Assembly (NCBI GenBank): GCA_944390915.1 | Contig: CALXRS010000004.1 | Coordinates: 1-64,000 of the forward strand | Reading direction: 5' to 3' | Source: an uncultured Alphaproteobacteria bacterium | Lineage (GTDB): Bacteria; Pseudomonadota; Alphaproteobacteria; RF32; CAG-239 | Length of the DNA stretch: 64,000 nucleotides | Shown: in pieces, positions 1 to 64,000 of the stretch | How the letters are laid out: each line of letters starts with the position of its first letter | How positions within the stretch are numbered: position 1 is the stretch's first letter | Notes under the pieces: generated by a model | Database searches by the model: none | Seen by the model: only the letters and a program-made list of their open reading frames with translations | What the model was told of the DNA's origin: nothing | Translations under genes and position numbers: made by a program

Positions 1-600
1 CCGGTCGGCTCGGAAATCGACATCGACAGCTACATTGCCGGTTTGTATTACCGCTATGACCATAACAACTGGTATGCCTTTGCGACCCTGTACGGTGGTA
101 TTCAGGAAGCGGACATCAAGACCGATGACGGAGTAAAATCCGACACCGACGGCGTGGAATTCGGCGCCAGTGCAGAGGTTGGTTACGACTACGCCTTGAC
201 CGACAGCGTGACTTTGACGCCGGAATTGGGCGTGTTCTATACGCAGGTGAACTATGACGACGCAAGTGATAATGTCGGCAAGAGCGCAAGTTATGACGAC
301 GCGCGGCAGATTGAGCTGGAAGCGGGCGTAAAACTCGCCAAGACGTTTATGACGGACGAAGGCTTTGCCAATGTTTATGTCAAACCGAGTGTGGTGCAGA
401 CGATTGTCGACGGCGAGGATGTGAACATCACCGGCTTGGGCGATGTGGAAGCTCTGGACGACGCGACTTTGGGACGAATTGAGATCGGCGGGCGTTATGG
501 CTTCACGACGAATCTCTCGGCCTATGGTTGGGCAAACTATACGTTTGGTTCGGACTACGACGCCACCACCTTCGGCCTCGGCCTCAACTACGCGTTCTGA
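1..600 (+). CDS. Autotransporter beta-barrel domain protein, C-terminal fragment
   Basis: The frame is open from the first base and ends at the TGA at 598-600, giving 199 residues of a protein whose start lies outside the window. The sequence shows alternating short amphipathic stretches rich in Tyr, Gly, Asp and Thr, and ends in ...LNYAF. A terminal aromatic residue, here Phe, is the usual C-terminal signature of outer membrane barrels recognised by the BAM complex. By family knowledge this is the translocator barrel of a type V autotransporter. The passenger domain would lie upstream, so its function cannot be judged. A strong hairpin terminator follows at 701-726. Other outer membrane barrels, such as an OmpA-like or OmpW-like protein, are possible but fit less well. 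Confidence 0.75.
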   Translation, partial: PVGSEIDIDSYIAGLYYRYDHNNWYAFATLYGGIQEADIKTDDGVKSDTDGVEFGASAEVGYDYALTDSVTLTPELGVFYTQVNYDDASDNVGKSASYDDARQIELEAGVKLAKTFMTDEGFANVYVKPSVVQTIVDGEDVNITGLGDVEALDDATLGRIEIGGRYGFTTNLSAYGWANYTFGSDYDATTFGLGLNYAF

Positions 601-700
601 TAAAAAGAGGAAGGCGGCAAAGGCCGGCCGAAAACCGGCCACGCCGCAGCTCCTACGGCCTGAACCATGCGTTCTAATGAACGCCGATGCTACACACAAA

Positions 701-726
701 GAAAGCCCCCGCTCGGGGGCTTTCTT
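701..726 (+). terminator. Rho-independent terminator after the autotransporter gene
   Basis: GAAAGCCCCC and GGGGGCTTTC form a perfect 10-bp stem around a short loop, followed by a T/C-rich stretch. It lies about 100 bases past the autotransporter stop. Confidence 0.8.
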
Positions 727-860
727 TCACCCTCACCCGACGCCTACGCGTCCCCCTCTCCCCTCAAGGGAGAGGGAAAAAAGGGGTTGCGCACAGGGGA
801 AGGGAAGGAAAAAAGGAGTGCGGCCGGCTGGACACTCAAGGGAGAGGAGAGAAATAGGGC
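727..860. repeat. REP-like intergenic palindromic repeat
   Basis: The gap 601-962 has no gene. Beyond the terminator it holds a G/C-rich element with a perfect inverted repeat, CCCTCTCCC at 754-762 and GGGAGAGGG at 768-776, preceded by a CCCTCACCCGACGC motif. This wording resembles the dispersed extragenic palindromes seen in many proteobacterial genomes. A partial second copy of the half-site (CTCAAGGGAGAGGAGAG) lies near 835-851. I see no coding signal here. The repeat status is inferred from one copy and a partial one. Confidence 0.5.
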
Positions 861-962
861 GACAGACGGGTAAGACAGAGAGACATTTGCAGAGGCGGAC
901 GATTGCGGGATAAAACCCTGTACCGTCCCGACAAAACCAAAGCTATTCAAGCGGCAAAACAG

Positions 963-2294
963 TCAGTTTTTGTAATAACCTTTGCTTTTTTGAATGACAT
1001 ATTCGGCCGACAGCGGTTGGTTTTGCTTTTGGGTTTCAACAGAAGTTGTTTCTTTTTGCAATCCTCTGTTTTGCCGCATGGTTTCAATATGCCGGCCTAT
1101 TTCTTCACGGCTGAACTTTGACGGTTGCTTTTTGAGCCTGATTTCATTCAGCATCTCGCATAATTCGGTATTTTTTGCTTCATCAACAATATCAAAAATC
1201 GATTGTCGGTTATTGTTTTTTATGTTCGGATCAATGGTATTTTGTTCCAACAAATAGGCGACAACTTTTGCATGTCCGGCTTTTGCCGCCAGCATTAAGA
1301 CCGTGTTGCCGTTGTTGTCCCGGGCATTGAGGTCAATTTTTTTGGCAACGGAATGTTTTTTTCTCTCGGAAATTTGCGTTTCCGTGTTTTCTTTTGTTTT
1401 TGCGGCGTCAGGGTTTTCTTTTTGCCCGGCGTTTTGGTTGCTGTTTTCTTCCACGCAGTCTTCCGTTAAAAAGCGGATAAAGTCCAGATTGCCTTTTTCC
1501 GCCGCGTGCATCAGGGCGTTTTTGCCGGTTTTGTCGGTCAGGGTGATGTCTGCCTTAAATTCCACCAGCAATTTTGCCGCGTCCGTGCGGTTTTTGTCGG
1601 CCGCGTAGATAAGTGCCGTGCGGCCTTCTTTGTCTTGCAGGTTCGGATTTGCCTTGTGTTCGAGCAAAAATTTTGTCGCCATGGTGCAGCCGGCGTCAAC
1701 AGCCGTCATCAGGGCGGTTTGACCGGCGGGATTTTGCAGATTGACGTCTGCCCCTTTTTCCAACAGATATTGCATGCATTGAGGATCGTCTTTGACGGCG
1801 GCCATCATCAGGCAGGATTGCCCGCTGTCGTTGAAGTCGTTGATTTTGCCGCCGTTTGCCAGAAAATCGCGAGCCGATTCCGGCGAAAGCGTATCGGGGG
1901 TAAGCGTTAAGGTGGGATGCGGGGCAATGTCGCCTTTTATGCCGCCGTCTACCGCATATTTTATAAGTTCCGGATGCTGTTTCAAAAATTGCGGCGTGAG
2001 AACGGAAGAATTTATAATGACGGAAATGTCCGCGCCGTTGGCCAAAAGATAGATAACCATGTCGCTTTGGCCTTTTTCGCAGGCAATCATCAGCGGGGTG
2101 CGGCCGTTGTTGTCGCGCGCGTTGATATCCGCCCCTTTGGCGACAAGTTCTTTGGCTTTTTCAAAATTCCCCTGTTCGCAAGCCAGAAGCAAAGCCGTTT
2201 TTCCGTCTTTGTTTTTGGCTTCCAGGCCTTTTTTTAGCAGTTCTTCCACTTCGGCTGCTTTGTTTTGTCCGGGGTGCGGGGTGTTGCTGTCCAT
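963..2294 (-). CDS. Ankyrin repeat protein
   Basis: A 443-residue soluble protein built largely of ankyrin repeats. Recognisable 33-residue units start near residues 29, 62, 158, 191, 224, 257 and 327, with cores such as GKTALLLACEQGN, GRTPLMIACEKGQ, GQTALMTAVDAG and GNTVLMLAAKAGH, and GADINARDN-type turns. There is no signal peptide or membrane segment. A Lys/Glu/Asn-rich insert interrupts the array around residues 285-320, and the C-terminus is charged and Gln-rich. Ankyrin arrays mediate protein-protein contact; the partner is unknown. Such proteins are common in host-associated alphaproteobacteria and are sometimes secreted effectors, but nothing here shows secretion. The start is supported by AGGGAAA upstream. 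Confidence 0.85.
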   Translation of the reverse strand: MDSNTPHPGQNKAAEVEELLKKGLEAKNKDGKTALLLACEQGNFEKAKELVAKGADINARDNNGRTPLMIACEKGQSDMVIYLLANGADISVIINSSVLTPQFLKQHPELIKYAVDGGIKGDIAPHPTLTLTPDTLSPESARDFLANGGKINDFNDSGQSCLMMAAVKDDPQCMQYLLEKGADVNLQNPAGQTALMTAVDAGCTMATKFLLEHKANPNLQDKEGRTALIYAADKNRTDAAKLLVEFKADITLTDKTGKNALMHAAEKGNLDFIRFLTEDCVEENSNQNAGQKENPDAAKTKENTETQISERKKHSVAKKIDLNARDNNGNTVLMLAAKAGHAKVVAYLLEQNTIDPNIKNNNRQSIFDIVDEAKNTELCEMLNEIRLKKQPSKFSREEIGRHIETMRQNRGLQKETTSVETQKQNQPLSAEYVIQKSKGYYKN

Positions 2295-2338
2295 GTTTTT
2301 TCCCTGAAGGTTTGCTCGTTTATTTGTCTTATTTGTCT

Positions 2339-2366
2339 ATAATAGCACAAACGGCTTGTTTTTCAA
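2339..2366 (-). promoter_or_regulatory. Candidate sigma-70 promoter for the ankyrin gene
   Basis: On the minus strand TTGAAA (2361-2366) is followed after 16 bases by TATTAT (2339-2344), with an extended TGC just before the -10 box. It lies 45-70 bases before the ankyrin start, in the gap behind the membrane protein gene. Confidence 0.45.
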
Positions 2367-2375
2367 CCTGTTTTT

Positions 2376-3278
2376 TTAATCGGTTACGCCGAAATTTCCG
2401 GTTACGAGAACCAGCAGAGCGACAAGAAATCCAAGCATGGAAAAACCTTCCTTAACGGATATGTTGTCGGGAATTTTGCCCAGTTTGTTAAAAGCAAAAA
2501 CAAAGAGCGGAGCAATAAGCATAAGGGCGGTCACATAACCCGGGTTCGGCGCGCTGCGCAGAGCCAGATTTTTGGCAACGGCGGTTACGGCGCCAAGCCA
2601 GATGATATATCCCCCGTATCTGACCACTCGGGGAGCAAAGGCACGGGCAAAAAATTCTCTGATATCCGGTTTGGTGCTGCGAACGTACCAGAAGGCGTTT
2701 ATGCCGCCACTTACGGCAAGGGCTATGGTCAGATAGCCGGTTACGCCGCCGTATACGCTGCCGCCGGCGATGGCGGTTTCTTTGGTGGCAACGTTCATGC
2801 CGGCCAGAGCCAGCACGGCGGGGACAAGATAGTCGGCAAGTTTGCGGGAAGCGGGAGATTTTATCAGCCGCCAGTAGCAGAAAGTGAATCCGCATAAAAG
2901 CAGAAAAACGGTTATGAGCAAAGAACCGTCGGCGAACAGACGCAAAAATTCCCTCGGGGTTAAAAACCACCAGAAAACGGTGGTGACAAGAGCCGCAAGC
3001 GACATTATCCGCGAGGTGGCGCCGGCGCCGTATTCGGCCGCGGCAAAAAACAGGCGGGAATCGTAAACGGCAATGAGCATTCCCTGCAAAACAAGCAACA
3101 ACCAAACATAAAAAGATGTCGGCCAGCCGAAAATCCAGAGCATGGGTGAGCAGCAGAGCGCAATGCCCCAGCCGCGCCACATGCCCAGCAGATAGCCGTT
3201 TAAGCGGCAGCGCTGGTTAAAAATCGTATATACGGCGGTAAAAAAACCGTAAATCAGTCCGTCGATAATCCAAAGCAT
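2376..3278 (-). CDS. DMT/EamA-like multi-pass membrane protein
   Basis: A 300-residue, very hydrophobic protein with roughly nine or ten predicted transmembrane helices separated by short loops, beginning MLWIIDGLIYGFFTAVY. The length, helix number and two-fold internal similarity of layout (a helix bundle near residues 1-140 and another near 150-295) fit the drug/metabolite transporter superfamily with EamA-type repeats. No substrate can be inferred. It stops 81 bases upstream of the ankyrin start, a gap that holds its own candidate promoter. Assignment to DMT is by overall shape, not by a specific motif. Confidence 0.6.
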   Translation of the reverse strand: MLWIIDGLIYGFFTAVYTIFNQRCRLNGYLLGMWRGWGIALCCSPMLWIFGWPTSFYVWLLLVLQGMLIAVYDSRLFFAAAEYGAGATSRIMSLAALVTTVFWWFLTPREFLRLFADGSLLITVFLLLCGFTFCYWRLIKSPASRKLADYLVPAVLALAGMNVATKETAIAGGSVYGGVTGYLTIALAVSGGINAFWYVRSTKPDIREFFARAFAPRVVRYGGYIIWLGAVTAVAKNLALRSAPNPGYVTALMLIAPLFVFAFNKLGKIPDNISVKEGFSMLGFLVALLVLVTGNFGVTD

Positions 3279-3320
3279 GTTTTTTTGCCTTTTTGCCTGT
3301 ATATATGAGCGGAAAAGACA

Positions 3321-3358
3321 AAAAAAAGAGGATGGATTTGTTTGCCTCCTCTTTTTTT
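3321..3358 (-). terminator. Terminator after the 400-residue membrane protein
   Basis: Perfect 12-bp arms (AAAAAAAGAGGA at 3321-3332, TCCTCTTTTTTT at 3347-3358) with a 14-base loop. It lies just beyond the stop at 3366 of the minus-strand gene, and its A/T tails would work on either strand. Confidence 0.75.
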
Positions 3359-3365
3359 GAAAAAT

Positions 3366-4568
3366 TTATTTTCTGAGTTGTCTTCGGATGACCATGTCCG
3401 CGCTCATATCCATAAACGAGCAGAAATGACGCATGTTCTGTTTGGTGTCGGAATCTTTTGTGCCAAACATTTCGCGGCTTAAATCGGTCATGTCTTTTTC
3501 GAGCCGCCTGCTTAAAATATGTTTGAAACGCGGTCCGGCAAGGTTCCAGGCGTCTTCCAGCGTCATGTTTTTTTCCTGCAGCGTGTGGGTGAGGTCGGCC
3601 AGCTCTTTTTGGTAAATCCGTTCAAATGCCTTTCGGTAATCTTTCATCTCATAACCGTAGTCGGCGCAGATTTTTTCGTATCCTTCGCCAAAGACATAGG
3701 TGTTGATGATGATGTTGCGGGTCGGCCAGTCAAAATTGCGGTAGAAACGGCGGATGGACATTCTGCCGGTGCGGTACCAGATCATGCCGGCCATGGTTAT
3801 TGCCAGCAAAATAACCACAAATTCGCCGGCAAGCAGTTTTTTTTGCGGGCGGCTTTCCGGATATACGCTGCGGTTGTGAAGGTTTATCGCATGCTGCAAA
3901 GGTATCAGCATGACGGGTTTGATAATCTGCAGCAGCATAAACAGATTAAAAAGCCGGAAGTTCATCTGCGTAATCATCAGTTGATGAACAATGACGGCAC
4001 CGATCATAACGGCAATGTAAAGAATTGCGAAAACATCAAACAGAAGCGTTTTTTTCAGGCTTTCGGCAAAGCTTTTGTGCATCCGCCAGAACAGCGGAAA
4101 AACATATATGGGAGAAAAAACAAGCCCGCGGAAAAAGGGCACGATATGTTTTTCGCCGTTGGCGTTGCGGACGGCCTGCCAGTTTTTATAAGACAGGTAA
4201 ATCGGGTAGATGTTGAAGCTGAAAACGGAGAAAGCAACCATCCTTAAACAGGAAACGGAAAAATAACAAACCGGTTGGGGAGCGCTTTGGTCGGCGGCGG
4301 CTTCCCGTTCCCGCCGCTGTTGTTCCAGCAGTTTTTTTGCCGTTAAGGCGCATATCAGGCGCACGATGAGAACGGCGCAAGCCAGACTTGCGGCAGGGGA
4401 GCAGCCCAATTTTTGCAAAAAGTAATAAAGCAGCGGGGTCAAAAGGAAAAAAATGAAAAAGAAGTCGCTTCGTATTCCTTTGTAAAAAAGATAGAAGGAA
4501 TTAAAGACAAAGGCGGGCAGACAAAAAGCGCCGCCGATCCGTTTCATATTTTGTTTAAGAGAATCCAT
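3366..4568 (-). CDS. Multi-pass membrane protein of unknown function
   Basis: A 400-residue protein with about six or seven hydrophobic segments, mostly between residues 15 and 300, interrupted by a charged QQRREREAAADQ loop. A long hydrophilic helical C-terminal tail of roughly 110 residues contains RNIIINTYVFGEGY and a cluster of charged residues. The start at 4568 is chosen because AAAGGAAA precedes that ATG directly; a longer frame to 4649 has no ribosome site and overlaps the upstream trx terminator. The layout (soluble tail plus DUF2628-like helices) is vaguely reminiscent of other alphaproteobacterial membrane proteins, but I do not recognise a family. Partner and role are unknown. Confidence 0.65.
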   Translation of the reverse strand: MDSLKQNMKRIGGAFCLPAFVFNSFYLFYKGIRSDFFFIFFLLTPLLYYFLQKLGCSPAASLACAVLIVRLICALTAKKLLEQQRREREAAADQSAPQPVCYFSVSCLRMVAFSVFSFNIYPIYLSYKNWQAVRNANGEKHIVPFFRGLVFSPIYVFPLFWRMHKSFAESLKKTLLFDVFAILYIAVMIGAVIVHQLMITQMNFRLFNLFMLLQIIKPVMLIPLQHAINLHNRSVYPESRPQKKLLAGEFVVILLAITMAGMIWYRTGRMSIRRFYRNFDWPTRNIIINTYVFGEGYEKICADYGYEMKDYRKAFERIYQKELADLTHTLQEKNMTLEDAWNLAGPRFKHILSRRLEKDMTDLSREMFGTKDSDTKQNMRHFCSFMDMSADMVIRRQLRK

Positions 4569-4633
4569 TTTCCTTTGGCCGACAATGTTATACCTTGTTT
4601 TATTTTTAAGAAATTTATTTGATTTGGCAATAA

Positions 4634-4661
4634 AAAAAAGAGCCCGCAACGGCTCTTTTTT
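4634..4661 (-). terminator. Terminator after trxA
   Basis: Perfect 11-bp arms (AAAAAAGAGCC and GGCTCTTTTTT) around a 6-base loop, 17 bases past the trxA stop in the direction of transcription. The T-rich tail is present on both strands. Confidence 0.8.
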
Positions 4662-4678
4662 GTTTTTTTCAGCCGGTT

Positions 4679-4993
4679 TTATTTGTTGGCTTCAATCCAC
4701 GAAATAATCGCCGACTGCGGGTTGAGTCCGATTTTGGTGTCTATCTGCTGTCCGTCTTTGAACAAAAACATGGTCGGAATGCTGCGAATGCCATAATTTG
4801 CCGCGGTATCCGGAGCTTCGTCCACATTCATCTTCACGATTTTGACCTGGTCGCCCATTGTTTTGCCGACTTCTTCAAGAATCGGCCCGAGCTGACGGCA
4901 GGGACCGCACCATTCCGCCCAAAAATCCACCAAAACCAAGCCTTTGCTGTTTAACACTTCGCTTTCAAACTGCGCATCGTTTATTGACTGCAT
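4679..4993 (-). CDS. trxA: Thioredoxin
   Basis: A 104-residue cytoplasmic thioredoxin, full length for the family. The active site reads FWAEWCGPC (residues about 25-33), with the conserved Asp upstream, the IRSIPTMFLF cis-Pro loop and the G near position 84. It reduces protein disulfides and supplies electrons to ribonucleotide reductase and peroxiredoxins, recharged by thioredoxin reductase. It sits 98 bases downstream of addA, the order usual in alphaproteobacteria. The start is preceded by AAGAAAGGAAA. A terminator follows directly, so the gene ends a transcription unit. Confidence 0.97.
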   Translation of the reverse strand: MQSINDAQFESEVLNSKGLVLVDFWAEWCGPCRQLGPILEEVGKTMGDQVKIVKMNVDEAPDTAANYGIRSIPTMFLFKDGQQIDTKIGLNPQSAIISWIEANK

Positions 4994-5091
4994 AATTATT
5001 TCCTTTCTTGTTTGACTGTTGTCGTTTTTGTTTATATAGGTCTGATAACAGCTATATTAAAGGTTTATAATATAAAAACAACCCCAAATTT

Positions 5092-8000
5092 TTATGTTCG
5101 GTTGACGGGCATGAGGGTTGCCGTATTGGTCCACAATATCAGCGGGACGATTTCCTTGTCCGGATAGATTTGACCGAGCAGTTCGACATAGGCTGCCAGC
5201 TGGCGGCGGTATACGTCGGGGATTTGCTCCGGCGCGGCGGCGGCGGGACGGTTGGTTTTGAAATCGACGATGACAACCCTGTTGTCTTCGACAATCAGCC
5301 GGTCTATTTGTCCCGAAATTATTTTGTCGCCGACACGTCCCATAACCGGAACCTCGGCTTGAGAGCGCGGTCCGAAGACGCTGCCGAATCTTTTATCCTG
5401 CAGTAGAGCCATAACTTCGCGGACAATTTCATTGCGTTCGGCGGCGGGCATTTCCGCGGCATTGGCCGCCAGATAGCGGGCGGCAATTTCTTCGCGGCAT
5501 TTTGCTTCGGTTTGCGGCAGAAATTGCAGCAGTCGGTGGATGAGGGTTCCGCGTTTATACAGCCGGTTGTTTTTTTGCAGGCACAGAGGAGAAATAACCG
5601 GCGGTTCTTCCTCATCGGGTTTGGAGGGGGTCAGCGGACGGGAAAACGGTGTTTCGTCCGGGGCTTTGGCAAACATCCATCCGGCAGCCGTGAACGGTGT
5701 TTCCGTTTTTTTCGTTTTTTCTTCTTTTTCAAACGGTAAGAGCTGCGGGCAAACATAACGGAGGAAGTTTTTTTCTTCCCCTTTGTCCGCTATTTCCGCA
5801 AAGTTCGGAGCAAACAGATTGTACCAGCAGTCTGCGGAAGGTTCTCTGGATTTTTTGTAACCGCAGACAATCAGGCGGTCTTCTGCCCTGGTGAGCGCCA
5901 CATAAAGAAGCCGGCGATATTCTTCCAGCGATTTTTCTTTTTTGCTTTCGTTTAAGCGGTTGCAGGTTGTTTCAAAATCGGCGGCCGCCGTCGGAAAGAA
6001 AAACAGATCGTCGTTGTCCCAGAGAATCTCCGCCTGCCTTTTGCATTGGGGAACGCGGGTCGTGTCCGGCAAAATGACAATCGGCGCCTGCAGGCCTTTG
6101 GAACCGTGAACGGTCATCAACCGAACCAGATCGGCGCCGCCGGCCTCGGCCTCGCGTTTTATTTCCACATCGTCCTGTTCAAACCATTCGATAAAGTTTT
6201 GCAAAGAGGCGGTATGGTTTTGTTCAAAAGAAAGGGCTAAAATTAAAAATTCGTTCAGCCCGTCTTCCGCTTCGCCGCCCATTCTTTCGGCAAACAGGCG
6301 TCTTCCGCCGAAAACGTTCAGAACTTCCGAATACAGTTCAAACGGTCGGACATAGTCGGCCATATTCAACAGATGTTTTAATATTTTTGCCGTTTCGGCA
6401 TAATCTGAACACTGTTCAAGAACATGCCACAGGCTTGTTTTTCTTTCCGGGCAAAGCTTTATCAGATCATCGTCGTCACGCCCGAACAACGGTGATTTCA
6501 AAACCTCGGCCAGACTCAAATCGTCTTCGGGCAAAAGCAGAAATTTGCCGAGACTGAGCAAATCCTTGACGGCTATCTGGTCAAGCAGATGGATGCGGTC
6601 GATGCCTGCCACCTGTACGCCCGCTTTTTTGCATTCGCGGATAAATTCTTCGCAAAAGGCGTCGCGGCTGCGCACCAGAACGAGAAAATCACTGTAGCGG
6701 AGCGGTCGGTTTTGGGAAACGAGCATCTCTTTTCCGGCAACCATGGATTTTATCTTCCGGGCAATCTGTCTGGCCATCCGCAGGCTGGTTGTCGGCGCCG
6801 TTTCATGCTCTACCGGCGGCTGCCATTCGTCGACGTTTTCGCCCTTTTCCGGTTCCAGCAGCGGCCACAGTTCCACAATGCCGCATTCTCCCTGACGGGA
6901 AGGAATATGCACGACGTTTTCGCCTTCGGAGGTTACCCCGTCGGCAACCGCGGGCACGGCAAAAAGATGGTTGACGGCATCCAGCACCGCCGCCGTCGAC
7001 CGGAAGGAAACCTGCATGTCTACTTCGCGGAAATTTTTGGTGCGGGAAGAAAAATAACGGCGCATATCGTCAAATTTGTCCGGATCGGCTCCCTGAAAGC
7101 TGTAAATGGACTGTTTGCGGTCGCCGACGGCAAAAACCGTCCGCCGTTTTTCGGCGTCGTCGAAAAAATCTTCGCTGAGCGCACGGATAATTTCCCATTG
7201 GTCGGGAGAAGTGTCCTGCGCTTCGTCAATCAAAATGCTGTCTATGCCGCCGTCCAGTTTGTAAAGAACCCAGCGGGCGGCATCGGGATCGGCCAACAGC
7301 CGGCGGGTCAGAAAAATCATGTCGCCGTAGTCCATCAGGGCGTGGCTGCGTTTGTAAAAATCGTATTTTTTTATCAGTTCGTCGGTCAGGATGTCAACCG
7401 CCCGCGTGGCCTGAAACACCCGCAGCGCTTTTATTTGTTCCATCAAAGCGACGAGCCGTTGCTTTTCCTGCGTAAAAATATCTTCAAGTTCCGGATTGGC
7501 CGTCAGAATTTTTTTGGCGGCAACCGTCGTGTATTCATCTCCGTTGCCGTCAAAAAAAGCGCCGATATAGAGCCCGATGTTTTCTTCTTCCGGTTTTTCC
7601 AAAACCTGCGCCAGTTTTTCCGCGCGCTTGTCAAAACGGCTGCCGCTGTTGTTCCAGGCAGCAAGCAAAATCTTTAAGTCGGCAACCGGCAGCCGGGCGA
7701 AAAAGTCGCAAATGCAGTTTTGTTCGCTGTCGTCCGGGGAGACTTTCAGTTTTTTTGCCTGTTCCGTCATCAGAGCGTTCGGCGTTTTGCCTTCTTCAAA
7801 CAATCGGGTGATTTTGCCGCGGTTGTTGATTATATCGTCCATAACGTCGGGAAATTTGTCTTTGTTGATGCGGGAAGCCAAAAAATTCAGCGCTTTTGCC
7901 GCCGGTGTTTCCGGATTGTCGTGTGCTTCGTCAATCAGGCGGGCTTTTATTTCTTCCATGGCCTCGCGTTCGCTGCGGCTATCCATCACTTCAAAATGGG

Positions 8001-8472
8001 GAGAAATGCCGGCTTCCAGCGGAAAGCGGCGGAGAACCTCCTGGCAGAAGCTGTGAATGGTTTGTATTTTTATGCCGCCCGGTGTGTCGAGCATCAGGGC
8101 AAACAGTTTACGGGCTCTGGTTTTCAGTTTTTCGACTTCTTCAAAATCCGTCGGCAGGCTGCCGAAAAGCTTTTTGAGTTCCTTTTCCAGCTTGTCGTCG
8201 TCGGCCACCGCCCATTGACTCAGTTTTTCGGAAACGCGGGAGTTCATCTCCACTGCGGCGGCTTTGGTATAGGTCAGGCACAAAAGTTTGCCGGCGGCAA
8301 TGCCCGCCAGCAGCAGCCGGAGCACCCGATCGGTCAACACTTTGGTTTTGCCCGTGCCGGCGGAAGCGCTGACCCAGATGGAATAAGCCGGATCGGCGGC
8401 GCGGCGTTGGCGGGCGCTGGCATCTTCTTTCAACTCTTCGCGGCGGCGGCGGATGTCGTCTTCAGTCGTCAT
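5092..8472 (-). CDS. addA: Double-strand break repair helicase AddA
   Basis: A protein of about 1126 residues, the usual AddA length. It has a UvrD-type Walker A (SASAGTGKTKVL, about residues 35-46), an IDEAQDTSPDQW Walker B box, a GDRKQSIYSFQGA motif and VRLMTVHGSKGLQAP. Near the C-terminus a RecB-family nuclease core reads GQIDRLIVEDN, then VDFKTNRP and YRRQLAAY. With AddB it unwinds and resects broken DNA ends and loads RecA. The ATG at 8472 is preferred over an in-frame TTG at 8481. It overlaps the end of addB by 11 bases, so the two are translationally coupled. Confidence 0.95.
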   Translation of the reverse strand: MTTEDDIRRRREELKEDASARQRRAADPAYSIWVSASAGTGKTKVLTDRVLRLLLAGIAAGKLLCLTYTKAAAVEMNSRVSEKLSQWAVADDDKLEKELKKLFGSLPTDFEEVEKLKTRARKLFALMLDTPGGIKIQTIHSFCQEVLRRFPLEAGISPHFEVMDSRSEREAMEEIKARLIDEAHDNPETPAAKALNFLASRINKDKFPDVMDDIINNRGKITRLFEEGKTPNALMTEQAKKLKVSPDDSEQNCICDFFARLPVADLKILLAAWNNSGSRFDKRAEKLAQVLEKPEEENIGLYIGAFFDGNGDEYTTVAAKKILTANPELEDIFTQEKQRLVALMEQIKALRVFQATRAVDILTDELIKKYDFYKRSHALMDYGDMIFLTRRLLADPDAARWVLYKLDGGIDSILIDEAQDTSPDQWEIIRALSEDFFDDAEKRRTVFAVGDRKQSIYSFQGADPDKFDDMRRYFSSRTKNFREVDMQVSFRSTAAVLDAVNHLFAVPAVADGVTSEGENVVHIPSRQGECGIVELWPLLEPEKGENVDEWQPPVEHETAPTTSLRMARQIARKIKSMVAGKEMLVSQNRPLRYSDFLVLVRSRDAFCEEFIRECKKAGVQVAGIDRIHLLDQIAVKDLLSLGKFLLLPEDDLSLAEVLKSPLFGRDDDDLIKLCPERKTSLWHVLEQCSDYAETAKILKHLLNMADYVRPFELYSEVLNVFGGRRLFAERMGGEAEDGLNEFLILALSFEQNHTASLQNFIEWFEQDDVEIKREAEAGGADLVRLMTVHGSKGLQAPIVILPDTTRVPQCKRQAEILWDNDDLFFFPTAAADFETTCNRLNESKKEKSLEEYRRLLYVALTRAEDRLIVCGYKKSREPSADCWYNLFAPNFAEIADKGEEKNFLRYVCPQLLPFEKEEKTKKTETPFTAAGWMFAKAPDETPFSRPLTPSKPDEEEPPVISPLCLQKNNRLYKRGTLIHRLLQFLPQTEAKCREEIAARYLAANAAEMPAAERNEIVREVMALLQDKRFGSVFGPRSQAEVPVMGRVGDKIISGQIDRLIVEDNRVVIVDFKTNRPAAAAPEQIPDVYRRQLAAYVELLGQIYPDKEIVPLILWTNTATLMPVNRT

Positions 8473-11335
8473 TGTTTTCAATTACTCCCCATTCTTTTAT
8501 CCGCGACAAATGCTCATAATCGGAATAGGTCGGAGCATATTTCGGGTTTGGCTGTGTCAGGTAGGCTTTTTCTTCGTTATCAAAAACGTCAATCAGATTT
8601 TTGATGTTGTTCAGGTTGCGGCTTAAAATGTCCGCCACTTTGTCGTTGATGCAGATTTCTTCGTTGCCCAGCCGCCAGTAGCGCAAGGATTTGACTTTGG
8701 CGGCGGGAATGTTCTCAAAACCGCCGTTTTCGGCAATAATTCCTTCTATGGGCAGCTGCGGAGCATAGCCGACGTTTACTTCTTTTTTGCTGCGGGCGCG
8801 GCCGCTTTTATAGTCGATGATGTTGATTTGGCCGTCTTTGGTGATATCTATCCGGTCGGCGCGGGCACTGAGGGTAAAGGTTCCGCCCGATGTCTCAAAA
8901 CTGTAGTGACCGACGGTTTCGCAATATACGCGGGAAATGTTCGTGCGGTATGAGTTTTCTTTTTTCAGTACCCAGTTGACGATTTTATCCATTTGCGGCT
9001 GCCAGAAAGCCAGTGTCTGCCGATCCAGCCCGGCGGCGGCAAGTTCTTCTTTGCCGATTTGCGCCAAAATGTCGGCGGCATTGTCGGGAAGCTGTTCGGG
9101 AAAGCGGCGGTTGAATTTTTCCAACACGGTATGGACGATAATGCCCAGATCGACAATTCCCGGGCGATCGTCGATTTTTTTGAGCGGTTCCAGTTTTAAG
9201 ATATATTTGGCAAAAACAATGTACGGATCGCGCATCAGGTTTTCGACGGCGCCCGCCCACAGTTCCCGCGGGCGCAGTTTGAGCGGCGGTTTCGGCGCCG
9301 GCGGCTGCAGCGGCTTGTATTTTTGCGGGCGGTCGAGGAAAGCGGCTGTTTGCCTGTAAAAATCATCCCGCATTTTTTCCGGGTTTATGCCGGCTGCCGT
9401 CAGCACGGTTTCCATCCGCAGCCACCAGCGCGATTTGTTCATCGGCGTGTCGTTAACCCGGTCGGCGCGGGTCAGGTAGACATTTTTTTGAGCCAGCAAA
9501 CCGGCAAAATCACCGGCGTTGACGCCGATTTTTCTTTCCGGAAGAGGGTAACCGAAGTCTTTTTTCATCGGGCGGGACATCCAGGCATCGGCCGCAGCGG
9601 CCGCCGGCCAGCAGCCTTCGTTGACTTCGCCGATGATAACCGTGTCAAAACCGCTTAAACGCGCCTCTATGGGACCTAAAATCTTCAGTCGCGGGTGGGT
9701 GCCGTATTTTGGCCGAACGGGAATTCCGGTCATCAGCGACGAGACAAAATCGCCGTATCGGTTTGTTTCCATTTGCGGCAGGGCGTCGGCGTGTTCCATG
9801 AGCGAAGCAAAAAAGGACGCCGCCGCTTCGCCGTCGTCGCCGCGCCAGAGGTTGCTTGCTCCCGTTCCCGTTTCGTCGGCGGCAAAAGCTTCCGCCGCCT
9901 TTAAGTGAGCCGCCAACAGGTCGGCAAAAGAAGCGGTCTGCCGGTTGTACAGTTCAGTCAGGGGCGACAGTTTGTCTTTGGCGGATTTTATGATTTCCTC
10001 GGCCGCGGGGTTGTTTTTCCGGCGCCGCAAAACGTCTTTTTCATAAGCGCGGACAGATGATCGGAAAGCCGCCTTTTTATATCCGCAGCCGGCCAGAGGA
10101 TGTTTGCACAAAGCAAGCAGGGAAATGTTGTTTTCCGTATTTTGGCAATATTCCGTTATCAGCCGCAAAAAGATGCCGACGGGCGTTTGGGTAAGCGGAC
10201 GCCCCGCCGAATCGTCAACATTGATGTCCCAGCGTCTGAGCTCGGCCGATACATGGCGGGCAAGATCACGGTTTCCGGTAACCAGCGCCGCCGTTTTTTC
10301 GGGTGTTTCCAGAGTGTGGCGCATGAGCGCGGCAACAGCCAGGGCTTCTTCGCGAAAATCCCTGCAATCCACCAGATGAACACCGTTCAAATCATCTTTT
10401 GAAAAAGTTTCACGGTTAATGTTGCGCCATTGGTCGGTTGTTGCCGCCGGACGCATGACTTCGGAAACAAATTTTTCTCTGCCGGGGGAAGGAGAGGGGC
10501 GGACGTCGGGGATTTCTTCCCGCGAAAGTCCGAGAAAATCAAGCAACAGCCGCAGTTCATACTGGGGATGCGTTTCGTCGATAAGCTGCCAGGAAAAATC
10601 GTCAAGACAACGGTCCAAGCCGTTGATAAACACTGTTCCCAAAGGCATGTTGAACACTGTTTTTATAAGTTCCCGCATGGCCGGAAAGGCGCCTGTCGTG
10701 CCGGCAACGACAACTCTTCCGCGCGGCGGAACGGCCTGCCAGGCGGCGGCCTGTTTTTTTAAGAGCAGACATTGTCTTGCCGCCGGATTCATGGATTTTC
10801 TTTCAGCTAAAATCTGCGGAAAAAATTCGCCGACTATCTTTAGAAAATCGAGCGTTTTTTGCCAATGGGCGGCGTATTCCTCGGGCACAAGCGAAGAAAG
10901 CGCGGCAAAGGGCAGCTCTTCGCTTTCAATGGTATCGAGCAGCCGGCAGAGTTCGGTAGCCAAAGCCGCCGCCTGCGCCGGCGAACAGCCGCCGCCGGTC
11001 AATTCTTTCTGGCCGGAAGAAATGAGACGGGTAAACAGCAGGATTCTTTCCATGGGAGAAACGGCCGGCAGGATTTTTTCCGCCTCAGGCAAAGCGCCGG
11101 TAAAAAACAATTCGTCTTCGTCCGGGTCGCCGAGCGGCATAATCCGCGGCAAAAGCGTCGGCTGCATGCCGTTCAGGCGTACAAAAGCGTCGCGCAGCTC
11201 GCGGCAGGCGCGGCGGTTGGGCAGCAAAACCAGCGTTTCCGTCAATTCAGCGGCGGGGTTCGGAGCCGCAAGAACCTCCGCCAAAATATCCGTCGGGCTC
11301 AAACCGGAAGGAATGTTATAAATTTTTGCTGTCAT
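8462..11335 (-). CDS. addB: Double-strand break repair nuclease subunit AddB
   Basis: A 957-residue protein matching the alphaproteobacterial AddB type. The N-terminus has the inactivated helicase fold (LVLLPNRRACRELRDAF), and the C-terminus a PD-(D/E)xK nuclease with ADRIDITKDG, NIIDYKSG and a following GYAPQLPIEG. It is the second nuclease subunit of the AddAB recombination complex. The start has AAAGGAA five bases upstream. It lies 52 bases after rdgB and overlaps addA, consistent with an rph-rdgB-addB-addA operon. Confidence 0.93.
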   Translation of the reverse strand: MTAKIYNIPSGLSPTDILAEVLAAPNPAAELTETLVLLPNRRACRELRDAFVRLNGMQPTLLPRIMPLGDPDEDELFFTGALPEAEKILPAVSPMERILLFTRLISSGQKELTGGGCSPAQAAALATELCRLLDTIESEELPFAALSSLVPEEYAAHWQKTLDFLKIVGEFFPQILAERKSMNPAARQCLLLKKQAAAWQAVPPRGRVVVAGTTGAFPAMRELIKTVFNMPLGTVFINGLDRCLDDFSWQLIDETHPQYELRLLLDFLGLSREEIPDVRPSPSPGREKFVSEVMRPAATTDQWRNINRETFSKDDLNGVHLVDCRDFREEALAVAALMRHTLETPEKTAALVTGNRDLARHVSAELRRWDINVDDSAGRPLTQTPVGIFLRLITEYCQNTENNISLLALCKHPLAGCGYKKAAFRSSVRAYEKDVLRRRKNNPAAEEIIKSAKDKLSPLTELYNRQTASFADLLAAHLKAAEAFAADETGTGASNLWRGDDGEAAASFFASLMEHADALPQMETNRYGDFVSSLMTGIPVRPKYGTHPRLKILGPIEARLSGFDTVIIGEVNEGCWPAAAAADAWMSRPMKKDFGYPLPERKIGVNAGDFAGLLAQKNVYLTRADRVNDTPMNKSRWWLRMETVLTAAGINPEKMRDDFYRQTAAFLDRPQKYKPLQPPAPKPPLKLRPRELWAGAVENLMRDPYIVFAKYILKLEPLKKIDDRPGIVDLGIIVHTVLEKFNRRFPEQLPDNAADILAQIGKEELAAAGLDRQTLAFWQPQMDKIVNWVLKKENSYRTNISRVYCETVGHYSFETSGGTFTLSARADRIDITKDGQINIIDYKSGRARSKKEVNVGYAPQLPIEGIIAENGGFENIPAAKVKSLRYWRLGNEEICINDKVADILSRNLNNIKNLIDVFDNEEKAYLTQPNPKYAPTYSDYEHLSRIKEWGVIENNDD

Positions 11336-11387
11336 GATGTTTCCTTTCCCGGTTAAAAAAACGGCCTTCGGTATTGTCGGGGTGTTT

Positions 11388-11975
11388 TCAGTCTTTTATT
11401 TCGCGGATGAATTTTTCCAAAGCGCGGCGGCGGTGGGAAATCTGATTTTTGACGTCTTCTCCCAACTCGGCAAAGGTTTGCTCATAGCCGTCGGGAATGA
11501 AAATCGGATCGTAACCGAAGCCTTTTTCTCCCCGCGGGGCGACGGCAATCTGCCCGTCTACGCGGCCTTCGTAAACTTTTATTTTTTCATTGGGGCAGGC
11601 CAAAGCCATGCAGCAGGAAAAATGCGCCTTGCGGCTTTTTTTGCCGGATTCGTCCATTTCTTTCAAGAGCATTTGCGCTCCTTCTTTGAAATCGCGGTTC
11701 GGCGCATAGCGGGCGGAATAAACGCCGGGACGGCCGTCAAGCGCGTCTATGCACAGGCCGGAATCGTCCGCCAGACAGGGCAGTCCGCACATCAGGCTCA
11801 GGGTTCCGGCTTTGATTTTGGCGTTTTCTTCAAAAGTTTTGCCGGTTTCCTCCACATCGCCCAAACGCAGCTCCTTGGCCGAATGCACTTCAATATGCAG
11901 CGGGGCAAGCAGGGTTTTGATTTCCGCAACTTTGTCGTCGTTGTGGCTGGCGACCACCAGTTTGGTCAATTTCAT
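11388..11975 (-). CDS. rdgB: dITP/XTP pyrophosphatase (HAM1 family)
   Basis: A 195-residue protein with all the HAM1 signatures: the N-terminal VVASHNDDKVAEI, the FEENAKIKA box, LADDSGLCIDALDGRPGVYSAR split over two strands, GFGYDPIF and the terminal SHRRRALEKF. It hydrolyses non-canonical purine nucleoside triphosphates (dITP, XTP) to monophosphates, keeping them out of DNA and RNA. The ATG directly abuts the rph stop, so the two are co-translated, an order often seen in alphaproteobacteria. Confidence 0.96.
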   Translation of the reverse strand: MKLTKLVVASHNDDKVAEIKTLLAPLHIEVHSAKELRLGDVEETGKTFEENAKIKAGTLSLMCGLPCLADDSGLCIDALDGRPGVYSARYAPNRDFKEGAQMLLKEMDESGKKSRKAHFSCCMALACPNEKIKVYEGRVDGQIAVAPRGEKGFGYDPIFIPDGYEQTFAELGEDVKNQISHRRRALEKFIREIKD

Positions 11976-12689
<714 letters not shown>

Positions 12690-12742
12690 AAAAGCCCCTT
12701 GTTCGTTTATCGGTCAATATATATTCTTACGCCAAAATGTCC

Positions 12743-12798
12743 GCCGGCGCAATAATTTTTGCACGGATATATGCAGCTGCCGGCGCAATAATTTTTGC
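12743..12798. repeat. Two copies of a 20-bp direct repeat upstream of rph
   Basis: GCCGGCGCAATAATTTTTGC occurs exactly at 12743-12762 and again at 12779-12798, a 36-bp period. It sits between the typA stop and the rph start. On the minus strand each copy contains GCAA and TTGC half-sites around AAATTA. A regulator site or leader repeat is possible; no protein is evident. Confidence 0.7.
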
Positions 12799-12815
12799 CG
12801 TTCGGCCGGTCGGTT

Positions 12816-14636
12816 TTAAGCGACCTTGCCGGCCGAGCGTTTACGCAAAATCGGGTCGAGGATGCGTTTGCGCAGGCGGATGGTTTTCGGCGTTACCTCC
12901 AGCAGCTCGTCTTCCTGAATGTAGGACAGTCCCTCTTCCAGCGTTATTCTGCGGGGCGGAGTGAGCGAGATGGCCTCGTCTTTGCCGGCGGCGCGGATGT
13001 TGGTCAGCTGCTTGGCGCGGCAGGGGTTGACTTCCAGATCGTTCGGCTTGGTATGTTCGCCGATAATCATGCCGACGTAAACGGGAACGTTGGGGTCGAT
13101 GAACATCGGGCCGCGGTCTTCCAGCTTCCACAGCGAATAGGCAATGGCGGTGCCGTTTTCGCTGGAGATGAGCACGCCGTTGCGGCGGCCTTCAATTTCT
13201 CCTTTATAGGGTTCGTAATCGTAAAAACTGCGGTTCATGACGCCGGTGCCGTGGGTGTCGGTTAAAAACTCCGAATGATAGCCGATAAGTCCGCGGGTGG
13301 GAGCGTGGAATATCAGCCGCACTTTGCCGCCTGCCTGAGAAGGTATCATTTCCACCAGCTCGGCGCGGCGGGAGCCGAGTTTTTCAACCACGGTGCCGGA
13401 AAATTCCTCATCCACGTCAACCACGACTTCGTCCACCGGTTCCAGCGTTTCGCCGTTCTCACCCTTGTGGAAAACAACCCGCGGGCGGGAAATGGAAAGC
13501 TCGAACCCCTCGCGGCGCATGGTTTCTATCAGAACGCCCAACTGCAGTTCGCCGCGGCCGGCAACTTCAAAGGAATCGTTGTTGGCCGAGGTGGTTATTT
13601 TCAGGGCAATGTTGCCTTCCGCTTCTTTTTTCAGACGTTCGGCAATCATCCGCGAGGTTACTTTGTCGCCTTCGCGGCCGGCAAGAGGCGAATCGTTGAC
13701 GGAAAAGGTCATGACCAGCGTCGGCGGATCTATGGGCTGCGCTTCGAGCGCTTCGGTAACGGCAAAGTCGCAAATGGTGTCGGCAACGGTTGCCTTGACC
13801 GCGCCGGCAATGGCGACGATGTCGCCGGCGTGGGCTTCTTCCAGACTTTGGCGGGCAAGTCCGCGGTAGGCCAGAATTTTGGTGATGCGGAATCGTTCGA
13901 TTTCGTTGTTTTTGCCGTCGAGCGCTTTGACCGTGTCGCCCGGTTTCACGCTGCCGCAAAGGATTTTGCCGGTCAGCAGACGGCCGATGAATTTGTCGGC
14001 TTCCAAAGTGGTGGCCAGCATGGTGAACGGTTTTTCGGGGTAGCACAAAGGCGCCGGAACATGCGACAAAATAAGCTCAAAGAGAACTTTTAGGTCTTTC
14101 TTTTCGTCGTGTTCCAGGTCTTTAACGGCCCAGCCGTTGCGGCCGGAGGCATACAACACCGGAAAGTCGAGCTGTTCGTCGGTGGCGTTTAAGCTGACGA
14201 AAAGATCGAAAATCTCGTTTAAGACTTCGTCGACGCGGGCGTCCGGTTTGTCGGCCTTGTTGATGACGACAATCGGTTTCAGGCCGACTTTTAAGGCCTT
14301 GCCGAGCACGAATTTTGTTTGCGGCATGGGGCCTTCCGAGCTGTCGACCAGCAGAATGACGCCGTCCACCATCGACAGAATGCGCTCTACTTCGCCGCCA
14401 AAATCGGCGTGGCCGGGGGTGTCGACAATGTTGATGCGGGTGCCGTTCCATTCCACCGACGTGCATTTTGAGAGGATGGTAATTCCGCGTTCTCTTTCCA
14501 GTTCGTTGGAGTCCATGGCGCATTCCTGGACTTTCTGATTGTCGCGGAAAGTTCCGCTTTGTTTAAGCAGGGCGTCGACCAGCGTTGTTTTGCCATGGTC
14601 GACGTGAGCTATAATGGCTATGTTTCTCAGCTCCAT
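12816..14636 (-). CDS. typA: Translational GTPase TypA/BipA
   Basis: A 606-residue ribosome-associated GTPase of the EF-G superfamily. G1 reads AHVDHGKTTL (residues 10-19), then RERGITI, DTPGHADFGGEVERIL and NKADKPDAR. The C-terminal region has the BipA-specific block GEHTKPNDLEVNP and KQLTNIRAAGKDEA. It assists 50S assembly and stress or cold growth. The start at 14636 gives MELRNIAIIAHV, the normal N-terminus; a longer in-frame extension to 14930 is rejected because it reads through the ferredoxin gene in another frame. Confidence 0.96.
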   Translation of the reverse strand: MELRNIAIIAHVDHGKTTLVDALLKQSGTFRDNQKVQECAMDSNELERERGITILSKCTSVEWNGTRINIVDTPGHADFGGEVERILSMVDGVILLVDSSEGPMPQTKFVLGKALKVGLKPIVVINKADKPDARVDEVLNEIFDLFVSLNATDEQLDFPVLYASGRNGWAVKDLEHDEKKDLKVLFELILSHVPAPLCYPEKPFTMLATTLEADKFIGRLLTGKILCGSVKPGDTVKALDGKNNEIERFRITKILAYRGLARQSLEEAHAGDIVAIAGAVKATVADTICDFAVTEALEAQPIDPPTLVMTFSVNDSPLAGREGDKVTSRMIAERLKKEAEGNIALKITTSANNDSFEVAGRGELQLGVLIETMRREGFELSISRPRVVFHKGENGETLEPVDEVVVDVDEEFSGTVVEKLGSRRAELVEMIPSQAGGKVRLIFHAPTRGLIGYHSEFLTDTHGTGVMNRSFYDYEPYKGEIEGRRNGVLISSENGTAIAYSLWKLEDRGPMFIDPNVPVYVGMIIGEHTKPNDLEVNPCRAKQLTNIRAAGKDEAISLTPPRRITLEEGLSYIQEDELLEVTPKTIRLRKRILDPILRKRSAGKVA

Positions 14637-14746
14637 TGCGTTGTCTTTCAAAAAAAATCTAAAAAAAAGGATTGAGCGCACAATAGCACAAGCCGGCCGG
14701 ATTTCAAGGGAAAATTTTGTCGTGCGGCAGGAGGCGGGCAAAAAAA

Positions 14747-14766
14747 ACCTCCGCCGCGGCGGAGGT
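14747..14766 (-). terminator. Terminator after the ferredoxin gene
   Basis: AACCTCCGCC and GGCGGAGGTT form a perfect stem around a CG centre. A run of seven A's on the plus strand next to it gives a U-run for minus-strand transcripts. Confidence 0.8.
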
Positions 14767-14784
14767 TCCGAAATTTTGCACGAA

Positions 14785-15024
14785 TTATTCGTTTGCGTTC
14801 GGCCAGAGTTTGGCTTTTTCGGCGTTGAATTCAACCCAGTGCGGATCGGCTTCTTCTTCGGTCTGGATCGCTTCCTGCGGGCATTCGGAAATGCAGACGC
14901 CGCAGCTGATGCAGGTGTCCGGATCGACAACCAGCTGGCTGTCGCCTTCGTGGAAAGCGTCTACCGGGCAGACGTCGGCGCAGGATTTGCACTTGATACA
15001 ATTGTCATTAACGACAGAAACCAT
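14785..15024 (-). CDS. Ferredoxin with two [4Fe-4S] clusters
   Basis: A 79-residue low-potential electron carrier. Two complete C-x2-C-x2-C-x3-C-P motifs are visible: CIKCKSCADVCP (residues about 10-21) and CISCGVCISECP (about 38-49), each ligating one [4Fe-4S] cluster, followed by an acidic tail. It is shorter than the 7Fe FdxA of aerobic alphaproteobacteria and resembles the 2[4Fe-4S] ferredoxins of anaerobes. It could serve as partner of the hydrogenase encoded at 32533-36486; that is inference. A clear SD (AAGGAGAT) precedes the ATG. Confidence 0.92.
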   Translation of the reverse strand: MVSVVNDNCIKCKSCADVCPVDAFHEGDSQLVVDPDTCISCGVCISECPQEAIQTEEEADPHWVEFNAEKAKLWPNANE

Positions 15025-15138
15025 GGTTTATCTCCTTAGATAAGAGTTTGTCTTTAAAATATTTCAGCCCTCAATCTAGCCATATTTGCGATAAAATCAA
15101 GCAAAAAGTGTGCGGCCGCCAAAAAAGCGGGACTGACG

Positions 15139-15167
15139 CTTGCGAAAACAAAAAGCTTTTCCCATAT
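15139..15167 (+). promoter_or_regulatory. Heat-shock (RpoH) promoter of htpG
   Basis: CTTG at 15139-15142, then 18 bases, then CCCATAT at 15161-15167. Alphaproteobacterial RpoH promoters are CTTG-N17/18-CYTATNT, so six of seven -10 positions fit. It ends 35 bases before the htpG ATG. Confidence 0.65.
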
Positions 15168-15202
15168 ATATGGTAAAGAAATTTTACGGAGATTTTTTGA
15201 CC

Positions 15203-17041
15203 ATGAGCGAAAAAATAAATTTTCAGGCCGAAGTAAACAAAATGCTGGGAATTGTGATTAATTCCCTTTATTCGGAAAAATACATCTTTTTAAGAGAACT
15301 TGTTTCAAACGCAAGTGACGCCTGCGACAAGCTTAAATATTTGCAGCTGACCACGCCGGACATTGCCAAAGGCAACGGCGAGCTGAAAATCACCATTACC
15401 CCGAACGATAAGGAAAACACCCTAACCGTTGCCGACAACGGCATCGGCATGAACAAGGAAGACTTGATCAGTCATCTGGGAACGATAGCCAAGTCCGGCA
15501 CCGCCGATTTTGTCGCCAATATGAAGGAAAACGGTTCGCCCGCCGATTTAATCGGCCAGTTCGGCGTGGGTTTTTATTCGGCTTTCATGGTGGCGAAAAA
15601 AGTGGAGATATTGACCCGCAAGGCCGGTGAGGAACAGGCCTGGCGCTGGGTTTCGGACGGTGCGGACGGTTTTGAGATAAGCGAGGCGGAAAAGACGGGC
15701 ATCGGTACGGAAATCAAACTGTTCTTAAAAGACGACGATAAAAACTTTACCGACACCATCTATCTGCGGCATCTTATCCGCACCTATTCCGACCACATCA
15801 ATTATCCGATCGTGCTCAACCTCGGCGAGGCCGGGGAAGAAACGGTCAATTCGGCTTCTGCCCTGTGGACGCGCAACAAGGCGGAAATCACCGTCGAGCA
15901 GTACAGAGATTTTTACCGGCATATTTCGCACAATTTTGACGACCCATGGATGACGCTCCACTTTAAGGCCGAAGGCAGCATAGAATATACGGCTCTGCTT
16001 TATATTCCCTCCACCCAGCCTTACGATTTGTTCCAGCCGGACAAAAAACAGGGGTTGAAACTTTATGTCAACCGGGTGTTTATTTCCGACAAGGTGGAAG
16101 AGCTGATGCCGAATTATCTGCGTTTTGTTAAGGGAATCGTGGATTCTTCCGATTTGCCGCTGAATATTTCGCGCGAGATGCTGCAGCAAAACGCGCTGGT
16201 GGCAAAAATCCGCCACGGCATTGTCGGCCGTCTGTTGAAAGAACTGAAAAAGAAAAGCGAAAATTATGAGGATTATCTGAAATTCTGGCAGAATTTCGGT
16301 ACCGCTTTCAAAGAAGGCATTTATGAGGATTTCGGCAACCGGGAGGAAGTGGCGGCGCTTTCGCTGTTTGCTTCAACCGCCGATAAGGAAAAACTGACGA
16401 CGCTTGACCAGTATGTCGCTCGGATGAAAGAAGATCAGAAGTCCATTTATTACATTACCGGCGACGATGTCAAAGTGTTAGCCAACAATCCGCAGCTGGA
16501 AGCTTTTAAGCAAAAGGAGCTGGAAGTGCTGCTTTTGACCGATCCGATTGACGAGTTTTGGACGCAGGCGCTGGCCACCTATAAAGGCAAGGCGGTCAAG
16601 CATGTTTCGCAGGCCGATGCGGATTTGTCGTTTGAGCGCAAAGAACCGCGCGCCGAGGCCGGAAATCTGGAAAAGCTGACCAAAATGATGGCCGACATGT
16701 TCAAAGACGAAGTGGGCAAAGTGGAAGTTACCGAAAAACTGACCGCCAGCCCGGTGAGCCTGACGGTGGAAAGCGGACAGATGAGCATCCATCTGGAACG
16801 GCTGATGCGCAACCATCAGCAGCAGACGGCTTTTGCCTCGACGCGGATTTTGGAAATAAATCCCTACCATCCGCTGATTATTAAGCTGAGCGAAACGATG
16901 GAAGACACGGCTTTGCGTCCGAAGACGGAAGAAGTGGCCAGAATTTTGCTTGACCAGGCCAAAATTGCCGAAGGCGAGCCGATTGCCGACCCGTCTTTTT
17001 ACGCGGCCAAAGTCAGCGATTATATATTGAAAAGCTTTTGA
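15203..17041 (+). CDS. htpG: Molecular chaperone HtpG (Hsp90)
   Basis: A 612-residue Hsp90 chaperone, typical bacterial length. The GHKL ATPase domain shows LRELVSNASDACDKL, VADNGIGM, GTIAKSGT and GQFGVGFYSAFM. The middle domain has the client/ATP loop with NISREMLQQN, and the C-terminal dimerisation domain ends the protein. The start at 15203 (MSEKINFQAEV) has ACGGAGAT upstream; a longer frame starting at 15140 would begin inside the promoter. An RpoH-type promoter lies just in front, and a terminator follows at 17086. Confidence 0.97.
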   Translation: MSEKINFQAEVNKMLGIVINSLYSEKYIFLRELVSNASDACDKLKYLQLTTPDIAKGNGELKITITPNDKENTLTVADNGIGMNKEDLISHLGTIAKSGTADFVANMKENGSPADLIGQFGVGFYSAFMVAKKVEILTRKAGEEQAWRWVSDGADGFEISEAEKTGIGTEIKLFLKDDDKNFTDTIYLRHLIRTYSDHINYPIVLNLGEAGEETVNSASALWTRNKAEITVEQYRDFYRHISHNFDDPWMTLHFKAEGSIEYTALLYIPSTQPYDLFQPDKKQGLKLYVNRVFISDKVEELMPNYLRFVKGIVDSSDLPLNISREMLQQNALVAKIRHGIVGRLLKELKKKSENYEDYLKFWQNFGTAFKEGIYEDFGNREEVAALSLFASTADKEKLTTLDQYVARMKEDQKSIYYITGDDVKVLANNPQLEAFKQKELEVLLLTDPIDEFWTQALATYKGKAVKHVSQADADLSFERKEPRAEAGNLEKLTKMMADMFKDEVGKVEVTEKLTASPVSLTVESGQMSIHLERLMRNHQQQTAFASTRILEINPYHPLIIKLSETMEDTALRPKTEEVARILLDQAKIAEGEPIADPSFYAAKVSDYILKSF

Positions 17042-17085
17042 TTATCATGTTGTTATGGCTTGGTAAAAAACGGCTTTGAAAATTC

Positions 17086-17115
17086 GGGGGCAAAGAAGTT
17101 TTTCTTTTTTGCCCC
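17086..17115 (+). terminator. Terminator after htpG
   Basis: GGGGCAAA and TTTGCCCC arms enclose a loop containing T and C runs; TTGTTTTG follows. It lies 45 bases past the htpG stop. Confidence 0.65.
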
Positions 17116-17163
17116 TTGTTTTGCAGAAAAAACTTGATTTTTGTCAAAAAATAAAGCATACTG

Positions 17164-17190
17164 AAATTCTAAAACAATTATTTAGAATTT
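17164..17190. promoter_or_regulatory. Perfect 10-bp inverted repeat upstream of the SPFH gene
   Basis: AAATTCTAAA (17164-17173) and TTTAGAATTT (17181-17190) are exact reverse complements around a 7-base spacer. The AT-rich symmetry is operator-like rather than terminator-like. The gap 17116-17423 has no supported gene. It holds this palindrome, two very short ATG frames (17195, 17236) and a frame from 17280 to 17420 interrupted by one TGA at 17322-17324, possibly a decayed small gene. Confidence 0.5.
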
Positions 17191-17423
17191 ATTAATGAAG
17201 CAAAGCCAAAGTAGCTTTGAAAAGGAAACGCAGGAATGATTTTGTCGAAAGATGAAATTTGCCCACTTCGGATGTTCGGATGAAAGTGTCACACGCAATG
17301 ACCGCCCGCTGCTTTGCAGTATGAGCTACGTGCTTGAGGGATCAATATATAAGTCTGAACGGAAAAAGTAAAATGCGCGGAATTTTTTCAGCCAAAGGTT
17401 TTGCTGCTTTAAATTTATAGTAT

Positions 17424-18269
17424 ATGTACGATTATGAAAATGAGCGTAGAGAACGTTATGAACGTGAAAAAGCTGAAAAAAAGGTACGCGCCGCTAAGAT
17501 CCGCCGCATCGTCGGTTGGAGCATAGGCGGGTTGTTTGTACTGATCTTGTTGTTCAGCTCCATGTATTACATCAGCCCGGGATACCGCGGCGTGTTGGTG
17601 ACCTTGGGAAAGGTAGACCAGCAGAGTCATATCAACGGTATAGGCTTTAAAGTACCGTTTGTGTCGAAGATGTACAAAATGGACGTGCGTACAAAAAAGA
17701 TGACAGAAAAGACCGCAACCTACACATCCGATGTGCAGACTGCGGAAATAGAGTACACTTTTACCTATGATCTCGTGCCCGACAATGTGCATGTATTGTA
17801 CGAAACAGTCGGCAAGGATTATGAGGGAAAGAAACTCATCCCCGTGCTGAACGACGTCTTAAAAGACGTTATAGGCCAGTGGCAGGCACAGGACCTTGTT
17901 TCCAATAGGGATAAGGCTCGTGTCGATGTCGTCGCCGGGTTGCAGGAGCGTCTGGATCGTCGATTCTTCCAGAACATTACGTTTCAATTTATCAACATTG
18001 ATTACTCCGACAAGTTTGAAGGAGCAATTGAAGATAAAGTGATCGCCGAGCAGAAAGCTCAGGAAGCGGTCAATAATACGAAACGTATTCAGGAAGAGGC
18101 AGATCAGAAGGTAATTACCGCCCAGGCTGAGGCTGAAGCTATGGAAATCAAGGCTCAGGCTTTGGCTAAAAACAAGGGGCTGGTAGAATATGAAGCCGTC
18201 CAGAAATGGAATGGCCAGCTTCCTCAGTATATGCTGGGGGAAAGTGTTCCGTTCATTAACCTCAAGTAA
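17424..18269 (+). CDS. SPFH/prohibitin-family membrane protein
   Basis: A 281-residue protein with a basic N-terminal stretch, one transmembrane helix (about residues 31-52), and an SPFH/Band 7 domain (YISPGYRGVLVTLG, through about residue 200). A long Glu/Gln/Ala-rich coiled coil follows (AEQKAQEAVNNTKRIQEEAD) and ends near FINLK. Prohibitin-like proteins form large membrane rings that hold proteases or organise microdomains. There is no Shine-Dalgarno sequence before the ATG. Codon choice (more AAG, GTA, ACA, AGC, GGA) differs from the GGC/GTC/AAA-rich neighbours. Together these suggest transfer, perhaps from Bacteroidota, which is inference. Two strong hairpins follow. Confidence 0.9.
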   Translation: MYDYENERRERYEREKAEKKVRAAKIRRIVGWSIGGLFVLILLFSSMYYISPGYRGVLVTLGKVDQQSHINGIGFKVPFVSKMYKMDVRTKKMTEKTATYTSDVQTAEIEYTFTYDLVPDNVHVLYETVGKDYEGKKLIPVLNDVLKDVIGQWQAQDLVSNRDKARVDVVAGLQERLDRRFFQNITFQFINIDYSDKFEGAIEDKVIAEQKAQEAVNNTKRIQEEADQKVITAQAEAEAMEIKAQALAKNKGLVEYEAVQKWNGQLPQYMLGESVPFINLK

Positions 18270-18288
18270 TTGAGGGAGTACATATTTA

Positions 18289-18319
18289 GAGGGAGTCGCG
18301 AGAGCGACCCCCTCTTTTT
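18289..18319 (+). terminator. Terminator after the SPFH gene
   Basis: GAGGGAGTCGC and GCGACCCCCTC pair over 10 of 11 positions around a GAGA loop, followed by TTTTT. It lies 20 bases past the stop and runs into a second, larger palindrome. Confidence 0.8.
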
Positions 18320-18367
18320 GTACACTGAAAACCCCGCGTCTAACGCGGGGTTTTCAGTGTACAAAAA
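18315..18367. repeat. Perfect 25-bp-arm palindrome
   Basis: The left arm 18315-18339 and right arm 18343-18367 are exact reverse complements over 25 bases with only a CTA loop. The core ACCCCGCG/CGCGGGGT is flanked by AT-rich arms with T5 and A5 ends. On either strand the RNA would form a very stable hairpin ending in a U-run, so it could be a bidirectional terminator or a mobile-element end. It overlaps the terminator tail on its left and the first 205-bp repeat on its right. Confidence 0.8.
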
Positions 18368-18564
18368 AACCTCCCTTTCGGGAGGTCTTTTCGTATTGGA
18401 GCGGGTGAAGGGATGGGGCGCGACAAATGCTTTTGCGCATTTGCTTGCCCCACTGCGCTCATTCGCAGGCTTCAGCCTGCTCACCGGCGTTCTTCCGTCC
18501 GCCTTTCGCTTGTAGTCGAACCCTCTTCCTCGAGGGTTCAAATCCGCATCTCCCACAATTCCAA
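18360..18564. repeat. 205-bp tandem repeat, unit 1
   Basis: First of two near-identical 205-bp units. Read on the minus strand, each unit ends with the last 18 bases of the tRNA-Gly gene including CCA, followed by that tRNA's terminator (CCTCC/GGAGG hairpin plus T-run). The rest holds a hairpin GAACCCTC/GAGGGTTC and a T-loop-like GGTTCAAATCC. It differs from unit 2 at least at one terminator-loop base (C-G-G versus C-T-G). Confidence 0.85.
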
Positions 18565-18769
18565 TACAAAAAAACCTCCCTTTCTGGAGGTCTTTTCGTA
18601 TTGGAGCGGGTGAAGGGATGGGGCGCGACAAATGCTTTTGCGCATTTGCTTGCCCCACTGCGCTCATTCGCAGGCTTCAGCCTGCTCACCGGCGTTCTTC
18701 CGTCCGCCTTTCGCTTGTAGTCGAACCCTCTTCCTCGAGGGTTCAAATCCGCATCTCCCACAATTCCAA
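18565..18769. repeat. 205-bp tandem repeat, unit 2
   Basis: Second unit, in exact 205-bp register with unit 1. It contains the same terminator hairpin, tRNA-Gly 3' end and internal segment. No protein is supported here; the open frames that cross the units repeat with the same period and read through the tRNA fragment. Confidence 0.85.
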
Positions 18770-18824
18770 TACAAAAAAACCTCCCTTTCTGGAGGTCTTT
18801 TCGTATTGGAGCGGGTGAAGGGAT
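18770..18824. repeat. Third, truncated copy of the 205-bp repeat, running into tRNA-Gly
   Basis: The first 55 bases of the unit occur a third time in register, containing the minus-strand terminator and the 3' end of tRNA-Gly. At 18825 the sequence changes from the repeat into the body of the intact tRNA gene. This indicates the repeats arose by duplication from the tRNA 3' end and its terminator. Confidence 0.8.
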
Positions 18825-18881
18825 TCGAACCCTCGACATCAACCTTGGCAAGGTTGCGCTCTACCCCTGAGCTACGCCCGC
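18807..18881 (-). tRNA. tRNA-Gly(GCC)
   Basis: On the minus strand the gene starts GCGGGCGTAGCTCAGGGG and has a 7-bp acceptor stem (GCGGGCG with CACCCGC, one G-A-free wobble-type pair tolerated), a D-arm with TAGCTCAGGGGTAGAGC, and an anticodon arm CAACCTTGCCAAGGTTG with anticodon GCC. The T-arm carries GGTTCGAATCC, and CCA is encoded. It is 75 bases long including CCA. The hairpin at about 18774-18800 is its terminator. Confidence 0.93.
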
Positions 18882-19027
18882 ATCGTGAATGCGAAGTATT
18901 TAATATCATATACAGAAAATATTGCAAGCTTTTTTTATAAAAAAATTTATAAAAATTTACAAACCGGTTTTCTTCTGCTATATTTGAACCGCGATAATGA
19001 TTATTAACATCTTAAAATAATATAATT

Positions 19028-19351
19028 ATGTTCTTGACTTTACATCATTTCAGTCTGAGTCCGCCCGTTTTGTGTCTGTTTGTGGGCGCGTTTGTCGGGG
19101 CGGTTTATGTCGTGATTATTTCTCTTTTGCATCCGTTTTGGGTTCGCCGGCGCATACAGAAGGGAAATTGGCCGCGCTATCGCAGAAGAATGTTTCTGGC
19201 TCGCGCCGGCATGGTTCTTATTTTCAGCGCAACGGCTCTGTCGGCCGTGTATCTGGAAAGTTACAGTTGGCGGCAGACGGCGTTGATTGCGTTGATGATC
19301 GTCCTCTGTCTGCTGGTATATTCCAAGCCTTTTCGCCGTAAGGACAGATGA
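19028..19351 (+). CDS. Small membrane protein of unknown function
   Basis: A 107-residue protein with about three transmembrane segments (near residues 12-34, 55-75 and 83-98) and basic loops (RRRIQKGNWPRYRRR, then KPFRRKDR at the C-terminus). The positive-inside rule puts the first loop and the tail in the cytoplasm. I do not recognise a family. The ATG has no Shine-Dalgarno sequence and is preceded by the AT-rich AATAATATAATT. A terminator follows at once, so it is probably a single-gene unit. Confidence 0.6.
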   Translation: MFLTLHHFSLSPPVLCLFVGAFVGAVYVVIISLLHPFWVRRRIQKGNWPRYRRRMFLARAGMVLIFSATALSAVYLESYSWRQTALIALMIVLCLLVYSKPFRRKDR

Positions 19352-19353
19352 CA

Positions 19354-19396
19354 AAAATCCGTTTTGCATTTTAGATGCAGGACGGATTTTCTTTTT
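19354..19396 (+). terminator. Terminator after the small membrane protein gene
   Basis: AAAATCCGT and ACGGATTTT arms flank a loop with a weaker internal TGCAT/ATGCA stem; CTTTTTTA follows. It starts three bases past the stop. Confidence 0.7.
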
Positions 19397-19528
19397 TATA
19401 AAAAATTTTTGAACTTTTTGTTTTCTTCGTTCGTTTTTGCCTGTGTACATTAATTGAATGTTAAAGGAAAACAAATACATTCATACAAAAGACAAGATAC
19501 GCAAAAACAAACAAATAAGAGAGAAAAA

Positions 19529-20712
19529 ATGAAGTTGGTCAAGAGCAGAAAAAAAGTCGTATTCCTTTTGTTGGCGGCAGCCGCCGCCATCGGTGTCTAT
19601 TATCGGTATTTTCAGGTCGAAGAAGAAATTTCCTATATTACCCAGCCGGTTAAGCGGCAAAGCGTGCAAAAGGTGGTGAACGCCACCGGCGAAGTGCATG
19701 CCGTGGATTTGGTGACCGTCGGCGCGCAGACGACCGGACAGATAGAAAAGCTTTATGTGGATGTGGGGCAAAAAGTAAAAAAAGGCGATATGATTGCCGA
19801 GATAGATTCCACCACCCAGCAAAACGAAGTGGATATCAACAAAGTGCGCCTGAAAAGTTATGAGGCGCAGCTTCGGGCGGCCAAAACTTCGCTTGCAATT
19901 GCCGAAAAACAGTATGAACGTATGCAGACCCTGAAAAAGCAAAACGCCGCGTCGGAAGAAGATCTGGAAAACGCCAAAGATGTGTACGAAACCGCTTTGT
20001 CGAAAGTGGCGGAAGTGGAAGCTTCGTTGAAAGAAACGGAAATTTCTCTCAGCACGGCGGAGACCAACCTCGGTTATACCAAAATTACCGCACCGCTCGA
20101 CGGAACGGTCGTTTCCGTGCCGGTCAAAGAGGGGCAGACCGTGAACTCGGCCATGGATACGCCGACGATTGTGCAAATTGCCGATTTGAGCCGGATGGAG
20201 ATTCTGATGGAAATTTCCGAAGGCGACGTCAGCCATGTGCGGGCCGGCAACAAAGTGCGCTATTATACGCTGGCGGATATGGACAATGTGAAGGAAACCA
20301 CGCTGAAATCGATAGATCCCGGGTTGACGCAGCTCACCGACGGACAATATACCGATACCGAAGTGGTCGAATCGAGCGAGGCGATTTATTATTACGGCCG
20401 GTTGGAAGTGCCTAATGAAGACGGCCATCTGCGAATCGGCATGACCACGCAAAACGTGATTTATGTGGAAAGTGCCGAAAACGTTCTGACCGTGCCGAGC
20501 GTTGCCATCAGAAGCGACGCCGACGGCAAATACGTGGAAGTGCTGACTCCCGCGGGCGCCGAGCGTCGCGCGGTGGAAACCGGTGTTTCCGACGATTTGA
20601 ACGTGGAAATCAAAAGCGGTGTTCGCAACGGCGAAGAAGTAATTCTGGCGCGGATGTCGTCGTCCGAAATTTCCGATAAGGCCGCCAATGCCCGCGGCGC
20701 AAGGAGATTTCG

Positions 20713-20716
<4 letters not shown>
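19529..20716 (+). CDS. macA: MacA-like periplasmic adaptor of a tripartite efflux pump
   Basis: A 395-residue membrane fusion protein. A single N-terminal anchor helix (VVFLLLAAAAAIGVYYRY) follows a basic KSRKK stretch. Next come a biotinyl-lipoyl half (GEVHAVDLVTVGAQTTGQI), a long coiled-coil hairpin around residues 85-190, a second lipoyl half (ITAPLDGTVVSVPVKEGQTV), a beta-barrel domain and a membrane-proximal domain. It links the inner-membrane MacB to an outer membrane channel. The ATG at 19529 has GAGAGA upstream; an earlier in-frame start at 19454 would add a polar leader in front of the anchor. It overlaps macB by 4 bases (ATGA). Confidence 0.92.
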
Positions 20717-22653
<1,937 letters not shown>

Positions 22654-22654
22654 C

Positions 22655-24025
22655 ATGAAAAAATATCGGACTTTCAAACTTCTTGTCGGATTTTCCCTCT
22701 TTTTTGCCGCCGGCTGCGCAACAACCGTGCCGGAACCGTTGAGTTTGGCGGAAGAGCTGAAATATGAGGAATCCGCGGCCGCGGCCTTTACGGCGGACGA
22801 AAACTGGTGGCGGCAATATAATGACGCCGAACTCAATAATTTGGTTGAAACGGCTCTGGCCAACAATCCGGACTATCTGCGGGCGGCGCTCAACCTGAAT
22901 AAGGAGCTTTATAACCTGAATCTGGCGGCCTCCGATTTGTTTCCGACGGTTTACGGATCGTTGGACGCTTCGTCACAACGCAAAATTTACACCGGTGACG
23001 ATTTCGGCGACAATTTTTCCGGCGATTTGGGGTTGAGCTATGAAGTGGATTTATACGGCAAAATCCGCAATCTCTATACCGCGCAGGAATTTTCTTATCA
23101 GGCGACCGCTCTCGACAAGGAAACGGCACGCCTGACTTTGGTCAACAGCGTGGTCGATCTTTATTTTAATCTGGAATATCTGGAAAACGCCATTGACGTT
23201 ACCAAAGATAATATCCGCGCTTACGAGGATATTAAAAAAATTGCCGAAGAAAAATATAAGAGCGGCAAAACCGACAATGTAGAGTTTTTGCAGGCTAAAC
23301 AGAGCCTGCTTTCGGAACAAAACCGCCTGCTTAATCTGGAAACGACGTTTAAGGAAATGGTTGCCAGCATGCAAAATATCCTGAACGTTAAAAGCGGGGT
23401 GGAAGATATTGCCTTTGGTGATATCCTGAAACAGAAAACCACCGCGCCCGATCTCGACGTGCCGGTGGCGGTGTTGGCGCGTCGTCCGGATCTGCTGGCG
23501 GCACAATATCGTCTGCAAAGCGCTTTTGAAGAACTGAAGGCGGAAAACAAAAGCTGGTATCCGGACATTTCCGTCAACGGAGCTCTCGGTTCTTCTTCTT
23601 CCAAAGCGCGGACAACTTTTGATTTTTCCTACATTCTCGGCAGTGTTTCCGTTGATTTGCCGTTTTTGGACTGGAACCGGGTGAAAAACAACATCAAGAT
23701 ATCGGAGGCGGATTATCAGCTGAGCCTGCTTGATTTTCAGGAAACGCTGACGCAGGCCTTGAACGAAATTGCCTATTATTACTATGCCTATCTGAAATCG
23801 AAGGAAATATTCGACAATATCAGCGAAAACTATCTCAACGCGGTGGAAATTACCGCCTATTACCGCAACCGCTACAATTCCGGCAAAGCGGAATTCAAGG
23901 ATTTTCTGGAGGCCATTTATACCGAAAATTCCCTTAAAACAAGCCTGATTGAGCAAAAATATCAGATTATCAAATACGAAAATTACATCTACAAAGCCCT
24001 TGGCGCCCGTTATGAAAAGAAGTAA
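22655..24025 (+). CDS. TolC/NodT-family outer membrane efflux lipoprotein
   Basis: A 456-residue outer membrane factor. The N-terminus has a basic start, a hydrophobic stretch and lipobox FFAAGC, so the mature protein is lipidated at about Cys 22. Two OEP (outer membrane efflux) domains follow, each with long helical coiled-coil segments and RPDLLAAQYRLQSA, the standard NodT-family signature, and LPFLDWNRVKNNI. The ATG at 22655 lies one base after the macB stop; a GTG at 22646 in the same frame would overlap macB. With macA and macB it completes a self-contained efflux operon. Confidence 0.92.
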   Translation: MKKYRTFKLLVGFSLFFAAGCATTVPEPLSLAEELKYEESAAAAFTADENWWRQYNDAELNNLVETALANNPDYLRAALNLNKELYNLNLAASDLFPTVYGSLDASSQRKIYTGDDFGDNFSGDLGLSYEVDLYGKIRNLYTAQEFSYQATALDKETARLTLVNSVVDLYFNLEYLENAIDVTKDNIRAYEDIKKIAEEKYKSGKTDNVEFLQAKQSLLSEQNRLLNLETTFKEMVASMQNILNVKSGVEDIAFGDILKQKTTAPDLDVPVAVLARRPDLLAAQYRLQSAFEELKAENKSWYPDISVNGALGSSSSKARTTFDFSYILGSVSVDLPFLDWNRVKNNIKISEADYQLSLLDFQETLTQALNEIAYYYYAYLKSKEIFDNISENYLNAVEITAYYRNRYNSGKAEFKDFLEAIYTENSLKTSLIEQKYQIIKYENYIYKALGARYEKK

Positions 24026-24038
24026 CGGCGGGGAAAGT

Positions 24039-25400
24039 TCAGTTTTTTATTGTTTCCAGCAGTTGCCTTGTTTTGGCGATTCCGTTACGGGCGTGAACGG
24101 CGGCGTTTTCGTGCTTGCCGGTTTCATAAAAATAAAGCGCGTCGTGGTAGCATTCCAGCGCTTCCTCCAAAGCTTCCGGATTGGCTGAAATTTTTCCTTC
24201 CAGATAATAGATTTCGGCAATTTTTTCCTGTATTTGCGCCCAGAAAAAAGGCTGTCGGCTTTCGCTGACGATTTTTTGCCGGTTGCGGTAAGCGGCCGCG
24301 GCAAGTCGGCAGATCTCCGTATTGCCGGTCAGGCGCGCCAGATTGTGCAGCAGGTAGCCCAGGCTGCCTTCTATTTTGCTCCAAAATTGCGGAAACTGCG
24401 CTTCCGTAAAAATACGTTCGCATTCTCTCAGTTGAGCGACGGAATCGCGCAAAGCCTGTAGATCTTCGGTACGTTTCCAGTAGTTGTAATACAATCCTGA
24501 AAGCTTATAACAAATATGTCCGTAATCGTAGGGATAAGTGTATTTTCCGAAAAATTTCTGAGCCTGTTGATAAAAACGGATGGCCTCGCGAAAATAAAAC
24601 CCCGAACGCCGCCCCATGTAAACCGAAGCGTAGTCGTTCAGTTGTCCCAAATGCAGATAAATGCAGCCGAGTTCGGTCGGTTCGAGTATCCGGTCTCGAT
24701 ATTTCAGGGCGGCCGTGAAAAGGTTGCCGATAATTTCAAAATCGTTTTCGTTGCATTTGTCGGCGGCGACAGTCATGTAAATTAAGCCGATCTGGCTCAA
24801 AATATAAGGCATGTGGTTCAGATCGAGATCTTTGGCTGAATCGGTTCGGGATATGCGGTCGATGATTTTGCGCAAAAGATATTTTTTGTATATTTGTTCT
24901 TCCCTGCTTGTTCTGCCGACGGCGCTGATGATCGTTCCCGCCAGCAGATCCGGTAACGGCGGCGGCAGATTGTGGCCGTTTTCGACGGCGGCGGCCGGCA
25001 GGTACATGCTGTCCAGAAGTCTGATAAATGTTTTTTCGCCGTTTTCGTATTGCTGCGGAATTTGAAAGTTCAGGCGCATCCGGCCGTTGTTGCAATATCC
25101 CCAGACGAGGACGTCGGCACCGCTTTTTTCCAGCAAACTCCGCCCCCGGTCAAGAAGATCGAAAAAATTGCGGCTTTCAAAATTGAGAAAGGACAAGTCA
25201 AAATCAGGCTTGAGGCAAAAAACTTCCAGTCCTTCGTAGTGTTGCAAAAGATCCGTCAATTTTTGTCCGTTGAAATTGCCGGTGTGATCGTAAAACCCGA
25301 CAACGGCTGCCCTAAAACGTATTTCCGGTACGGGTTTGCCGTTGTCGGCGGCATCCGGCGCAGAAGAAAAAATACGATGAAACAGCTTTTTTACGGACAT
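24039..25400 (-). CDS. TPR-type helical repeat protein of unknown function
   Basis: A 453-residue protein. The N-terminal 130 residues look alpha/beta (FRAAVVGFYDHTG, then GADVLVWGYCNNGRMRLNF), resembling the part of some proteins that queries a nucleotide or a regulator, but no catalytic motif is clear. The remainder is all helical with TPR-like units (LGCIYLHLGQLNDYASVYMG, AIRFYQQAQKFFG, ALECYHDALYFYE). It has no signal peptide. It overlaps the stop/start of the membrane protein at 25400 by one base, so the two are translated together, downstream of rsmB. A scaffold or partner role for the membrane protein is inferred. Confidence 0.75.
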   Translation of the reverse strand: MSVKKLFHRIFSSAPDAADNGKPVPEIRFRAAVVGFYDHTGNFNGQKLTDLLQHYEGLEVFCLKPDFDLSFLNFESRNFFDLLDRGRSLLEKSGADVLVWGYCNNGRMRLNFQIPQQYENGEKTFIRLLDSMYLPAAAVENGHNLPPPLPDLLAGTIISAVGRTSREEQIYKKYLLRKIIDRISRTDSAKDLDLNHMPYILSQIGLIYMTVAADKCNENDFEIIGNLFTAALKYRDRILEPTELGCIYLHLGQLNDYASVYMGRRSGFYFREAIRFYQQAQKFFGKYTYPYDYGHICYKLSGLYYNYWKRTEDLQALRDSVAQLRECERIFTEAQFPQFWSKIEGSLGYLLHNLARLTGNTEICRLAAAAYRNRQKIVSESRQPFFWAQIQEKIAEIYYLEGKISANPEALEEALECYHDALYFYETGKHENAAVHARNGIAKTRQLLETIKN

Positions 25401-26476
25401 TAACGTTCTTTTTCCTTCAGATAGCTTTTGAATTCGTTAACCCGATCCTGCAATTCTTCAAGAACTTGCGCATTAATGTCTCTGATTGTCTGTTGCGGTG
25501 CGCTTACAAAGCGCAGGCGGTAATTCAACCACACGGAAAGCAGCAGCGCGATCAGCAGCAACGACCCCGGCGCGGGCGAATAGGCCTGAAAACATCCGAG
25601 CAGCAAAGTCAACATCTGTGAGCGGATGATTAATGAGGCCGCCTGGTTGGGAGATATGCCGTTGTTAACGGCTTGTCTGAAGCCGCTGTTGTCGATTAAA
25701 TCGGCGTAGCACGACAGAAAGGTTAATCTTAAAATAAGAGCCCAGCAAAAATCGACCAGAGGAAACATGATAAAAATAAGGCTGCAGGAAACGGCGCCTT
25801 CGGCAGAAGCCGACAAAAGCAATGAAAAGAGCAGGAATCCGAAAGCCGCGGCGTCAACCGATGAAATTTTAACTCGGGACGGATACCACGAAAAGGTCGT
25901 CAACACAAGAAAAACAGCGGTAAAAAACCAGCCCGCCGCCCCGATGAAAACAGGCAGGGCATTGACCGTGCCGAGAATGCCGACGCCTAAAGAAGCCGCT
26001 GCGGAAAAAACCGCCAGAGAACCGTCTCCGTTGTTAACAAAGCGCCAAAACAACGTAAACAGAATCCAACAGGCGGCGATCGACAGGCGAGCAGCCCATG
26101 CCGGCATAAAGGAAATAAAAAACAAACTTTCTTCCGGCAGAACGACGACCGACAGCATTGCGGCCGCAAAGACAGCGGCACAGACAGCCTTTTCGTCGGT
26201 CGTTTTGTTGCCGACAAAAAGGATAAGCAACGCGCCGGCAAAAGGCATCAGCAATTGCGGCAAGGTAAAAGACGTTATAAAATCGCGCTCATCAAAGAAC
26301 AGAAACCAGGCCGCCAGCATAACAGGCAGTAAGACGCCGGCCGCCGGCAAAAAAACCGAACAGCGCCAACCCCGTTGTTCAAAAACACCTTTGCGGGCAA
26401 TGAAAACATAGCGAATCGCGGGAATGATAAAACATAAAAAAGCCAGGCCCAAAACAATAAAAAATGTCAGGTTCAT
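25400..26476 (-). CDS. WecA/MraY-like (PNPT family) membrane protein lacking catalytic residues
   Basis: A 358-residue protein with about ten or eleven transmembrane helices. Its motif order follows undecaprenyl-phosphate sugar-1-phosphate transferases: LLILFVGNKTTDE (residues 84-95) where the family has a DD pair; NNGDGSLA (148-155) where it has NFxDGxDGLA; YPSRVKISSVDAAAFGF (198-213) where it has PPARIFMGDVGSxFLGF; FPLVDF (238-243) where it has PxxD. The DD pair and the GD of the third motif are replaced (S-S), so it is probably catalytically inactive. This match is from my knowledge of the family pattern, not a search. The start has AAGGAGC upstream. It is 29 bases behind rsmB. Confidence 0.6.
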   Translation of the reverse strand: MNLTFFIVLGLAFLCFIIPAIRYVFIARKGVFEQRGWRCSVFLPAAGVLLPVMLAAWFLFFDERDFITSFTLPQLLMPFAGALLILFVGNKTTDEKAVCAAVFAAAMLSVVVLPEESLFFISFMPAWAARLSIAACWILFTLFWRFVNNGDGSLAVFSAAASLGVGILGTVNALPVFIGAAGWFFTAVFLVLTTFSWYPSRVKISSVDAAAFGFLLFSLLLSASAEGAVSCSLIFIMFPLVDFCWALILRLTFLSCYADLIDNSGFRQAVNNGISPNQAASLIIRSQMLTLLLGCFQAYSPAPGSLLLIALLLSVWLNYRLRFVSAPQQTIRDINAQVLEELQDRVNEFKSYLKEKER

Positions 26477-26504
26477 GAACAGTGCTCCTTAACCGTTGTT
26501 TTAT

Positions 26505-27818
26505 TCAGTTATAATATGTATCGGTTTTTTCTTCAACAGTTATATCTGCGCCGCGTGTCAGGCGAGCGGCAAAAAAACCGTCCATGCCGGCGCCGATGTC
26601 CGGCCGGCAGCGGATGAAGCCGTCTTTTGTCAGCAGCGGTTCGGCCTCTCCGGGGGCAAAAGGACAGATGTCGGTTGCGCTAACCGGAGCAACGGCAAAA
26701 TCTTTTCTGTTTTTTAGAAAACGCCTTATCTGCTCTTCGCCTTCCGCCCGACACATGGAACAGACGGCGTAAAGCAGGGTGCCGCCAGGTTTGACCGCTT
26801 CGGCGGCGGCGGTCAGGAGTTTTTGTTGCAACGGGACGGCGCCGGCGACGTCGGCTGCGGTGCGGGTGTGGACAATTTCCGGATGTCGGCGCAAAGTGCC
26901 GTCGGCGGAGCAGGGGGCGTCAAGCAAAACAATGTCGAATTTTGGCGCCGTCGGCAAGAATTTGAGCGCGTCGGCGGCAACGACGTTTTCGGCCGTCAGG
27001 CGCAAACGGGCCAGATTTTCGGCAAGAGTTTGCAGACGGGCGGCGGAAATGTCGAGCGCGGTCACCCGGGCGCCTTTGGCCAGCAGTTGCGCCGTTTTGC
27101 CGCCCGGCGCGGCGCATACGTCAAGCGCCGTTTTGCCTTTGACGTCGCCGAGCGAGATAACCGGCAGCGAGGCGGAAAAATCCTGCACCCACCAGGCGCC
27201 TTTTTCATAACCGGGCAAAGCGCGCACGCTGCCGGCGTTTGTCAGGCGGATGCTGCCGTTGGCAAGCAGCGTGCCGCCGAGCGCGGCGCACAGATCTTCG
27301 GGGTTTTCGCGGGCGGTGATGTCAAGCGGCGGTTCGGTCAGGGAGGCGCGCTCCACGGCGTCGATTTCCGTTTTTGTGAGGCTGCCGGTCAGCATTTTGC
27401 GAAAAGCCGGCGGAAAAAACGGCAGCGGCGTCAGAGCGGAAAGTTCTTTCGCGTCGCTGCAAATTTTGCGCAAAACGGCGTTGACGAAACCGCCGGCAAA
27501 CCGGCCGCTTTTCTTTTTTGCCAGCGCCACGTAGCTGTTGACGGCGGCGTAATCCGGCGTGTCGAAATAAAGAATTTCCGCCATGCCGAGCAAAAGCGCC
27601 GTTTGCGCGGCGTCCGGCCGGGCGGATATTTTGCGCGCCCCGTAACGGGCGGCGATTTTTTTGAAAAACTCCTGTCGGCGGAGCGTGGTTTGCACCAGCC
27701 GCAGCACAAAAGCGCGGTCGTGCGCGGAAAGTTCTTCCGGCAGCTCTTTCCGGCGGCCGTCGGCGGCCGAATCGAGGCTTTGACGGTAGAGCTCAAAGGC
27801 AAAATTGCGAATATCCAC
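26505..27818 (-). CDS. rsmB: 16S rRNA m5C967 methyltransferase
   Basis: A 437-residue protein: an N-terminal NusB-like RNA-binding domain (residues 1-145), then a SAM-dependent methyltransferase with VCAAPGGKTAQLL, TALDISAARL, the catalytic DAPCSADGTLRRHPE (first Cys) and LLYAVCSM (second Cys). It adds a 5-methyl group to cytosine in the 30S decoding region. It is the first gene of a probable three-gene unit with the PNPT-like protein and the TPR protein, although no function links them. Confidence 0.95.
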   Translation of the reverse strand: MDIRNFAFELYRQSLDSAADGRRKELPEELSAHDRAFVLRLVQTTLRRQEFFKKIAARYGARKISARPDAAQTALLLGMAEILYFDTPDYAAVNSYVALAKKKSGRFAGGFVNAVLRKICSDAKELSALTPLPFFPPAFRKMLTGSLTKTEIDAVERASLTEPPLDITARENPEDLCAALGGTLLANGSIRLTNAGSVRALPGYEKGAWWVQDFSASLPVISLGDVKGKTALDVCAAPGGKTAQLLAKGARVTALDISAARLQTLAENLARLRLTAENVVAADALKFLPTAPKFDIVLLDAPCSADGTLRRHPEIVHTRTAADVAGAVPLQQKLLTAAAEAVKPGGTLLYAVCSMCRAEGEEQIRRFLKNRKDFAVAPVSATDICPFAPGEAEPLLTKDGFIRCRPDIGAGMDGFFAARLTRGADITVEEKTDTYYN

Positions 27819-27985
27819 TTTGTTCGGGTCCTTTTTTTGGCTTTCTTTGTTGCCAGTTTAAGGAAAAGCCCCGGCAAATACAAGTGCGAAAATGATTTAA
27901 CCCTATTGTATTTTTATGAAATATATTATAGCTTATGACACTAAAAGTAACATAAAGCAAAACAGCAAAAATACGGAGAAAAAAG

Positions 27986-30469
27986 TTGACGGACGACCAT
28001 AGCGCAAGACACAACGGCAAATCTTTTGCCGAATGGCAGAAAGACTGGGAAATGGAAGAAAGATACAATTTCCGCACCATTGAACATAAGTGGCAAAAAA
28101 TTTGGGAAGACGAGAAAACCTACAAGGTTGAAATAGATAAAAACAAGGAAAAATTTTATGTGCTGGTCGAGTTTCCCTATCCGTCCGGCGCCGGTTTGCA
28201 TGTCGGGCATCCGCGTTCCTACACCGCGCTTGACGTGGTGGCGCGCAAAAAACGGATGCAGGGCTACAACGTGCTTTATCCGATGGGCTTTGACGCGTTC
28301 GGCCTGCCGGCGGAAAACTATGCCATCAAAACCGGTGTGCATCCGGCTGTGTCGACCAGAGCCAACATCGAAAACTTTACCCGTCAGCTGAAATCCATCG
28401 GTTTCAGTTTTGACTGGGATCGCGCCATTTCCACCTGCGATCCGGAATATTACAAATGGACGCAGTGGATGTTTATCAAGTTTTTTGAAAAAGGCCTGGC
28501 CTATAAGGACAAAATAGCCATCAACTGGTGTCCTTCGTGCAAAGTGGGGCTGGCCAATGAAGAAGTCGTCAACGGCTGTTGTGAACGCTGCGGCGCGGAA
28601 GTGGTGCGCAAAAACAAAGAACAGTGGATGATTGCCATCACCAAATATGCCGATCGGCTGATTAACGATCTGGACGGGCTTGATTTTATCGATCGGGTAA
28701 AAACCCAGCAGATTAACTGGATAGGACGTTCGGAGGGAGCGGAGCTCGACTTCGGGCTGACAGATGCCGCCGGCGCCCCGCTTGCCGATAAAAAACTGAC
28801 GGTTTATACCACGCGGCCGGATACGGCTTTCGGCGTAACCTACATGGTGCTGGCGCCGGAACATAAATATGTTTCCGAACTGGAAAACCTGTTTGAAAAC
28901 AAAGAGGAAATTCGTGCCTATGTTGAAGCCGCGGCCAAAAAGTCGGAACTGCAGAGAACCATGGACGACAGCAAAACCGGGGTTGAACTGAAAGGCATTA
29001 AGGCCAAAAATCCTTACAACGGCGAGCTGATTCCGGTGTTTATTTCCGACTATGTGCTGACGGGATACGGTACCGGCGCGATTATGGCCGTGCCGGCGCA
29101 CGATCAGCGCGACTACGATTTCGCCAAAGCTTTCAATCTGCCGATTGTGCAGGTGCTGGAGGGCGGCGATATTTCCGAACAGGCATGGGAAGAGGACGGC
29201 GCGCATGTCAATTCCGGCTTTTTGAACGGTCTGAACAAGGAAGACGGCATGAAAGCGGCCATTGATTATGCTGTTGAAAACAATTTCGGTCGGGCAAAAG
29301 TGAACTTCAAGCTCCGCGACTGGGTGTTTTCACGCCAACGCTATTGGGGCGAGCCCATTCCGATGGTTTACTGTGAGCATTGTGGTTGGCAGCCGGTCCC
29401 CGAATCGGAGCTGCCTTTGAAATTGCCCGAAGTGCCGGACTATCTCCCAAATGATGAGGGCGAATCGCCACTGGCCAAGGCCGCCGATTGGGTGAACACG
29501 ACCTGTCCGAAATGCGGCGGTAAAGCAAGACGCGAAACTGACGTCATGCCGAATTGGGCGGGGTCTTCCTGGTATTTTCTGCGCTATTGCGATCCGCACA
29601 ACGATAAGGAATTTGCCTCGAAAGAAGCGCTTGATTACTGGATGAACGTCGACTGGTACAACGGCGGTATGGAGCATACCACGCTGCACCTTTTGTATTC
29701 CCGTTTTTGGCATAAGTTTCTTTATGATTTGGGCTTGGTGCCGACCAAAGAACCTTATAATAAGCGGACTTCTCACGGTATGATTTTGGCTTCCAACGGC
29801 GAAAAAATGTCCAAGTCGCGCGGCAACGTGATTAATCCGGATGATATTGTCAGCTCTTACGGGGCGGATACTTTCCGGATGTATGAAATGTTCATCGGTC
29901 CGTTCGATCAGGTGGCTATGTGGTCGGATGAAAGTCTGATGGGTGTGTATCGCTTTGTCAACAAAATCTACGGGTTGATGAAAAAGACGGCGCCGGTTGC
30001 CCCGTCGGCGGCCGATCTCAGAGCCATGCACAAATGCATTTTGGAAGTGAGCGAGCGAATCGACCAGATGCGTTTTAACACCGCCGTTTCGTCGCTGATG
30101 ACCTATGTCAACTATCTCTCCGCGTTGGCGGAAATTCCGGAGGAATTGTACCTGACGCTGCTTAAACTTGTTTCGCCCTTTGCGCCGCATCTGGCCGAAG
30201 AAATGTGGGCCAGGATGGGCAAAGACAGTCTGATCGTTACCGAAAGCTGGCCGGTGGGCGACCCGAAGCTGGCGGAAGAAAACACGGTAACCATCGCCGT
30301 GCAGATCTGCGGCAAAATGCGCGGCACCATCGAGATGCCGAAAGACGCTCCGCAGGCGGAGGCGGAAGCCAAGGCGCTGGCTTTGGAAAACGTGGTGCGG
30401 CAGCTTTCCGGTCGGCCGGTGAAAAAAATCATCGTCGTTCCCAACCGGATTATCAACATCGTGGCCTGA
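27986..30469 (+). CDS. leuS: Leucyl-tRNA synthetase
   Basis: An 827-residue class Ia synthetase. Visible are the HIGH motif as GLHVGHPRSY, the editing domain with TTRPDTAFGVTYMV, two zinc-binding CxxC pairs and the KMSKS motif as GEKMSKSRGNVINP. It charges tRNA-Leu. The TTG at 27986 has ACGGAGA seven bases upstream. The next in-frame start, ATG at 28052, gives the canonical MEERYNFRTIEHKWQ but a weaker ribosome site, so either is possible. It heads leuS-lptE-holA, an alphaproteobacterial gene order. Confidence 0.96.
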   Translation: MTDDHSARHNGKSFAEWQKDWEMEERYNFRTIEHKWQKIWEDEKTYKVEIDKNKEKFYVLVEFPYPSGAGLHVGHPRSYTALDVVARKKRMQGYNVLYPMGFDAFGLPAENYAIKTGVHPAVSTRANIENFTRQLKSIGFSFDWDRAISTCDPEYYKWTQWMFIKFFEKGLAYKDKIAINWCPSCKVGLANEEVVNGCCERCGAEVVRKNKEQWMIAITKYADRLINDLDGLDFIDRVKTQQINWIGRSEGAELDFGLTDAAGAPLADKKLTVYTTRPDTAFGVTYMVLAPEHKYVSELENLFENKEEIRAYVEAAAKKSELQRTMDDSKTGVELKGIKAKNPYNGELIPVFISDYVLTGYGTGAIMAVPAHDQRDYDFAKAFNLPIVQVLEGGDISEQAWEEDGAHVNSGFLNGLNKEDGMKAAIDYAVENNFGRAKVNFKLRDWVFSRQRYWGEPIPMVYCEHCGWQPVPESELPLKLPEVPDYLPNDEGESPLAKAADWVNTTCPKCGGKARRETDVMPNWAGSSWYFLRYCDPHNDKEFASKEALDYWMNVDWYNGGMEHTTLHLLYSRFWHKFLYDLGLVPTKEPYNKRTSHGMILASNGEKMSKSRGNVINPDDIVSSYGADTFRMYEMFIGPFDQVAMWSDESLMGVYRFVNKIYGLMKKTAPVAPSAADLRAMHKCILEVSERIDQMRFNTAVSSLMTYVNYLSALAEIPEELYLTLLKLVSPFAPHLAEEMWARMGKDSLIVTESWPVGDPKLAEENTVTIAVQICGKMRGTIEMPKDAPQAEAEAKALALENVVRQLSGRPVKKIIVVPNRIINIVA

Positions 30470-30474
30470 CAACG

Positions 30475-30495
30475 GGGCGGAACCGTTATCCGCCC
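30475..30495 (+). terminator. Weak hairpin between leuS and lptE
   Basis: GGGCGG and CCGCCC arms around a 9-base loop, followed by only three T's. It probably attenuates read-through or protects the leuS message rather than ending the operon. Confidence 0.35.
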
Positions 30496-30522
30496 TTTGC
30501 TTATACGAAAGGACAGAGAGTT

Positions 30523-31098
30523 TTGCGTTTTCTAACAAAATATATTCTGGTTTTGCTGCCGGCGCTGTTTTTGTGCGGGTGCGGTTTTCAGCCGTTGTAT
30601 GTGGAAAAAAAGCATGACAACATGTGGTATTACGGCGGGGACTTTGATACTTCCATCAGCGACGAAATGGCAAAAATCAGCATTGAGCCGATAGCCGACC
30701 GGTTTGGTCAGGTTTTGCGCAACAATCTGCTCGATTTGTTGACTCCCAAAGGTTCGCCGAAAGAACCGAAATATCGTCTGTTTGCCTCTCTTGCCAGCAA
30801 GCGCGAAACGGATCAGGCGCTGCGTTCGGATATTACCGCAACCCGCAAAATGGTGGTTTACAAAGTGTCCTATTATATGACCGAAGACGGTCGGCAGGTC
30901 ATGAAAGGCGACAGCGTGGCCTATACCAGCTACGACATTTTGGCCAATCCGTATTCCACCACCATTGCCCGCAAAAAAGGCGACGAATATGCGGCGGATA
31001 TTATTGCCAACGACATTGCTCTGCGGCTCGGGGCGTATTTTCACAACGCGCTGCCGGAAGAGATAACGGAGGAAACGGCGACGGAAGATGATTTATAA
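30523..31098 (+). CDS. lptE: LPS-assembly lipoprotein LptE-like
   Basis: A 191-residue lipoprotein. The N-terminus has a hydrophobic helix and a lipobox ending FLCGC, then GFQPLYV, the usual start of the mature LptE family. The rest is a small alpha/beta domain with ATRKMVVYKVSYYMTED and a helical end. It plugs the LptD barrel that inserts lipopolysaccharide in the outer membrane. The TTG start at 30523 is preceded by AAAGGACAGAG. Position between leuS and holA supports the call. Family sequence identity is low, so the name rests on topology and context. It overlaps holA by 11 bases. Confidence 0.8.
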   Translation: MRFLTKYILVLLPALFLCGCGFQPLYVEKKHDNMWYYGGDFDTSISDEMAKISIEPIADRFGQVLRNNLLDLLTPKGSPKEPKYRLFASLASKRETDQALRSDITATRKMVVYKVSYYMTEDGRQVMKGDSVAYTSYDILANPYSTTIARKKGDEYAADIIANDIALRLGAYFHNALPEEITEETATEDDL

Positions 31099-32107
31099 AT
31101 CGGCGCAGATAGAGAGTTATATCAAAAAAACCGACGATAAAATCCGGGCTTTTCTGATTTACGGCAGCAACGAGGGTTTGCAGCGTGATACGGTCAAAAG
31201 GCTGGCGCGCTCCGTATGTCCGGATTTGAACGACGCGTTCCGTGTGGCGGAGCTGGCGGGGGATACGCTGACGGGCGACATCGGCGTTCTGTACGGCGAG
31301 TTTAACGGCCAGTCGCTGCTCGGCGGCCGGCGGGTGATTATCGTCAACAATGCCGGCAACGATCTGACCAAAGGCATCCGCAAAATGCTCGATGAAAGCC
31401 CCACGGGCGGCAATTTGCTGATTTTGTCGGGTGACGGCGGTCTGAGCCGGAAGTCGTCGCTGGTCAAAATGGCCGAGGAAAGCGCCGACACGGCGGTTTT
31501 TGCCTGTTATGAGGATAAAGGTGAGGATATTCGCACGGCGCTAAAAGAAATGGGGCTGACGTTTGAACCGGCGGCGGTTCAGCTGTTGTGTGCCCGACTT
31601 TCGGGCGACCGTCTGATTAATGCCGGCGAGCTGGATAAGCTCGCGACCTATATGGGCAGCGCCAAAAACGTAACAGTGGATATCGTCAACAAAATCATCG
31701 GCGATTCGTCGGCTTCCGGTTTGGAAGATATTTATTATGCGGTGCTGGCCGGCGACAAGGCCGGCGGACTGGCTTTTTACAACCGCTATCTGAGCGAGGG
31801 CAACGAGCCGGTTGCCGTTGTTCGCGGGCTGAACTATCATTTGCAGAAACTGCTTTCCTGTCGGGCGGATATGGAAGCGGGCGACTCGGCGGAAAAAGCC
31901 ATGCAGCGTCTGGTGCCGAAGATTATTTTTTATCGGGCGGACGCCTTCCGGCAGCAGCTGAGCAACTGGAGTCGAAACAAGCTGCAGCGCGCTCTTGCCA
32001 TGGTCTATGAGGCCGAAAAAGACTGCAAAACGACGGGGCTGCCGGCGGAAGAAATCGTCAGCCTGACGCTGTTGCGGCTGGCAGCGGCGGCTAAACGGCC
32101 GGGTTGA
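31088..32107 (+). CDS. holA: DNA polymerase III delta subunit
   Basis: A 339-residue clamp-loader subunit. The AAA+ like N-terminal region (FLIYGSNEGLQRDTVKRLARS), the middle with GGNLLILSGDG and a helical C-terminal collar (LRLAAAAKRP) match HolA. It opens the beta sliding clamp with HolB and DnaX. Start overlaps lptE. Length is standard. Confidence 0.9.
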   Translation: MIYKSAQIESYIKKTDDKIRAFLIYGSNEGLQRDTVKRLARSVCPDLNDAFRVAELAGDTLTGDIGVLYGEFNGQSLLGGRRVIIVNNAGNDLTKGIRKMLDESPTGGNLLILSGDGGLSRKSSLVKMAEESADTAVFACYEDKGEDIRTALKEMGLTFEPAAVQLLCARLSGDRLINAGELDKLATYMGSAKNVTVDIVNKIIGDSSASGLEDIYYAVLAGDKAGGLAFYNRYLSEGNEPVAVVRGLNYHLQKLLSCRADMEAGDSAEKAMQRLVPKIIFYRADAFRQQLSNWSRNKLQRALAMVYEAEKDCKTTGLPAEEIVSLTLLRLAAAAKRPG

Positions 32108-32262
32108 TTTTCGAGCATTTGTTTTTATGGTATTTTCGGGAGAACAAACCGTTTGTCGCGGTATTTTTTTCCAAAATAACGGCAGCAGACGATTTGTTTG
32201 ACGATTTTTTCTTGATTTTTAGACAAAAAAACGTAATATAAAAACAGATATTCTTTATTATT

Positions 32263-32412
32263 ATGAAAACAGGTAAAAAATTTAACATCGGGAACGTTGT
32301 TGCCGGTTGCGTGTGGGGAACCATATTGCTTCTCTACATGGTTGTTGCTCTTCCTTTTCTGCTTGTCTCTTTGTTTGCGGATCGGAGGATATGGGCAAGA
32401 AAAAACAAGTAA
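32263..32412 (+). CDS. 49-residue single-pass membrane protein
   Basis: ATG at 32263, TAA at 32410-32412. The protein has a basic N-terminus (MKTGKKFNIGN), a hydrophobic stretch near residues 12-37 and a basic tail (DRRIWARKNK). The positive charges on both sides leave topology unclear. No Shine-Dalgarno sequence is visible (TTATTATTATG leader), but a terminator lies about 70 bases downstream. It resembles small membrane peptides that act on larger partners; its identity is unknown and it could be a chance frame. The interval 32108-32262 holds nothing else I can support. Confidence 0.4.
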   Translation: MKTGKKFNIGNVVAGCVWGTILLLYMVVALPFLLVSLFADRRIWARKNK

Positions 32413-32480
32413 AACATAGTTTCAAAACGCCGGCCTTTTTCAAAAACGCGGGCGATTATTGATGATATGTCCCAAACAAT

Positions 32481-32508
32481 AAATGCTCCGTCGACCGACG
32501 GAGCATTT
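32481..32508. terminator. Bidirectional terminator between the small gene and hndD
   Basis: Perfect 13-bp arms (AAATGCTCCGTCG and CGACGGAGCATTT) around a two-base AC centre, with A/T-rich flanks on both sides. It serves the plus-strand small gene and the hydrogenase operon. Confidence 0.8.
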
Positions 32509-32532
32509 GTTGTTTGCCGAATCGAAAAAATA

Positions 32533-34302
32533 TCAGCGTTTATAAGTCGACCGCGGCACATAATGCGTGTGCAGCAGATGATGCGCTTTTTCGCCGTTCG
32601 GCTCGCCGATATATTCGTCGTAGAGCATCTTGATGGATTGATTGTGATGCGAGAGCCTGTTTTGGGAGCGCAGATCCTCGTCAAACAAGCCTTTGGCGCG
32701 TTTGCGGCGGATGTCGTCGGTAATGCCGCGCGGTTTCGGCTGTCCCGGCAACATCACCCGCGGCTGTCCGCCGCCGGCAATGCAACCGCCCCGGCAGGCC
32801 ATGACTTCCACAAAGTGATAAGGCAGCTCTTCGCCGGCCTCCTGCGCCGCGCGAAGCCGCGCCAGAACTTTTTCGACATTGCCGGTGCCGTGCGCAACGG
32901 CAATGCGAATCGTTTTGCCGGCAATGACGACTTCCGCTTCCTTAATGCCGTCTAAGCCTTCGATGTCGCGGAAATTAAGCTCGCCGAGTTCGTTGCCGGT
33001 GATGTAAAAGTATGCCGTTCTCAACGCCGCCGTCATCACCCCGCCGGTGGTGCCGAAAATGGTGCCGGCGCCGGAATATTCGCCGAGCGGATTGTCGGCT
33101 TCTTCGTCCGGCAGGCTGCGAAAATCGATGCCCGCCTGTTTAATCATCCGCGCCAGTTCGCGCGTGGTCAGCGACACATCTACGTCCTGAAAACCCGATG
33201 AATGCATGTCCTCGCTGCGGACAATCTCCCATTTTTTGGCTGTGCAGGGCATGATGGAAATGACGCGGATTTTGGCCGGATCTATCCCCGCCTTGTCGGC
33301 GTAATAGGTTTTGGCCAGGGCGCCGACCATTGATTGCGGCGATTTGCAGGTGGAGAAATGTTTTATCATATCCTGATGATATTTTTCGAGCAAATCGACC
33401 CATGCCGGGCAGCAGCTGGTAAACATCGGCAGACTTTCCGGCTCTTTGGTGAAGCGGCGGACAAATTCGGTGGCTTCTTCAATAATCGTGAGGTCGGCGC
33501 CGAAATTGGTGTCGAATACCCGCTTAAAGCCCATCCGCCGCAAAGCCGCGTAGGTTTTGCCGGTCAGGTTTTCGCCAAAGTCAAAACCGAACTCTTCGCC
33601 GATGGCAACCCGAACGGCCGGTGCAATCTGCACAATGGTATAAATATCTTTGTCGTTCAGCATGTCCCAGACTTTTTGCGTTTCGTCATATTCGACAATC
33701 GCGCCGGTCGGGCAGTGGGCGGAACATTGTCCGCATTTGATGCAGGGGCTGTCGGCCAGATTGATGCCGTTGGCAGCGGTTATTCTGGTGGCCAGGCCGC
33801 GGTTTAAGTAACCCAAAGCCCACACGTTCTGTTGGTTTTGGCAAACTTCCACACAGCGCCCGCAAAGAATGCATTTGCTGGCGTCGAGCACCAGCGCCTT
33901 GGTCGAATCGTCAATCGGCCAGCGTTTAGTGAGGTTTGGCAGCGGCGCGTCTTTGATGCCGAAAGTGTTGGCCAGATCCTGAAGCTCACAGTGTCCGGAG
34001 CGGATGCAGGTGAGACAGGCGTTCGGGTGGTTGCTTAAAATCAGTTTTAAGACTGTGCGCCGCACGTCGACCAGTTCGGCGTCCGAGGTAATGACTTCCA
34101 TGCCTTCGGCTACCGGCGTGCAACAGGAACGCATTATTCGCCCGTTGACTTTGACAATGCAGATGCCGCAGCCGGCGGTGGCGTCAACATCAGGGTGTTT
34201 GCACAAGGTGGGAATTTCGATATGGACGCTGCGGGCGGCCTCCAGAATGGTGGTGCCGGCGGTGACTTCCACGTCGTAATTGTCTATTTTCAGCTTAACC
34301 AT
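32533..34302 (-). CDS. hndD: [FeFe]-hydrogenase catalytic subunit (HndD/HydA type)
   Basis: A 589-residue soluble enzyme. An N-terminal 2Fe-2S plant-type domain has Cys near 34, 45, 48 and 60. A His-Cys3 [4Fe-4S] segment reads HPNACLTCIRSGHC (92-105), and two [4Fe-4S] motifs follow, CILCGRCVEVC (144-154) and CIKCGQCSAHC (187-197). The H-cluster motifs are intact: TSCCPAW (296-301), MPCTAKK (352-357) and ACRGGC (502-507). It reversibly reduces protons to H2. Its ATG overlaps the hndC stop by one base. The maturases HydE, HydF and HydG are not in this window. Confidence 0.96.
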   Translation of the reverse strand: MVKLKIDNYDVEVTAGTTILEAARSVHIEIPTLCKHPDVDATAGCGICIVKVNGRIMRSCCTPVAEGMEVITSDAELVDVRRTVLKLILSNHPNACLTCIRSGHCELQDLANTFGIKDAPLPNLTKRWPIDDSTKALVLDASKCILCGRCVEVCQNQQNVWALGYLNRGLATRITAANGINLADSPCIKCGQCSAHCPTGAIVEYDETQKVWDMLNDKDIYTIVQIAPAVRVAIGEEFGFDFGENLTGKTYAALRRMGFKRVFDTNFGADLTIIEEATEFVRRFTKEPESLPMFTSCCPAWVDLLEKYHQDMIKHFSTCKSPQSMVGALAKTYYADKAGIDPAKIRVISIMPCTAKKWEIVRSEDMHSSGFQDVDVSLTTRELARMIKQAGIDFRSLPDEEADNPLGEYSGAGTIFGTTGGVMTAALRTAYFYITGNELGELNFRDIEGLDGIKEAEVVIAGKTIRIAVAHGTGNVEKVLARLRAAQEAGEELPYHFVEVMACRGGCIAGGGQPRVMLPGQPKPRGITDDIRRKRAKGLFDEDLRSQNRLSHHNQSIKMLYDEYIGEPNGEKAHHLLHTHYVPRSTYKR

Positions 34303-35999
34303 TAGTTTGCCTCCCTGTTGTTTGCTTCGTTTGCGGCAACTTTTGCCTCATATTCTTCGCCAAAATAGCGCAAGGTGGAAAGAACCGGGTTCGGCGCCGT
34401 TTGTCCCAGCCCGCAAAGCGAGGCCTTTTGCATGGCAACGGCCACTTTTTTCAGCAGTTCCAGATCTTTTTTCGTACCTTTGCCTTTGGCTATTTTTTCC
34501 AGGAGCAGCAGCATCTGCTTGCCGCCGATACGGCAGGGGGCGCATTTGCCGCAGGATTCGTCAACCGTAAAGTCGAGGTAGAATTTGGCAATGTCGACCA
34601 TGTCGGCGGTTTCGTCCATGACAATCATGCCGCCGGAGCCCATAATCGAGCCGACTTTTTTCAGTTCTTCGTAGCATACCGGCAAATCGATGTCCACGGC
34701 CGGAATAACGCCGCCCGAGGGGCCGCCGGTCTGGACGGCTTTCAGTTTTTTGCCGTTCGGCACGCCGCCGCCGATTTCGTTGACGATGGTGTCGATGGTG
34801 GTGCCCATCGGCACTTCTATCAGTCCGGAGTGTTCAACCTGTCCGGTTAAGGCAAAAACTTTGGTGCCTTTCGACGTCGCCGTTCCGAAAGAAGAAAACC
34901 AGTCGGCGCCTTTTAAGATAATCGAGGGCACGTTGGCCAAAGTTTCCACATTGTTGATGCAGCTCGGCTTGTCCCACAGTCCCACTTCCGTCGGGTAGGG
35001 CGGCCGCGGCCGCGGAGTGCCGCGCTTGCCTTCGATCGAGTGGATAAGCGCCGTTTCTTCGCCGCAGACGAAAGCGCCCGCGCCGAGGCGGATGTCGATG
35101 TTGAAATTGAAGCCGCTGTTCATGATGTTGTTGCCGAGCAGGCGCGTTTTTTTGCAGGCTTTGATGGCTTTTTCGATGCGTTCGACGGCCAGCGGATATT
35201 CCGCCCGGATATAAAACCAGCCTTCCGTCGCGCCGATGGCGTAGGCGGCAATCATCATGCCTTCGATAACGTCATGCGGGTTGGATTCCAAAATGCTTCG
35301 ATCCATATAGGCGCCGGGGTCGCCTTCGTCGCCGTTGCAGATGATGAATTTGTCGTCCACCACCGGCACTTTGGCGGCCAGTTCCCATTTCAGTCCGGTC
35401 GGGAAACCGGCGCCGCCGCGACCGCGCAGACCGGATTTTTTGATTTCGGCGGCCACTTCGGCGGGGGTCATGGTTTTTAAGGCTTTTTCCAAAGCCAGAT
35501 AGCCGCCGCGGGCGATATATTCCTGAATGTCCTCGGGGTCGAGGTGTCCGGCCTGCTTTAACACCACTTTTTCCTGTTTGGTGAAGAACGGCAGGTCAAG
35601 CGACAGAACATATTTGTTTAAGAATTCCGGCAGTTCGAAAGTTTCTCCTTCTTCCAGCTTGAGGGCGGGAATGACGTGTTCGCTGATGATAATGCGCGCC
35701 ACCAAAGGTTCCAGCCGTTTGTAGAGCACGTCTTTCTGTCCTTTTATTTCCACTCTGACCAGAGGTCCCTGAGCGCACAGTCCCATGCAGCCGGTGGCGA
35801 CGATGCGCACCTTGCCTTCCAGTCCGTGTTCGGCCACCGCCGATTTCATCAGCTCGAGGATGTCGTCGCTGCCCGAAGATTTGCAGCCGGTGGAGTGGCA
35901 GCAGTAGATGGTGCAGGCATAGCGGTCGATGTCGGCCATTTTGTTTTTGGCAATTTCGTGAATGTCAAATCTTTTATCAATTTCGTTCATATCAGCCAT
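34302..35999 (-). CDS. hndC: NAD(P)H/flavin subunit of [FeFe]-hydrogenase (NuoF-like, HndC/HydB)
   Basis: A 565-residue protein. The N-terminus has a thioredoxin-like [2Fe-2S] domain (YCCHSTGCKSSG, GCMGLCAQGP). The NuoF body follows: GLRGRGGAGFPTGLKWE for FMN/NADH, NGDEGDPGAYMDR, GAGAFVCGEETALI and a [4Fe-4S] site, ESCGKCAPCRIGG with SLCGLGQ near residue 540. There is no C-terminal bacterial-ferredoxin extension such as some bifurcating HydB have. The start at 35999 has a perfect AAGGAGCTCTCC leader and overlaps hndA by 8 bases. No separate HndB gene exists here, so the N-terminal domain may take its role. Confidence 0.94.
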   Translation of the reverse strand: MADMNEIDKRFDIHEIAKNKMADIDRYACTIYCCHSTGCKSSGSDDILELMKSAVAEHGLEGKVRIVATGCMGLCAQGPLVRVEIKGQKDVLYKRLEPLVARIIISEHVIPALKLEEGETFELPEFLNKYVLSLDLPFFTKQEKVVLKQAGHLDPEDIQEYIARGGYLALEKALKTMTPAEVAAEIKKSGLRGRGGAGFPTGLKWELAAKVPVVDDKFIICNGDEGDPGAYMDRSILESNPHDVIEGMMIAAYAIGATEGWFYIRAEYPLAVERIEKAIKACKKTRLLGNNIMNSGFNFNIDIRLGAGAFVCGEETALIHSIEGKRGTPRPRPPYPTEVGLWDKPSCINNVETLANVPSIILKGADWFSSFGTATSKGTKVFALTGQVEHSGLIEVPMGTTIDTIVNEIGGGVPNGKKLKAVQTGGPSGGVIPAVDIDLPVCYEELKKVGSIMGSGGMIVMDETADMVDIAKFYLDFTVDESCGKCAPCRIGGKQMLLLLEKIAKGKGTKKDLELLKKVAVAMQKASLCGLGQTAPNPVLSTLRYFGEEYEAKVAANEANNREAN

Positions 36000-36486
36000 G
36001 GGAGAGCTCCTTGTCTTCGTCGTCAAATTTTTTGCGCCATTCGTCGATAATGTTGCGGACGTCGCCGACGCTTACCCGGCCATAGGTCTTGCCGTTGACC
36101 ACACAGACCGGCGCCAGCCCGCAGCAGCCGACACAGCGGACGCATTGCAGGTGGAACATGCGGTCGGGCGTGCTTTCGCCTTCACCGATGCCCAATTCTT
36201 TTTTGAACTCTTCCAGCACCTTGTCATTGCCTTTCAGGTAGCAGGCCGTGCCGGTGCACACGGAAATGACCGCCTTGCCGGGCGCGTCCAGTTTGAAAAA
36301 GTTGTAAAAGGTAAGAACTTCGTAGATACGCGCCAGCGGGATGTTCATAACCTGCGCGACCTCCAGCGCGTCTTCCCACGGTACGTAGCCCTTAACATCC
36401 TGAATTTCGTGGAGGGCCATAATCAGCGCTCCTCTCTTTTTGCGCCATTTGGCGGCTACCTGTGTTGCAACCGAAGTGTCGCCCAT
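35992..36486 (-). CDS. hndA: NuoE-like [2Fe-2S] subunit of [FeFe]-hydrogenase (HndA/HydC)
   Basis: A 164-residue NuoE family protein: helical N-terminus (GALIMALHEIQDVKGYVP), then the [2Fe-2S] ligand set SVCTGTACYLKGN and CVGCCGLAPVCVVNGKTYG. It relays electrons between the flavin subunit and the catalytic subunit. First gene of the hydrogenase operon; a well-placed SD (AGGAGT) precedes the ATG. The upstream gap (36487-36598) carries a direct repeat GGTAT-TAGCATT-GGTAT on the minus strand, which might be a regulator site. Confidence 0.94.
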   Translation of the reverse strand: MGDTSVATQVAAKWRKKRGALIMALHEIQDVKGYVPWEDALEVAQVMNIPLARIYEVLTFYNFFKLDAPGKAVISVCTGTACYLKGNDKVLEEFKKELGIGEGESTPDRMFHLQCVRCVGCCGLAPVCVVNGKTYGRVSVGDVRNIIDEWRKKFDDEDKELSHG

Positions 36487-36598
36487 CTGTGTTTACTCCT
36501 GTTATGTTGTAACTATACCAATGCTAATACCATATTCGTTAAAACATGATTATACAAGCCAAAAATATATTTTGAGCAGATGGATTTTTCGGTGCGTT

Positions 36599-38644
36599 TT
36601 ACAGATGGCCAGTCTTAAACAGTTGCCGATATTTGTATATGCTGCCGTTTTCGACATCCCAGCTGAAATCTTTTTGCATGGCGGCAACCGTCATTCGGTG
36701 TATTTTGTCACTGTGGCAATAAAAAGTTTCCAGCGCCTTGCAGAGGGTTTCGGCATAGGCGTTGGCGTTGGTTTTCAAGCGCTGCGCCGTCAGGTTGCTG
36801 CCGTAGACCCGCCGTTTGTTGGAAGAAAAGAAAACCTCCGTGCGGAAACCGTCCACGCCGTGTTCGATGGTGTCGACCAGTCCGCCGGTGGACATGGCAA
36901 CCGGCAGCGCGCCTTTGGCCATGGCTTCCATCTGGGTCAGGCCGCAGGGTTCAAAGCGGCTGGGCATCATGTAAAAATCGGAGGCCATCTGAACGGCATA
37001 GGCAAAATCGTCCTGATAGCCGCGGAAAACAAAGAGGCGTTCCCCGCAGTTGGGATTTTCGCGCATGACGCGGTCTTTCAGGTTTGTCAGGTGTTCGAAA
37101 TATCCGCTGTCGCCGGCGCCGCCCAAAACGAATACGGGCATTTCTATGTTTTTCAACGCGCCGAAACGGACAAACAGGTTGGTAATAGCCTGAGCGGCAA
37201 TGTCGTAGCCTTTTTGTTCGACCAGCCGGCTGGTGGCGCAGACAATCGGCGTGCGCTCGATGTTTTTGATTTTTTTGCTGATATCGTTAAAGCGGTAGGT
37301 GTCGACCAGCGGAATCACTTTTTGCTTAAAGTCGGCATCGGCGGCAATCCGCGAGATAAGGCGGATAAATTCTTTTTTGTTGGCGAGCTTTTCTTCCAGA
37401 CTGTTTTCGTCATAATAGCGGAAGCAGAACGGCGCAAAATAACGGTTGACAGCTTCAATTCGCTTCGGGTTCGGGGTGATGAGCTTTTTGTCGTAGCCGT
37501 TGACGATGCCGAAAAAGTTGCGGTGGTCTTTGCGTATCTTCAAAATATCGCGAAAGTCATAACCGAAGTCGAGTTCTTTGGACACTTCTTCCATGTAGTT
37601 TTTGGAAACGGTAATCACCCGGTCGGCCAGATGAAAATTGCACGACGCCTGATTGTAGCAATCGTAAACGACTAACGTGTCGCCGGTTCGCGGATTGGCG
37701 TTTTTGACGGCTTTGGCGTTTTTGACGACGGCGGCGGCGGTGTTTTCGTATAAAGAATTGAGCAGTTTGACCGTATTGGGGTAATCCCAGCCCTGATAGC
37801 CCAAATGGTGCGCCAGATGGACGACCGGCAGATTTTTTAATTTTTCGCAAAGCGACGATGTTATCAGTCCTTTTTCGCGGCGGGCAATCGAAAAATATTT
37901 GGTCAGTCCGGCCAGAGCGCCGCTGTGCCAGTCGTTGGCAATCAGCAGGTTGGGTGCCTCCGCTTCGGTTTGTTTTTTTTCAAGCAGGGAGCAAACCAGC
38001 ATGTAGACCGCTTTGGAAAAAAAGGCAAAGCGCTCCACTTCGTTGATGTTGAATTCGTTTAAGACATAGCAGCCGTCCTGCGCCGGATTGTTTTCCGGAT
38101 GGGGGTTGACGGAAAAGAAACGTTCGTTTTCCAAAAACAGATATTGCACCCCGTTGCACCGTCCGCAATAGACGGTAACGGGATGTTTGGTCAAGCTGTT
38201 GCGGCTGTTGCAAAAGGGTACTTTTAAGACAAGAAGTTTTTTTAATTCGATATCTTTTTTTTCGGCGCCGTGATAAACCTCTTTTTCCAAAAAGGCCTTT
38301 TTTTTGCCCGTGTCGCCGGTATAAAGCGGGGTAACGACGGTTATTTTGTCGCCGTGTTTTGCAAAGCAGCGGTTGAAGGCTTCCGGCAGTTCGGAAGCCA
38401 CCATGCCGAGCCCGCCCCATTTCATAAAGGTGGCAGTTTCCGCCGTAATCATCCAGGCGTTGATTTTATCCATCTGCGGCCAGTCTTTTTTGCCGAGACA
38501 TTGTATGCGCCCGAGGTTTTGAATTTCGGCCAGAGCGGGGTTGTTGACCACGCCGAAGGTCAGCGGAAATTTTTTTATGTTAAAACTTTTCGGCAGCGGT
38601 CTGAACGCGCCGTCAACAGCTTTGGATGAGGAAACGGGACTCAT
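36599..38644 (-). CDS. glgA: Glycogen/starch synthase (GT5), long variant
   Basis: A 681-residue GT-B enzyme. The ADP-glucose contact loop reads KWGGLGMVASELPEAF (75-90), preceded by about 60 extra residues; HNxxYQG appears as HHLGYQGW. RLVEQKGYDI and the final donor site PSRFEPCGLTQMEAMAKG with STGGLVDTI are typical. It elongates alpha-1,4 glucan from ADP-glucose for storage. It is longer than the usual 480 residues, with insertions in the acceptor half; KTGGLGDV of the family is here KWGGLGMV. The ATG at 38644 is preferred over a TTG two codons earlier. No other glycogen gene is near. Confidence 0.88.
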   Translation of the reverse strand: MSPVSSSKAVDGAFRPLPKSFNIKKFPLTFGVVNNPALAEIQNLGRIQCLGKKDWPQMDKINAWMITAETATFMKWGGLGMVASELPEAFNRCFAKHGDKITVVTPLYTGDTGKKKAFLEKEVYHGAEKKDIELKKLLVLKVPFCNSRNSLTKHPVTVYCGRCNGVQYLFLENERFFSVNPHPENNPAQDGCYVLNEFNINEVERFAFFSKAVYMLVCSLLEKKQTEAEAPNLLIANDWHSGALAGLTKYFSIARREKGLITSSLCEKLKNLPVVHLAHHLGYQGWDYPNTVKLLNSLYENTAAAVVKNAKAVKNANPRTGDTLVVYDCYNQASCNFHLADRVITVSKNYMEEVSKELDFGYDFRDILKIRKDHRNFFGIVNGYDKKLITPNPKRIEAVNRYFAPFCFRYYDENSLEEKLANKKEFIRLISRIAADADFKQKVIPLVDTYRFNDISKKIKNIERTPIVCATSRLVEQKGYDIAAQAITNLFVRFGALKNIEMPVFVLGGAGDSGYFEHLTNLKDRVMRENPNCGERLFVFRGYQDDFAYAVQMASDFYMMPSRFEPCGLTQMEAMAKGALPVAMSTGGLVDTIEHGVDGFRTEVFFSSNKRRVYGSNLTAQRLKTNANAYAETLCKALETFYCHSDKIHRMTVAAMQKDFSWDVENGSIYKYRQLFKTGHL

Positions 38645-38737
38645 GCTCAATCTCTCTTTTAGTCAGAATAATCCAGCCACGGAAAAAATACTCTGCCTGT
38701 TTTAATAATTGATTAAAAAAGGCAAAAATTTATCCAC

Positions 38738-38766
38738 TTGACTTGTTTCTTCTAAATTATTAAATC
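38738..38766 (+). promoter_or_regulatory. Candidate promoter of grpE
   Basis: TTGACT at 38738-38743, 17 bases, TAAATC at 38761-38766. It lies about 50 bases before the grpE start. No RpoH-type -10 is found at the expected spacing. Confidence 0.4.
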
Positions 38767-38816
38767 TTTTATATAAAGAATATACGCGCTTTGCAAAAAA
38801 AATTAAAGAGGTAAAA

Positions 38817-39377
38817 ATGAAAAAGGATGAAATTGAGCATAACTTGTCCGACGAAAACGATATTGTGACGGAAGATGCGGAATGCCTTGCCGAAGAAATC
38901 GAAAAAACTTCCGAAAAAATCGACGAAGAGGCCGAGCTGCTGAAAGAGGAAAATGCCAAACTGAAGGACGACTGTCTGCGCGCGTATGCCGAACTGGAAA
39001 ACACCAAAAAAAGATGCGCCGCGGAAATGGAAAAAACTTCCAAATATGCCGTCAGTTCTTTTGCTAAGGAAGTTTTGTCGGTGGCCGACAATCTGCATCG
39101 GGCGCTTGCCGCCGCGGAAGAATTGCCCGGCAGCGATTGCGAACAGCTCAAAAAAGGGGTGGAACTTACCGAATCGGAGCTGGCAAAGGTTTTGGCCAAA
39201 TTCGGCGTGGTTAAAATGGAACCTATGGGAAAAGTTTTTGATCCGGCCTTCCACCGCGTAGTGCAGGAAGTGGAAGACAAATCCAAGCCGGCCGGAACCG
39301 TCGTTGCCGAGTTGCAGACCGGATATATGATTAATGACAGGATACTGCGCGAGGCAATGGTTATTGTCAGCCGTTAA
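38817..39377 (+). CDS. grpE: Nucleotide exchange factor GrpE
   Basis: A 186-residue co-chaperone that releases ADP from DnaK. It has the acidic N-terminal part, the long dimerising coiled coil (residues 30-95, LKEENAKLKDDCLRAYAELEN), and the beta domain with the family signature FDPAFHRVVQEVEDKSKPAG-type sequence. A strong SD (AAAGAGG) precedes the ATG. dnaJ is in this window at 50768 but dnaK is not, so the chaperone genes are dispersed. Confidence 0.96.
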   Translation: MKKDEIEHNLSDENDIVTEDAECLAEEIEKTSEKIDEEAELLKEENAKLKDDCLRAYAELENTKKRCAAEMEKTSKYAVSSFAKEVLSVADNLHRALAAAEELPGSDCEQLKKGVELTESELAKVLAKFGVVKMEPMGKVFDPAFHRVVQEVEDKSKPAGTVVAELQTGYMINDRILREAMVIVSR

Positions 39378-39438
39378 AAAACAGAATTTCAGAAAGCGTA
39401 ACGAATGTCGGCAACGGTTCGGAAACGGGTTTTTTAAC

Positions 39439-39466
39439 TTGACAGAAATATATTTTTGTCTACAAT
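39439..39466 (+). promoter_or_regulatory. Sigma-70 promoter of the glycosyltransferase gene
   Basis: TTGACA at 39439-39444, 16 bases, TACAAT at 39461-39466. Transcription would start near 39473, giving a leader of about 40 bases with AAAGGA before the ATG. Confidence 0.65.
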
Positions 39467-39511
39467 GAAATTGTTTCAAGCCTGAATTAGGTCGATGATA
39501 AAGGATATAAG

Positions 39512-40558
39512 ATGGAAAAATGTTTTGTTTTGCTGCGGGCATATAATGTTGAACAATATATAAAAAAAGCAATAGATTCGGTTTTGAAGCAAGATTATCC
39601 GAATGTAGAACTGCTTGTTCTCGATGACGGCTCGACGGACAGAACGGCGGAGATCGTTTGCGGTTACGATAATCCGAAAATACGTTATACCCGCTGCGAA
39701 AACAAAGGACCGGCCGGTGCTTTCCGCGTTATTGCGGCGGAAACTCTCCGGCGCGCCGATAAAAACGACTACATTTTTTCTTTGGACGGCGACGATTTTT
39801 ATACCAGAGAAGACGCTCTTTCCGGTACCGTTAAAAGAATGAAGGCGCTTGATGCCAACTTGTGCATTATCGGCATGGAATTCAGCGGCGATAAGAACTT
39901 TGTGTTGCAACCGAATGCCGGTAAGAAGCATAATGATACGGTGAAAAAGCTGGCCGCCAGAAATCGGGCGGAAAACATTATGACGGCACCGTTCATAATT
40001 GACGCCGACACCGCCTTGTGCAGCAAAGTATATCGCCGGGATATGTTTGCAAAATATATCAATCTGCTGCCGGAGTTTGCGCCGGATTTGAAAGTTTGCG
40101 AAGATTTTCCGACAACGGTTGCGCTGTTGATGAAAGATGCTCGGGTAACCGCCAATCCGGATATTTTTTACGGCTATTACAAACACGGCGGCAGCGTTAC
40201 CTCCAAGCCGAAAGTGGCCGATTTCGAGCGGGACAGAATCCAGTTTTTGAAAATAACGCAACAGCTTGTTGCGCAGAATCCGCAAGAGTTTTTTGCGGTT
40301 GCTCCCTGCTTTGTCAACAAGTTCATCAGAGCAAAGTATGAGATTATCTCGGGTATTGTCGACAATAAGGTCAAAAACGGCGCTTTGCCGGCCGACTACA
40401 GCAAAAAACAGTTTCAGGAGACATTCCGTCGCGAGATAAATCTTGATTTTCTGAAATCGACCGAGACGGAAAAGACGGCAGACGACCAGCCGGTCAATCG
40501 GGCGGATCAAAAGACTTTGCCGTCGAAAATGGCAACCTCCGGCAGGGAGCCGTATTAA
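39512..40558 (+). CDS. Family 2 glycosyltransferase
   Basis: A 348-residue GT-A enzyme. The nucleotide-sugar site is VLLVLDDGSTDRT-like (ELLVLDDGSTDRT), the metal-binding DxD is FSLDGDDFY, and NVEQYIKKAIDSVLKQDYP is the standard N-terminal helix. The acceptor half contains ILLVCEDFPTTVALL-type residues (VCEDFPTTVALL), where the ED pair is the likely catalytic base region. No membrane segment. It probably adds a sugar to a surface polysaccharide or LPS; the acceptor is unknown. The tail of about 45 residues is polar and likely disordered. Ends four bases before the convergent regulator gene. Confidence 0.9.
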   Translation: MEKCFVLLRAYNVEQYIKKAIDSVLKQDYPNVELLVLDDGSTDRTAEIVCGYDNPKIRYTRCENKGPAGAFRVIAAETLRRADKNDYIFSLDGDDFYTREDALSGTVKRMKALDANLCIIGMEFSGDKNFVLQPNAGKKHNDTVKKLAARNRAENIMTAPFIIDADTALCSKVYRRDMFAKYINLLPEFAPDLKVCEDFPTTVALLMKDARVTANPDIFYGYYKHGGSVTSKPKVADFERDRIQFLKITQQLVAQNPQEFFAVAPCFVNKFIRAKYEIISGIVDNKVKNGALPADYSKKQFQETFRREINLDFLKSTETEKTADDQPVNRADQKTLPSKMATSGREPY

Positions 40559-40562
40559 AAAC

Positions 40563-41207
40563 TTAGAACAACGATTTGTCGGCCAGCGAGTAATAGCGCT
40601 TGCGGATGCATTCCAGACAGGTTTTGTGCACGCCTTTGGTCAGTTCGTAAATGATAAAACGGCCGTCGCGGCGGGCGGTGACAAAGCCGTCGTCGCGCAG
40701 ACGTTTCAGGTATTGCGAAACCTTGACCTGTTCGCCGTCGATGCCGGCAATGATGTCGCCGACGTTTTGCGGGCCGTTTATAAGCAGATATTCCAAGATA
40801 CGCATTTTGTCGTAGTTGGCAAAGAGCTTGATACGGTTGGCCGTCATCATCGTGTAGTCGGCGGGCAGCAGCGCTTTGCAGCCTTCGCGCAGATATTTGA
40901 AGTCGTCGGTCATATAGCCGTAAAGCTTGCGCAGGCACACAAAAATACTTGCCGGATATTCTTCGCAGATTTCGTAATAGATAAAGATTCCCCGGCGGAC
41001 GGTTTTGACCAGATTGGCATCGCGCATTTTGCGCAGGCTTTGCGACACCATAACCTGTTCCGCGCCGAGGGCTTTGGTAATGGCGGAAACGGAAGCGCTG
41101 CCGTTGACATCCAGATATTCCAGAATATGCAGTCGGAGCGGATGGGCAATGTATGAAATGCCGCGGACGGCTTTTTTCATGACTTCGACGGGGAGTTGCT
41201 GTTCCAT
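40563..41207 (-). CDS. Transcription regulator with two fused ArsR-type winged-helix domains
   Basis: A 214-residue protein with a duplicated winged helix. Copy one (about 14-82) has AHPLRLHILEYL and VMVSQSLRKMRDANLVKTVR; copy two (about 118-195) has NYDKMRILEYL and VKVSQYLKRLRDDGFVTARRDGR. A single polypeptide would therefore present two DNA-reading heads, as an ArsR dimer does. Cys residues occur as FVCLRK after copy one and as TCLECIRKR after copy two, possible metal or thiol sensing sites. It ends a four-gene unit behind a palindromic promoter and is a likely autoregulator. Start MEQQLPVE has a weak ribosome site. Confidence 0.85.
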   Translation of the reverse strand: MEQQLPVEVMKKAVRGISYIAHPLRLHILEYLDVNGSASVSAITKALGAEQVMVSQSLRKMRDANLVKTVRRGIFIYYEICEEYPASIFVCLRKLYGYMTDDFKYLREGCKALLPADYTMMTANRIKLFANYDKMRILEYLLINGPQNVGDIIAGIDGEQVKVSQYLKRLRDDGFVTARRDGRFIIYELTKGVHKTCLECIRKRYYSLADKSLF

Positions 41208-41269
41208 GGCTTTGTTCCCGATAAAAAATACAAATTTCCGGCCGGAAAATTTTTATCCCGGCCGGGAGG

Positions 41270-41650
41270 TTATTTCAAATACGGCTGCACATATTCGTCA
41301 AACAGACGCGGGCTTTCTTTTTCCGACCAGCCCATCAGATATTTGTCGCCCATGCAGAAAAGCGGCGTGCCGACACTGCGGCCGAGCTCAAATTTTTCTG
41401 CGCACTTGACCAGCAGTTCATAGCCGCCGGGGTTGTGGATGTTAATTATCGCCATTTCCAGCGACGGGTATTTGGCGTTGATGTAGTCCATTGCCTGATG
41501 GCAGAAACGGCATTCGTTGTAGTAGAAAAAGTAGATTTTATTATCTGCCAGTTCTTCAGACGTCGGTTCGGCGGCGTCTGCCGCGGAACGGTTGTCGCAA
41601 CCGGCGGTGAAAAAAGCGGCCAACAGCAGCAGGGCTAAAAATTTGCGCAT
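41270..41650 (-). CDS. Thioredoxin-like lipoprotein with CxxC
   Basis: A 126-residue protein. Signal sequence MRKFLALLLLAAFFTAGC ends in a lipobox with Cys 18. The mature part opens with a glutaredoxin/thioredoxin-like strand and active site, IYFFYYNECRFCHQAM (CRFC, about residues 47-50), a cis-Pro loop GTPLFCMGDKYLMGW and a helical end. It would act as a thiol-disulfide protein tethered in the periplasm. SD AAAGGAGAAA is strong. It follows the 210-residue protein by 13 bases and precedes the ArsR regulator by 62. Redox partner unknown; the CxxC membrane protein of the same operon is the obvious candidate. Confidence 0.85.
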   Translation of the reverse strand: MRKFLALLLLAAFFTAGCDNRSAADAAEPTSEELADNKIYFFYYNECRFCHQAMDYINAKYPSLEMAIINIHNPGGYELLVKCAEKFELGRSVGTPLFCMGDKYLMGWSEKESPRLFDEYVQPYLK

Positions 41651-41663
41651 GTTCTTTTCTCCT

Positions 41664-42296
41664 TTATTCTATGCAGCAGTCTACGGCCTTGCGGACAAAA
41701 GCCTTCAGTTTGGCAAGGGTTGTTTTCGGCGCTTCCGCGTTATCTTCGTTTTCCGGAGTTTCCGCCGCCGCGTCCGCGCTTTTTTCCGCTTTGGCGTCGG
41801 TTGTTTTAACGTTGTCGGCCGCGCTCAGGCTCTCGGTCAGTTTTTTGACGTCGTCGTAGCTTTCTTCTATCCATTTGACGTCTTCCAGATTGAGCAGTTT
41901 CATGTTTAAGCCCCAGAACAGGCAATAAAGTTCATAAGACTGGTCAAACAAATCGTAGGCTTCCTGCCGGTGGCCGAGGCTTTGTTGTTTGGTGCCCACT
42001 TCCATCAGCCGCATGGAGGCCGACAGCAGATGTTTGGAAATGCACCATACCTCGCCCTCGTATTCGGGAATAACTTTCTGCATCAGGCGTTTTCTGGTTT
42101 CGCGCACCTGTTCGATGAGGTCATAATAAGACGTTTTGCCGGTTTTGGCGCCGGAAAACATCAAATGTTCCTCTATCGAAATCAGGTTCATGATGCCGAT
42201 GGTCAAATCCTGATCCGAAGACAGATCTTTGGGATTTACCTTTTTGGCGGAATCGATTTTTTCCACATAATCTTTGACGTTTTTTATTTTTTTCAT
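41664..42296 (-). CDS. Conserved-looking helical protein of unknown function
   Basis: A 210-residue soluble, mostly helical protein. Notable stretches are IGIMNLISIEEHLMFSGAKT, EVWCISKHLLSASMRLMEVG and YELYCLFWGLNMKLLN; a long Ala/Glu/Asp/Lys-rich linker and a basic, Cys-bearing tail (FVRKAVDCCIE) end it. I recall proteins with the same EEHLxFTGAKTGK and EVWCxSKHLLAASMRLMEVG wording among candidate phyla (Patescibacteria) genomes, unannotated; this is memory, not a search. The ATG at 42296 has GGAG nine bases upstream; an in-frame ATG at 42311 lacks one. It sits between two CxxC proteins in one operon. Confidence 0.7.
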   Translation of the reverse strand: MKKIKNVKDYVEKIDSAKKVNPKDLSSDQDLTIGIMNLISIEEHLMFSGAKTGKTSYYDLIEQVRETRKRLMQKVIPEYEGEVWCISKHLLSASMRLMEVGTKQQSLGHRQEAYDLFDQSYELYCLFWGLNMKLLNLEDVKWIEESYDDVKKLTESLSAADNVKTTDAKAEKSADAAAETPENEDNAEAPKTTLAKLKAFVRKAVDCCIE

Positions 42297-42319
42297 GGTC
42301 AAATTCTCCATTTTGACGG

Positions 42320-42823
42320 TTACAGGGGGTAGTAGTTGACATAGGCGCTGGCAACGCCGAGCAAAACCAGCGGCAGCACGACTTTTTCAAACGGAAAATG
42401 GGCGTGCCCGCCGTTTTTTCTTTTCATCCATTGATAAAATTTTTGGGAGCAGACGAAAATGACGGCGCCGGCCAGGGCTGACAGCAAAAACGGATCGATG
42501 TATAAAAAGCCGATGATTTTCGGCATGTAAGGCAGCATGCCGAGATATACAAAACCTATCATGGCAACGCTTGTTGCCACCAGCAGGAAATCGCGCCCCG
42601 GAAATTGCCAGTTCCTTTTTTCGAACCATGCTACCGCCCAATAGCCGAGGATGGCAAGCATGGCGCCGGCCCACAGGGCGACGACGTTGTCGCTGATGCC
42701 GAGCCGCCGGGATATTTCCAGCGAGGCGCCGATGGCCACCGTGCATACCACGCAGGCGGGGTTGGCCAAAGCGGCGAAAGGCAGGAACAGCAGCCCGAAA
42801 AATGAGAGTATTGCTTTTTTCAT
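42320..42823 (-). CDS. Membrane protein with an exported CxxC near the N-terminus
   Basis: A 167-residue protein. A signal-type helix (residues 1-20) is followed by NPACVVCTVAIGASL, with CVVC just past the likely cleavage or membrane exit point. Four or five more helices follow, then RKNGGHAHFPFEKVVLP near 134-151. I recall similar proteins, with CPLCTxGAGxxxGxSRxLGI and KKNxGHAxFPFQKVVMP motifs, from Patescibacteria; unnamed. CxxC and the GHAxFPFxK block are probably functional. First gene of the cassette; SD GAAAGGT is seven bases before the ATG and directly follows the operator. Confidence 0.75.
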   Translation of the reverse strand: MKKAILSFFGLLFLPFAALANPACVVCTVAIGASLEISRRLGISDNVVALWAGAMLAILGYWAVAWFEKRNWQFPGRDFLLVATSVAMIGFVYLGMLPYMPKIIGFLYIDPFLLSALAGAVIFVCSQKFYQWMKRKNGGHAHFPFEKVVLPLVLLGVASAYVNYYPL

Positions 42824-42837
42824 TATATGTACCTTTC

Positions 42838-42879
42838 AATATATAACAATATTTATATATATGTATATTGCTATATATT
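42838..42879. promoter_or_regulatory. Inverted-repeat operator of the redox-like cassette
   Basis: AATATATAACAATAT (42838-42852) and ATATTGCTATATATT (42865-42879) are inverted repeats with one mismatch in 15 and a 12-base spacer. The arms match the AT-rich imperfect palindromes typical of ArsR/SmtB operators. One arm overlaps the -10 box and spacer, the other lies at and after the predicted start of transcription, which fits repression by the operon's own ArsR-like product. Confidence 0.65.
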
Positions 42880-42890
42880 ATTATTGTCAA
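42862..42890 (-). promoter_or_regulatory. Sigma-70 promoter of the four-gene cassette
   Basis: On the minus strand TTGACA (42885-42890), 17 bases, TATACA (42862-42867). This is nearly ideal. Transcription would start near 42855, in the middle of the operator. Confidence 0.75.
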
Positions 42891-42942
42891 GTATGAAAAT
42901 AAAGTTTCGGTGTGCTTGTTTTAATAAATGGTAAGAATTAGA

Positions 42943-42951
42943 TGCTATAAT
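42943..42951 (+). promoter_or_regulatory. Extended -10 promoter of the flavodoxin gene
   Basis: TGCTATAAT is a perfect extended -10 element, 38 bases before the flavodoxin ATG. No good -35 is seen, which extended -10 promoters do not require. Confidence 0.55.
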
Positions 42952-42988
42952 AAACTATCTGTCTTTAGTTTTTGAGGAGAATTTGACA

Positions 42989-43618
42989 ATGAAAATTGTT
43001 ATTTATATTGTGTTGGCGGCAGCGGTTGCCGCAGCGGCTGCCGGCTGGGGGCATCTGGCCAGAGTGGCCGCAAAAAACAAAAAAGAGATGGCGCAATATG
43101 CCGGCGAGGAGGAAAAAGTGACCGCCAACTTCGGCAAAACGCTGGTGATTTATTATTCGCTGACCGGACACACCCGTGCAATTGCCGAAAAAATTGCCGT
43201 CAAAACAGGAGCGGATGTCTATGAAATAAAAACAAAAGAAAAGTTAAATGGCAAACCGTGGTTTTATCTTACTCTGAAAAAACAGTTGAAAGATAAAAAA
43301 TATCCGGAGCTGGCCGGTTATATGCCCGATTTGTCCGTGTATGACACTGTTTTCGTCGGTGCCCCCGTATGGTGGTATACAATGGCTACGCCGCTTTATG
43401 CCTTTTTACAGCAGGCCGATTTTGCCGGCAAAAAGGTTGTGCCGTTTTCCACTCAGGGCAGCAATGTCGGAACCTATTTTGACGATTTTGCCGGAGAAGC
43501 ACACAATGCCGAGATTTTGCAAGGCGCGTCTTTCAACAATCTGCCGGCGGAATACGCGCGGGCGGAAGACAATAAAGTCAGCCGCTGGCTTAATTCAATC
43601 GGCGGTGTTGCCGAATAA
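42989..43618 (+). CDS. Membrane-anchored flavodoxin
   Basis: A 209-residue protein. An N-terminal helix (IVIYIVLAAAVAAAAAGW) anchors or exports it; a charged linker leads to a flavodoxin fold with the FMN phosphate loop YYSLTGHTRAIAEKI (about residues 55-69), an aromatic FMN loop GAPVWWYTMATPLYAFL, and PFSTQGSNVG. Flavodoxins of this type (Flavodoxin_4/YlkN-like group) are single-electron carriers or NADPH-linked reductases. It is transcribed away from the CxxC cassette from a shared 165-base gap, so regulation by the same palindrome is possible. ATG 42989 with AGGAG upstream is preferred over TTG 42983. Confidence 0.85.
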   Translation: MKIVIYIVLAAAVAAAAAGWGHLARVAAKNKKEMAQYAGEEEKVTANFGKTLVIYYSLTGHTRAIAEKIAVKTGADVYEIKTKEKLNGKPWFYLTLKKQLKDKKYPELAGYMPDLSVYDTVFVGAPVWWYTMATPLYAFLQQADFAGKKVVPFSTQGSNVGTYFDDFAGEAHNAEILQGASFNNLPAEYARAEDNKVSRWLNSIGGVAE

Positions 43619-43747
43619 TATCGGAGAACAACGCTTATTTGCGGATATTTTCGTATACTATCGAATAAATATTGCTTTTTAAGTAAAGCAAAAAGTTTTT
43701 TTGAAAGCCGGCGGAATATTATTTGTCGAAACTTGACAAAATTTGTT

Positions 43748-43776
43748 TTGACAGCTCAGCCGACCCGTGCTATATC
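43748..43776 (+). promoter_or_regulatory. Sigma-70 promoter of the HAD-like gene
   Basis: TTGACA (43748-43753), 17 bases, TATATC (43771-43776). The predicted transcript starts near 43783, so its leader is about 29 bases, AT-rich and without a Shine-Dalgarno sequence. A second TTGACA occurs at 43733 but lacks a partner. Confidence 0.65.
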
Positions 43777-43811
43777 TGAAAAAGGTTATCTATCATTAAA
43801 TTTACTATTAT

Positions 43812-44504
43812 ATGAAACTGTTTATTTTAGGATGGGACAATGCGCTTGTCTCCGATGTTGTCAAAACAAAAATTCACCCGGCATACACGGCCGCGCTTTC
43901 GGCAACCGCACCGGTTTTTGCCAAACGTTGGACATTCAAAGACAGCGTTCGTATGCAGGGTCAACAAACCGCGTTGATATGGGAAAGTTTCGATTTGCTG
44001 CTGGGAAAGGAAAACGGCCGGCGGGCAAAAGAAATTTTTTATGAAACTTATCGAAGTTTTCCTGCTCCCGAACCGGTTAAAAATGCCGTTGAACTGTTGC
44101 GGCATTTTAAGAAAATCGGCGGCCATACGGTTGTCGTTTCCAACAAAAGTCGGGATCTTTTGGAGCAGGAAGCAAAGGCTTGCGGCATGAGCGATTTTGT
44201 TGATGAATTCATCGGTTCGTCGGCAGAGTTTTGCGGCAAAATGGAAAAAAGCATTGCCGACAATCGGTTTTACAGCCGGATTGCGCTGTTGCGCGAAGCC
44301 ATGAAAAGTTTTCCGAACGCCGAAGCCGCGTTGGTTGTTGCCTCTTCGGGCTATGCCCGCGCCGCCTATGCTTTGGGATTGCCGTATGAGGAAGCATCGC
44401 CGGCAATTTTTGACTGGCTTTTGACCAGAGAAAAAGCGCCCGAACCTTCCGTTTCCCATGCTAAAGACGGAGATTTTTACGATTTGTGGGACGACACCCT
44501 GTAG
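43812..44504 (+). CDS. HAD-superfamily-like protein with degenerate catalytic motifs
   Basis: A 230-residue Rossmann-type protein with HAD layout. The first strand ends LGWDNALVSD (residues 6-15), where a phosphatase has DxDGTL; the nucleophilic Asp is Gly here. Motif II is present (VVVSNKSRD). Motif IV, normally GDxxxD, reads VVASSGYARAAYALG without acidic residues. A helical cap lies between residues 20 and 90. It is therefore probably not a phosphatase of normal type; it may bind a ligand or protein. The ATG has no Shine-Dalgarno but a good promoter upstream. Confidence 0.65.
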   Translation: MKLFILGWDNALVSDVVKTKIHPAYTAALSATAPVFAKRWTFKDSVRMQGQQTALIWESFDLLLGKENGRRAKEIFYETYRSFPAPEPVKNAVELLRHFKKIGGHTVVVSNKSRDLLEQEAKACGMSDFVDEFIGSSAEFCGKMEKSIADNRFYSRIALLREAMKSFPNAEAALVVASSGYARAAYALGLPYEEASPAIFDWLLTREKAPEPSVSHAKDGDFYDLWDDTL

Positions 44505-44561
44505 TTTTCATCTCTGTCTGCCGAAAAAAACAGATCGATAAAAGATTGTTTTTGTAACCGG

Positions 44562-44590
44562 AAAACCACGCGCTCCGAGCGCGTGGTTTT
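44562..44590. terminator. Bidirectional terminator between the HAD-like and DUF805 genes
   Basis: Perfect 13-bp arms (AAAACCACGCGCT and AGCGCGTGGTTTT) around CCG. It serves the two convergent genes. Confidence 0.85.
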
Positions 44591-44612
44591 CGTTTGTTTG
44601 AGTTGCTTAAAA

Positions 44613-45068
44613 TTATTTGGCGGGAGCACCCCATTGGTTGTTTTTTTCTTCTCCCGGCATGGCAAACCAGATAAGCAAAGCCAACGCGCCGACAACCGGC
44701 ACAACGCCGATGAGAATCCAAAACCACGGTTGACCGAGATCATGGATGCGCCGCACGGAAAGCTCTATCATCGGCAACAGCATGGCAAGAGAAAAAACGA
44801 TACCGAGAAATCCGGCAAAGATGAGGTGGTCTAAAATGGTTATGACCAAACCGACCAGAAAAACAAACAAAGAAAAATACCAATATTGAGCGCGACTGCA
44901 ACGGTTGCCGAAATTGATGTCCGTGTACAGGTTTTTGATGAGGTTAACAAAATAGCGTTCAAAACCCTGTTTGTTTAAGACGGGTTTGATATGTTTTTCA
45001 AAACCTTTTTTGGAAAACAGGGGAACAATTTGTGTGAGTATGACGTTTTTGATATAATCGATGTTCAT
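44613..45068 (-). CDS. DUF805 family inner membrane protein
   Basis: A 151-residue protein with a polar N-terminal third (about 45 residues), then the DUF805 core: GNRCSRAQYWYFSLFVFLVG, three to four helices, RRIHDLGQPWFWI and a final helix ending WFAMPGEEKNNQWG. DUF805 proteins are inner membrane proteins of unknown function. The family is normally shorter at the N-terminus; here an extra helical segment precedes it. A terminator follows. Confidence 0.9.
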   Translation of the reverse strand: MNIDYIKNVILTQIVPLFSKKGFEKHIKPVLNKQGFERYFVNLIKNLYTDINFGNRCSRAQYWYFSLFVFLVGLVITILDHLIFAGFLGIVFSLAMLLPMIELSVRRIHDLGQPWFWILIGVVPVVGALALLIWFAMPGEEKNNQWGAPAK

Positions 45069-45160
45069 CGGAAAATCCTTTTATTTTGAAAGTTTGCACC
45101 AATAATAAAATGAACCGTAATCCTTAAATAATCCTTAAAAACCGGCGGTCGCCGCGAATT

Positions 45161-45610
45161 TTACTCTACCAGCCACTCTTCCGATCTGGCAAACAGATTT
45201 TTGCAGGCTTCAAGGGTGAAAGAGCAGTCAAACAAATAGTTGCCGAAGCTGTCGTGGTAGGTGGTAACGACGACAAGGCCGGCGTCAAACATGGGTTTTG
45301 AACCTTCGCACATGGCGGGCATCAGCTGTCGGCAGCCGAAATCCTGCAGGCCGGCAACGGTTGTTTGCCGTTCTTCTTCGTCCCAGTCGGCAGAGTTGGC
45401 TTCGACAATATAGGTATAATTGATGGTATTCTTGTTGCGTTTGATGTCTGCCCAGGTAATGCCGGAGGCAAAATCGGCCGGCAGGGAAGAGCGCATATCT
45501 TCCAGTTTGCTGTCGATTTCATCCATGCTCAGACGGGCGGGTTCTTTTTCCTGCGCATGACACGGAAAAACAAAAAAAACAGCCGCCAACATCATCACTA
45601 TATTTTTCAT
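45161..45610 (-). CDS. Exported protein of unknown function
   Basis: A 149-residue protein with a signal peptide (MKNIVMMLAAVFFVFPCHAQ, cleavage after HA or AQ). The mature part is alpha/beta, with INYTYIVEANSADWD, four Cys residues (GCRQLMPAMCEG; DCSFTLEACKN), likely two disulfides, and an acidic C-terminus. Function not recognised. The Tyr/Thr pattern resembles small periplasmic proteins of the YfiO-or inhibitor-like kind only loosely. Its stop is 92 bases upstream of DUF805, with no terminator seen between them. Confidence 0.65.
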   Translation of the reverse strand: MKNIVMMLAAVFFVFPCHAQEKEPARLSMDEIDSKLEDMRSSLPADFASGITWADIKRNKNTINYTYIVEANSADWDEEERQTTVAGLQDFGCRQLMPAMCEGSKPMFDAGLVVVTTYHDSFGNYLFDCSFTLEACKNLFARSEEWLVE

Positions 45611-45706
45611 ACGCGTGCCTCTTAATTATTTATAAATACAGATAGAGAATAACGCAAAAAAAATGCAAGTGCAATATTATCATGAATAAAAAAACAAACA
45701 ATAAAA

Positions 45707-45742
45707 AATCCCCCGGGCGCGGTTTGCGTGCGCAGGGGGGAT
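45707..45742 (-). terminator. Terminator after the DUF1566-like gene
   Basis: ATCCCCC and GGGGGAT arms with a G/C-rich loop; A-run on the plus-strand left gives the U-run on the minus strand. It lies 30 bases past the stop. Confidence 0.7.
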
Positions 45743-45770
45743 ATTTTCAAGAAAAATTTAACCGAAAAAA

Positions 45771-46232
45771 CTAACCGGGATAAAGCCCTTTGCGTTCGGG
45801 TTCGCCGCAGACGCAGATGGTGTGCGCCGTGCTGCAGTCGTCCAAGAGGGTGCTTTGCGAAACCAGAGTGTGAACGCTGGCGTCGGTGAAGTCTACCGCG
45901 TAGTTGAATACGGTCAGCCCTCTGCCGAGCAGAGAATCGGAAGACCATGGACAGAGGTTTCTGCTGATGGGTTCCTGACCGATGGCTTTGCGGATTTCGT
46001 TGATTTCGTCCAGATGGAACAGGATGAAAAACAACGTTTTGACCGAAGGCATGTTGCCGCCGTGTTCGCCTGCCCAGTTGTAGGCTTTGCGGTATATCTT
46101 CCTTTTCGGCGATACGTCCAGCAGAACTATGTCGTCATAAAGACAGATACCTCTTACGTCCTGGATGTTTTTCGGTACGGAGGAAACGATCGTTCCGTCG
46201 TTCAGCTTAAATTTTCCCAATGTGTTTTGCAT
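45771..46232 (-). CDS. Protein with a DUF1566/fimbrillin-like C-type domain pattern
   Basis: A 153-residue protein without signal peptide. The central pattern AYNWAGEHGGNMPSV, ILFHLDEINEIRKAIGQ, CPWSSDS and YAVDFTDASVH matches the order seen in DUF1566-like domains (W..A...GGRLPT..EL....IN.......YWSS). Such domains are frequent in Bacteroidota surface proteins. There is no Shine-Dalgarno sequence before the ATG (TTTTATTT leader). The gene could be a transferred fragment; role unknown. It stands alone, with a terminator after it. Confidence 0.5.
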   Translation of the reverse strand: MQNTLGKFKLNDGTIVSSVPKNIQDVRGICLYDDIVLLDVSPKRKIYRKAYNWAGEHGGNMPSVKTLFFILFHLDEINEIRKAIGQEPISRNLCPWSSDSLLGRGLTVFNYAVDFTDASVHTLVSQSTLLDDCSTAHTICVCGEPERKGLYPG

Positions 46233-46303
46233 AAATAAAAAGATTTTAATTTGTGAATAATATTTTTGTCTAAAATTAAATATAACTCATTAAAAAGGAA
46301 TAG

Positions 46304-46948
46304 TCAAGTATTGTTCGGCACGGCGGCAAAAAGCCCCGGCGCCGCCGTGAGTTCGCCGAGAAAGGGCAGGGTGCGTTCCGTCACATTGGCCGGATAATGG
46401 ACAAAGTCGCGCATGTCAAAGCGCCATTCCAACTGCAAAATCCGCGGGACGGGGAAAAGCCTGCCGAGATCGCCGGTCAGGCCGCGGCGGCCGGTGTAAT
46501 CCGGATGGTTGACAACCCATCGCAGGCGGTATTTTTCCGCCAGACTGCCGATGAGTTCAAGCTCAAAGGCAAAATCTTCTTTCGGCAAAACGCCGGTGCC
46601 GACGGCCAGTTCAAATTCGCGGCCGGCGTTCATGCCGTGGATGTCAAGAAAGGCATGATGCTCCAGCCCGCGGGCGATGATAAAATCGGTTATCGGGTTT
46701 TCTTTTTTGGTGAACCGACGGCGGGTGATGACGCTTAATCCGTTGGCGTCGGCGGCAAATTCGGTCAGCGCGCCGGTGTATATGTCCTGCAGTTTTTCCC
46801 GCCCGTCGCGGAATATGCGCACCGCGTGCGGGGCTGTCAAAATCAGCCGGCTGCCGCGGTCTTGGCGGAAAAACACGGCGCCGCTGCCTGCGCCGCGGTA
46901 GTTGTTTAAGGCGTATGGCTGTTCGTATTGCCGCAGTCGTTCAAGCAT
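46304..46948 (-). CDS. N-formylglutamate amidohydrolase-like protein
   Basis: A 214-residue protein. LILTAPHAVRIFRDG (zinc-site His), HHAFLDIHGMNAG (DxHG-type) and RWVVNHPDYTGRR follow the order of FGase-family metallohydrolases, but the acid residues of the usual SCPHGG and ERW boxes differ. It may hydrolyse an N-acyl amino acid; substrate uncertain. ATG at 46948 with AAGGAGAATAAA directly upstream is chosen over a longer frame beginning at 47011. Confidence 0.6.
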   Translation of the reverse strand: MLERLRQYEQPYALNNYRGAGSGAVFFRQDRGSRLILTAPHAVRIFRDGREKLQDIYTGALTEFAADANGLSVITRRRFTKKENPITDFIIARGLEHHAFLDIHGMNAGREFELAVGTGVLPKEDFAFELELIGSLAEKYRLRWVVNHPDYTGRRGLTGDLGRLFPVPRILQLEWRFDMRDFVHYPANVTERTLPFLGELTAAPGLFAAVPNNT

Positions 46949-46994
46949 TTTATTCTCCTTGCCGAAGGCTATTGTAAACCGTCGGCAGAAAAAA

Positions 46995-47024
46995 TTATCC
47001 CCGTTATTCACAGCCTGTGGATAA
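46995..47024. promoter_or_regulatory. Cluster of DnaA-box-like sites in front of dnaB
   Basis: TTATCCCCG (46995-47003, two changes), TTATTCACA (47004-47012, one change) and TGTGGATAA (47016-47024, exact inverted TTATCCACA) are packed within 30 bases. They lie 105 bases before the dnaB start and 46 before the minus-strand amidohydrolase start. Confidence 0.6.
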
Positions 47025-47129
47025 CTTTACGGGCGGCAAAAAGCGGGGGGCAAACGGAAGAATGTGATTGTCTTGAAGATAATTTCTGTTACAACAGAGC
47101 AACAGGAAAAACGACTATGGAGAAAATTG

Positions 47130-48596
47130 ATGCCGATGGAAAAAATCGATGCCGCTTCCCTGCCGCAAAACATTGAGGCGGAACAGGCTTTGCTCGGGGC
47201 GCTGCTGGCCAACAACAAAGCTTACGAACAGGTTTCCGACTTTTTGAAACCGGCTCATTTTGCCGACGCCGTCAACGCCAAAATTTATGAAGTGATTTCC
47301 CGCCTTGTTTCCCGCGGGCATGTGGCCGACACCATCACCTTAAAAAACTATTTTGAACAAGAAGGCGCCCTAAGCGACGTCGGCGGCTACAAGTATCTGG
47401 TTAAACTGGCGGAAAATTCTTCGCCGCTGACCAATCCCGAATATTATGCCCGCTACATCTATGACCAGTATCTGCGGCGCGAGCTGATAGCAACCGGTTT
47501 TGAAATTGTCAACAATGCCATGAAAGAAGATATCGACTCGTCGGCGACAAACCAGATCGAAGAGGCGGAAAAAAGACTTTACGATCTGGCGGACAAAGGC
47601 GACGGACAGCGCGGCTTTGTCGATTTTGCCGAAGCTTTGACGCAGTCGCTGACAACCATTGAAAAAGCCTATCAGCGCGAAGGCAAAATTTCCGGCATCT
47701 CCACCGGTCTCAACAATCTCGACAGGCGCACCGGCGGGTTGAACAATTCCGACCTGATTATTATTGCCGGACGTCCGGCCATGGGCAAAACGGCGCTGGC
47801 CACCAATATCGCCTATAACGTTGCCGACTGGATGTTCCGCGAGCGGGTGCTTGACGAAAAGTCGCGCGGCGTGGCGTTTTTTTCGCTGGAAATGTCCGCC
47901 GACCAGCTGGCCACCCGCGTATTGTCGAGCGCGGCCGGCATTTCGTCGCAGAAAATGCGCAACGGCGATATCGACAACGGCGAATTTGAACGCATCGCCG
48001 AGGTGGTGCGCTCGCTTGAAAAAATGCCGCTTTACATTGACGATACGCCGGGGCTGACCATCAGCGCAATCCGCAACCGTGCCCGCCGGCTGAAGCGCAG
48101 CAAAGGTTTGGGGCTGATTGTGATAGACTATATCCAGCTGATTACCGGTTCGGCCAACCGCGGCGAGGTTAACCGCGTGCAGGAACTTTCGGAAATTTCC
48201 CGCGGGCTGAAAATCATGGCCAAAGAACTGAACGTGCCGGTGATTGCGCTTTCCCAGCTCAACCGCGGGGTGGAAATGCGCGACGACAAGCGGCCGGTGA
48301 TGTCCGACTTGCGCGAATCCGGCTCCATCGAGCAGGATGCGGACATCGTGCTGTTTGTTTATCGCGAAAACTATTATATCCAAAACGAGGAGCCCAAGGA
48401 AACCGACAAAAACTATACGCCGGAAAAACACGACAAATGGGAACAGCGGATGCAGGCCACCCGTCACCGCGCGGATGTGATTATCGGCAAGCACCGTCAC
48501 GGACCGACGGGCACGGTCAAACTCGGCTGGCAGGGGGAATATGCCCTCTTTACCGATCCGATAGAAGACAACCAGCTGCCCGAACAGATAGGATAA
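47130..48596 (+). CDS. dnaB: Replicative DNA helicase DnaB
   Basis: A 488-residue hexameric helicase. The N-terminal helical domain binds primase (LPQNIEAEQALLGALL). The RecA-like C-terminal domain has Walker A AGRPAMGKTALAT, FFSLEMSADQLATR, IVIDYIQLI (Walker B) and the KHRHGPTGTV loop. It unwinds DNA at the replication fork. ATG 47130 has TATGGAGAAA upstream; the longer frame from 47064 is not supported. DnaA-box-like sites lie upstream. Confidence 0.95.
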   Translation: MPMEKIDAASLPQNIEAEQALLGALLANNKAYEQVSDFLKPAHFADAVNAKIYEVISRLVSRGHVADTITLKNYFEQEGALSDVGGYKYLVKLAENSSPLTNPEYYARYIYDQYLRRELIATGFEIVNNAMKEDIDSSATNQIEEAEKRLYDLADKGDGQRGFVDFAEALTQSLTTIEKAYQREGKISGISTGLNNLDRRTGGLNNSDLIIIAGRPAMGKTALATNIAYNVADWMFRERVLDEKSRGVAFFSLEMSADQLATRVLSSAAGISSQKMRNGDIDNGEFERIAEVVRSLEKMPLYIDDTPGLTISAIRNRARRLKRSKGLGLIVIDYIQLITGSANRGEVNRVQELSEISRGLKIMAKELNVPVIALSQLNRGVEMRDDKRPVMSDLRESGSIEQDADIVLFVYRENYYIQNEEPKETDKNYTPEKHDKWEQRMQATRHRADVIIGKHRHGPTGTVKLGWQGEYALFTDPIEDNQLPEQIG

Positions 48597-48600
48597 GCCG

Positions 48601-49110
48601 ATGACGACGGCAAAAAAACATTATGTTGTTACCATTGCCCGCCGCGATCCGGCGGCGGAAGCAAAAGAAACGGCGGAACCTTTTTTCTGGAAAAAGAAAA
48701 AACTGGAAGAAATGAACCCCACCGAATGGGAGCTTTTGTGCGACGGCTGCGGCAAATGCTGTCTGAACAAGCTGGATATTGACGGCAAAATCTGTTTTAC
48801 CTGCGTGCGCTGCCGCTTTCTTGACGCCAAAAGCTGCCTTTGCCGAATCTATGAAAACCGTTTTGCCAAAGTGCCCGACTGTCGGTTGGTGGACTTGCGC
48901 GCCGTGCGTGAAAAGCCCCGCTTTTTGCCGAAAACCTGCGCCTATTGGCTGTTGGACAACGGTTACGATCTGCCCTCCTGGCATCCGCTGGTCAGCGGCG
49001 ACAGAGAAAGCGTGCACCGAGCCGGGCAATCTCTCCGCGGCCGACTGATTATCTCCGAATCGGAGGTGAAACACTATGAAGATTACATTGTTGACTGGCA
49101 AGACGTTTGA
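48601..49110 (+). CDS. YcgN/UPF0260 cysteine-cluster protein
   Basis: A 169-residue protein of the YcgN family: WELLCDGCGKCCLNKL, CFTCVRCRFLDAKSCLCRIYENR and PKTCAYWLL hold the conserved Cys set thought to bind iron or zinc. The function of the family is not established. It starts four bases after dnaB and overlaps the next gene by 35 bases, so the three are one unit. Confidence 0.93.
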   Translation: MTTAKKHYVVTIARRDPAAEAKETAEPFFWKKKKLEEMNPTEWELLCDGCGKCCLNKLDIDGKICFTCVRCRFLDAKSCLCRIYENRFAKVPDCRLVDLRAVREKPRFLPKTCAYWLLDNGYDLPSWHPLVSGDRESVHRAGQSLRGRLIISESEVKHYEDYIVDWQDV

Positions 49111-49786
49111 GGTGGAAAACGGTACGGATTTACCGATAAAAGCCGTCTGCACGTCCCGTTGCCGCCGGCTCAGCCTGCGTATTGATCAAAAGGAACGGCG
49201 GGCGGTGCTCAATATGCCGCCGCGCTGTTCGGTTGCCCGCGCGCTGCAGTTTGTTGCCAAAAACCGCGCCTGGGTGGAGGCGCATTTGCTGGTGTTGCCC
49301 GAACGGCGTCGCTTTGCCGCCGGCGACGAGATTCTTTTGTTCGGCGAAAAATTTGTCATCCGCCATTGTCCGGCGTTGAAAAGCGGCGTTGTTGCCGCAG
49401 ACGGAGAGCTCAAAGTTTCCGGCGAAGAGGCGTTTTTGTCTCGGCGGGTGCGCGATTTTATCCGCCGACTGGCCGCAAAAAAACTGGCCGAGATGACCCG
49501 GGCGAAAGCGGAAATGCTGGGGCGCAAAGCGGGGCGGATAACCATCAAAGACACCAAATCGCGCTGGGGCAGCTGCTCAACCCTGAACAACATAAATTAT
49601 AACTGGCGGATTGCTTTGGCGCCGGCCATGGCCATCGATTATCTGGTTGCCCACGAAACGGCGCATCTTGTACATCGCGATCATTCGCCGGCTTTCTGGA
49701 ATTGCGTCGGCAAACTCAGTCCCTTTGCCGAAGAAGGGCGCGCCTGGCTGAAAAAAAACGGCGCCCTGCTCTATGCCTATGAGTAA
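49076..49786 (+). CDS. YgjP/SprT-like zinc metalloprotein
   Basis: A 236-residue protein of the YgjP (DUF45) family. Signature residues KSRWGSCS, YNWRIALAPAMAIDYLVAHETAHLVH (the zinc HETAH, about residues 196-200) and SPAFWNCVGKL are present. N-terminal half has the RRLSLRID fold. It is a presumed zinc peptidase; substrate unknown. Overlaps the YcgN gene by 35 bases. Confidence 0.9.
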   Translation: MKITLLTGKTFEVENGTDLPIKAVCTSRCRRLSLRIDQKERRAVLNMPPRCSVARALQFVAKNRAWVEAHLLVLPERRRFAAGDEILLFGEKFVIRHCPALKSGVVAADGELKVSGEEAFLSRRVRDFIRRLAAKKLAEMTRAKAEMLGRKAGRITIKDTKSRWGSCSTLNNINYNWRIALAPAMAIDYLVAHETAHLVHRDHSPAFWNCVGKLSPFAEEGRAWLKKNGALLYAYE

Positions 49787-49861
49787 TCTGCTTGATTTAT
49801 CAAAAATAAAAAACTATATTGTTAAACAGATGTCATCTGATTTTATTGTAAGGAGAAATTT

Positions 49862-50599
49862 ATGTTTGAAAACAAGCCTGAACTGGCAAAAAACTATACC
49901 GACGTCGGCATTGAGAGAACCAATGTGGACGATGGTCTGCGCGCTTATCTGGTCAGCGTGTACAACCATATGGCCGGCGCGCTGGCAGTGACTGCGGCGG
50001 CCGCGTTTCTGGTGGCCAACACCTCGCTCATTACCCTGATGTTCAACCCTCAGACAGGCGGTATGTCGGTTTTGGGATGGTTGTTTTTGTTGTCGCCGCT
50101 GATTGTTATTTTCGGTTTCAACTGGGTGCTTGCCCGCGGCAGCCTGGCGCAGGTACGCGGCGTGTTTTGGCTCTATTCGGCGTTGATGGGGTTTTCGCTG
50201 GCGCCGATTTTCCTGGTTTATACGCAGGCCAGCATGGTGCGCGTGTTCCTGATTACGGCGGCCATGTTCGGCGCTATGAGCATCTACGGCACGGTCACCA
50301 AGCGTGATCTGACGTCGATGGGTTCGTTCCTGATTATGGGATTGTGGGGCGTGATTATCGCCAGTCTGGTTAACCTGTTTATGCAGAGCCCGGCTCTTTA
50401 TTATGCGCTGTCGTTTGTGTCGGTGATTATCTTTACCGGTCTGACGGCTTACGATACCCAGAAAATCCGCCGGATTTACATGTCCGCCGACACCGAGGAT
50501 TCGATGACCCGCAAGGTGTTGATGGGGGCGCTCGAGCTTTATCTGGACTTTATCAACCTGTTTTTGGCACTGCTGCGCCTGATGGGCGATCGCAAATAA
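49862..50599 (+). CDS. Bax inhibitor-1/YccA family membrane protein
   Basis: A 245-residue protein with seven helices, YNHMAGALAVTAAAAFLV at the first, GTVTKRDLTSMGSFLIMG in the middle and AYDTQKIRRIYM followed by GALELYLDFINLFLALLRL, the BI-1 signature. YccA interacts with the FtsH protease in Escherichia coli and BI-1 homologues leak protons or calcium. SD AAGGAG is strong. A terminator follows. Confidence 0.94.
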   Translation: MFENKPELAKNYTDVGIERTNVDDGLRAYLVSVYNHMAGALAVTAAAAFLVANTSLITLMFNPQTGGMSVLGWLFLLSPLIVIFGFNWVLARGSLAQVRGVFWLYSALMGFSLAPIFLVYTQASMVRVFLITAAMFGAMSIYGTVTKRDLTSMGSFLIMGLWGVIIASLVNLFMQSPALYYALSFVSVIIFTGLTAYDTQKIRRIYMSADTEDSMTRKVLMGALELYLDFINLFLALLRLMGDRK

Positions 50600-50636
50600 G
50601 AGCTTCGTTCTCTTTTATAAAGACGCATTTCGTTTT

Positions 50637-50670
50637 CCTGCCCGCTTGAAAAAAACGCGGGCGGGAAAAT
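50637..50670 (+). terminator. Terminator after the BI-1 gene
   Basis: CCTGCCCGC and GCGGGCGGG pair over 9 positions (one G-U) around an A-rich loop, followed by AAAATTTTTG. Confidence 0.7.
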
Positions 50671-50682
50671 TTTTGTTTCTTC

Positions 50683-50712
50683 CTTGCAAAAGGCTTGCGT
50701 TTTGGCTATAAA
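50683..50712 (+). promoter_or_regulatory. Promoter of dnaJ, sigma-70 overlapping RpoH-like
   Basis: TTGCAA (50684-50689), 17 bases, TATAAA (50707-50712) fits sigma-70. The same stretch reads CTTG (50683-50686), 18 bases, GCTATAA, which fits the alphaproteobacterial RpoH consensus at 5 of 7 -10 positions. Transcription would start near 50719. Confidence 0.5.
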
Positions 50713-50767
50713 CGCCTTAAATATCCAAGCAAAAGAAACGGCTAATCAAAAAGAAAGCATAACGGTT

Positions 50768-51898
50768 ATGAGCAAACAGGACTTTTATGAAACACTGGAA
50801 GTGTCCAAAGGGGCGACGGTTGAAGAAATCAAAAAATCGTACCGCAGGCTGGCGATGAAGTATCATCCCGACCATAACCAGGGCAATGCGGAAGCCGAGG
50901 CCAAATTCAAAGCCATTAACGAGGCCTACGAAGTTTTGAAAGACGAACAGAAACGCGCGGCCTATGACCGTTACGGCCATGCGGCGTTTGAACAGGGCGC
51001 CGGCGGCGGCAACCCGTTTGATTTTGGTTTCGGCGGCGGTTTCGGCGATATTTTTTCCGAGGTTTTTTCCGATATTATGGGCGGCGGTCGCAGGAGCAGC
51101 GCGGCTTCGGCCGGACGCCACGGCGAAGATTTGCGCTACGATCTGTCCGTTTCGCTTGAAGAGGCCTATCACGGACTGGAAAAAGAAATCTCTTTTCCGA
51201 CGGAAAAAGTTTGCGACAAATGCAACGGGTTCGGTACCAAAGACGGCAAAGAGCCGCCGGTTTGCCCGACCTGCCGCGGCAGCGGGCGGGTTCATCGCCA
51301 GCATGGTTTTATGATTATGGAAACGGTTTGTCCGGACTGCGGCGGACGCGGGCGAAAAGTTAAAGACGCCTGTCCGGAGTGCGGCGGCAAAGGCACCGTT
51401 CCTTTTACCAAAGAACTGAAAATAAAAATTCCCGCCGGCATAGAGGACGGCACACGGATAAGGCTTGCCGGCGAAGGCATGCCCGGCGTGGGCGGCGGCG
51501 CAAACGGTGATTTGTACATTTTTGTGAATGTTGGCGAGCATAAGCTCTACAGCCGCGAAGGCGCCGATTTGTTCGTGCAGATACCGGTGTCGATGGCCTG
51601 TGCGGCGTTGGGCGGCAAAGTTGAGATTCCCGCCATTGACGGCCACAAGATAGAGGTTAAGGTAGCGGCCGGAACGCAAAGCGGCGCCCGGTTGAAAATC
51701 AAAGGCGAGGGTATGCCGAAGATTCGTTCGGTGGATAAGGGCGACCTGTGGATTGAGTTCAAAGTGGAAACGCCCGTCAACCTGAACGCCAGACAAAAAG
51801 AGCTGCTGGAAGAGTTTCGCGCTCTGAGCGGCGACGACAGCTGCCAGCCGGCGGAAAAAAGTTTTTTTGAAAAAATAAAAGATTTGTTTGCCGCTTAA
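50768..51898 (+). CDS. dnaJ: Chaperone DnaJ (Hsp40)
   Basis: A 376-residue protein: J domain (residues 1-70, YHPDHNQG with HPD), Gly/Phe-rich linker (GGGNPFDFGFGGGFG), zinc fingers CDKCNGFG, CPTCRGSG, CPDCGGRG, CPECGGKG, and substrate-binding beta domains. It delivers clients to DnaK. Start at 50768 has weak SD (AAAGAAAGC); a longer frame from 50684 reads into the promoter. dnaK is absent from the window. Confidence 0.96.
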   Translation: MSKQDFYETLEVSKGATVEEIKKSYRRLAMKYHPDHNQGNAEAEAKFKAINEAYEVLKDEQKRAAYDRYGHAAFEQGAGGGNPFDFGFGGGFGDIFSEVFSDIMGGGRRSSAASAGRHGEDLRYDLSVSLEEAYHGLEKEISFPTEKVCDKCNGFGTKDGKEPPVCPTCRGSGRVHRQHGFMIMETVCPDCGGRGRKVKDACPECGGKGTVPFTKELKIKIPAGIEDGTRIRLAGEGMPGVGGGANGDLYIFVNVGEHKLYSREGADLFVQIPVSMACAALGGKVEIPAIDGHKIEVKVAAGTQSGARLKIKGEGMPKIRSVDKGDLWIEFKVETPVNLNARQKELLEEFRALSGDDSCQPAEKSFFEKIKDLFAA

Positions 51899-51979
51899 AC
51901 AAAAAATATTTGCTTTTTGTCCAAAATAGGTTATAATTTCTTTCGTGAAAACTGATTATTAATTTAATACATTGTGTTT

Positions 51980-52432
51980 ATGAAAGAAGTAAAAATCATT
52001 CTTCCCGAATTGTTGGAAAAATTGGAACATATGGATTTTTCCGTATGCCCGAGCGAAGATTTGCTGAAGTTTGCGGCCAAAACCAAAGCCATCTGCCGAA
52101 TCTTGTCTTCGGAAGTTGTGCCGACCTCGCCTCTGTCTGCCGTTTTGAACGGTCTGCGCCACAGTTTGCAACGCATGGAGGCGGAACTTCAGCGCCGCAA
52201 CATTTGTCTTGTGGAGATAGATGACTTTATCGATCTGATAAGGGAAAACAAAGAAGCCATGGCGGAGATGCTGAAAAGCTATCCTTTTGCCGAACTGTTG
52301 CATCTTTCTTCCGAATTGGAACGCAAAACCGCGGCAGAGAACGGCGAAAACTCTTCCTGGGCGGTGTTGCTGGACTTGGTTGACAGTGAAATCTGCCGCC
52401 GCAGCAGGCCTAAGTCGGGTGTTATGTCCTAA
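51980..52432 (+). CDS. Small helical protein of unknown function, paralog A
   Basis: A 150-residue all-helical protein, MKEVKIILPELLEKLEHMDF..., with no signal peptide. Aligns by eye with the next gene: L-E-x-D/N-F near the start, an LxxLA helix, then a conserved end (LLDLVDSEICRRS...GVMS versus MLSFVNEEIHRRT...GMCS). Function unknown. No Shine-Dalgarno precedes the ATG (TACATTGTGTTT leader), although a T-rich upstream stretch (CAAAATAGGTTATAATTTC) holds a TATAAT. An in-frame GTG at 51974 is the alternative start. Confidence 0.7.
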   Translation: MKEVKIILPELLEKLEHMDFSVCPSEDLLKFAAKTKAICRILSSEVVPTSPLSAVLNGLRHSLQRMEAELQRRNICLVEIDDFIDLIRENKEAMAEMLKSYPFAELLHLSSELERKTAAENGENSSWAVLLDLVDSEICRRSRPKSGVMS

Positions 52433-52464
52433 CTTAATTTATTAACCAATTAATTATTTAATTT

Positions 52465-52896
52465 ATGAACTTAAACATTGATGTCGACAGAATGCTCAAA
52501 TCGCTGGAAAAAGAAAACTTCCATCTGCTTGATGACGAGCGTTTGTGTCAGCTGGCCATTGAAGTGCGCACCGCGCTGATTGTTTTGCGCGACGAGCAGG
52601 CCGCTTTGCCGGGAGCCGCGGAAGCCGTGGAGCTTTTTGAAAGCTATGACAAAGTGCTCGGAGCGGAACTGGAAACCCGCGGTTATCGCGTAGCCGACAG
52701 CGCGACATTGTTGTCCGCCGATGCAGAGGAAATTGCCGAGGCTTTGATTGACCTTGATTTTCAGACGCTTCTGGATTGGTCCGATTCCTTAAAGAATACG
52801 GCCGAAAATAACGAAGAAGATGCCTATATGCTGTCTTTCGTCAACGAAGAAATACACCGTCGAACGCTTGAGCTTAACGGTGGTATGTGCAGCTAG
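52465..52896 (+). CDS. Small helical protein of unknown function, paralog B
   Basis: A 143-residue helical protein, MNLNIDVDRMLKSLEKENF..., diverged from paralog A (see there). Acidic, with Glu/Asp-rich middle (ADAEEIAEALIDL) and a C-terminal RRTLELNGGMCS. It starts 32 bases after paralog A's stop, again with an AT-only leader (TTAATTATTTAATTT) and no Shine-Dalgarno. A bidirectional terminator follows. The pair is probably co-transcribed. Confidence 0.7.
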   Translation: MNLNIDVDRMLKSLEKENFHLLDDERLCQLAIEVRTALIVLRDEQAALPGAAEAVELFESYDKVLGAELETRGYRVADSATLLSADAEEIAEALIDLDFQTLLDWSDSLKNTAENNEEDAYMLSFVNEEIHRRTLELNGGMCS

Positions 52897-52914
52897 AAAG
52901 CGTCTTACGAACTT

Positions 52915-52949
52915 AAAAAACAGCCAACCTTTGCGGTCGGCTGTTTTTT
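52915..52949. terminator. Bidirectional terminator between paralog B and metG
   Basis: AAAAAACAGCCAACC and GGTCGGCTGTTTTTT pair at 14 of 15 positions around a 5-base loop; T-runs on both strands serve the two convergent genes. Confidence 0.85.
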
Positions 52950-52966
52950 TTGTAAGATTTTGGCGC

Positions 52967-54487
52967 TTATTCCACCATCGGAAACAGCGGATCGCCGACT
53001 TTTACGGTCGTGCCGGCGGCGAGTTTGAACGGCGTAAAATCCGCTTTGAAAGAAACCTGAGCCAACCCCAGCGAATCTTCTATTTTGCGGGCGCTGGCGG
53101 GAGTCAGCGGATACATGGCCAGCCCGATCAGCCGCAAACATTCCAGCGTGGTATAGACCACGGCTTCGAAACGTTCGCGTTGTTCCGGTTTTTTGGCCAG
53201 AACCCAGGGTTCGTTGGCGGCAAAATAGGCATTGACGGCGTCGCCGGCTTTGACAACGCTGTCGGCCAGTTCGCTGATGACCTCAAGCGACAGCTCCTGA
53301 CTGAACAGGCGTGTAAATCTGTCGGCAATGCCGCTCACGAGTTTTTTGTCGTCGTCGTTCAGGCTGTCGGCGGAAGGAACCTTTCCGTCGAGGCTTTTCT
53401 GAGTCATTTTCAAAACCCGCATTTGCAGGTTGCCGATATTGTTGGCAAGAATTTTATACCCCTGTTTGAGCATCGGTATGCTGATTTGCGAATCGCCGCC
53501 CAGGGTCATATTGTGGATGAGGTAAAAACGCAGGGCGTCTACCCCGAGCAGGCGGATAACCTCTACCGGATCAACCACGTTGCCGAGAGATTTGGACATT
53601 TTAACCCCGCCTTCGCCGATCCAGTAGCCGTGGATAAAATAGTGCCGAACCGGCGCCACGCCGAGCGCGTGCAGCATAATCGGCCAATAGATGCAGTGCG
53701 GTTTTAAGATGTCTTTGGCAATCAGGTGGTGCGAGTTGGCCCAGATTTCTTCAAAATCCGGATTGTGTCCGTAATTGAGGGTGGAAATATAATTAACCAG
53801 CGCGTCAAACCAAATATAGGTGACGTAATCGTGGTCAAAAGGCAGCTCCACGCCCAGCCATACCCGCGACTTCGGGCGGGAAATGCACAGGTCGTCCAGA
53901 GGTTCTTTAAGCATGCCGAGAACTTCGTTGGCGTATTTGGCCGGCTGAATCCAGTCCGGATGGGTGTTGATATAGTCTATCAGCCATTGGCGATAAGGTT
54001 CCAGCCGGAAAAAATAGTTTTCTTCGCTGATGGCTTTCGGAGCTTTTTTGTGGTCGGGGCAGCAGCCGTTTTCGTCCAAATCGGATTTTTTCTTGAACTG
54101 CTCGCAGCCTTCGCAATAAAGTCCTTCGTACGATTTTTTGACAATCAGTCCACGGTCGTAAATGGTTTGCAAAATTTCCTGCACGATTTTTTTGTGCTCC
54201 GGTCGGGAAGTGCGTACGAAATAGTCGAAATCGATGCCGAGATCGACAAACAGATTGCGGAAGTTTTCGCTCTGACGGGTGAGAAATTCGTCGGCAGAAA
54301 GACCGCTTTCTTCAATGCTGTGCTGGTTTTTCTGTCCGTGCTCGTCGGTGCCGGTGGTATAATATACTTCGTTGCCCCGCATGGTTTCAAACTTTTTCAT
54401 CACGTCGCCGAGGATGGAGGTGTAGGCGTGCCCGATGTGGGGCAGCCCGTTCAAATAGTAAATCGGGGTGGTAATATATTTTTTCAT
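52967..54487 (-). CDS. metG: Methionyl-tRNA synthetase
   Basis: A 506-residue class Ia synthetase. HIGH motif is YYLNGLPHIGHAYTS, zinc site CEGCEQFKKKSDL with CCPDHKK, KMSKS as GGVKMSKSLGNVV, and helical anticodon domain. No C-terminal dimerisation (tRNA-binding) domain, as is common in this lineage. The ATG has GGAG six to eight bases upstream. Divergent from rimP. Confidence 0.95.
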   Translation of the reverse strand: MKKYITTPIYYLNGLPHIGHAYTSILGDVMKKFETMRGNEVYYTTGTDEHGQKNQHSIEESGLSADEFLTRQSENFRNLFVDLGIDFDYFVRTSRPEHKKIVQEILQTIYDRGLIVKKSYEGLYCEGCEQFKKKSDLDENGCCPDHKKAPKAISEENYFFRLEPYRQWLIDYINTHPDWIQPAKYANEVLGMLKEPLDDLCISRPKSRVWLGVELPFDHDYVTYIWFDALVNYISTLNYGHNPDFEEIWANSHHLIAKDILKPHCIYWPIMLHALGVAPVRHYFIHGYWIGEGGVKMSKSLGNVVDPVEVIRLLGVDALRFYLIHNMTLGGDSQISIPMLKQGYKILANNIGNLQMRVLKMTQKSLDGKVPSADSLNDDDKKLVSGIADRFTRLFSQELSLEVISELADSVVKAGDAVNAYFAANEPWVLAKKPEQRERFEAVVYTTLECLRLIGLAMYPLTPASARKIEDSLGLAQVSFKADFTPFKLAAGTTVKVGDPLFPMVE

Positions 54488-54678
54488 CGGCAGTTCTCCT
54501 TGTTTGGCAAAAATCGAATCTGCCGCGCAGAGTATAACAAGTTGCCCTCAAAATCAACGCCTTTTTTGCTTTCGGCAACCTGCGGCGGAACAAAAAAATG
54601 CACCGCGGCGCAAAAAAAGCTTTTATTTTTTGAAATATGTGCTATAGATAACGTATCCTTTCATAATAGTATGGTTGA

Positions 54679-54706
54679 AAGTGGGGCCGAAAGCCCCGCT
54701 TTTTTG
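54679..54706 (+). terminator. Leader attenuator of the rimP-nusA operon
   Basis: AAGTGGGGC and GCCCCGCTT form a 9-bp stem (one G-U) with a CGAAA loop, followed by TTTTTTG. It lies between metG (divergent) and rimP, and no gene lies upstream on this strand. It therefore can only act on the operon's own leader transcript, a typical attenuator position. Confidence 0.65.
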
Positions 54707-54726
54707 TTAGTAACAAAGGAGATTTT

Positions 54727-55260
54727 ATGCAAATACAACATCCGCTGCAGGCACTGGTGGAACCGTTGACCGAAGAACTGGGTTATGAGCTGGTGCGCAT
54801 TATCACCATCGGCAACGTCAACCCGACGGTGCAGATTATGATTGACCGCAAAGACGGCGAAAACATTACCGTCGACGATTGCGCCGCCGTCAGCCGCGCC
54901 GTTTCCGCCCTGCTTGACGAAAAAGACCCGATCGACGGCCGTTATAATCTGGAGGTGAGTTCGCCCGGGCTTGACCGGCCGCTGACCAAGCTTGAGCATT
55001 TTGCCCGCTTTGCCGGTTTTGACGCCAAAATAGAAACCGACGAGGCCATCGACGGCCGCAAACGTTTTAAGGGTAAAATAGTCCGCACGGAAGACAACGG
55101 CGATATTGTCATGGCAACGGATACGGAAGAATTTGCCGTGCCCTTTGCCGCCGTTGCCAAAGCCAAGCTGCTTTTGACCGACGAACTTCTGGCCGCGGTC
55201 GCCGCCGATGACGGGGAGGAGCCGGCGGAGCTCGAAGCCGATGAAGAAACGGTGGAATAA
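54727..55260 (+). CDS. rimP: Ribosome maturation factor RimP
   Basis: A 177-residue 30S maturation factor. LTEELGYELVRI, VQIMIDRKDGE, VSRAVSALLDEKDPI and LEVSSPGLDRPL are the family blocks; an acidic tail ends it. It is required for 16S processing and small subunit assembly. AAAGGAGATTTT precedes the ATG. First gene of the operon running to pnp. Confidence 0.95.
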   Translation: MQIQHPLQALVEPLTEELGYELVRIITIGNVNPTVQIMIDRKDGENITVDDCAAVSRAVSALLDEKDPIDGRYNLEVSSPGLDRPLTKLEHFARFAGFDAKIETDEAIDGRKRFKGKIVRTEDNGDIVMATDTEEFAVPFAAVAKAKLLLTDELLAAVAADDGEEPAELEADEETVE

Positions 55261-55305
55261 AGACCTTGTAACCCGTATTAATCAAAATTAGTGACAGAGG
55301 AAAAA

Positions 55306-56841
55306 ATGCCAAATATCGAAAATATGCCAAGACCGGAAATTGTTTCGGTAGCCGACACCGTAGCCCGCGAAAAAAATATCGACAGGGAAGACGTTTTTGT
55401 GGCCATGGAAGTGGCTATCCAGAAAGCCGCCCGTTCGCGTTACGGTTTTGAGCACGACATCCGTGCCAAAATTGACCGCAAAACCGGCGCCATTACTTTG
55501 GAACGTTATCGCGAAGTGGTGGACGAGGTCGAAAACGAAGTGACCCAGCTGACGGCTGACGAAGCGCAAAAATACAAACCGGGCGCCAAAGTCGGCGATT
55601 TTATCATCGATCCGCTGCCGCCGCTTGATTTCGGCCGCGTGGCCGCACAGACGGGCAAACAGGTCATCGTGCAGAAAATCCGCGACGCCGAACGCAACCG
55701 CCAGTATGAGGAATATAAGGAAAAACTGGGCACCATCGTCAACGGCACGGTCAAACGCATCGAGTTCGGCAACGTTATTCTTGATATCGGCAAAACCGAA
55801 GCCGTGCTTCGCCGCGACGAAATTATCCCGCGGGAAAAATTCAAAAACGGCGACCGCGTGCGCGCCTATGTGCTGGACGTCCGCCGCGAGACCAAAGGGC
55901 CGCAGATTTTCCTGTCGCGCACCTGTCCGGAGTTTTTGGCCGCTTTGTTCACGCAGGAAGTTCCGGAAATTTATGACGGCATTGTCAAAATCATGGGGGT
56001 TGCCCGCGATCCGGGTTCCAAAGCCAAACTGGCGGTGAAGGCCGAAGACGTTACCATCGATCCGGTCGGCGCCTGCGTGGGGCTGCGCGGCATCCGCGTG
56101 CAGGCGGTGGTGACCGAACTGCAGGGCGAAAAAATCGACATTATTCCCTATTCCGAAGATCGGGCGCAATATATCGTCAGCGCGCTGGCGCCGGCCGAGG
56201 TGACCAAAGTGGTTCTGGATGAGGAAAACAACCGCATTGAAGCCGTGGTTGCCAAAGAGCAGTTTTCGATAGCCATCGGCCGCCGCGGGCAAAACGTCAA
56301 ATTGGCTTCGCAGCTTTTGAACTGCGATATCGACGTGCTGACGGAAGAGCAGGAAGCCGAACGCCGCTCCAATGAAAACAAAGTGCGGTCGCAGCGGTTT
56401 ATGGAAGCTTTGGATGTTGACGAGATGATTGCTCATCTGCTGATTGCCGAAGGTTTTTCGACCGTTGACGAAGTGGCGCTGGTGCCGCTTTCCGAACTGG
56501 CCGAAATTGAAGGCTTTGACGAAGACATAGCCACCGAGCTGCAAAGCCGCGCCAAAGAGTTTGTGGCCAACCGTGATGCCGCCTTTGCCGAAAAAAGTAA
56601 GGATCTGGGTATTGACGATACCCTGAAAGCGGCGGCCGGTCTGGATCAGGATATGATTTTGACGCTGGCCGAAAAAGGCGTGAAAACGCTGGATGACCTG
56701 GCCGATCTGGCGGCCGACGAGCTTATCGAAATGCTTGGCGAGAACACGCTGACGCAAACGGAAGCCAACAAGATTATCATGGCCGCCCGCGAGCACTGGT
56801 TTGAAAACGAAGGGCAAGAAGAAAGCGATGAAGGAAAATAA
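55306..56841 (+). CDS. nusA: Transcription elongation/termination factor NusA
   Basis: A 511-residue protein: N-terminal RNA polymerase-binding domain, S1 domain (VKRIEFGNVILDIGKTEA), KH1 and KH2 (IAIGRRGQNVKLASQL), and two acidic C-terminal repeats. It modulates pausing and termination and often controls its own operon. ATG 55306 with AGAGGAA upstream; a GTG at 55291 in the same frame is less likely. Ends overlapping ylxR. Confidence 0.96.
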   Translation: MPNIENMPRPEIVSVADTVAREKNIDREDVFVAMEVAIQKAARSRYGFEHDIRAKIDRKTGAITLERYREVVDEVENEVTQLTADEAQKYKPGAKVGDFIIDPLPPLDFGRVAAQTGKQVIVQKIRDAERNRQYEEYKEKLGTIVNGTVKRIEFGNVILDIGKTEAVLRRDEIIPREKFKNGDRVRAYVLDVRRETKGPQIFLSRTCPEFLAALFTQEVPEIYDGIVKIMGVARDPGSKAKLAVKAEDVTIDPVGACVGLRGIRVQAVVTELQGEKIDIIPYSEDRAQYIVSALAPAEVTKVVLDEENNRIEAVVAKEQFSIAIGRRGQNVKLASQLLNCDIDVLTEEQEAERRSNENKVRSQRFMEALDVDEMIAHLLIAEGFSTVDEVALVPLSELAEIEGFDEDIATELQSRAKEFVANRDAAFAEKSKDLGIDDTLKAAAGLDQDMILTLAEKGVKTLDDLADLAADELIEMLGENTLTQTEANKIIMAAREHWFENEGQEESDEGK

Positions 56842-57427
56842 GCCCGAACGCACCTGCCTGTTGACGGGAGAAGCCAAAAGCGCCGACGAGCTGCTGCGCT
56901 TTACGCTTACTCCCGACCGGCAGGTTGTTCCCGATTTTAAGAAAAAGCTGCCGGGAAAAGGTTTTTACATTACCAATTCCCGCAGCGTTCTGGAACAGGC
57001 GGTCGCCAAAAATGTTTTCCGCAAGTTCGGCAAACATACGAAAGTTGCGCCGAATCTGGGGGAAATCGTTGAAAATGTCTTGAAAAACAGAGCTCTTGAG
57101 GCTATAAATCTGGCAAGAAAAGCCGGCGCGCTGATTGCCGGATTTGAAAAAGTCCGGGAAAACCTGCAAAAGGGCAAAGTTGCGTTTGTTCTGGAAGCAA
57201 CGGACGCCGGCAGCGACGGAGCCGCCAAAATCGGCGCCGCCGCCCGCGATACGGAAATTCTGCGCCTGTTTTCAACGGACGAACTGGACAGGGCTCTCGG
57301 TCGGGTTAATACGGTGCATGCCGCCCTCCTGAAAGGGCAGATGGCGGAATCGGTATATCGGCAATTGAAAAAGTGGCAGAATTTCAATTCCCGGGAATTT
57401 GATGAGATGGAGAAAATTTTAGAATGA
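56828..57427 (+). CDS. YlxR-type RNA-binding protein fused to an L7Ae domain
   Basis: A 199-residue protein. The N-terminal 75 residues are YlxR/DUF448 ([33 protein letters not shown]), the C-terminal 110 are L7Ae/L30e-like ([36 protein letters not shown]). Alphaproteobacteria commonly encode this fusion between nusA and infB. It probably binds RNA near the ribosome or RNA polymerase. It overlaps nusA by 14 bases and infB by 4. Confidence 0.9.
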
Positions 57428-59937
57428 CAGAAGATAATGCAAAAGCAAAATTAACATTATCGGGAAAAAAGACCCTCACGCTGAAAAACGTGGGCGACAC
57501 CAGACTGGCTGCCGACGGCAAAAAGATGGTGCAGGTCGAAGTGCGCAAAAAAAGAGTGATTGCTCCGACCGCCGCCGCCAAAGAGGCTAAAATAGACGAG
57601 GCTACCGCCGCCAAGCTGAAGCTGATTGCCGATGCCAAAGAGCATGACGCCCGCCGCCGGCAGGAAGAAGAGGAAAAAGCGGCTCTCAGACAAAAACAGA
57701 AGGAAGAAGAGGAGCTGCGCCAAAAAGAACTGGCCGAGCAGAAGCAAAAAGAGGAAGAAGAGCAAAAGCGTCTGGCCAAAGAAAAAGAAGAGGAAGAAAA
57801 GAAAAAGGCGGCCGAAAAGGAAAAGAAACAGACGGAGAACCGTCCGGCGGCCGACGATCGCGTTTTTAAGGGACGGGACAAGGATCGTCGCGCCAAGGAT
57901 TTTGACGACGAAGACGAAGAAGAGGACGACGGTTATTCGCGCAAAAGCCACGGCGTTGCCGAAAAGGTAAAGACCAAGGCGGAAGTTTTTGAACAGGAAC
58001 GCAAAAAGATAACCAAGCGCAGCTTCGAGCCGCAGCGCCGCAATCCGAAAGTGAGCATCCATACTTTCGGCGGCGAAGATGATGACGATGATTATTTCGG
58101 TTACGGGGCGCCGCGCCGCAGATATAAAAAGAAACAGCCCAAACCGGTGCAGGTCGCGCCGCAGCCTCAGGAAAAAATCATTAAGGAAGTGATTATTCCG
58201 GAAGTGATTACCGTGCAGGAGCTGGCCAACCGTATGGCTGAAAAGAGCGCGGAAGTTATTAAAAAACTGATGTCGCTCGGGGTGATGGCCACCATCAACC
58301 AGCCGATCGATGCCGACACCGCGCAAATTATCGTCGAAGAGATGGGGCATAAATGGAAGCGGGTGGCCGACAGCGATGTCGAGATGGTCTTAAACGAAGA
58401 GGAAAGCAAGCCCGAAAATCTGCGTCCGCGCGCGCCGGTGGTTACCGTCATGGGACACGTCGACCACGGCAAAACCTCGCTTTTGGACGCCCTGCGCGAA
58501 ACCAACGTGGCGGCAAAGGAAGCCGGCGGTATTACTCAACATATCGGCGCTTATCAGATTACCTTAAAAGACGGGCAGAAGATTACCTTTATCGATACGC
58601 CGGGACACGAGGCTTTTTCGGAAATGCGCGCCCGTGGCGCCAAAGTGACCGATATTGTGGTGCTGGTGGTGGCGGCCAATGACGGCATTATGCCGCAAAC
58701 GGTGGAAGCCATTCGCCATGCGCAGGCGGCGGAAGTGCCGATTGTGGTGGCCATTAACAAAATCGACCTGCCCGGCGCCGATCCGATGAAAGTCAAAACC
58801 GCGCTTTTGCAACACGGAATCGCCGTGGAGGAAATGGGCGGCGAATGTCTGTGCGCCGAAGTTTCCGCCAAAAAGCGGATTAATATCGACAAGCTGGTCG
58901 AGGCCATTTTGCTGCAGGCGGAAATTCTGGATCTGAAAGCCGATCCGACCTGCAAGGCCGGCGGTACGGTCATTGAAGCCAAAATGGAAAAAGGCCGCGG
59001 CTCGGTGGCAACGCTTTTGGTGCAGAAAGGTTCTTTGAAAGTCGGTGAAATCATTATTGCCGGCAAAGAATGGGGGCATGTCCGCGCCATGTTCAACGAA
59101 AACGGACACAAGATTTTTGAAGCCGGACCGGCCACGCCGGTTGAGGTTATCGGGCTGCAGGGAACGCCGGCGGCCGGGGACAACTTCAACGTGGTGGAAA
59201 GCGAATCGCAGGCCAAGGAAATCACCAACTACCGTATCCAAAAAGAACGCGACGCCAAACTGGTCAAGAGCGCAAAGTCGGCGATGGAACAGATGCTCGA
59301 CAAGATTAAGTCCGGCGAATCGAAACATCTGCCGGTGATTATCAAAGCCGACGTTCAGGGCTCGGTGGAAGCTATCGAAGGCACGTTGAACAAACTTTCC
59401 AACAACGAAGTCAGCGTGCAGATTTTGCATTCGGCCGTCGGTCCGATATCGGAATCCGATATTACTTTGGCCAAGGCTTCCAACGCGCTGATTATCGGCT
59501 TTAACGTCCGCGCCATTCCGCAGGCGCGCGATATGGCCCGCCGCGACGGTGTGGATATTCGTTATTATTCGATTATATATGACGTGGCCGACGATGTGAA
59601 AAAAGGTCTGGAAGGTCTGCTGTCGCCGGAAATCAGGGAAAAACTGCTCGGCTACGCGGAAATTCGCAACGTCTTTAACATTACCGGCGTTGGCAAGGTG
59701 GCCGGCTGCATGATTACCGAAGGAATGGTTCGCCGCGGCGCCAAAGTGCGCCTGTTGCGCGACAACGTGGTTATTCATGACGGCAGCCTGGGTCAGCTCA
59801 AGCGTTTCAAAGACGACGTAAAAGAGGTTAAAGAAGGCTACGAATGCGGCATGAGTTTTGAAAATTACAACGACATTCAGGTCGGCGATTTTATCGAATG
59901 TTACGAAATCGAGACGATTGCCGCCAAGCTGGCGTAG
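57424..59937 (+). CDS. infB: Translation initiation factor IF-2
   Basis: An 837-residue GTPase. A highly charged helical N-terminal region (about 40-260, Glu/Lys repeats) precedes an IF2-N domain, then the G domain: [45 protein letters not shown]. Domains II to IV end with [21 protein letters not shown]. It places initiator tRNA on the 30S subunit. It starts on the last ATGA of the upstream gene. Confidence 0.97.
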
Positions 59938-59957
59938 ACTTTTAGTGTTTTTAACCG

Positions 59958-60001
59958 GCCGAAAGTCCGTTTTTTTGAGGCGGATTTTCGGCTGTTTTTT
60001 G
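59958..60001 (+). terminator. Intrinsic terminator or attenuator between infB and rbfA
   Basis: GCCGAAAGTCCG and CGGATTTTCGGC pair at 11 of 12 positions around a loop starting with seven T's, followed by TGTTTTTTG. It is placed inside the operon, so it would lower expression of downstream genes. Confidence 0.6.
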
Positions 60002-60020
60002 CAAAAGGGAAAAGAAAAAA

Positions 60021-60398
60021 ATGGCAATAAAAGAACAATCTCAGCGGCAGCTCCGCGTCGGTCAGGAAATAAAGAAAATCATTGCCGGCGAAATCAATCA
60101 GGGCAAAGTGCGCAATCTGGAGGGCATCGATACGCTGGTAACCATCGTTGAGGCTCAGGTTTCGCCCGATTTGAAATATGCCGACGTCTATTTTATCACC
60201 TCCAACGCCACCACCGACAAAGAGGTGCTGGAAGGTTTGAACCTTGCCGCCAACCATTTTCGCAAAGTGGTGGCCGCCAATACGGCTCTGCGCTTTGTGC
60301 CGGAAATCCGTTTTCGGATAGACGACAGTTTTGCCGCCGCCGACAAAATTGAAAAACTGCTGCACGACCCGAAAGTGAGCCGGGACGTCAACAGCTGA
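60021..60398 (+). CDS. rbfA: Ribosome-binding factor A
   Basis: A 125-residue 30S biogenesis factor with the KH-like fold: QLRVGQEIKKIIAGEINQ, VTIVEAQVSPDLKYADVYF and TALRFVPEIRFRIDDSFAAA. It helps mature the 5' end of 16S rRNA and acts in cold adaptation. SD (AAAGGGAAAAG) precedes the ATG. truB follows 14 bases after its stop. Confidence 0.94.
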   Translation: MAIKEQSQRQLRVGQEIKKIIAGEINQGKVRNLEGIDTLVTIVEAQVSPDLKYADVYFITSNATTDKEVLEGLNLAANHFRKVVAANTALRFVPEIRFRIDDSFAAADKIEKLLHDPKVSRDVNS

Positions 60399-60412
60399 GC
60401 CGGGGTTTGCCG

Positions 60413-61324
60413 ATGAAACATCGCAGAGGAGACGACGTCAACGGCTGGCTTGTCATCGACAAGCCGGAGGGAATGGGCTCAACCGAGGTTGTCGGCCTGA
60501 CCCGCCGGCTGCTCAACGCTAAAAAAAACGGTCATACGGGGACGCTGGATCCGTTTGCGTCGGGTATTTTGCCGATAGCTTTCGGCGAGGCGACGAAACT
60601 GATAGGCTTTTTGGGCGACGAGCGCAAGGAATATGAATTTACCGTTCGTTGGGGAACGGCAACCGACAGCGGCGACAGCGACGGGCAAATTGTCCAAAGC
60701 GGCGGACGGATTCCCGATGATGAGGAAATCCGCGCGGTTTTGCCGGATTTTTGCGGGCGTATCAAGCAGGTTCCGCCGGTTTTTTCGGCGCTTAAAATCA
60801 ACGGCCGGCGCGCGTATGATTTGGCGCGCAAGGGCGAAACGCCGGTCATGCCGGAACGGACGGTCGAAATCTTTTCGCTGGCGTTTACGGGCAGCAGTCC
60901 CGCGGCCGGCGAAAGCCGCTTTAAGGTTTGCTGCTCCAAAGGCACCTATGTGCGCAGTCTCGGCCGCGACATTGCGGCAAAACTCGGCACCTGCGGGCAT
61001 CTCTGCCGCCTTAGGCGGACGCGTTCGGGTGTTTTTGACGAGTCTGCAAAAATTTTGCTGGAAACTTTGCAAAATATGGTGTATGTTGCAGAACGCAGAA
61101 AACTTTTGCTTCCGTCAGAAACCTCTCTGCGCGACATCGCGGTTATGGCTGTTTCGGAAGCGGAAGCCGCCAAGCTTATCCACGGACAGGCACTGTCACC
61201 GAAAGGACGGGAATCGATGTTTCCGGCCGGTGCTCTTGTCGCCGCCGTGTGCAACGGCAAAATGACGGCTCTGTTGCGAATCGAAGAAACAAGGTTTTCG
61301 CCGGTTCGCGTGTTTAATTTGTAA
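60413..61324 (+). CDS. truB: tRNA pseudouridine-55 synthase
   Basis: A 303-residue enzyme. The catalytic Asp lies in [15 protein letters not shown] (about residues 40-54); [22 protein letters not shown] and [15 protein letters not shown] are conserved. It makes pseudouridine in the T-loop of tRNAs. ATG 60413 ([12 protein letters not shown]) preferred over the TTG two codons upstream. Confidence 0.95.
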
Positions 61325-61340
61325 TTTTGAGGAATATAAG

Positions 61341-61610
61341 ATGTCGATTACCAAAGAAGTAAAAAATGAACTGGCCAAAACATACGGCCTGAGCGAGGGC
61401 GATACCGGTTCGCCGGAAGTTCAGATTGCCATCTGGACCACCCGCATCAACAACCTGATTGAACATTTCAACGTTCACCGCAAAGATCTGCATTCCCGTC
61501 TGGGACTGATGAAAATGGTGAGCAAGCGTCGTCACCTTCTCGACTACCTGAAGAAAAAAGACGAAGGCAGATATCAGGAAATCATTAAAAAACTTAACAT
61601 TCGCCGCTAA
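61341..61610 (+). CDS. rpsO: 30S ribosomal protein S15
   Basis: An 89-residue ribosomal protein. [41 protein letters not shown] and [20 protein letters not shown] fit S15 exactly. It binds the 16S central domain early in assembly. ATG with TTGAGGAATA upstream. A terminator/processing hairpin separates it from pnp. Confidence 0.98.
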
Positions 61611-61620
61611 GTTTTTCCGG

Positions 61621-61660
61621 TATTGCGGAACCGCCATCAAAACGGGTTCCGCAATACTTT
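61621..61660 (+). terminator. Terminator between rpsO and pnp
   Basis: TATTGCGGAACC and GGTTCCGCAATA form a perfect 12-bp stem with a 12-base loop, followed by CTTTTAT. In other proteobacteria this junction carries the RNase III and PNPase sites that control pnp; whether this hairpin serves that role is untested. Confidence 0.7.
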
Positions 61661-61670
61661 TATAAAAAAT

Positions 61671-61691
61671 CCTGTCCCCGAGGCGGGCAGG
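61671..61691 (+). promoter_or_regulatory. Hairpin in the pnp leader
   Basis: CCTGTCC and GGGCAGG pair over 7 positions (one G-U) with a 7-base loop, 42 bases upstream of the pnp ATG. It has no T-run, so it looks like an RNA processing or autoregulation structure. Confidence 0.4.
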
Positions 61692-61732
61692 TGATGTTTA
61701 AAGATGTAAGATGAAAAGAAAGGTAAGATAAT

Positions 61733-63856
61733 ATGAATAACTTAAAAGTATCCACCCGCGAAATGGAGTGGGGCGGACGCAAGCTGGTGCTTGAGACCGG
61801 CAAAGTTGCCAAACAGGCTACCGGCGCGGTGGTTGCCACTTACGGCGGCACCAAAGTGCTGGCTACCGTCTGCGCGGCCAAGGAAGCAAAGGCAGATCAG
61901 GACTTTTTCCCGTTAACCGTCAACTATCAGGAAAAATATTATGCCACCGGCAAGGTGCCCGGCGGTTTTATGAAACGCGAGGGCAAGCCTTCGGAACACG
62001 AAGTGCTGATTTCCCGCCTGATTGACCGGCCGATACGTCCGTTGTTTCCGGATGCTTTTAAGAACGAAGTACAGATTATCTGCACCACTCTCTGCCATGA
62101 TCAGAAAACGACTTCCGACGTGGTGGCAATGATTGCCGCCTCCGCCGCGCTGGCCGTTTCCGGCATTCCGTTCATGGGGCCGATCGGCGCCGCCAAAGTG
62201 GGCTACAGGGACGGACAGTATATTTTGAACCCGACAATGGAAGAGCAAAAGGAATCCGAACTGGAACTGACTGTTGCCGGCACCAAGGAAGGCGTGTTGA
62301 TGGTGGAATCGGAAGCAAACGAACTTTCCGAAGAAACAATGTTAAACGCCGTTATGTTTGGTTTTGAAAGCTTTCAGCCGGTTATCGACATGATTGTCGA
62401 TCTGGCCGAAGAGGCCGGCAAAGAGCCCTGGGAAACGCCGACGTTTCCGAAAGAGTTTGACGATATGTACGAGCGTATTGCCAAAGCTTTCCGCAGCCGT
62501 TACGAAGAAGCTTTTTGCGAAACCGACAAGCTCAAACGCGGCACGCTGGTCGGTCAGCTGGATGAAGAAGTCAAAGCCGGCATTGACCCCGAAAACGAAA
62601 TTGAAAACCAGTATCTGCTCGATGTTTTGGAAAAGTTAAAACACGTTGTTGTCCGCGAAAAAGTGCTTTCGACCGGCAAACGGATTGACGGCCGCGACAC
62701 CAAAACGGTGCGTCCGATTTGGTGCGAGGTCGACGTTTTGCCGACGGCGCACGGTTCGGCCATCTTTACCCGCGGCGAAACGCAGGCGCTGGTGGTCACA
62801 ACACTCGGTACCGGCGAAGATGCGCAGATCGTTGACGGTCTGATGGCCGAATACAAGGAAGACTTTATGCTCAATTACAACTTCCCGCCGTTTTCGGTCG
62901 GCGAATGCGGTCGCTTGGGCAGCCCAGGGCGTCGTGAAATCGGTCACGGCAAACTGGCCTGGCGCGCCATCCATCCGATGATGCCCAAAGACAAAGACGC
63001 TTTTCCGTATACCGTCCGCGTTGTTTCCGAAATTCTCGAATCGAACGGTTCGTCGTCGATGGCGACCGTTTGCGGAACCACCATGTCGCTGATGGCGGCC
63101 GGCGTTCCCCTGCAAAAACCGGTGGCGGGTATTGCCATGGGGCTGATTAAGGAAGATGACGGCCGGGTTGCCGTGCTGACGGATATTCTGGGTGACGAAG
63201 ATCATCTGGGCGATATGGACTTCAAAGTGGCCGGCACCAAAGACGGCGTAACCGCTTTGCAGATGGATATTAAGATTACTTCCATCACCAAAGAGATTAT
63301 GCAGACCGCATTGGCGCAGGCGCATGAAGGTCGCATCCACATTCTGGGCGAAATGGCCAAAACCATTGCCGAGCCGCGCCCGCACGTGGCTGAACACGCG
63401 CCGCGGATTATTGCCCTGAAGATACCGGTGGATAAAATCCGCGAGGTTATCGGTTCGGGCGGCAAGGTTATCCGCGAGATTACCGAAAAGACGAATTCCA
63501 AGATTGACATCAGCGATGACGGCGTTATCCGTATTGCCACCGTTAACAGTGCCGACGGTCAGGCTGCTCTCGACTGGATTATGAGCATTGTCGCCGAGCC
63601 CGAAGAAGGCAAAATTTATCACGGCGTGATTACCAAAATCATGGATTTCGGCGCGTTTGTGAAGTTTGTCGGCTCCACTGAAGGGCTGGTGCATATTTCC
63701 GAAGTCAAAAACGAGCGCATTGCTTCCGTTTCCGACTTTTACAAGGAAGGCGACAGCATCTGGGTCAAATGCTTAGGCATGGACAACCGCGGCAAATACA
63801 AGCTTTCCGCCAAACGGGTCAATCAGGAAACCGGCGAAGACCTGGAAAACAAATAG
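61733..63856 (+). CDS. pnp: Polynucleotide phosphorylase
   Basis: A 707-residue trimeric 3'-5' phosphorolytic exonuclease. Two RNase PH domains (residues 1-225 and 310-540; [43 protein letters not shown]), a KH domain ([17 protein letters not shown]) and a C-terminal S1 domain ([28 protein letters not shown]). It degrades mRNA and can add 3' tails. AAAGGTAAGAT precedes the ATG. A terminator follows. Confidence 0.97.
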
Positions 63857-63880
63857 TTTTTCGCCGGAAACTGCTTACGC

Positions 63881-63909
63881 AAAAGCCGCCTTGCAAAGGG
63901 CGGCTTTTT
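63881..63909 (+). terminator. Terminator after pnp
   Basis: AAAAGCCGCC and GGCGGCTTTT arms around TTGCAAAG; the T-run follows. It ends the operon. Confidence 0.85.
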
Positions 63910-63914
63910 GCTGT

Positions 63915-64000
63915 TCAGAAATCAAATCCCAAATACGGCTGCAGGAATTTTCCGCTTTCTTCCGGATAAAGCTGCATAAACAAGAGAGCTGCTGACGAAA
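63915..64000 (-). CDS. C-terminal fragment of a minus-strand gene
   Basis: On the minus strand the last 28 codons of a frame end at a TGA complementary to 63915-63917. The visible end has ALLFMQLYPEESGKFLQPYL and a final GFDF, with a protein-like mix of hydrophobic and charged residues. The start lies beyond the window. Too short to identify, and could be a chance frame, but it is convergent with pnp and lies just past its terminator, as expected for a neighbouring gene. Confidence 0.4.
   Translation of the reverse strand, partial: SSAALLFMQLYPEESGKFLQPYLGFDF

Follow-up and report, generated by a model that had tools for sequence, protein, structure and literature searches.

The RtT repeats at tyrT of Escherichia coli have long been regarded as an oddity of one tRNA gene. 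These 178-bp repeats (RtT RNA, RF00391) are arranged as tandem units that end in a tRNA tail, each composed of an antisense acceptor/T-arm, a sense half T-arm, a core and the tail, and the antisense end pairs with the tail to form P1. In the E. coli tyrT locus, perfect 18-nt tail copies were located at +160, +338 and +516 after tyrV, and the NCBI annotation at the inspected locus describes an RNA processed from the tyrT transcript. RtT-like places were detected in 4695 of 5426 E. coli genomes, with 1 to 14 per genome. Integrative islands and prophages also insert at tRNA 3' ends, restore the tRNA and displace its old tail. Casposons target the same end and generate a duplication of 14–15 bp. 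REP, BIME, REPIN and other non-coding bacterial repeats are short, palindromic, non-autonomous and intergenic.

The repeats analyzed here lie in a 64,000-nt stretch of DNA (the window) from an uncultured alphaproteobacterium. We consider it likely that they represent a family of mobile elements, designated class I, which are short and non-coding and insert at tRNA 3' ends; two copies would stand here in tandem. Class I was present in nearly every genome of one gut Alphaproteobacteria family, behind at least 23 tRNA species. Its units have the RtT layout described above and look like a far more widespread version of the E. coli tyrT repeat. They differ from RtT in that the RtT records inspected involve tRNA-Tyr only, compared with 23 tRNA species for class I, and in that no clear terminator hairpin was seen by eye directly after tyrV. 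Unlike islands and prophages, class I units measure about 185 bp plus the tail, carry no gene, contain antisense copies of the local tRNA, occupy many tRNA species and form tandem arrays. Unlike REP, BIME and REPIN, they keep strictly to one site and strand, 3' of tRNA genes, and the Y1 transposase was absent or broken in the genomes checked. Like casposons they duplicate the tRNA 3' end, but the unit is gene-free, and Cas1 was found in 13 of 48 genomes compared with units in 46 of 48. In the accessible parts of the open-licence literature, a scope from which older RtT papers may be missing, we found no account of elements of this kind. The occurrence of the same anatomy at many tRNA genes, in states from empty through tandem to decayed, makes the origin and function of RtT testable.

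The array at tRNA-Gly

ARAGORN predicted a single tRNA in the window, tRNA-Gly(GCC), on the minus strand at 18807–18881. Tandem Repeats Finder reported a period of 205 with 2.3 copies and 99% match at 18360–18824, and a repeat search of the window gave two 205-nt copies (18360–18564 and 18565–18769) plus a third copy of 55 nt. These results bear out an earlier note on this DNA, which had described 205-bp tandem repeats with two full units in register, each containing the last 18 bases of tRNA-Gly including CCA. Its "third truncated unit" turned out to be the tRNA's own tail and terminator. The intact tRNA-Gly adjoins the repeats as the note had said, but it does not follow them; because it is on the minus strand, the units sit 3' of it, in the order intact tRNA-Gly, two 205-bp units and outer terminator. 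The features are as follows, all on the minus strand:

18807–18881, minus: intact tRNA-Gly(GCC), host gene of the array (ARAGORN; Rfam tRNA, 65.6 bits)
18769–18806, minus: terminator hairpin of unit 1, directly after CCA (sequence; taken as element-borne by analogy with tRNA-Trp loci)
18602–18760, minus: unit 1, from antisense tRNA end to tail copy (covariance model R1, 127.3 bits)
18735–18750, minus: antisense copy of the tRNA T-arm in unit 1, GGATTTGAACCCTCGA (inverted repeat; local-match test)
18721–18730, minus: sense 5' T-arm half of unit 1, GAGGGTTCGA, pairing with the antisense copy (sequence; local-match test)
18660–18722, minus: conserved core of unit 1, predicted three-way junction PJ/P3/P4 (R2, 70.9 bits; covariation)
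18602–18619, minus: tail copy of unit 1, repeating the final 18 nt of tRNA-Gly, CCA-ended (offset 187, 0 mismatches)
18564–18601, minus: terminator of unit 2 (sequence)
18397–18555, minus: unit 2 (R1, 127.3 bits)
18530–18545, minus: antisense T-arm copy of unit 2 (inverted repeat)
18455–18517, minus: conserved core of unit 2 (R2, 70.9 bits)
18397–18414, minus: tail copy of unit 2, repeating the final 18 nt of tRNA-Gly (offset 392, 0 mismatches)
18360–18396, minus: outer terminator, which comes behind the last tail copy and differs by one base from both inner ones (sequence; repeat search)

Each unit thus begins with its own terminator, continues with the local tRNA end in antisense and half a T-arm in sense, and closes with a core of approximately 55 nt and the 18-nt tRNA tail; a short purine loop separates the antisense T-arm from the sense 5' half. 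The inverted repeats at 18530–18545 and 18735–18750 each matched 18821–18836 at 94% (repeat search). The "T-loop-like GGTTCAAATCC" pointed out previously is the T-arm of the tRNA in reverse complement; part of the insert that had been called unrelated repeats the local tRNA end in inverted form. Folded together as RNA, the tRNA and its units gave −276.2 kcal/mol (z = −17.3 against 100 shuffles), a figure to which the repetition itself adds. A membrane-associated gene (SPFH/prohibitin-like by eye) at 17421–18270 on the plus strand of the window converges on the array, and a similar gene comes after the tRNA-Ser(CGA) array of genome G032.

Distribution and insertion at tRNA 3' ends

With a single unit as BLAST query, 31 of 33 family genomes matched, that of the window included, compared with 0 of 24 genomes of other families. 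Covariance model R1, built from 27 units, matched 46 of 48 family genomes at E ≤ 0.01. A search of about 85,000 named species genomes with an exact core pattern gave 36 loci. Every record concerned bears the title uncultured Alphaproteobacteria, Rhodospirillales or Azospirillum sp., and rumen, colon or rectum appears in many of these titles; the group may correspond to GTDB order RF32. The unit is therefore neither unique to this locus nor absent from relatives. That the element might be an assembly artefact of a metagenome bin is hardly credible, since, even with several contigs breaking at units (G000 contigs C10 and C2), the same anatomy recurs in 46 of 48 genomes, in the 36 named-assembly loci and in a complete E. 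coli genome; the exact number of copies in the window is less certain.

The sites were surveyed in the neighbourhoods of R1 hits in five genomes (G000, G024, G029, G067 and G078), where 66 of 69 hits were kept and three weaker than E = 0.01 were dropped. Directly 3' of a same-strand tRNA lay 41 of the 66 units, at a gap of 23–51 nt (median 44) and next to 20 tRNA species. Another 15 were further downstream on the strand of the tRNA, and 10 had no ARAGORN tRNA upstream in the fetched flank; for two of these ten (locus L128), an Rfam tRNA was present 47 nt upstream of the first one. With other loci added, 77 units were checked, and all were directly 3' of a same-strand tRNA, which answers positively, for 23 tRNA species, the suggestion that other tRNA genes be inspected for similar tails. 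Many class I copies were decayed. At five loci (L037, L118, L119, L143 and L144), units were cut at one recurrent point just after hairpin P3, beside other DNA.

Carriage by phages was considered and rejected. The exact pattern had 0 matches in viral_contigs; a looser pattern matched four viral contigs without tRNA, and R1 gave one weak match there (12.9 bits, E = 0.032). Three "Bacteriophage sp." records matched by BLAST (MT838727.1, MT837473.1 and MT836861.1; L252–L254) resemble pieces of bacterial chromosome in their content, two of them carrying a tRNA with a unit and the third a unit at its end. Class I had no match in the plasmid collection, in which 27 records had RtT matches; the two inspected were both tyrT loci.

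The nature of the insertion could be read from tRNA-Trp, for which 41 of 48 family genomes matched and 30 loci were examined. At six of these loci, the same downstream sequence begins directly after CCA (mutual likeness judged by eye), and five of these six empty loci were used as queries. In five filled loci (G068, G065, G057, G016 and G015), the ancestral DNA resumes 17–18 nt into the last tail copy; the insertion therefore comprises a terminator-bearing unit plus a duplicated 18-nt tRNA end. Compared with the empty loci, these filled loci place the insertion point directly after CCA, the unit starting with a terminator and ending with a local 18-nt tail, after which the old downstream sequence resumes. 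The tRNA beside the unit stays intact. A class I unit was present behind tRNA-Trp in 13 of the 30 loci (the hit at L237 belongs to a neighbouring tRNA and was left out), and empty sites were common in the family. The outer tail copy often had 4–6 mismatches, and at two loci other inserts put the ancestral sequence about 1.2 kb downstream. Among the three sources proposed in the earlier note, a non-autonomous element using tRNA ends fits best: related units follow many different tRNAs across the family (46 of 48 genomes), and what sets a filled tRNA-Trp site apart from an empty one is a unit with a tail copy.

Other observations concern the surroundings of tRNA-Trp units. In G000, contig C10 has tRNA-Trp as its final feature, and the first part of contig C2 (G000:C2:1–3830, L006) starts inside a unit, after which come an autotransporter-like gene of 922 aa, a unit of Trp type and the sequence otherwise seen downstream of tRNA-Trp; possibly, C10 and C2 hold a gene with a unit on either side, interrupted by a gap in the assembly. 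Together with genes between units at L115, L122, L144 and L118, this offers a lead toward a cassette array, and a lead only, because the DNA after the first tail copy of L115 begins like other tRNA-Glu downstream DNA. Deletion explains part of the pattern, since units of L037, L119 and L143 are cut after P3 beside other genes. The exact first 41 nt of tRNA-Trp occur without the remainder at G017:C1:92556–92596 and G060:C2:1804–1844.

The flanks of the 77 units were compared with local and other tRNAs. The mean score with the local tRNA was 15.29 for the tail, 9.30 for the antisense T-arm and 9.00 for the sense T-arm, against maxima of 6.90, 6.06 and 6.64, respectively, in 200 permutations. The local tRNA was joint best for 70, 56 and 48 of the 77 units, respectively. 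Related genomes are among the 77 unit–tRNA pairs, which are thus not independent, so that permutation and shuffle counts overstate independence. Unusual T-loops were tracked as well: the tRNA-Ala unit of L159 has GGAATCGAACC and the tRNA-Met unit of L253 reads AACTCGAACC, in both cases as in the tRNA beside it. In most units the T-loop part reads GATTTGAAC or GATGAGAAC instead of the exact GATTCGAAC, so this stretch is partly the element's own. Conservation of the core extends over different tRNAs and species, while the antisense end, half T-arm and tail match the local tRNA. Such flanks could result either from copying during insertion or from later selection for pairing. If they are truly copied from the target at insertion, this would be an unusual harmless entry into an essential gene, and one explained by no enzyme found in the carriers checked.

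Core structure and relation to RtT

The predicted structure was evaluated on 79 units (78 distinct) in a MAFFT alignment made without structure, with five helices picked from the same alignment. In these helices, 85.6% of cells were paired and 22 of 26 pairs had changed on both sides. The 219 double-changed cells compared with a shuffled mean of 57.8 (0 of 500 shuffles reached the observed count), and there were far fewer when the partner was slid; P1 and P2 would covary in any case because both are tRNA-derived. For the core alone (40 units, 39 distinct), all 15 of 15 pairs had changed on both sides, with 55 double-changed cells against 13.1. PJ showed a tandem G.A/A.G in 68 of 78 rows and two Watson–Crick pairs in 8; P4 showed 30 tandem G.A compared with about 46 Watson–Crick or wobble; and the P3 loop was most often GGAA or GGGA. 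This covariation demonstrates, at the level of the alignment, a predicted three-way junction kept by compensatory changes. The unit probably acts at the RNA level. In P3, no G-U pair occurred in 312 cells, which is unusual for RNA, so that the unit may instead have a role as single-stranded DNA. At the gathering score, Rfam reported only tRNA in positions 18000–19200 of the window and in the alphaproteobacterial loci scanned.

P1 of class I was 88.8% paired, and this pairing is also part of the Rfam structure of RtT. Applied to four RtT units, R1 scored 36.1, 25.6, 25.2 and 23.1 bits, and the best score elsewhere in 49 kb of E. coli sequence was 14.6. As a control for tail sharing, R1 was run on loci of classes II and III (described below), where it found only neighbouring class I units and one 11.9-bit match. 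A 13-letter stretch, AGCGAAAGCGAGA, is common to E. coli RtT and L135/L139 (by eye). The core-only model R2 found nothing at E ≤ 10 in enterobacterial loci. The Rfam RtT model had no match up to E = 5 in positions 18000–19200 of the window and none at gathering in L124, L150 and L174, compared with scores of 133–138 for the E. coli units. Class I and RtT share the same anatomy, and a common origin is likely; class I was not filed as RtT because of the negative core-only search.

Possible movement, alternative explanations and further classes

Core comparison over the 77 units revealed no general within-genome excess of likeness: mean identity was 0.683 for different tRNAs of one genome and 0.698 for different genera and tRNAs. 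Three pairs stood out, namely Ser/Gly in G002 (0.954), Arg(TCT)/Pro(TGG) in G067 (0.935) and Ser/Val in G018 (0.922). In the Arg/Pro pair the cores agree, and the T-arm hairpin stems and tails follow each tRNA. Cores for the same tRNA inside one genus had a mean identity of 0.848, and cores also clustered by tRNA, across genera for Ser-CGA and Trp and within one genus for Asn. The tRNA-wise clustering is compatible with long vertical inheritance, and the mixed picture as a whole suggests long residence at one tRNA plus occasional jumps. Class I would spread by jumping between tRNA genes and may act as RNA from tRNA-transcript read-through, as annotated for E. coli RtT. Arrays might grow by renewed insertion or by recombination between tail copies, and the moving enzyme might come from the host or from elements passing through it.

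A different reading of the same data takes the unit as a functional small-RNA gene, processed from the tRNA transcript and vertically inherited, whose ends co-evolve with the local tRNA through pairing. The covarying structure, the anatomy and "processed from tyrT transcript" annotation of RtT, the same-tRNA clustering of Ser-CGA, Asn and Trp cores, and the presence of RtT-like places in most E. coli genomes argue for it. It is nevertheless rather unlikely, given the common empty tRNA-Trp sites, the many degenerate copies, the near-identical cores at different tRNAs of one genome and the variation of E. coli copy number from 1 to 14.

The search for a moving enzyme led to the rejection of several candidates. 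A resident reverse transcriptase, as for a retroelement or SINE-like element, was represented by RVT_1 in 1 of 8 genomes; the Y1 transposase of REP/REPIN was found in 2 of 8, both as partial matches; the IS110 recombinase of bridge-RNA elements exceeded the cut-off in 0 of 8; and a casposon was set aside on the Cas1 count given above. Tyrosine recombinases occurred in 8 of 8 genomes, and a direct repeat of the tRNA 3' end is present at both unit borders, as in tyrosine-integrase elements. A 205-bp unit has no room to encode an integrase, and none was linked to units in the family loci examined. Thus, of the integrase that the earlier note proposed to look for near the copies, the family has tRNA-targeting versions, and none was found tied to units.

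Movement of non-autonomous elements by the tyrosine integrases of islands or phages, with the tail as attachment-site identity, is a version of the reading that we prefer, so that confidence in the two overlaps; taken by itself, we hold it to be possible and about as doubtful as the small-RNA gene. In its favour, several genomes have genes for tyrosine recombinases of about 500–625 aa immediately 3' of a tRNA, namely Gln, Met, Trp, Asn or Gly (L182–L189), and these loci appear to be tRNA-targeting islands recurrent in the family. In G014, a 6.8-kb island lies between tRNA-Met and its old tail with three units; since the island parts them, the array seems older than the island. Against it, R1 had no match inside islands apart from displaced arrays, G024 carries units despite only three tyrosine recombinase matches, and such integrases would not account for local antisense copies at 23 tRNA species.

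Somewhat less probable again is an origin by replication slippage and hairpin template switching, in which the terminator would prime copy-back of the tRNA end and a switch at T-loop microhomology would copy a core taken from a different locus, with no element-specific enzyme. Tail, terminator and antisense copy do form one long inverted repeat, universal T-loop letters flank the core, no resident transposase family was found among those searched (RVT_1, Y1, IS110 and Cas1), and class II cores occur in both orientations. This route would, however, need several exact switches at every tRNA, and it leaves the conserved loop letters and the exchange of G.A with Watson–Crick pairs unexplained. Plain local tandem duplication at tRNA-Gly, suggested by the near identity of the two units, is very improbable and is refuted as a full account, since related units occur after other tRNAs and in 46 of 48 genomes of the family. 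As a partial account, local duplication of a tRNA-3'-end element probably explains the two near-identical copies in the window, which may have arisen in this ordinary way, but not the wider occurrence of the element.

Two further classes keep the frame of class I, in which a core stands between an antisense end and a tail, but have cores unrelated to it. Class II was detected by BLAST in 34 of 48 family genomes, with up to 23 matches per genome (G032). Its core stands in this frame behind tRNAs Arg, Ala, Gly and Ser(GCT) (L174, L181 and L197–L221; e.g., G000:C35:13627–13824), lies in both orientations between inverted flanks, and forms tandem copies without a tRNA in the fetched locus at L202 and L209. 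Class III consists of two tandem units of ~266 bp behind tRNA-Pro(CGG) (L171, G000:C1:981–1600), and its antisense part extends to about tRNA position 44. By eye, the tail copy starts near tRNA position 62 in class II, 49 in class III and 59 in class I, the other border being CCA. Since the three classes share a frame around unrelated cores, we infer that the frame is made by the insertion process. It is tempting to regard all of them, with some reservation and less firmly than the identity of class I itself, as a general class of tRNA-parasitic, RNA-structured mobile elements with at least three unrelated cores (I, II and III), which would copy the sense and antisense 3' end of the target tRNA, each insertion restoring the tRNA and tailoring its own ends; RtT would be one stranded member. 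Another dispersed repeat, GGCTCATCGTCAAA...GGGGCAGGGAGTAAAAAAGTATCATA or similar, was also observed a short distance downstream of tRNA genes, several in G000 and one in G069 (L166, L175, L180 and L250).
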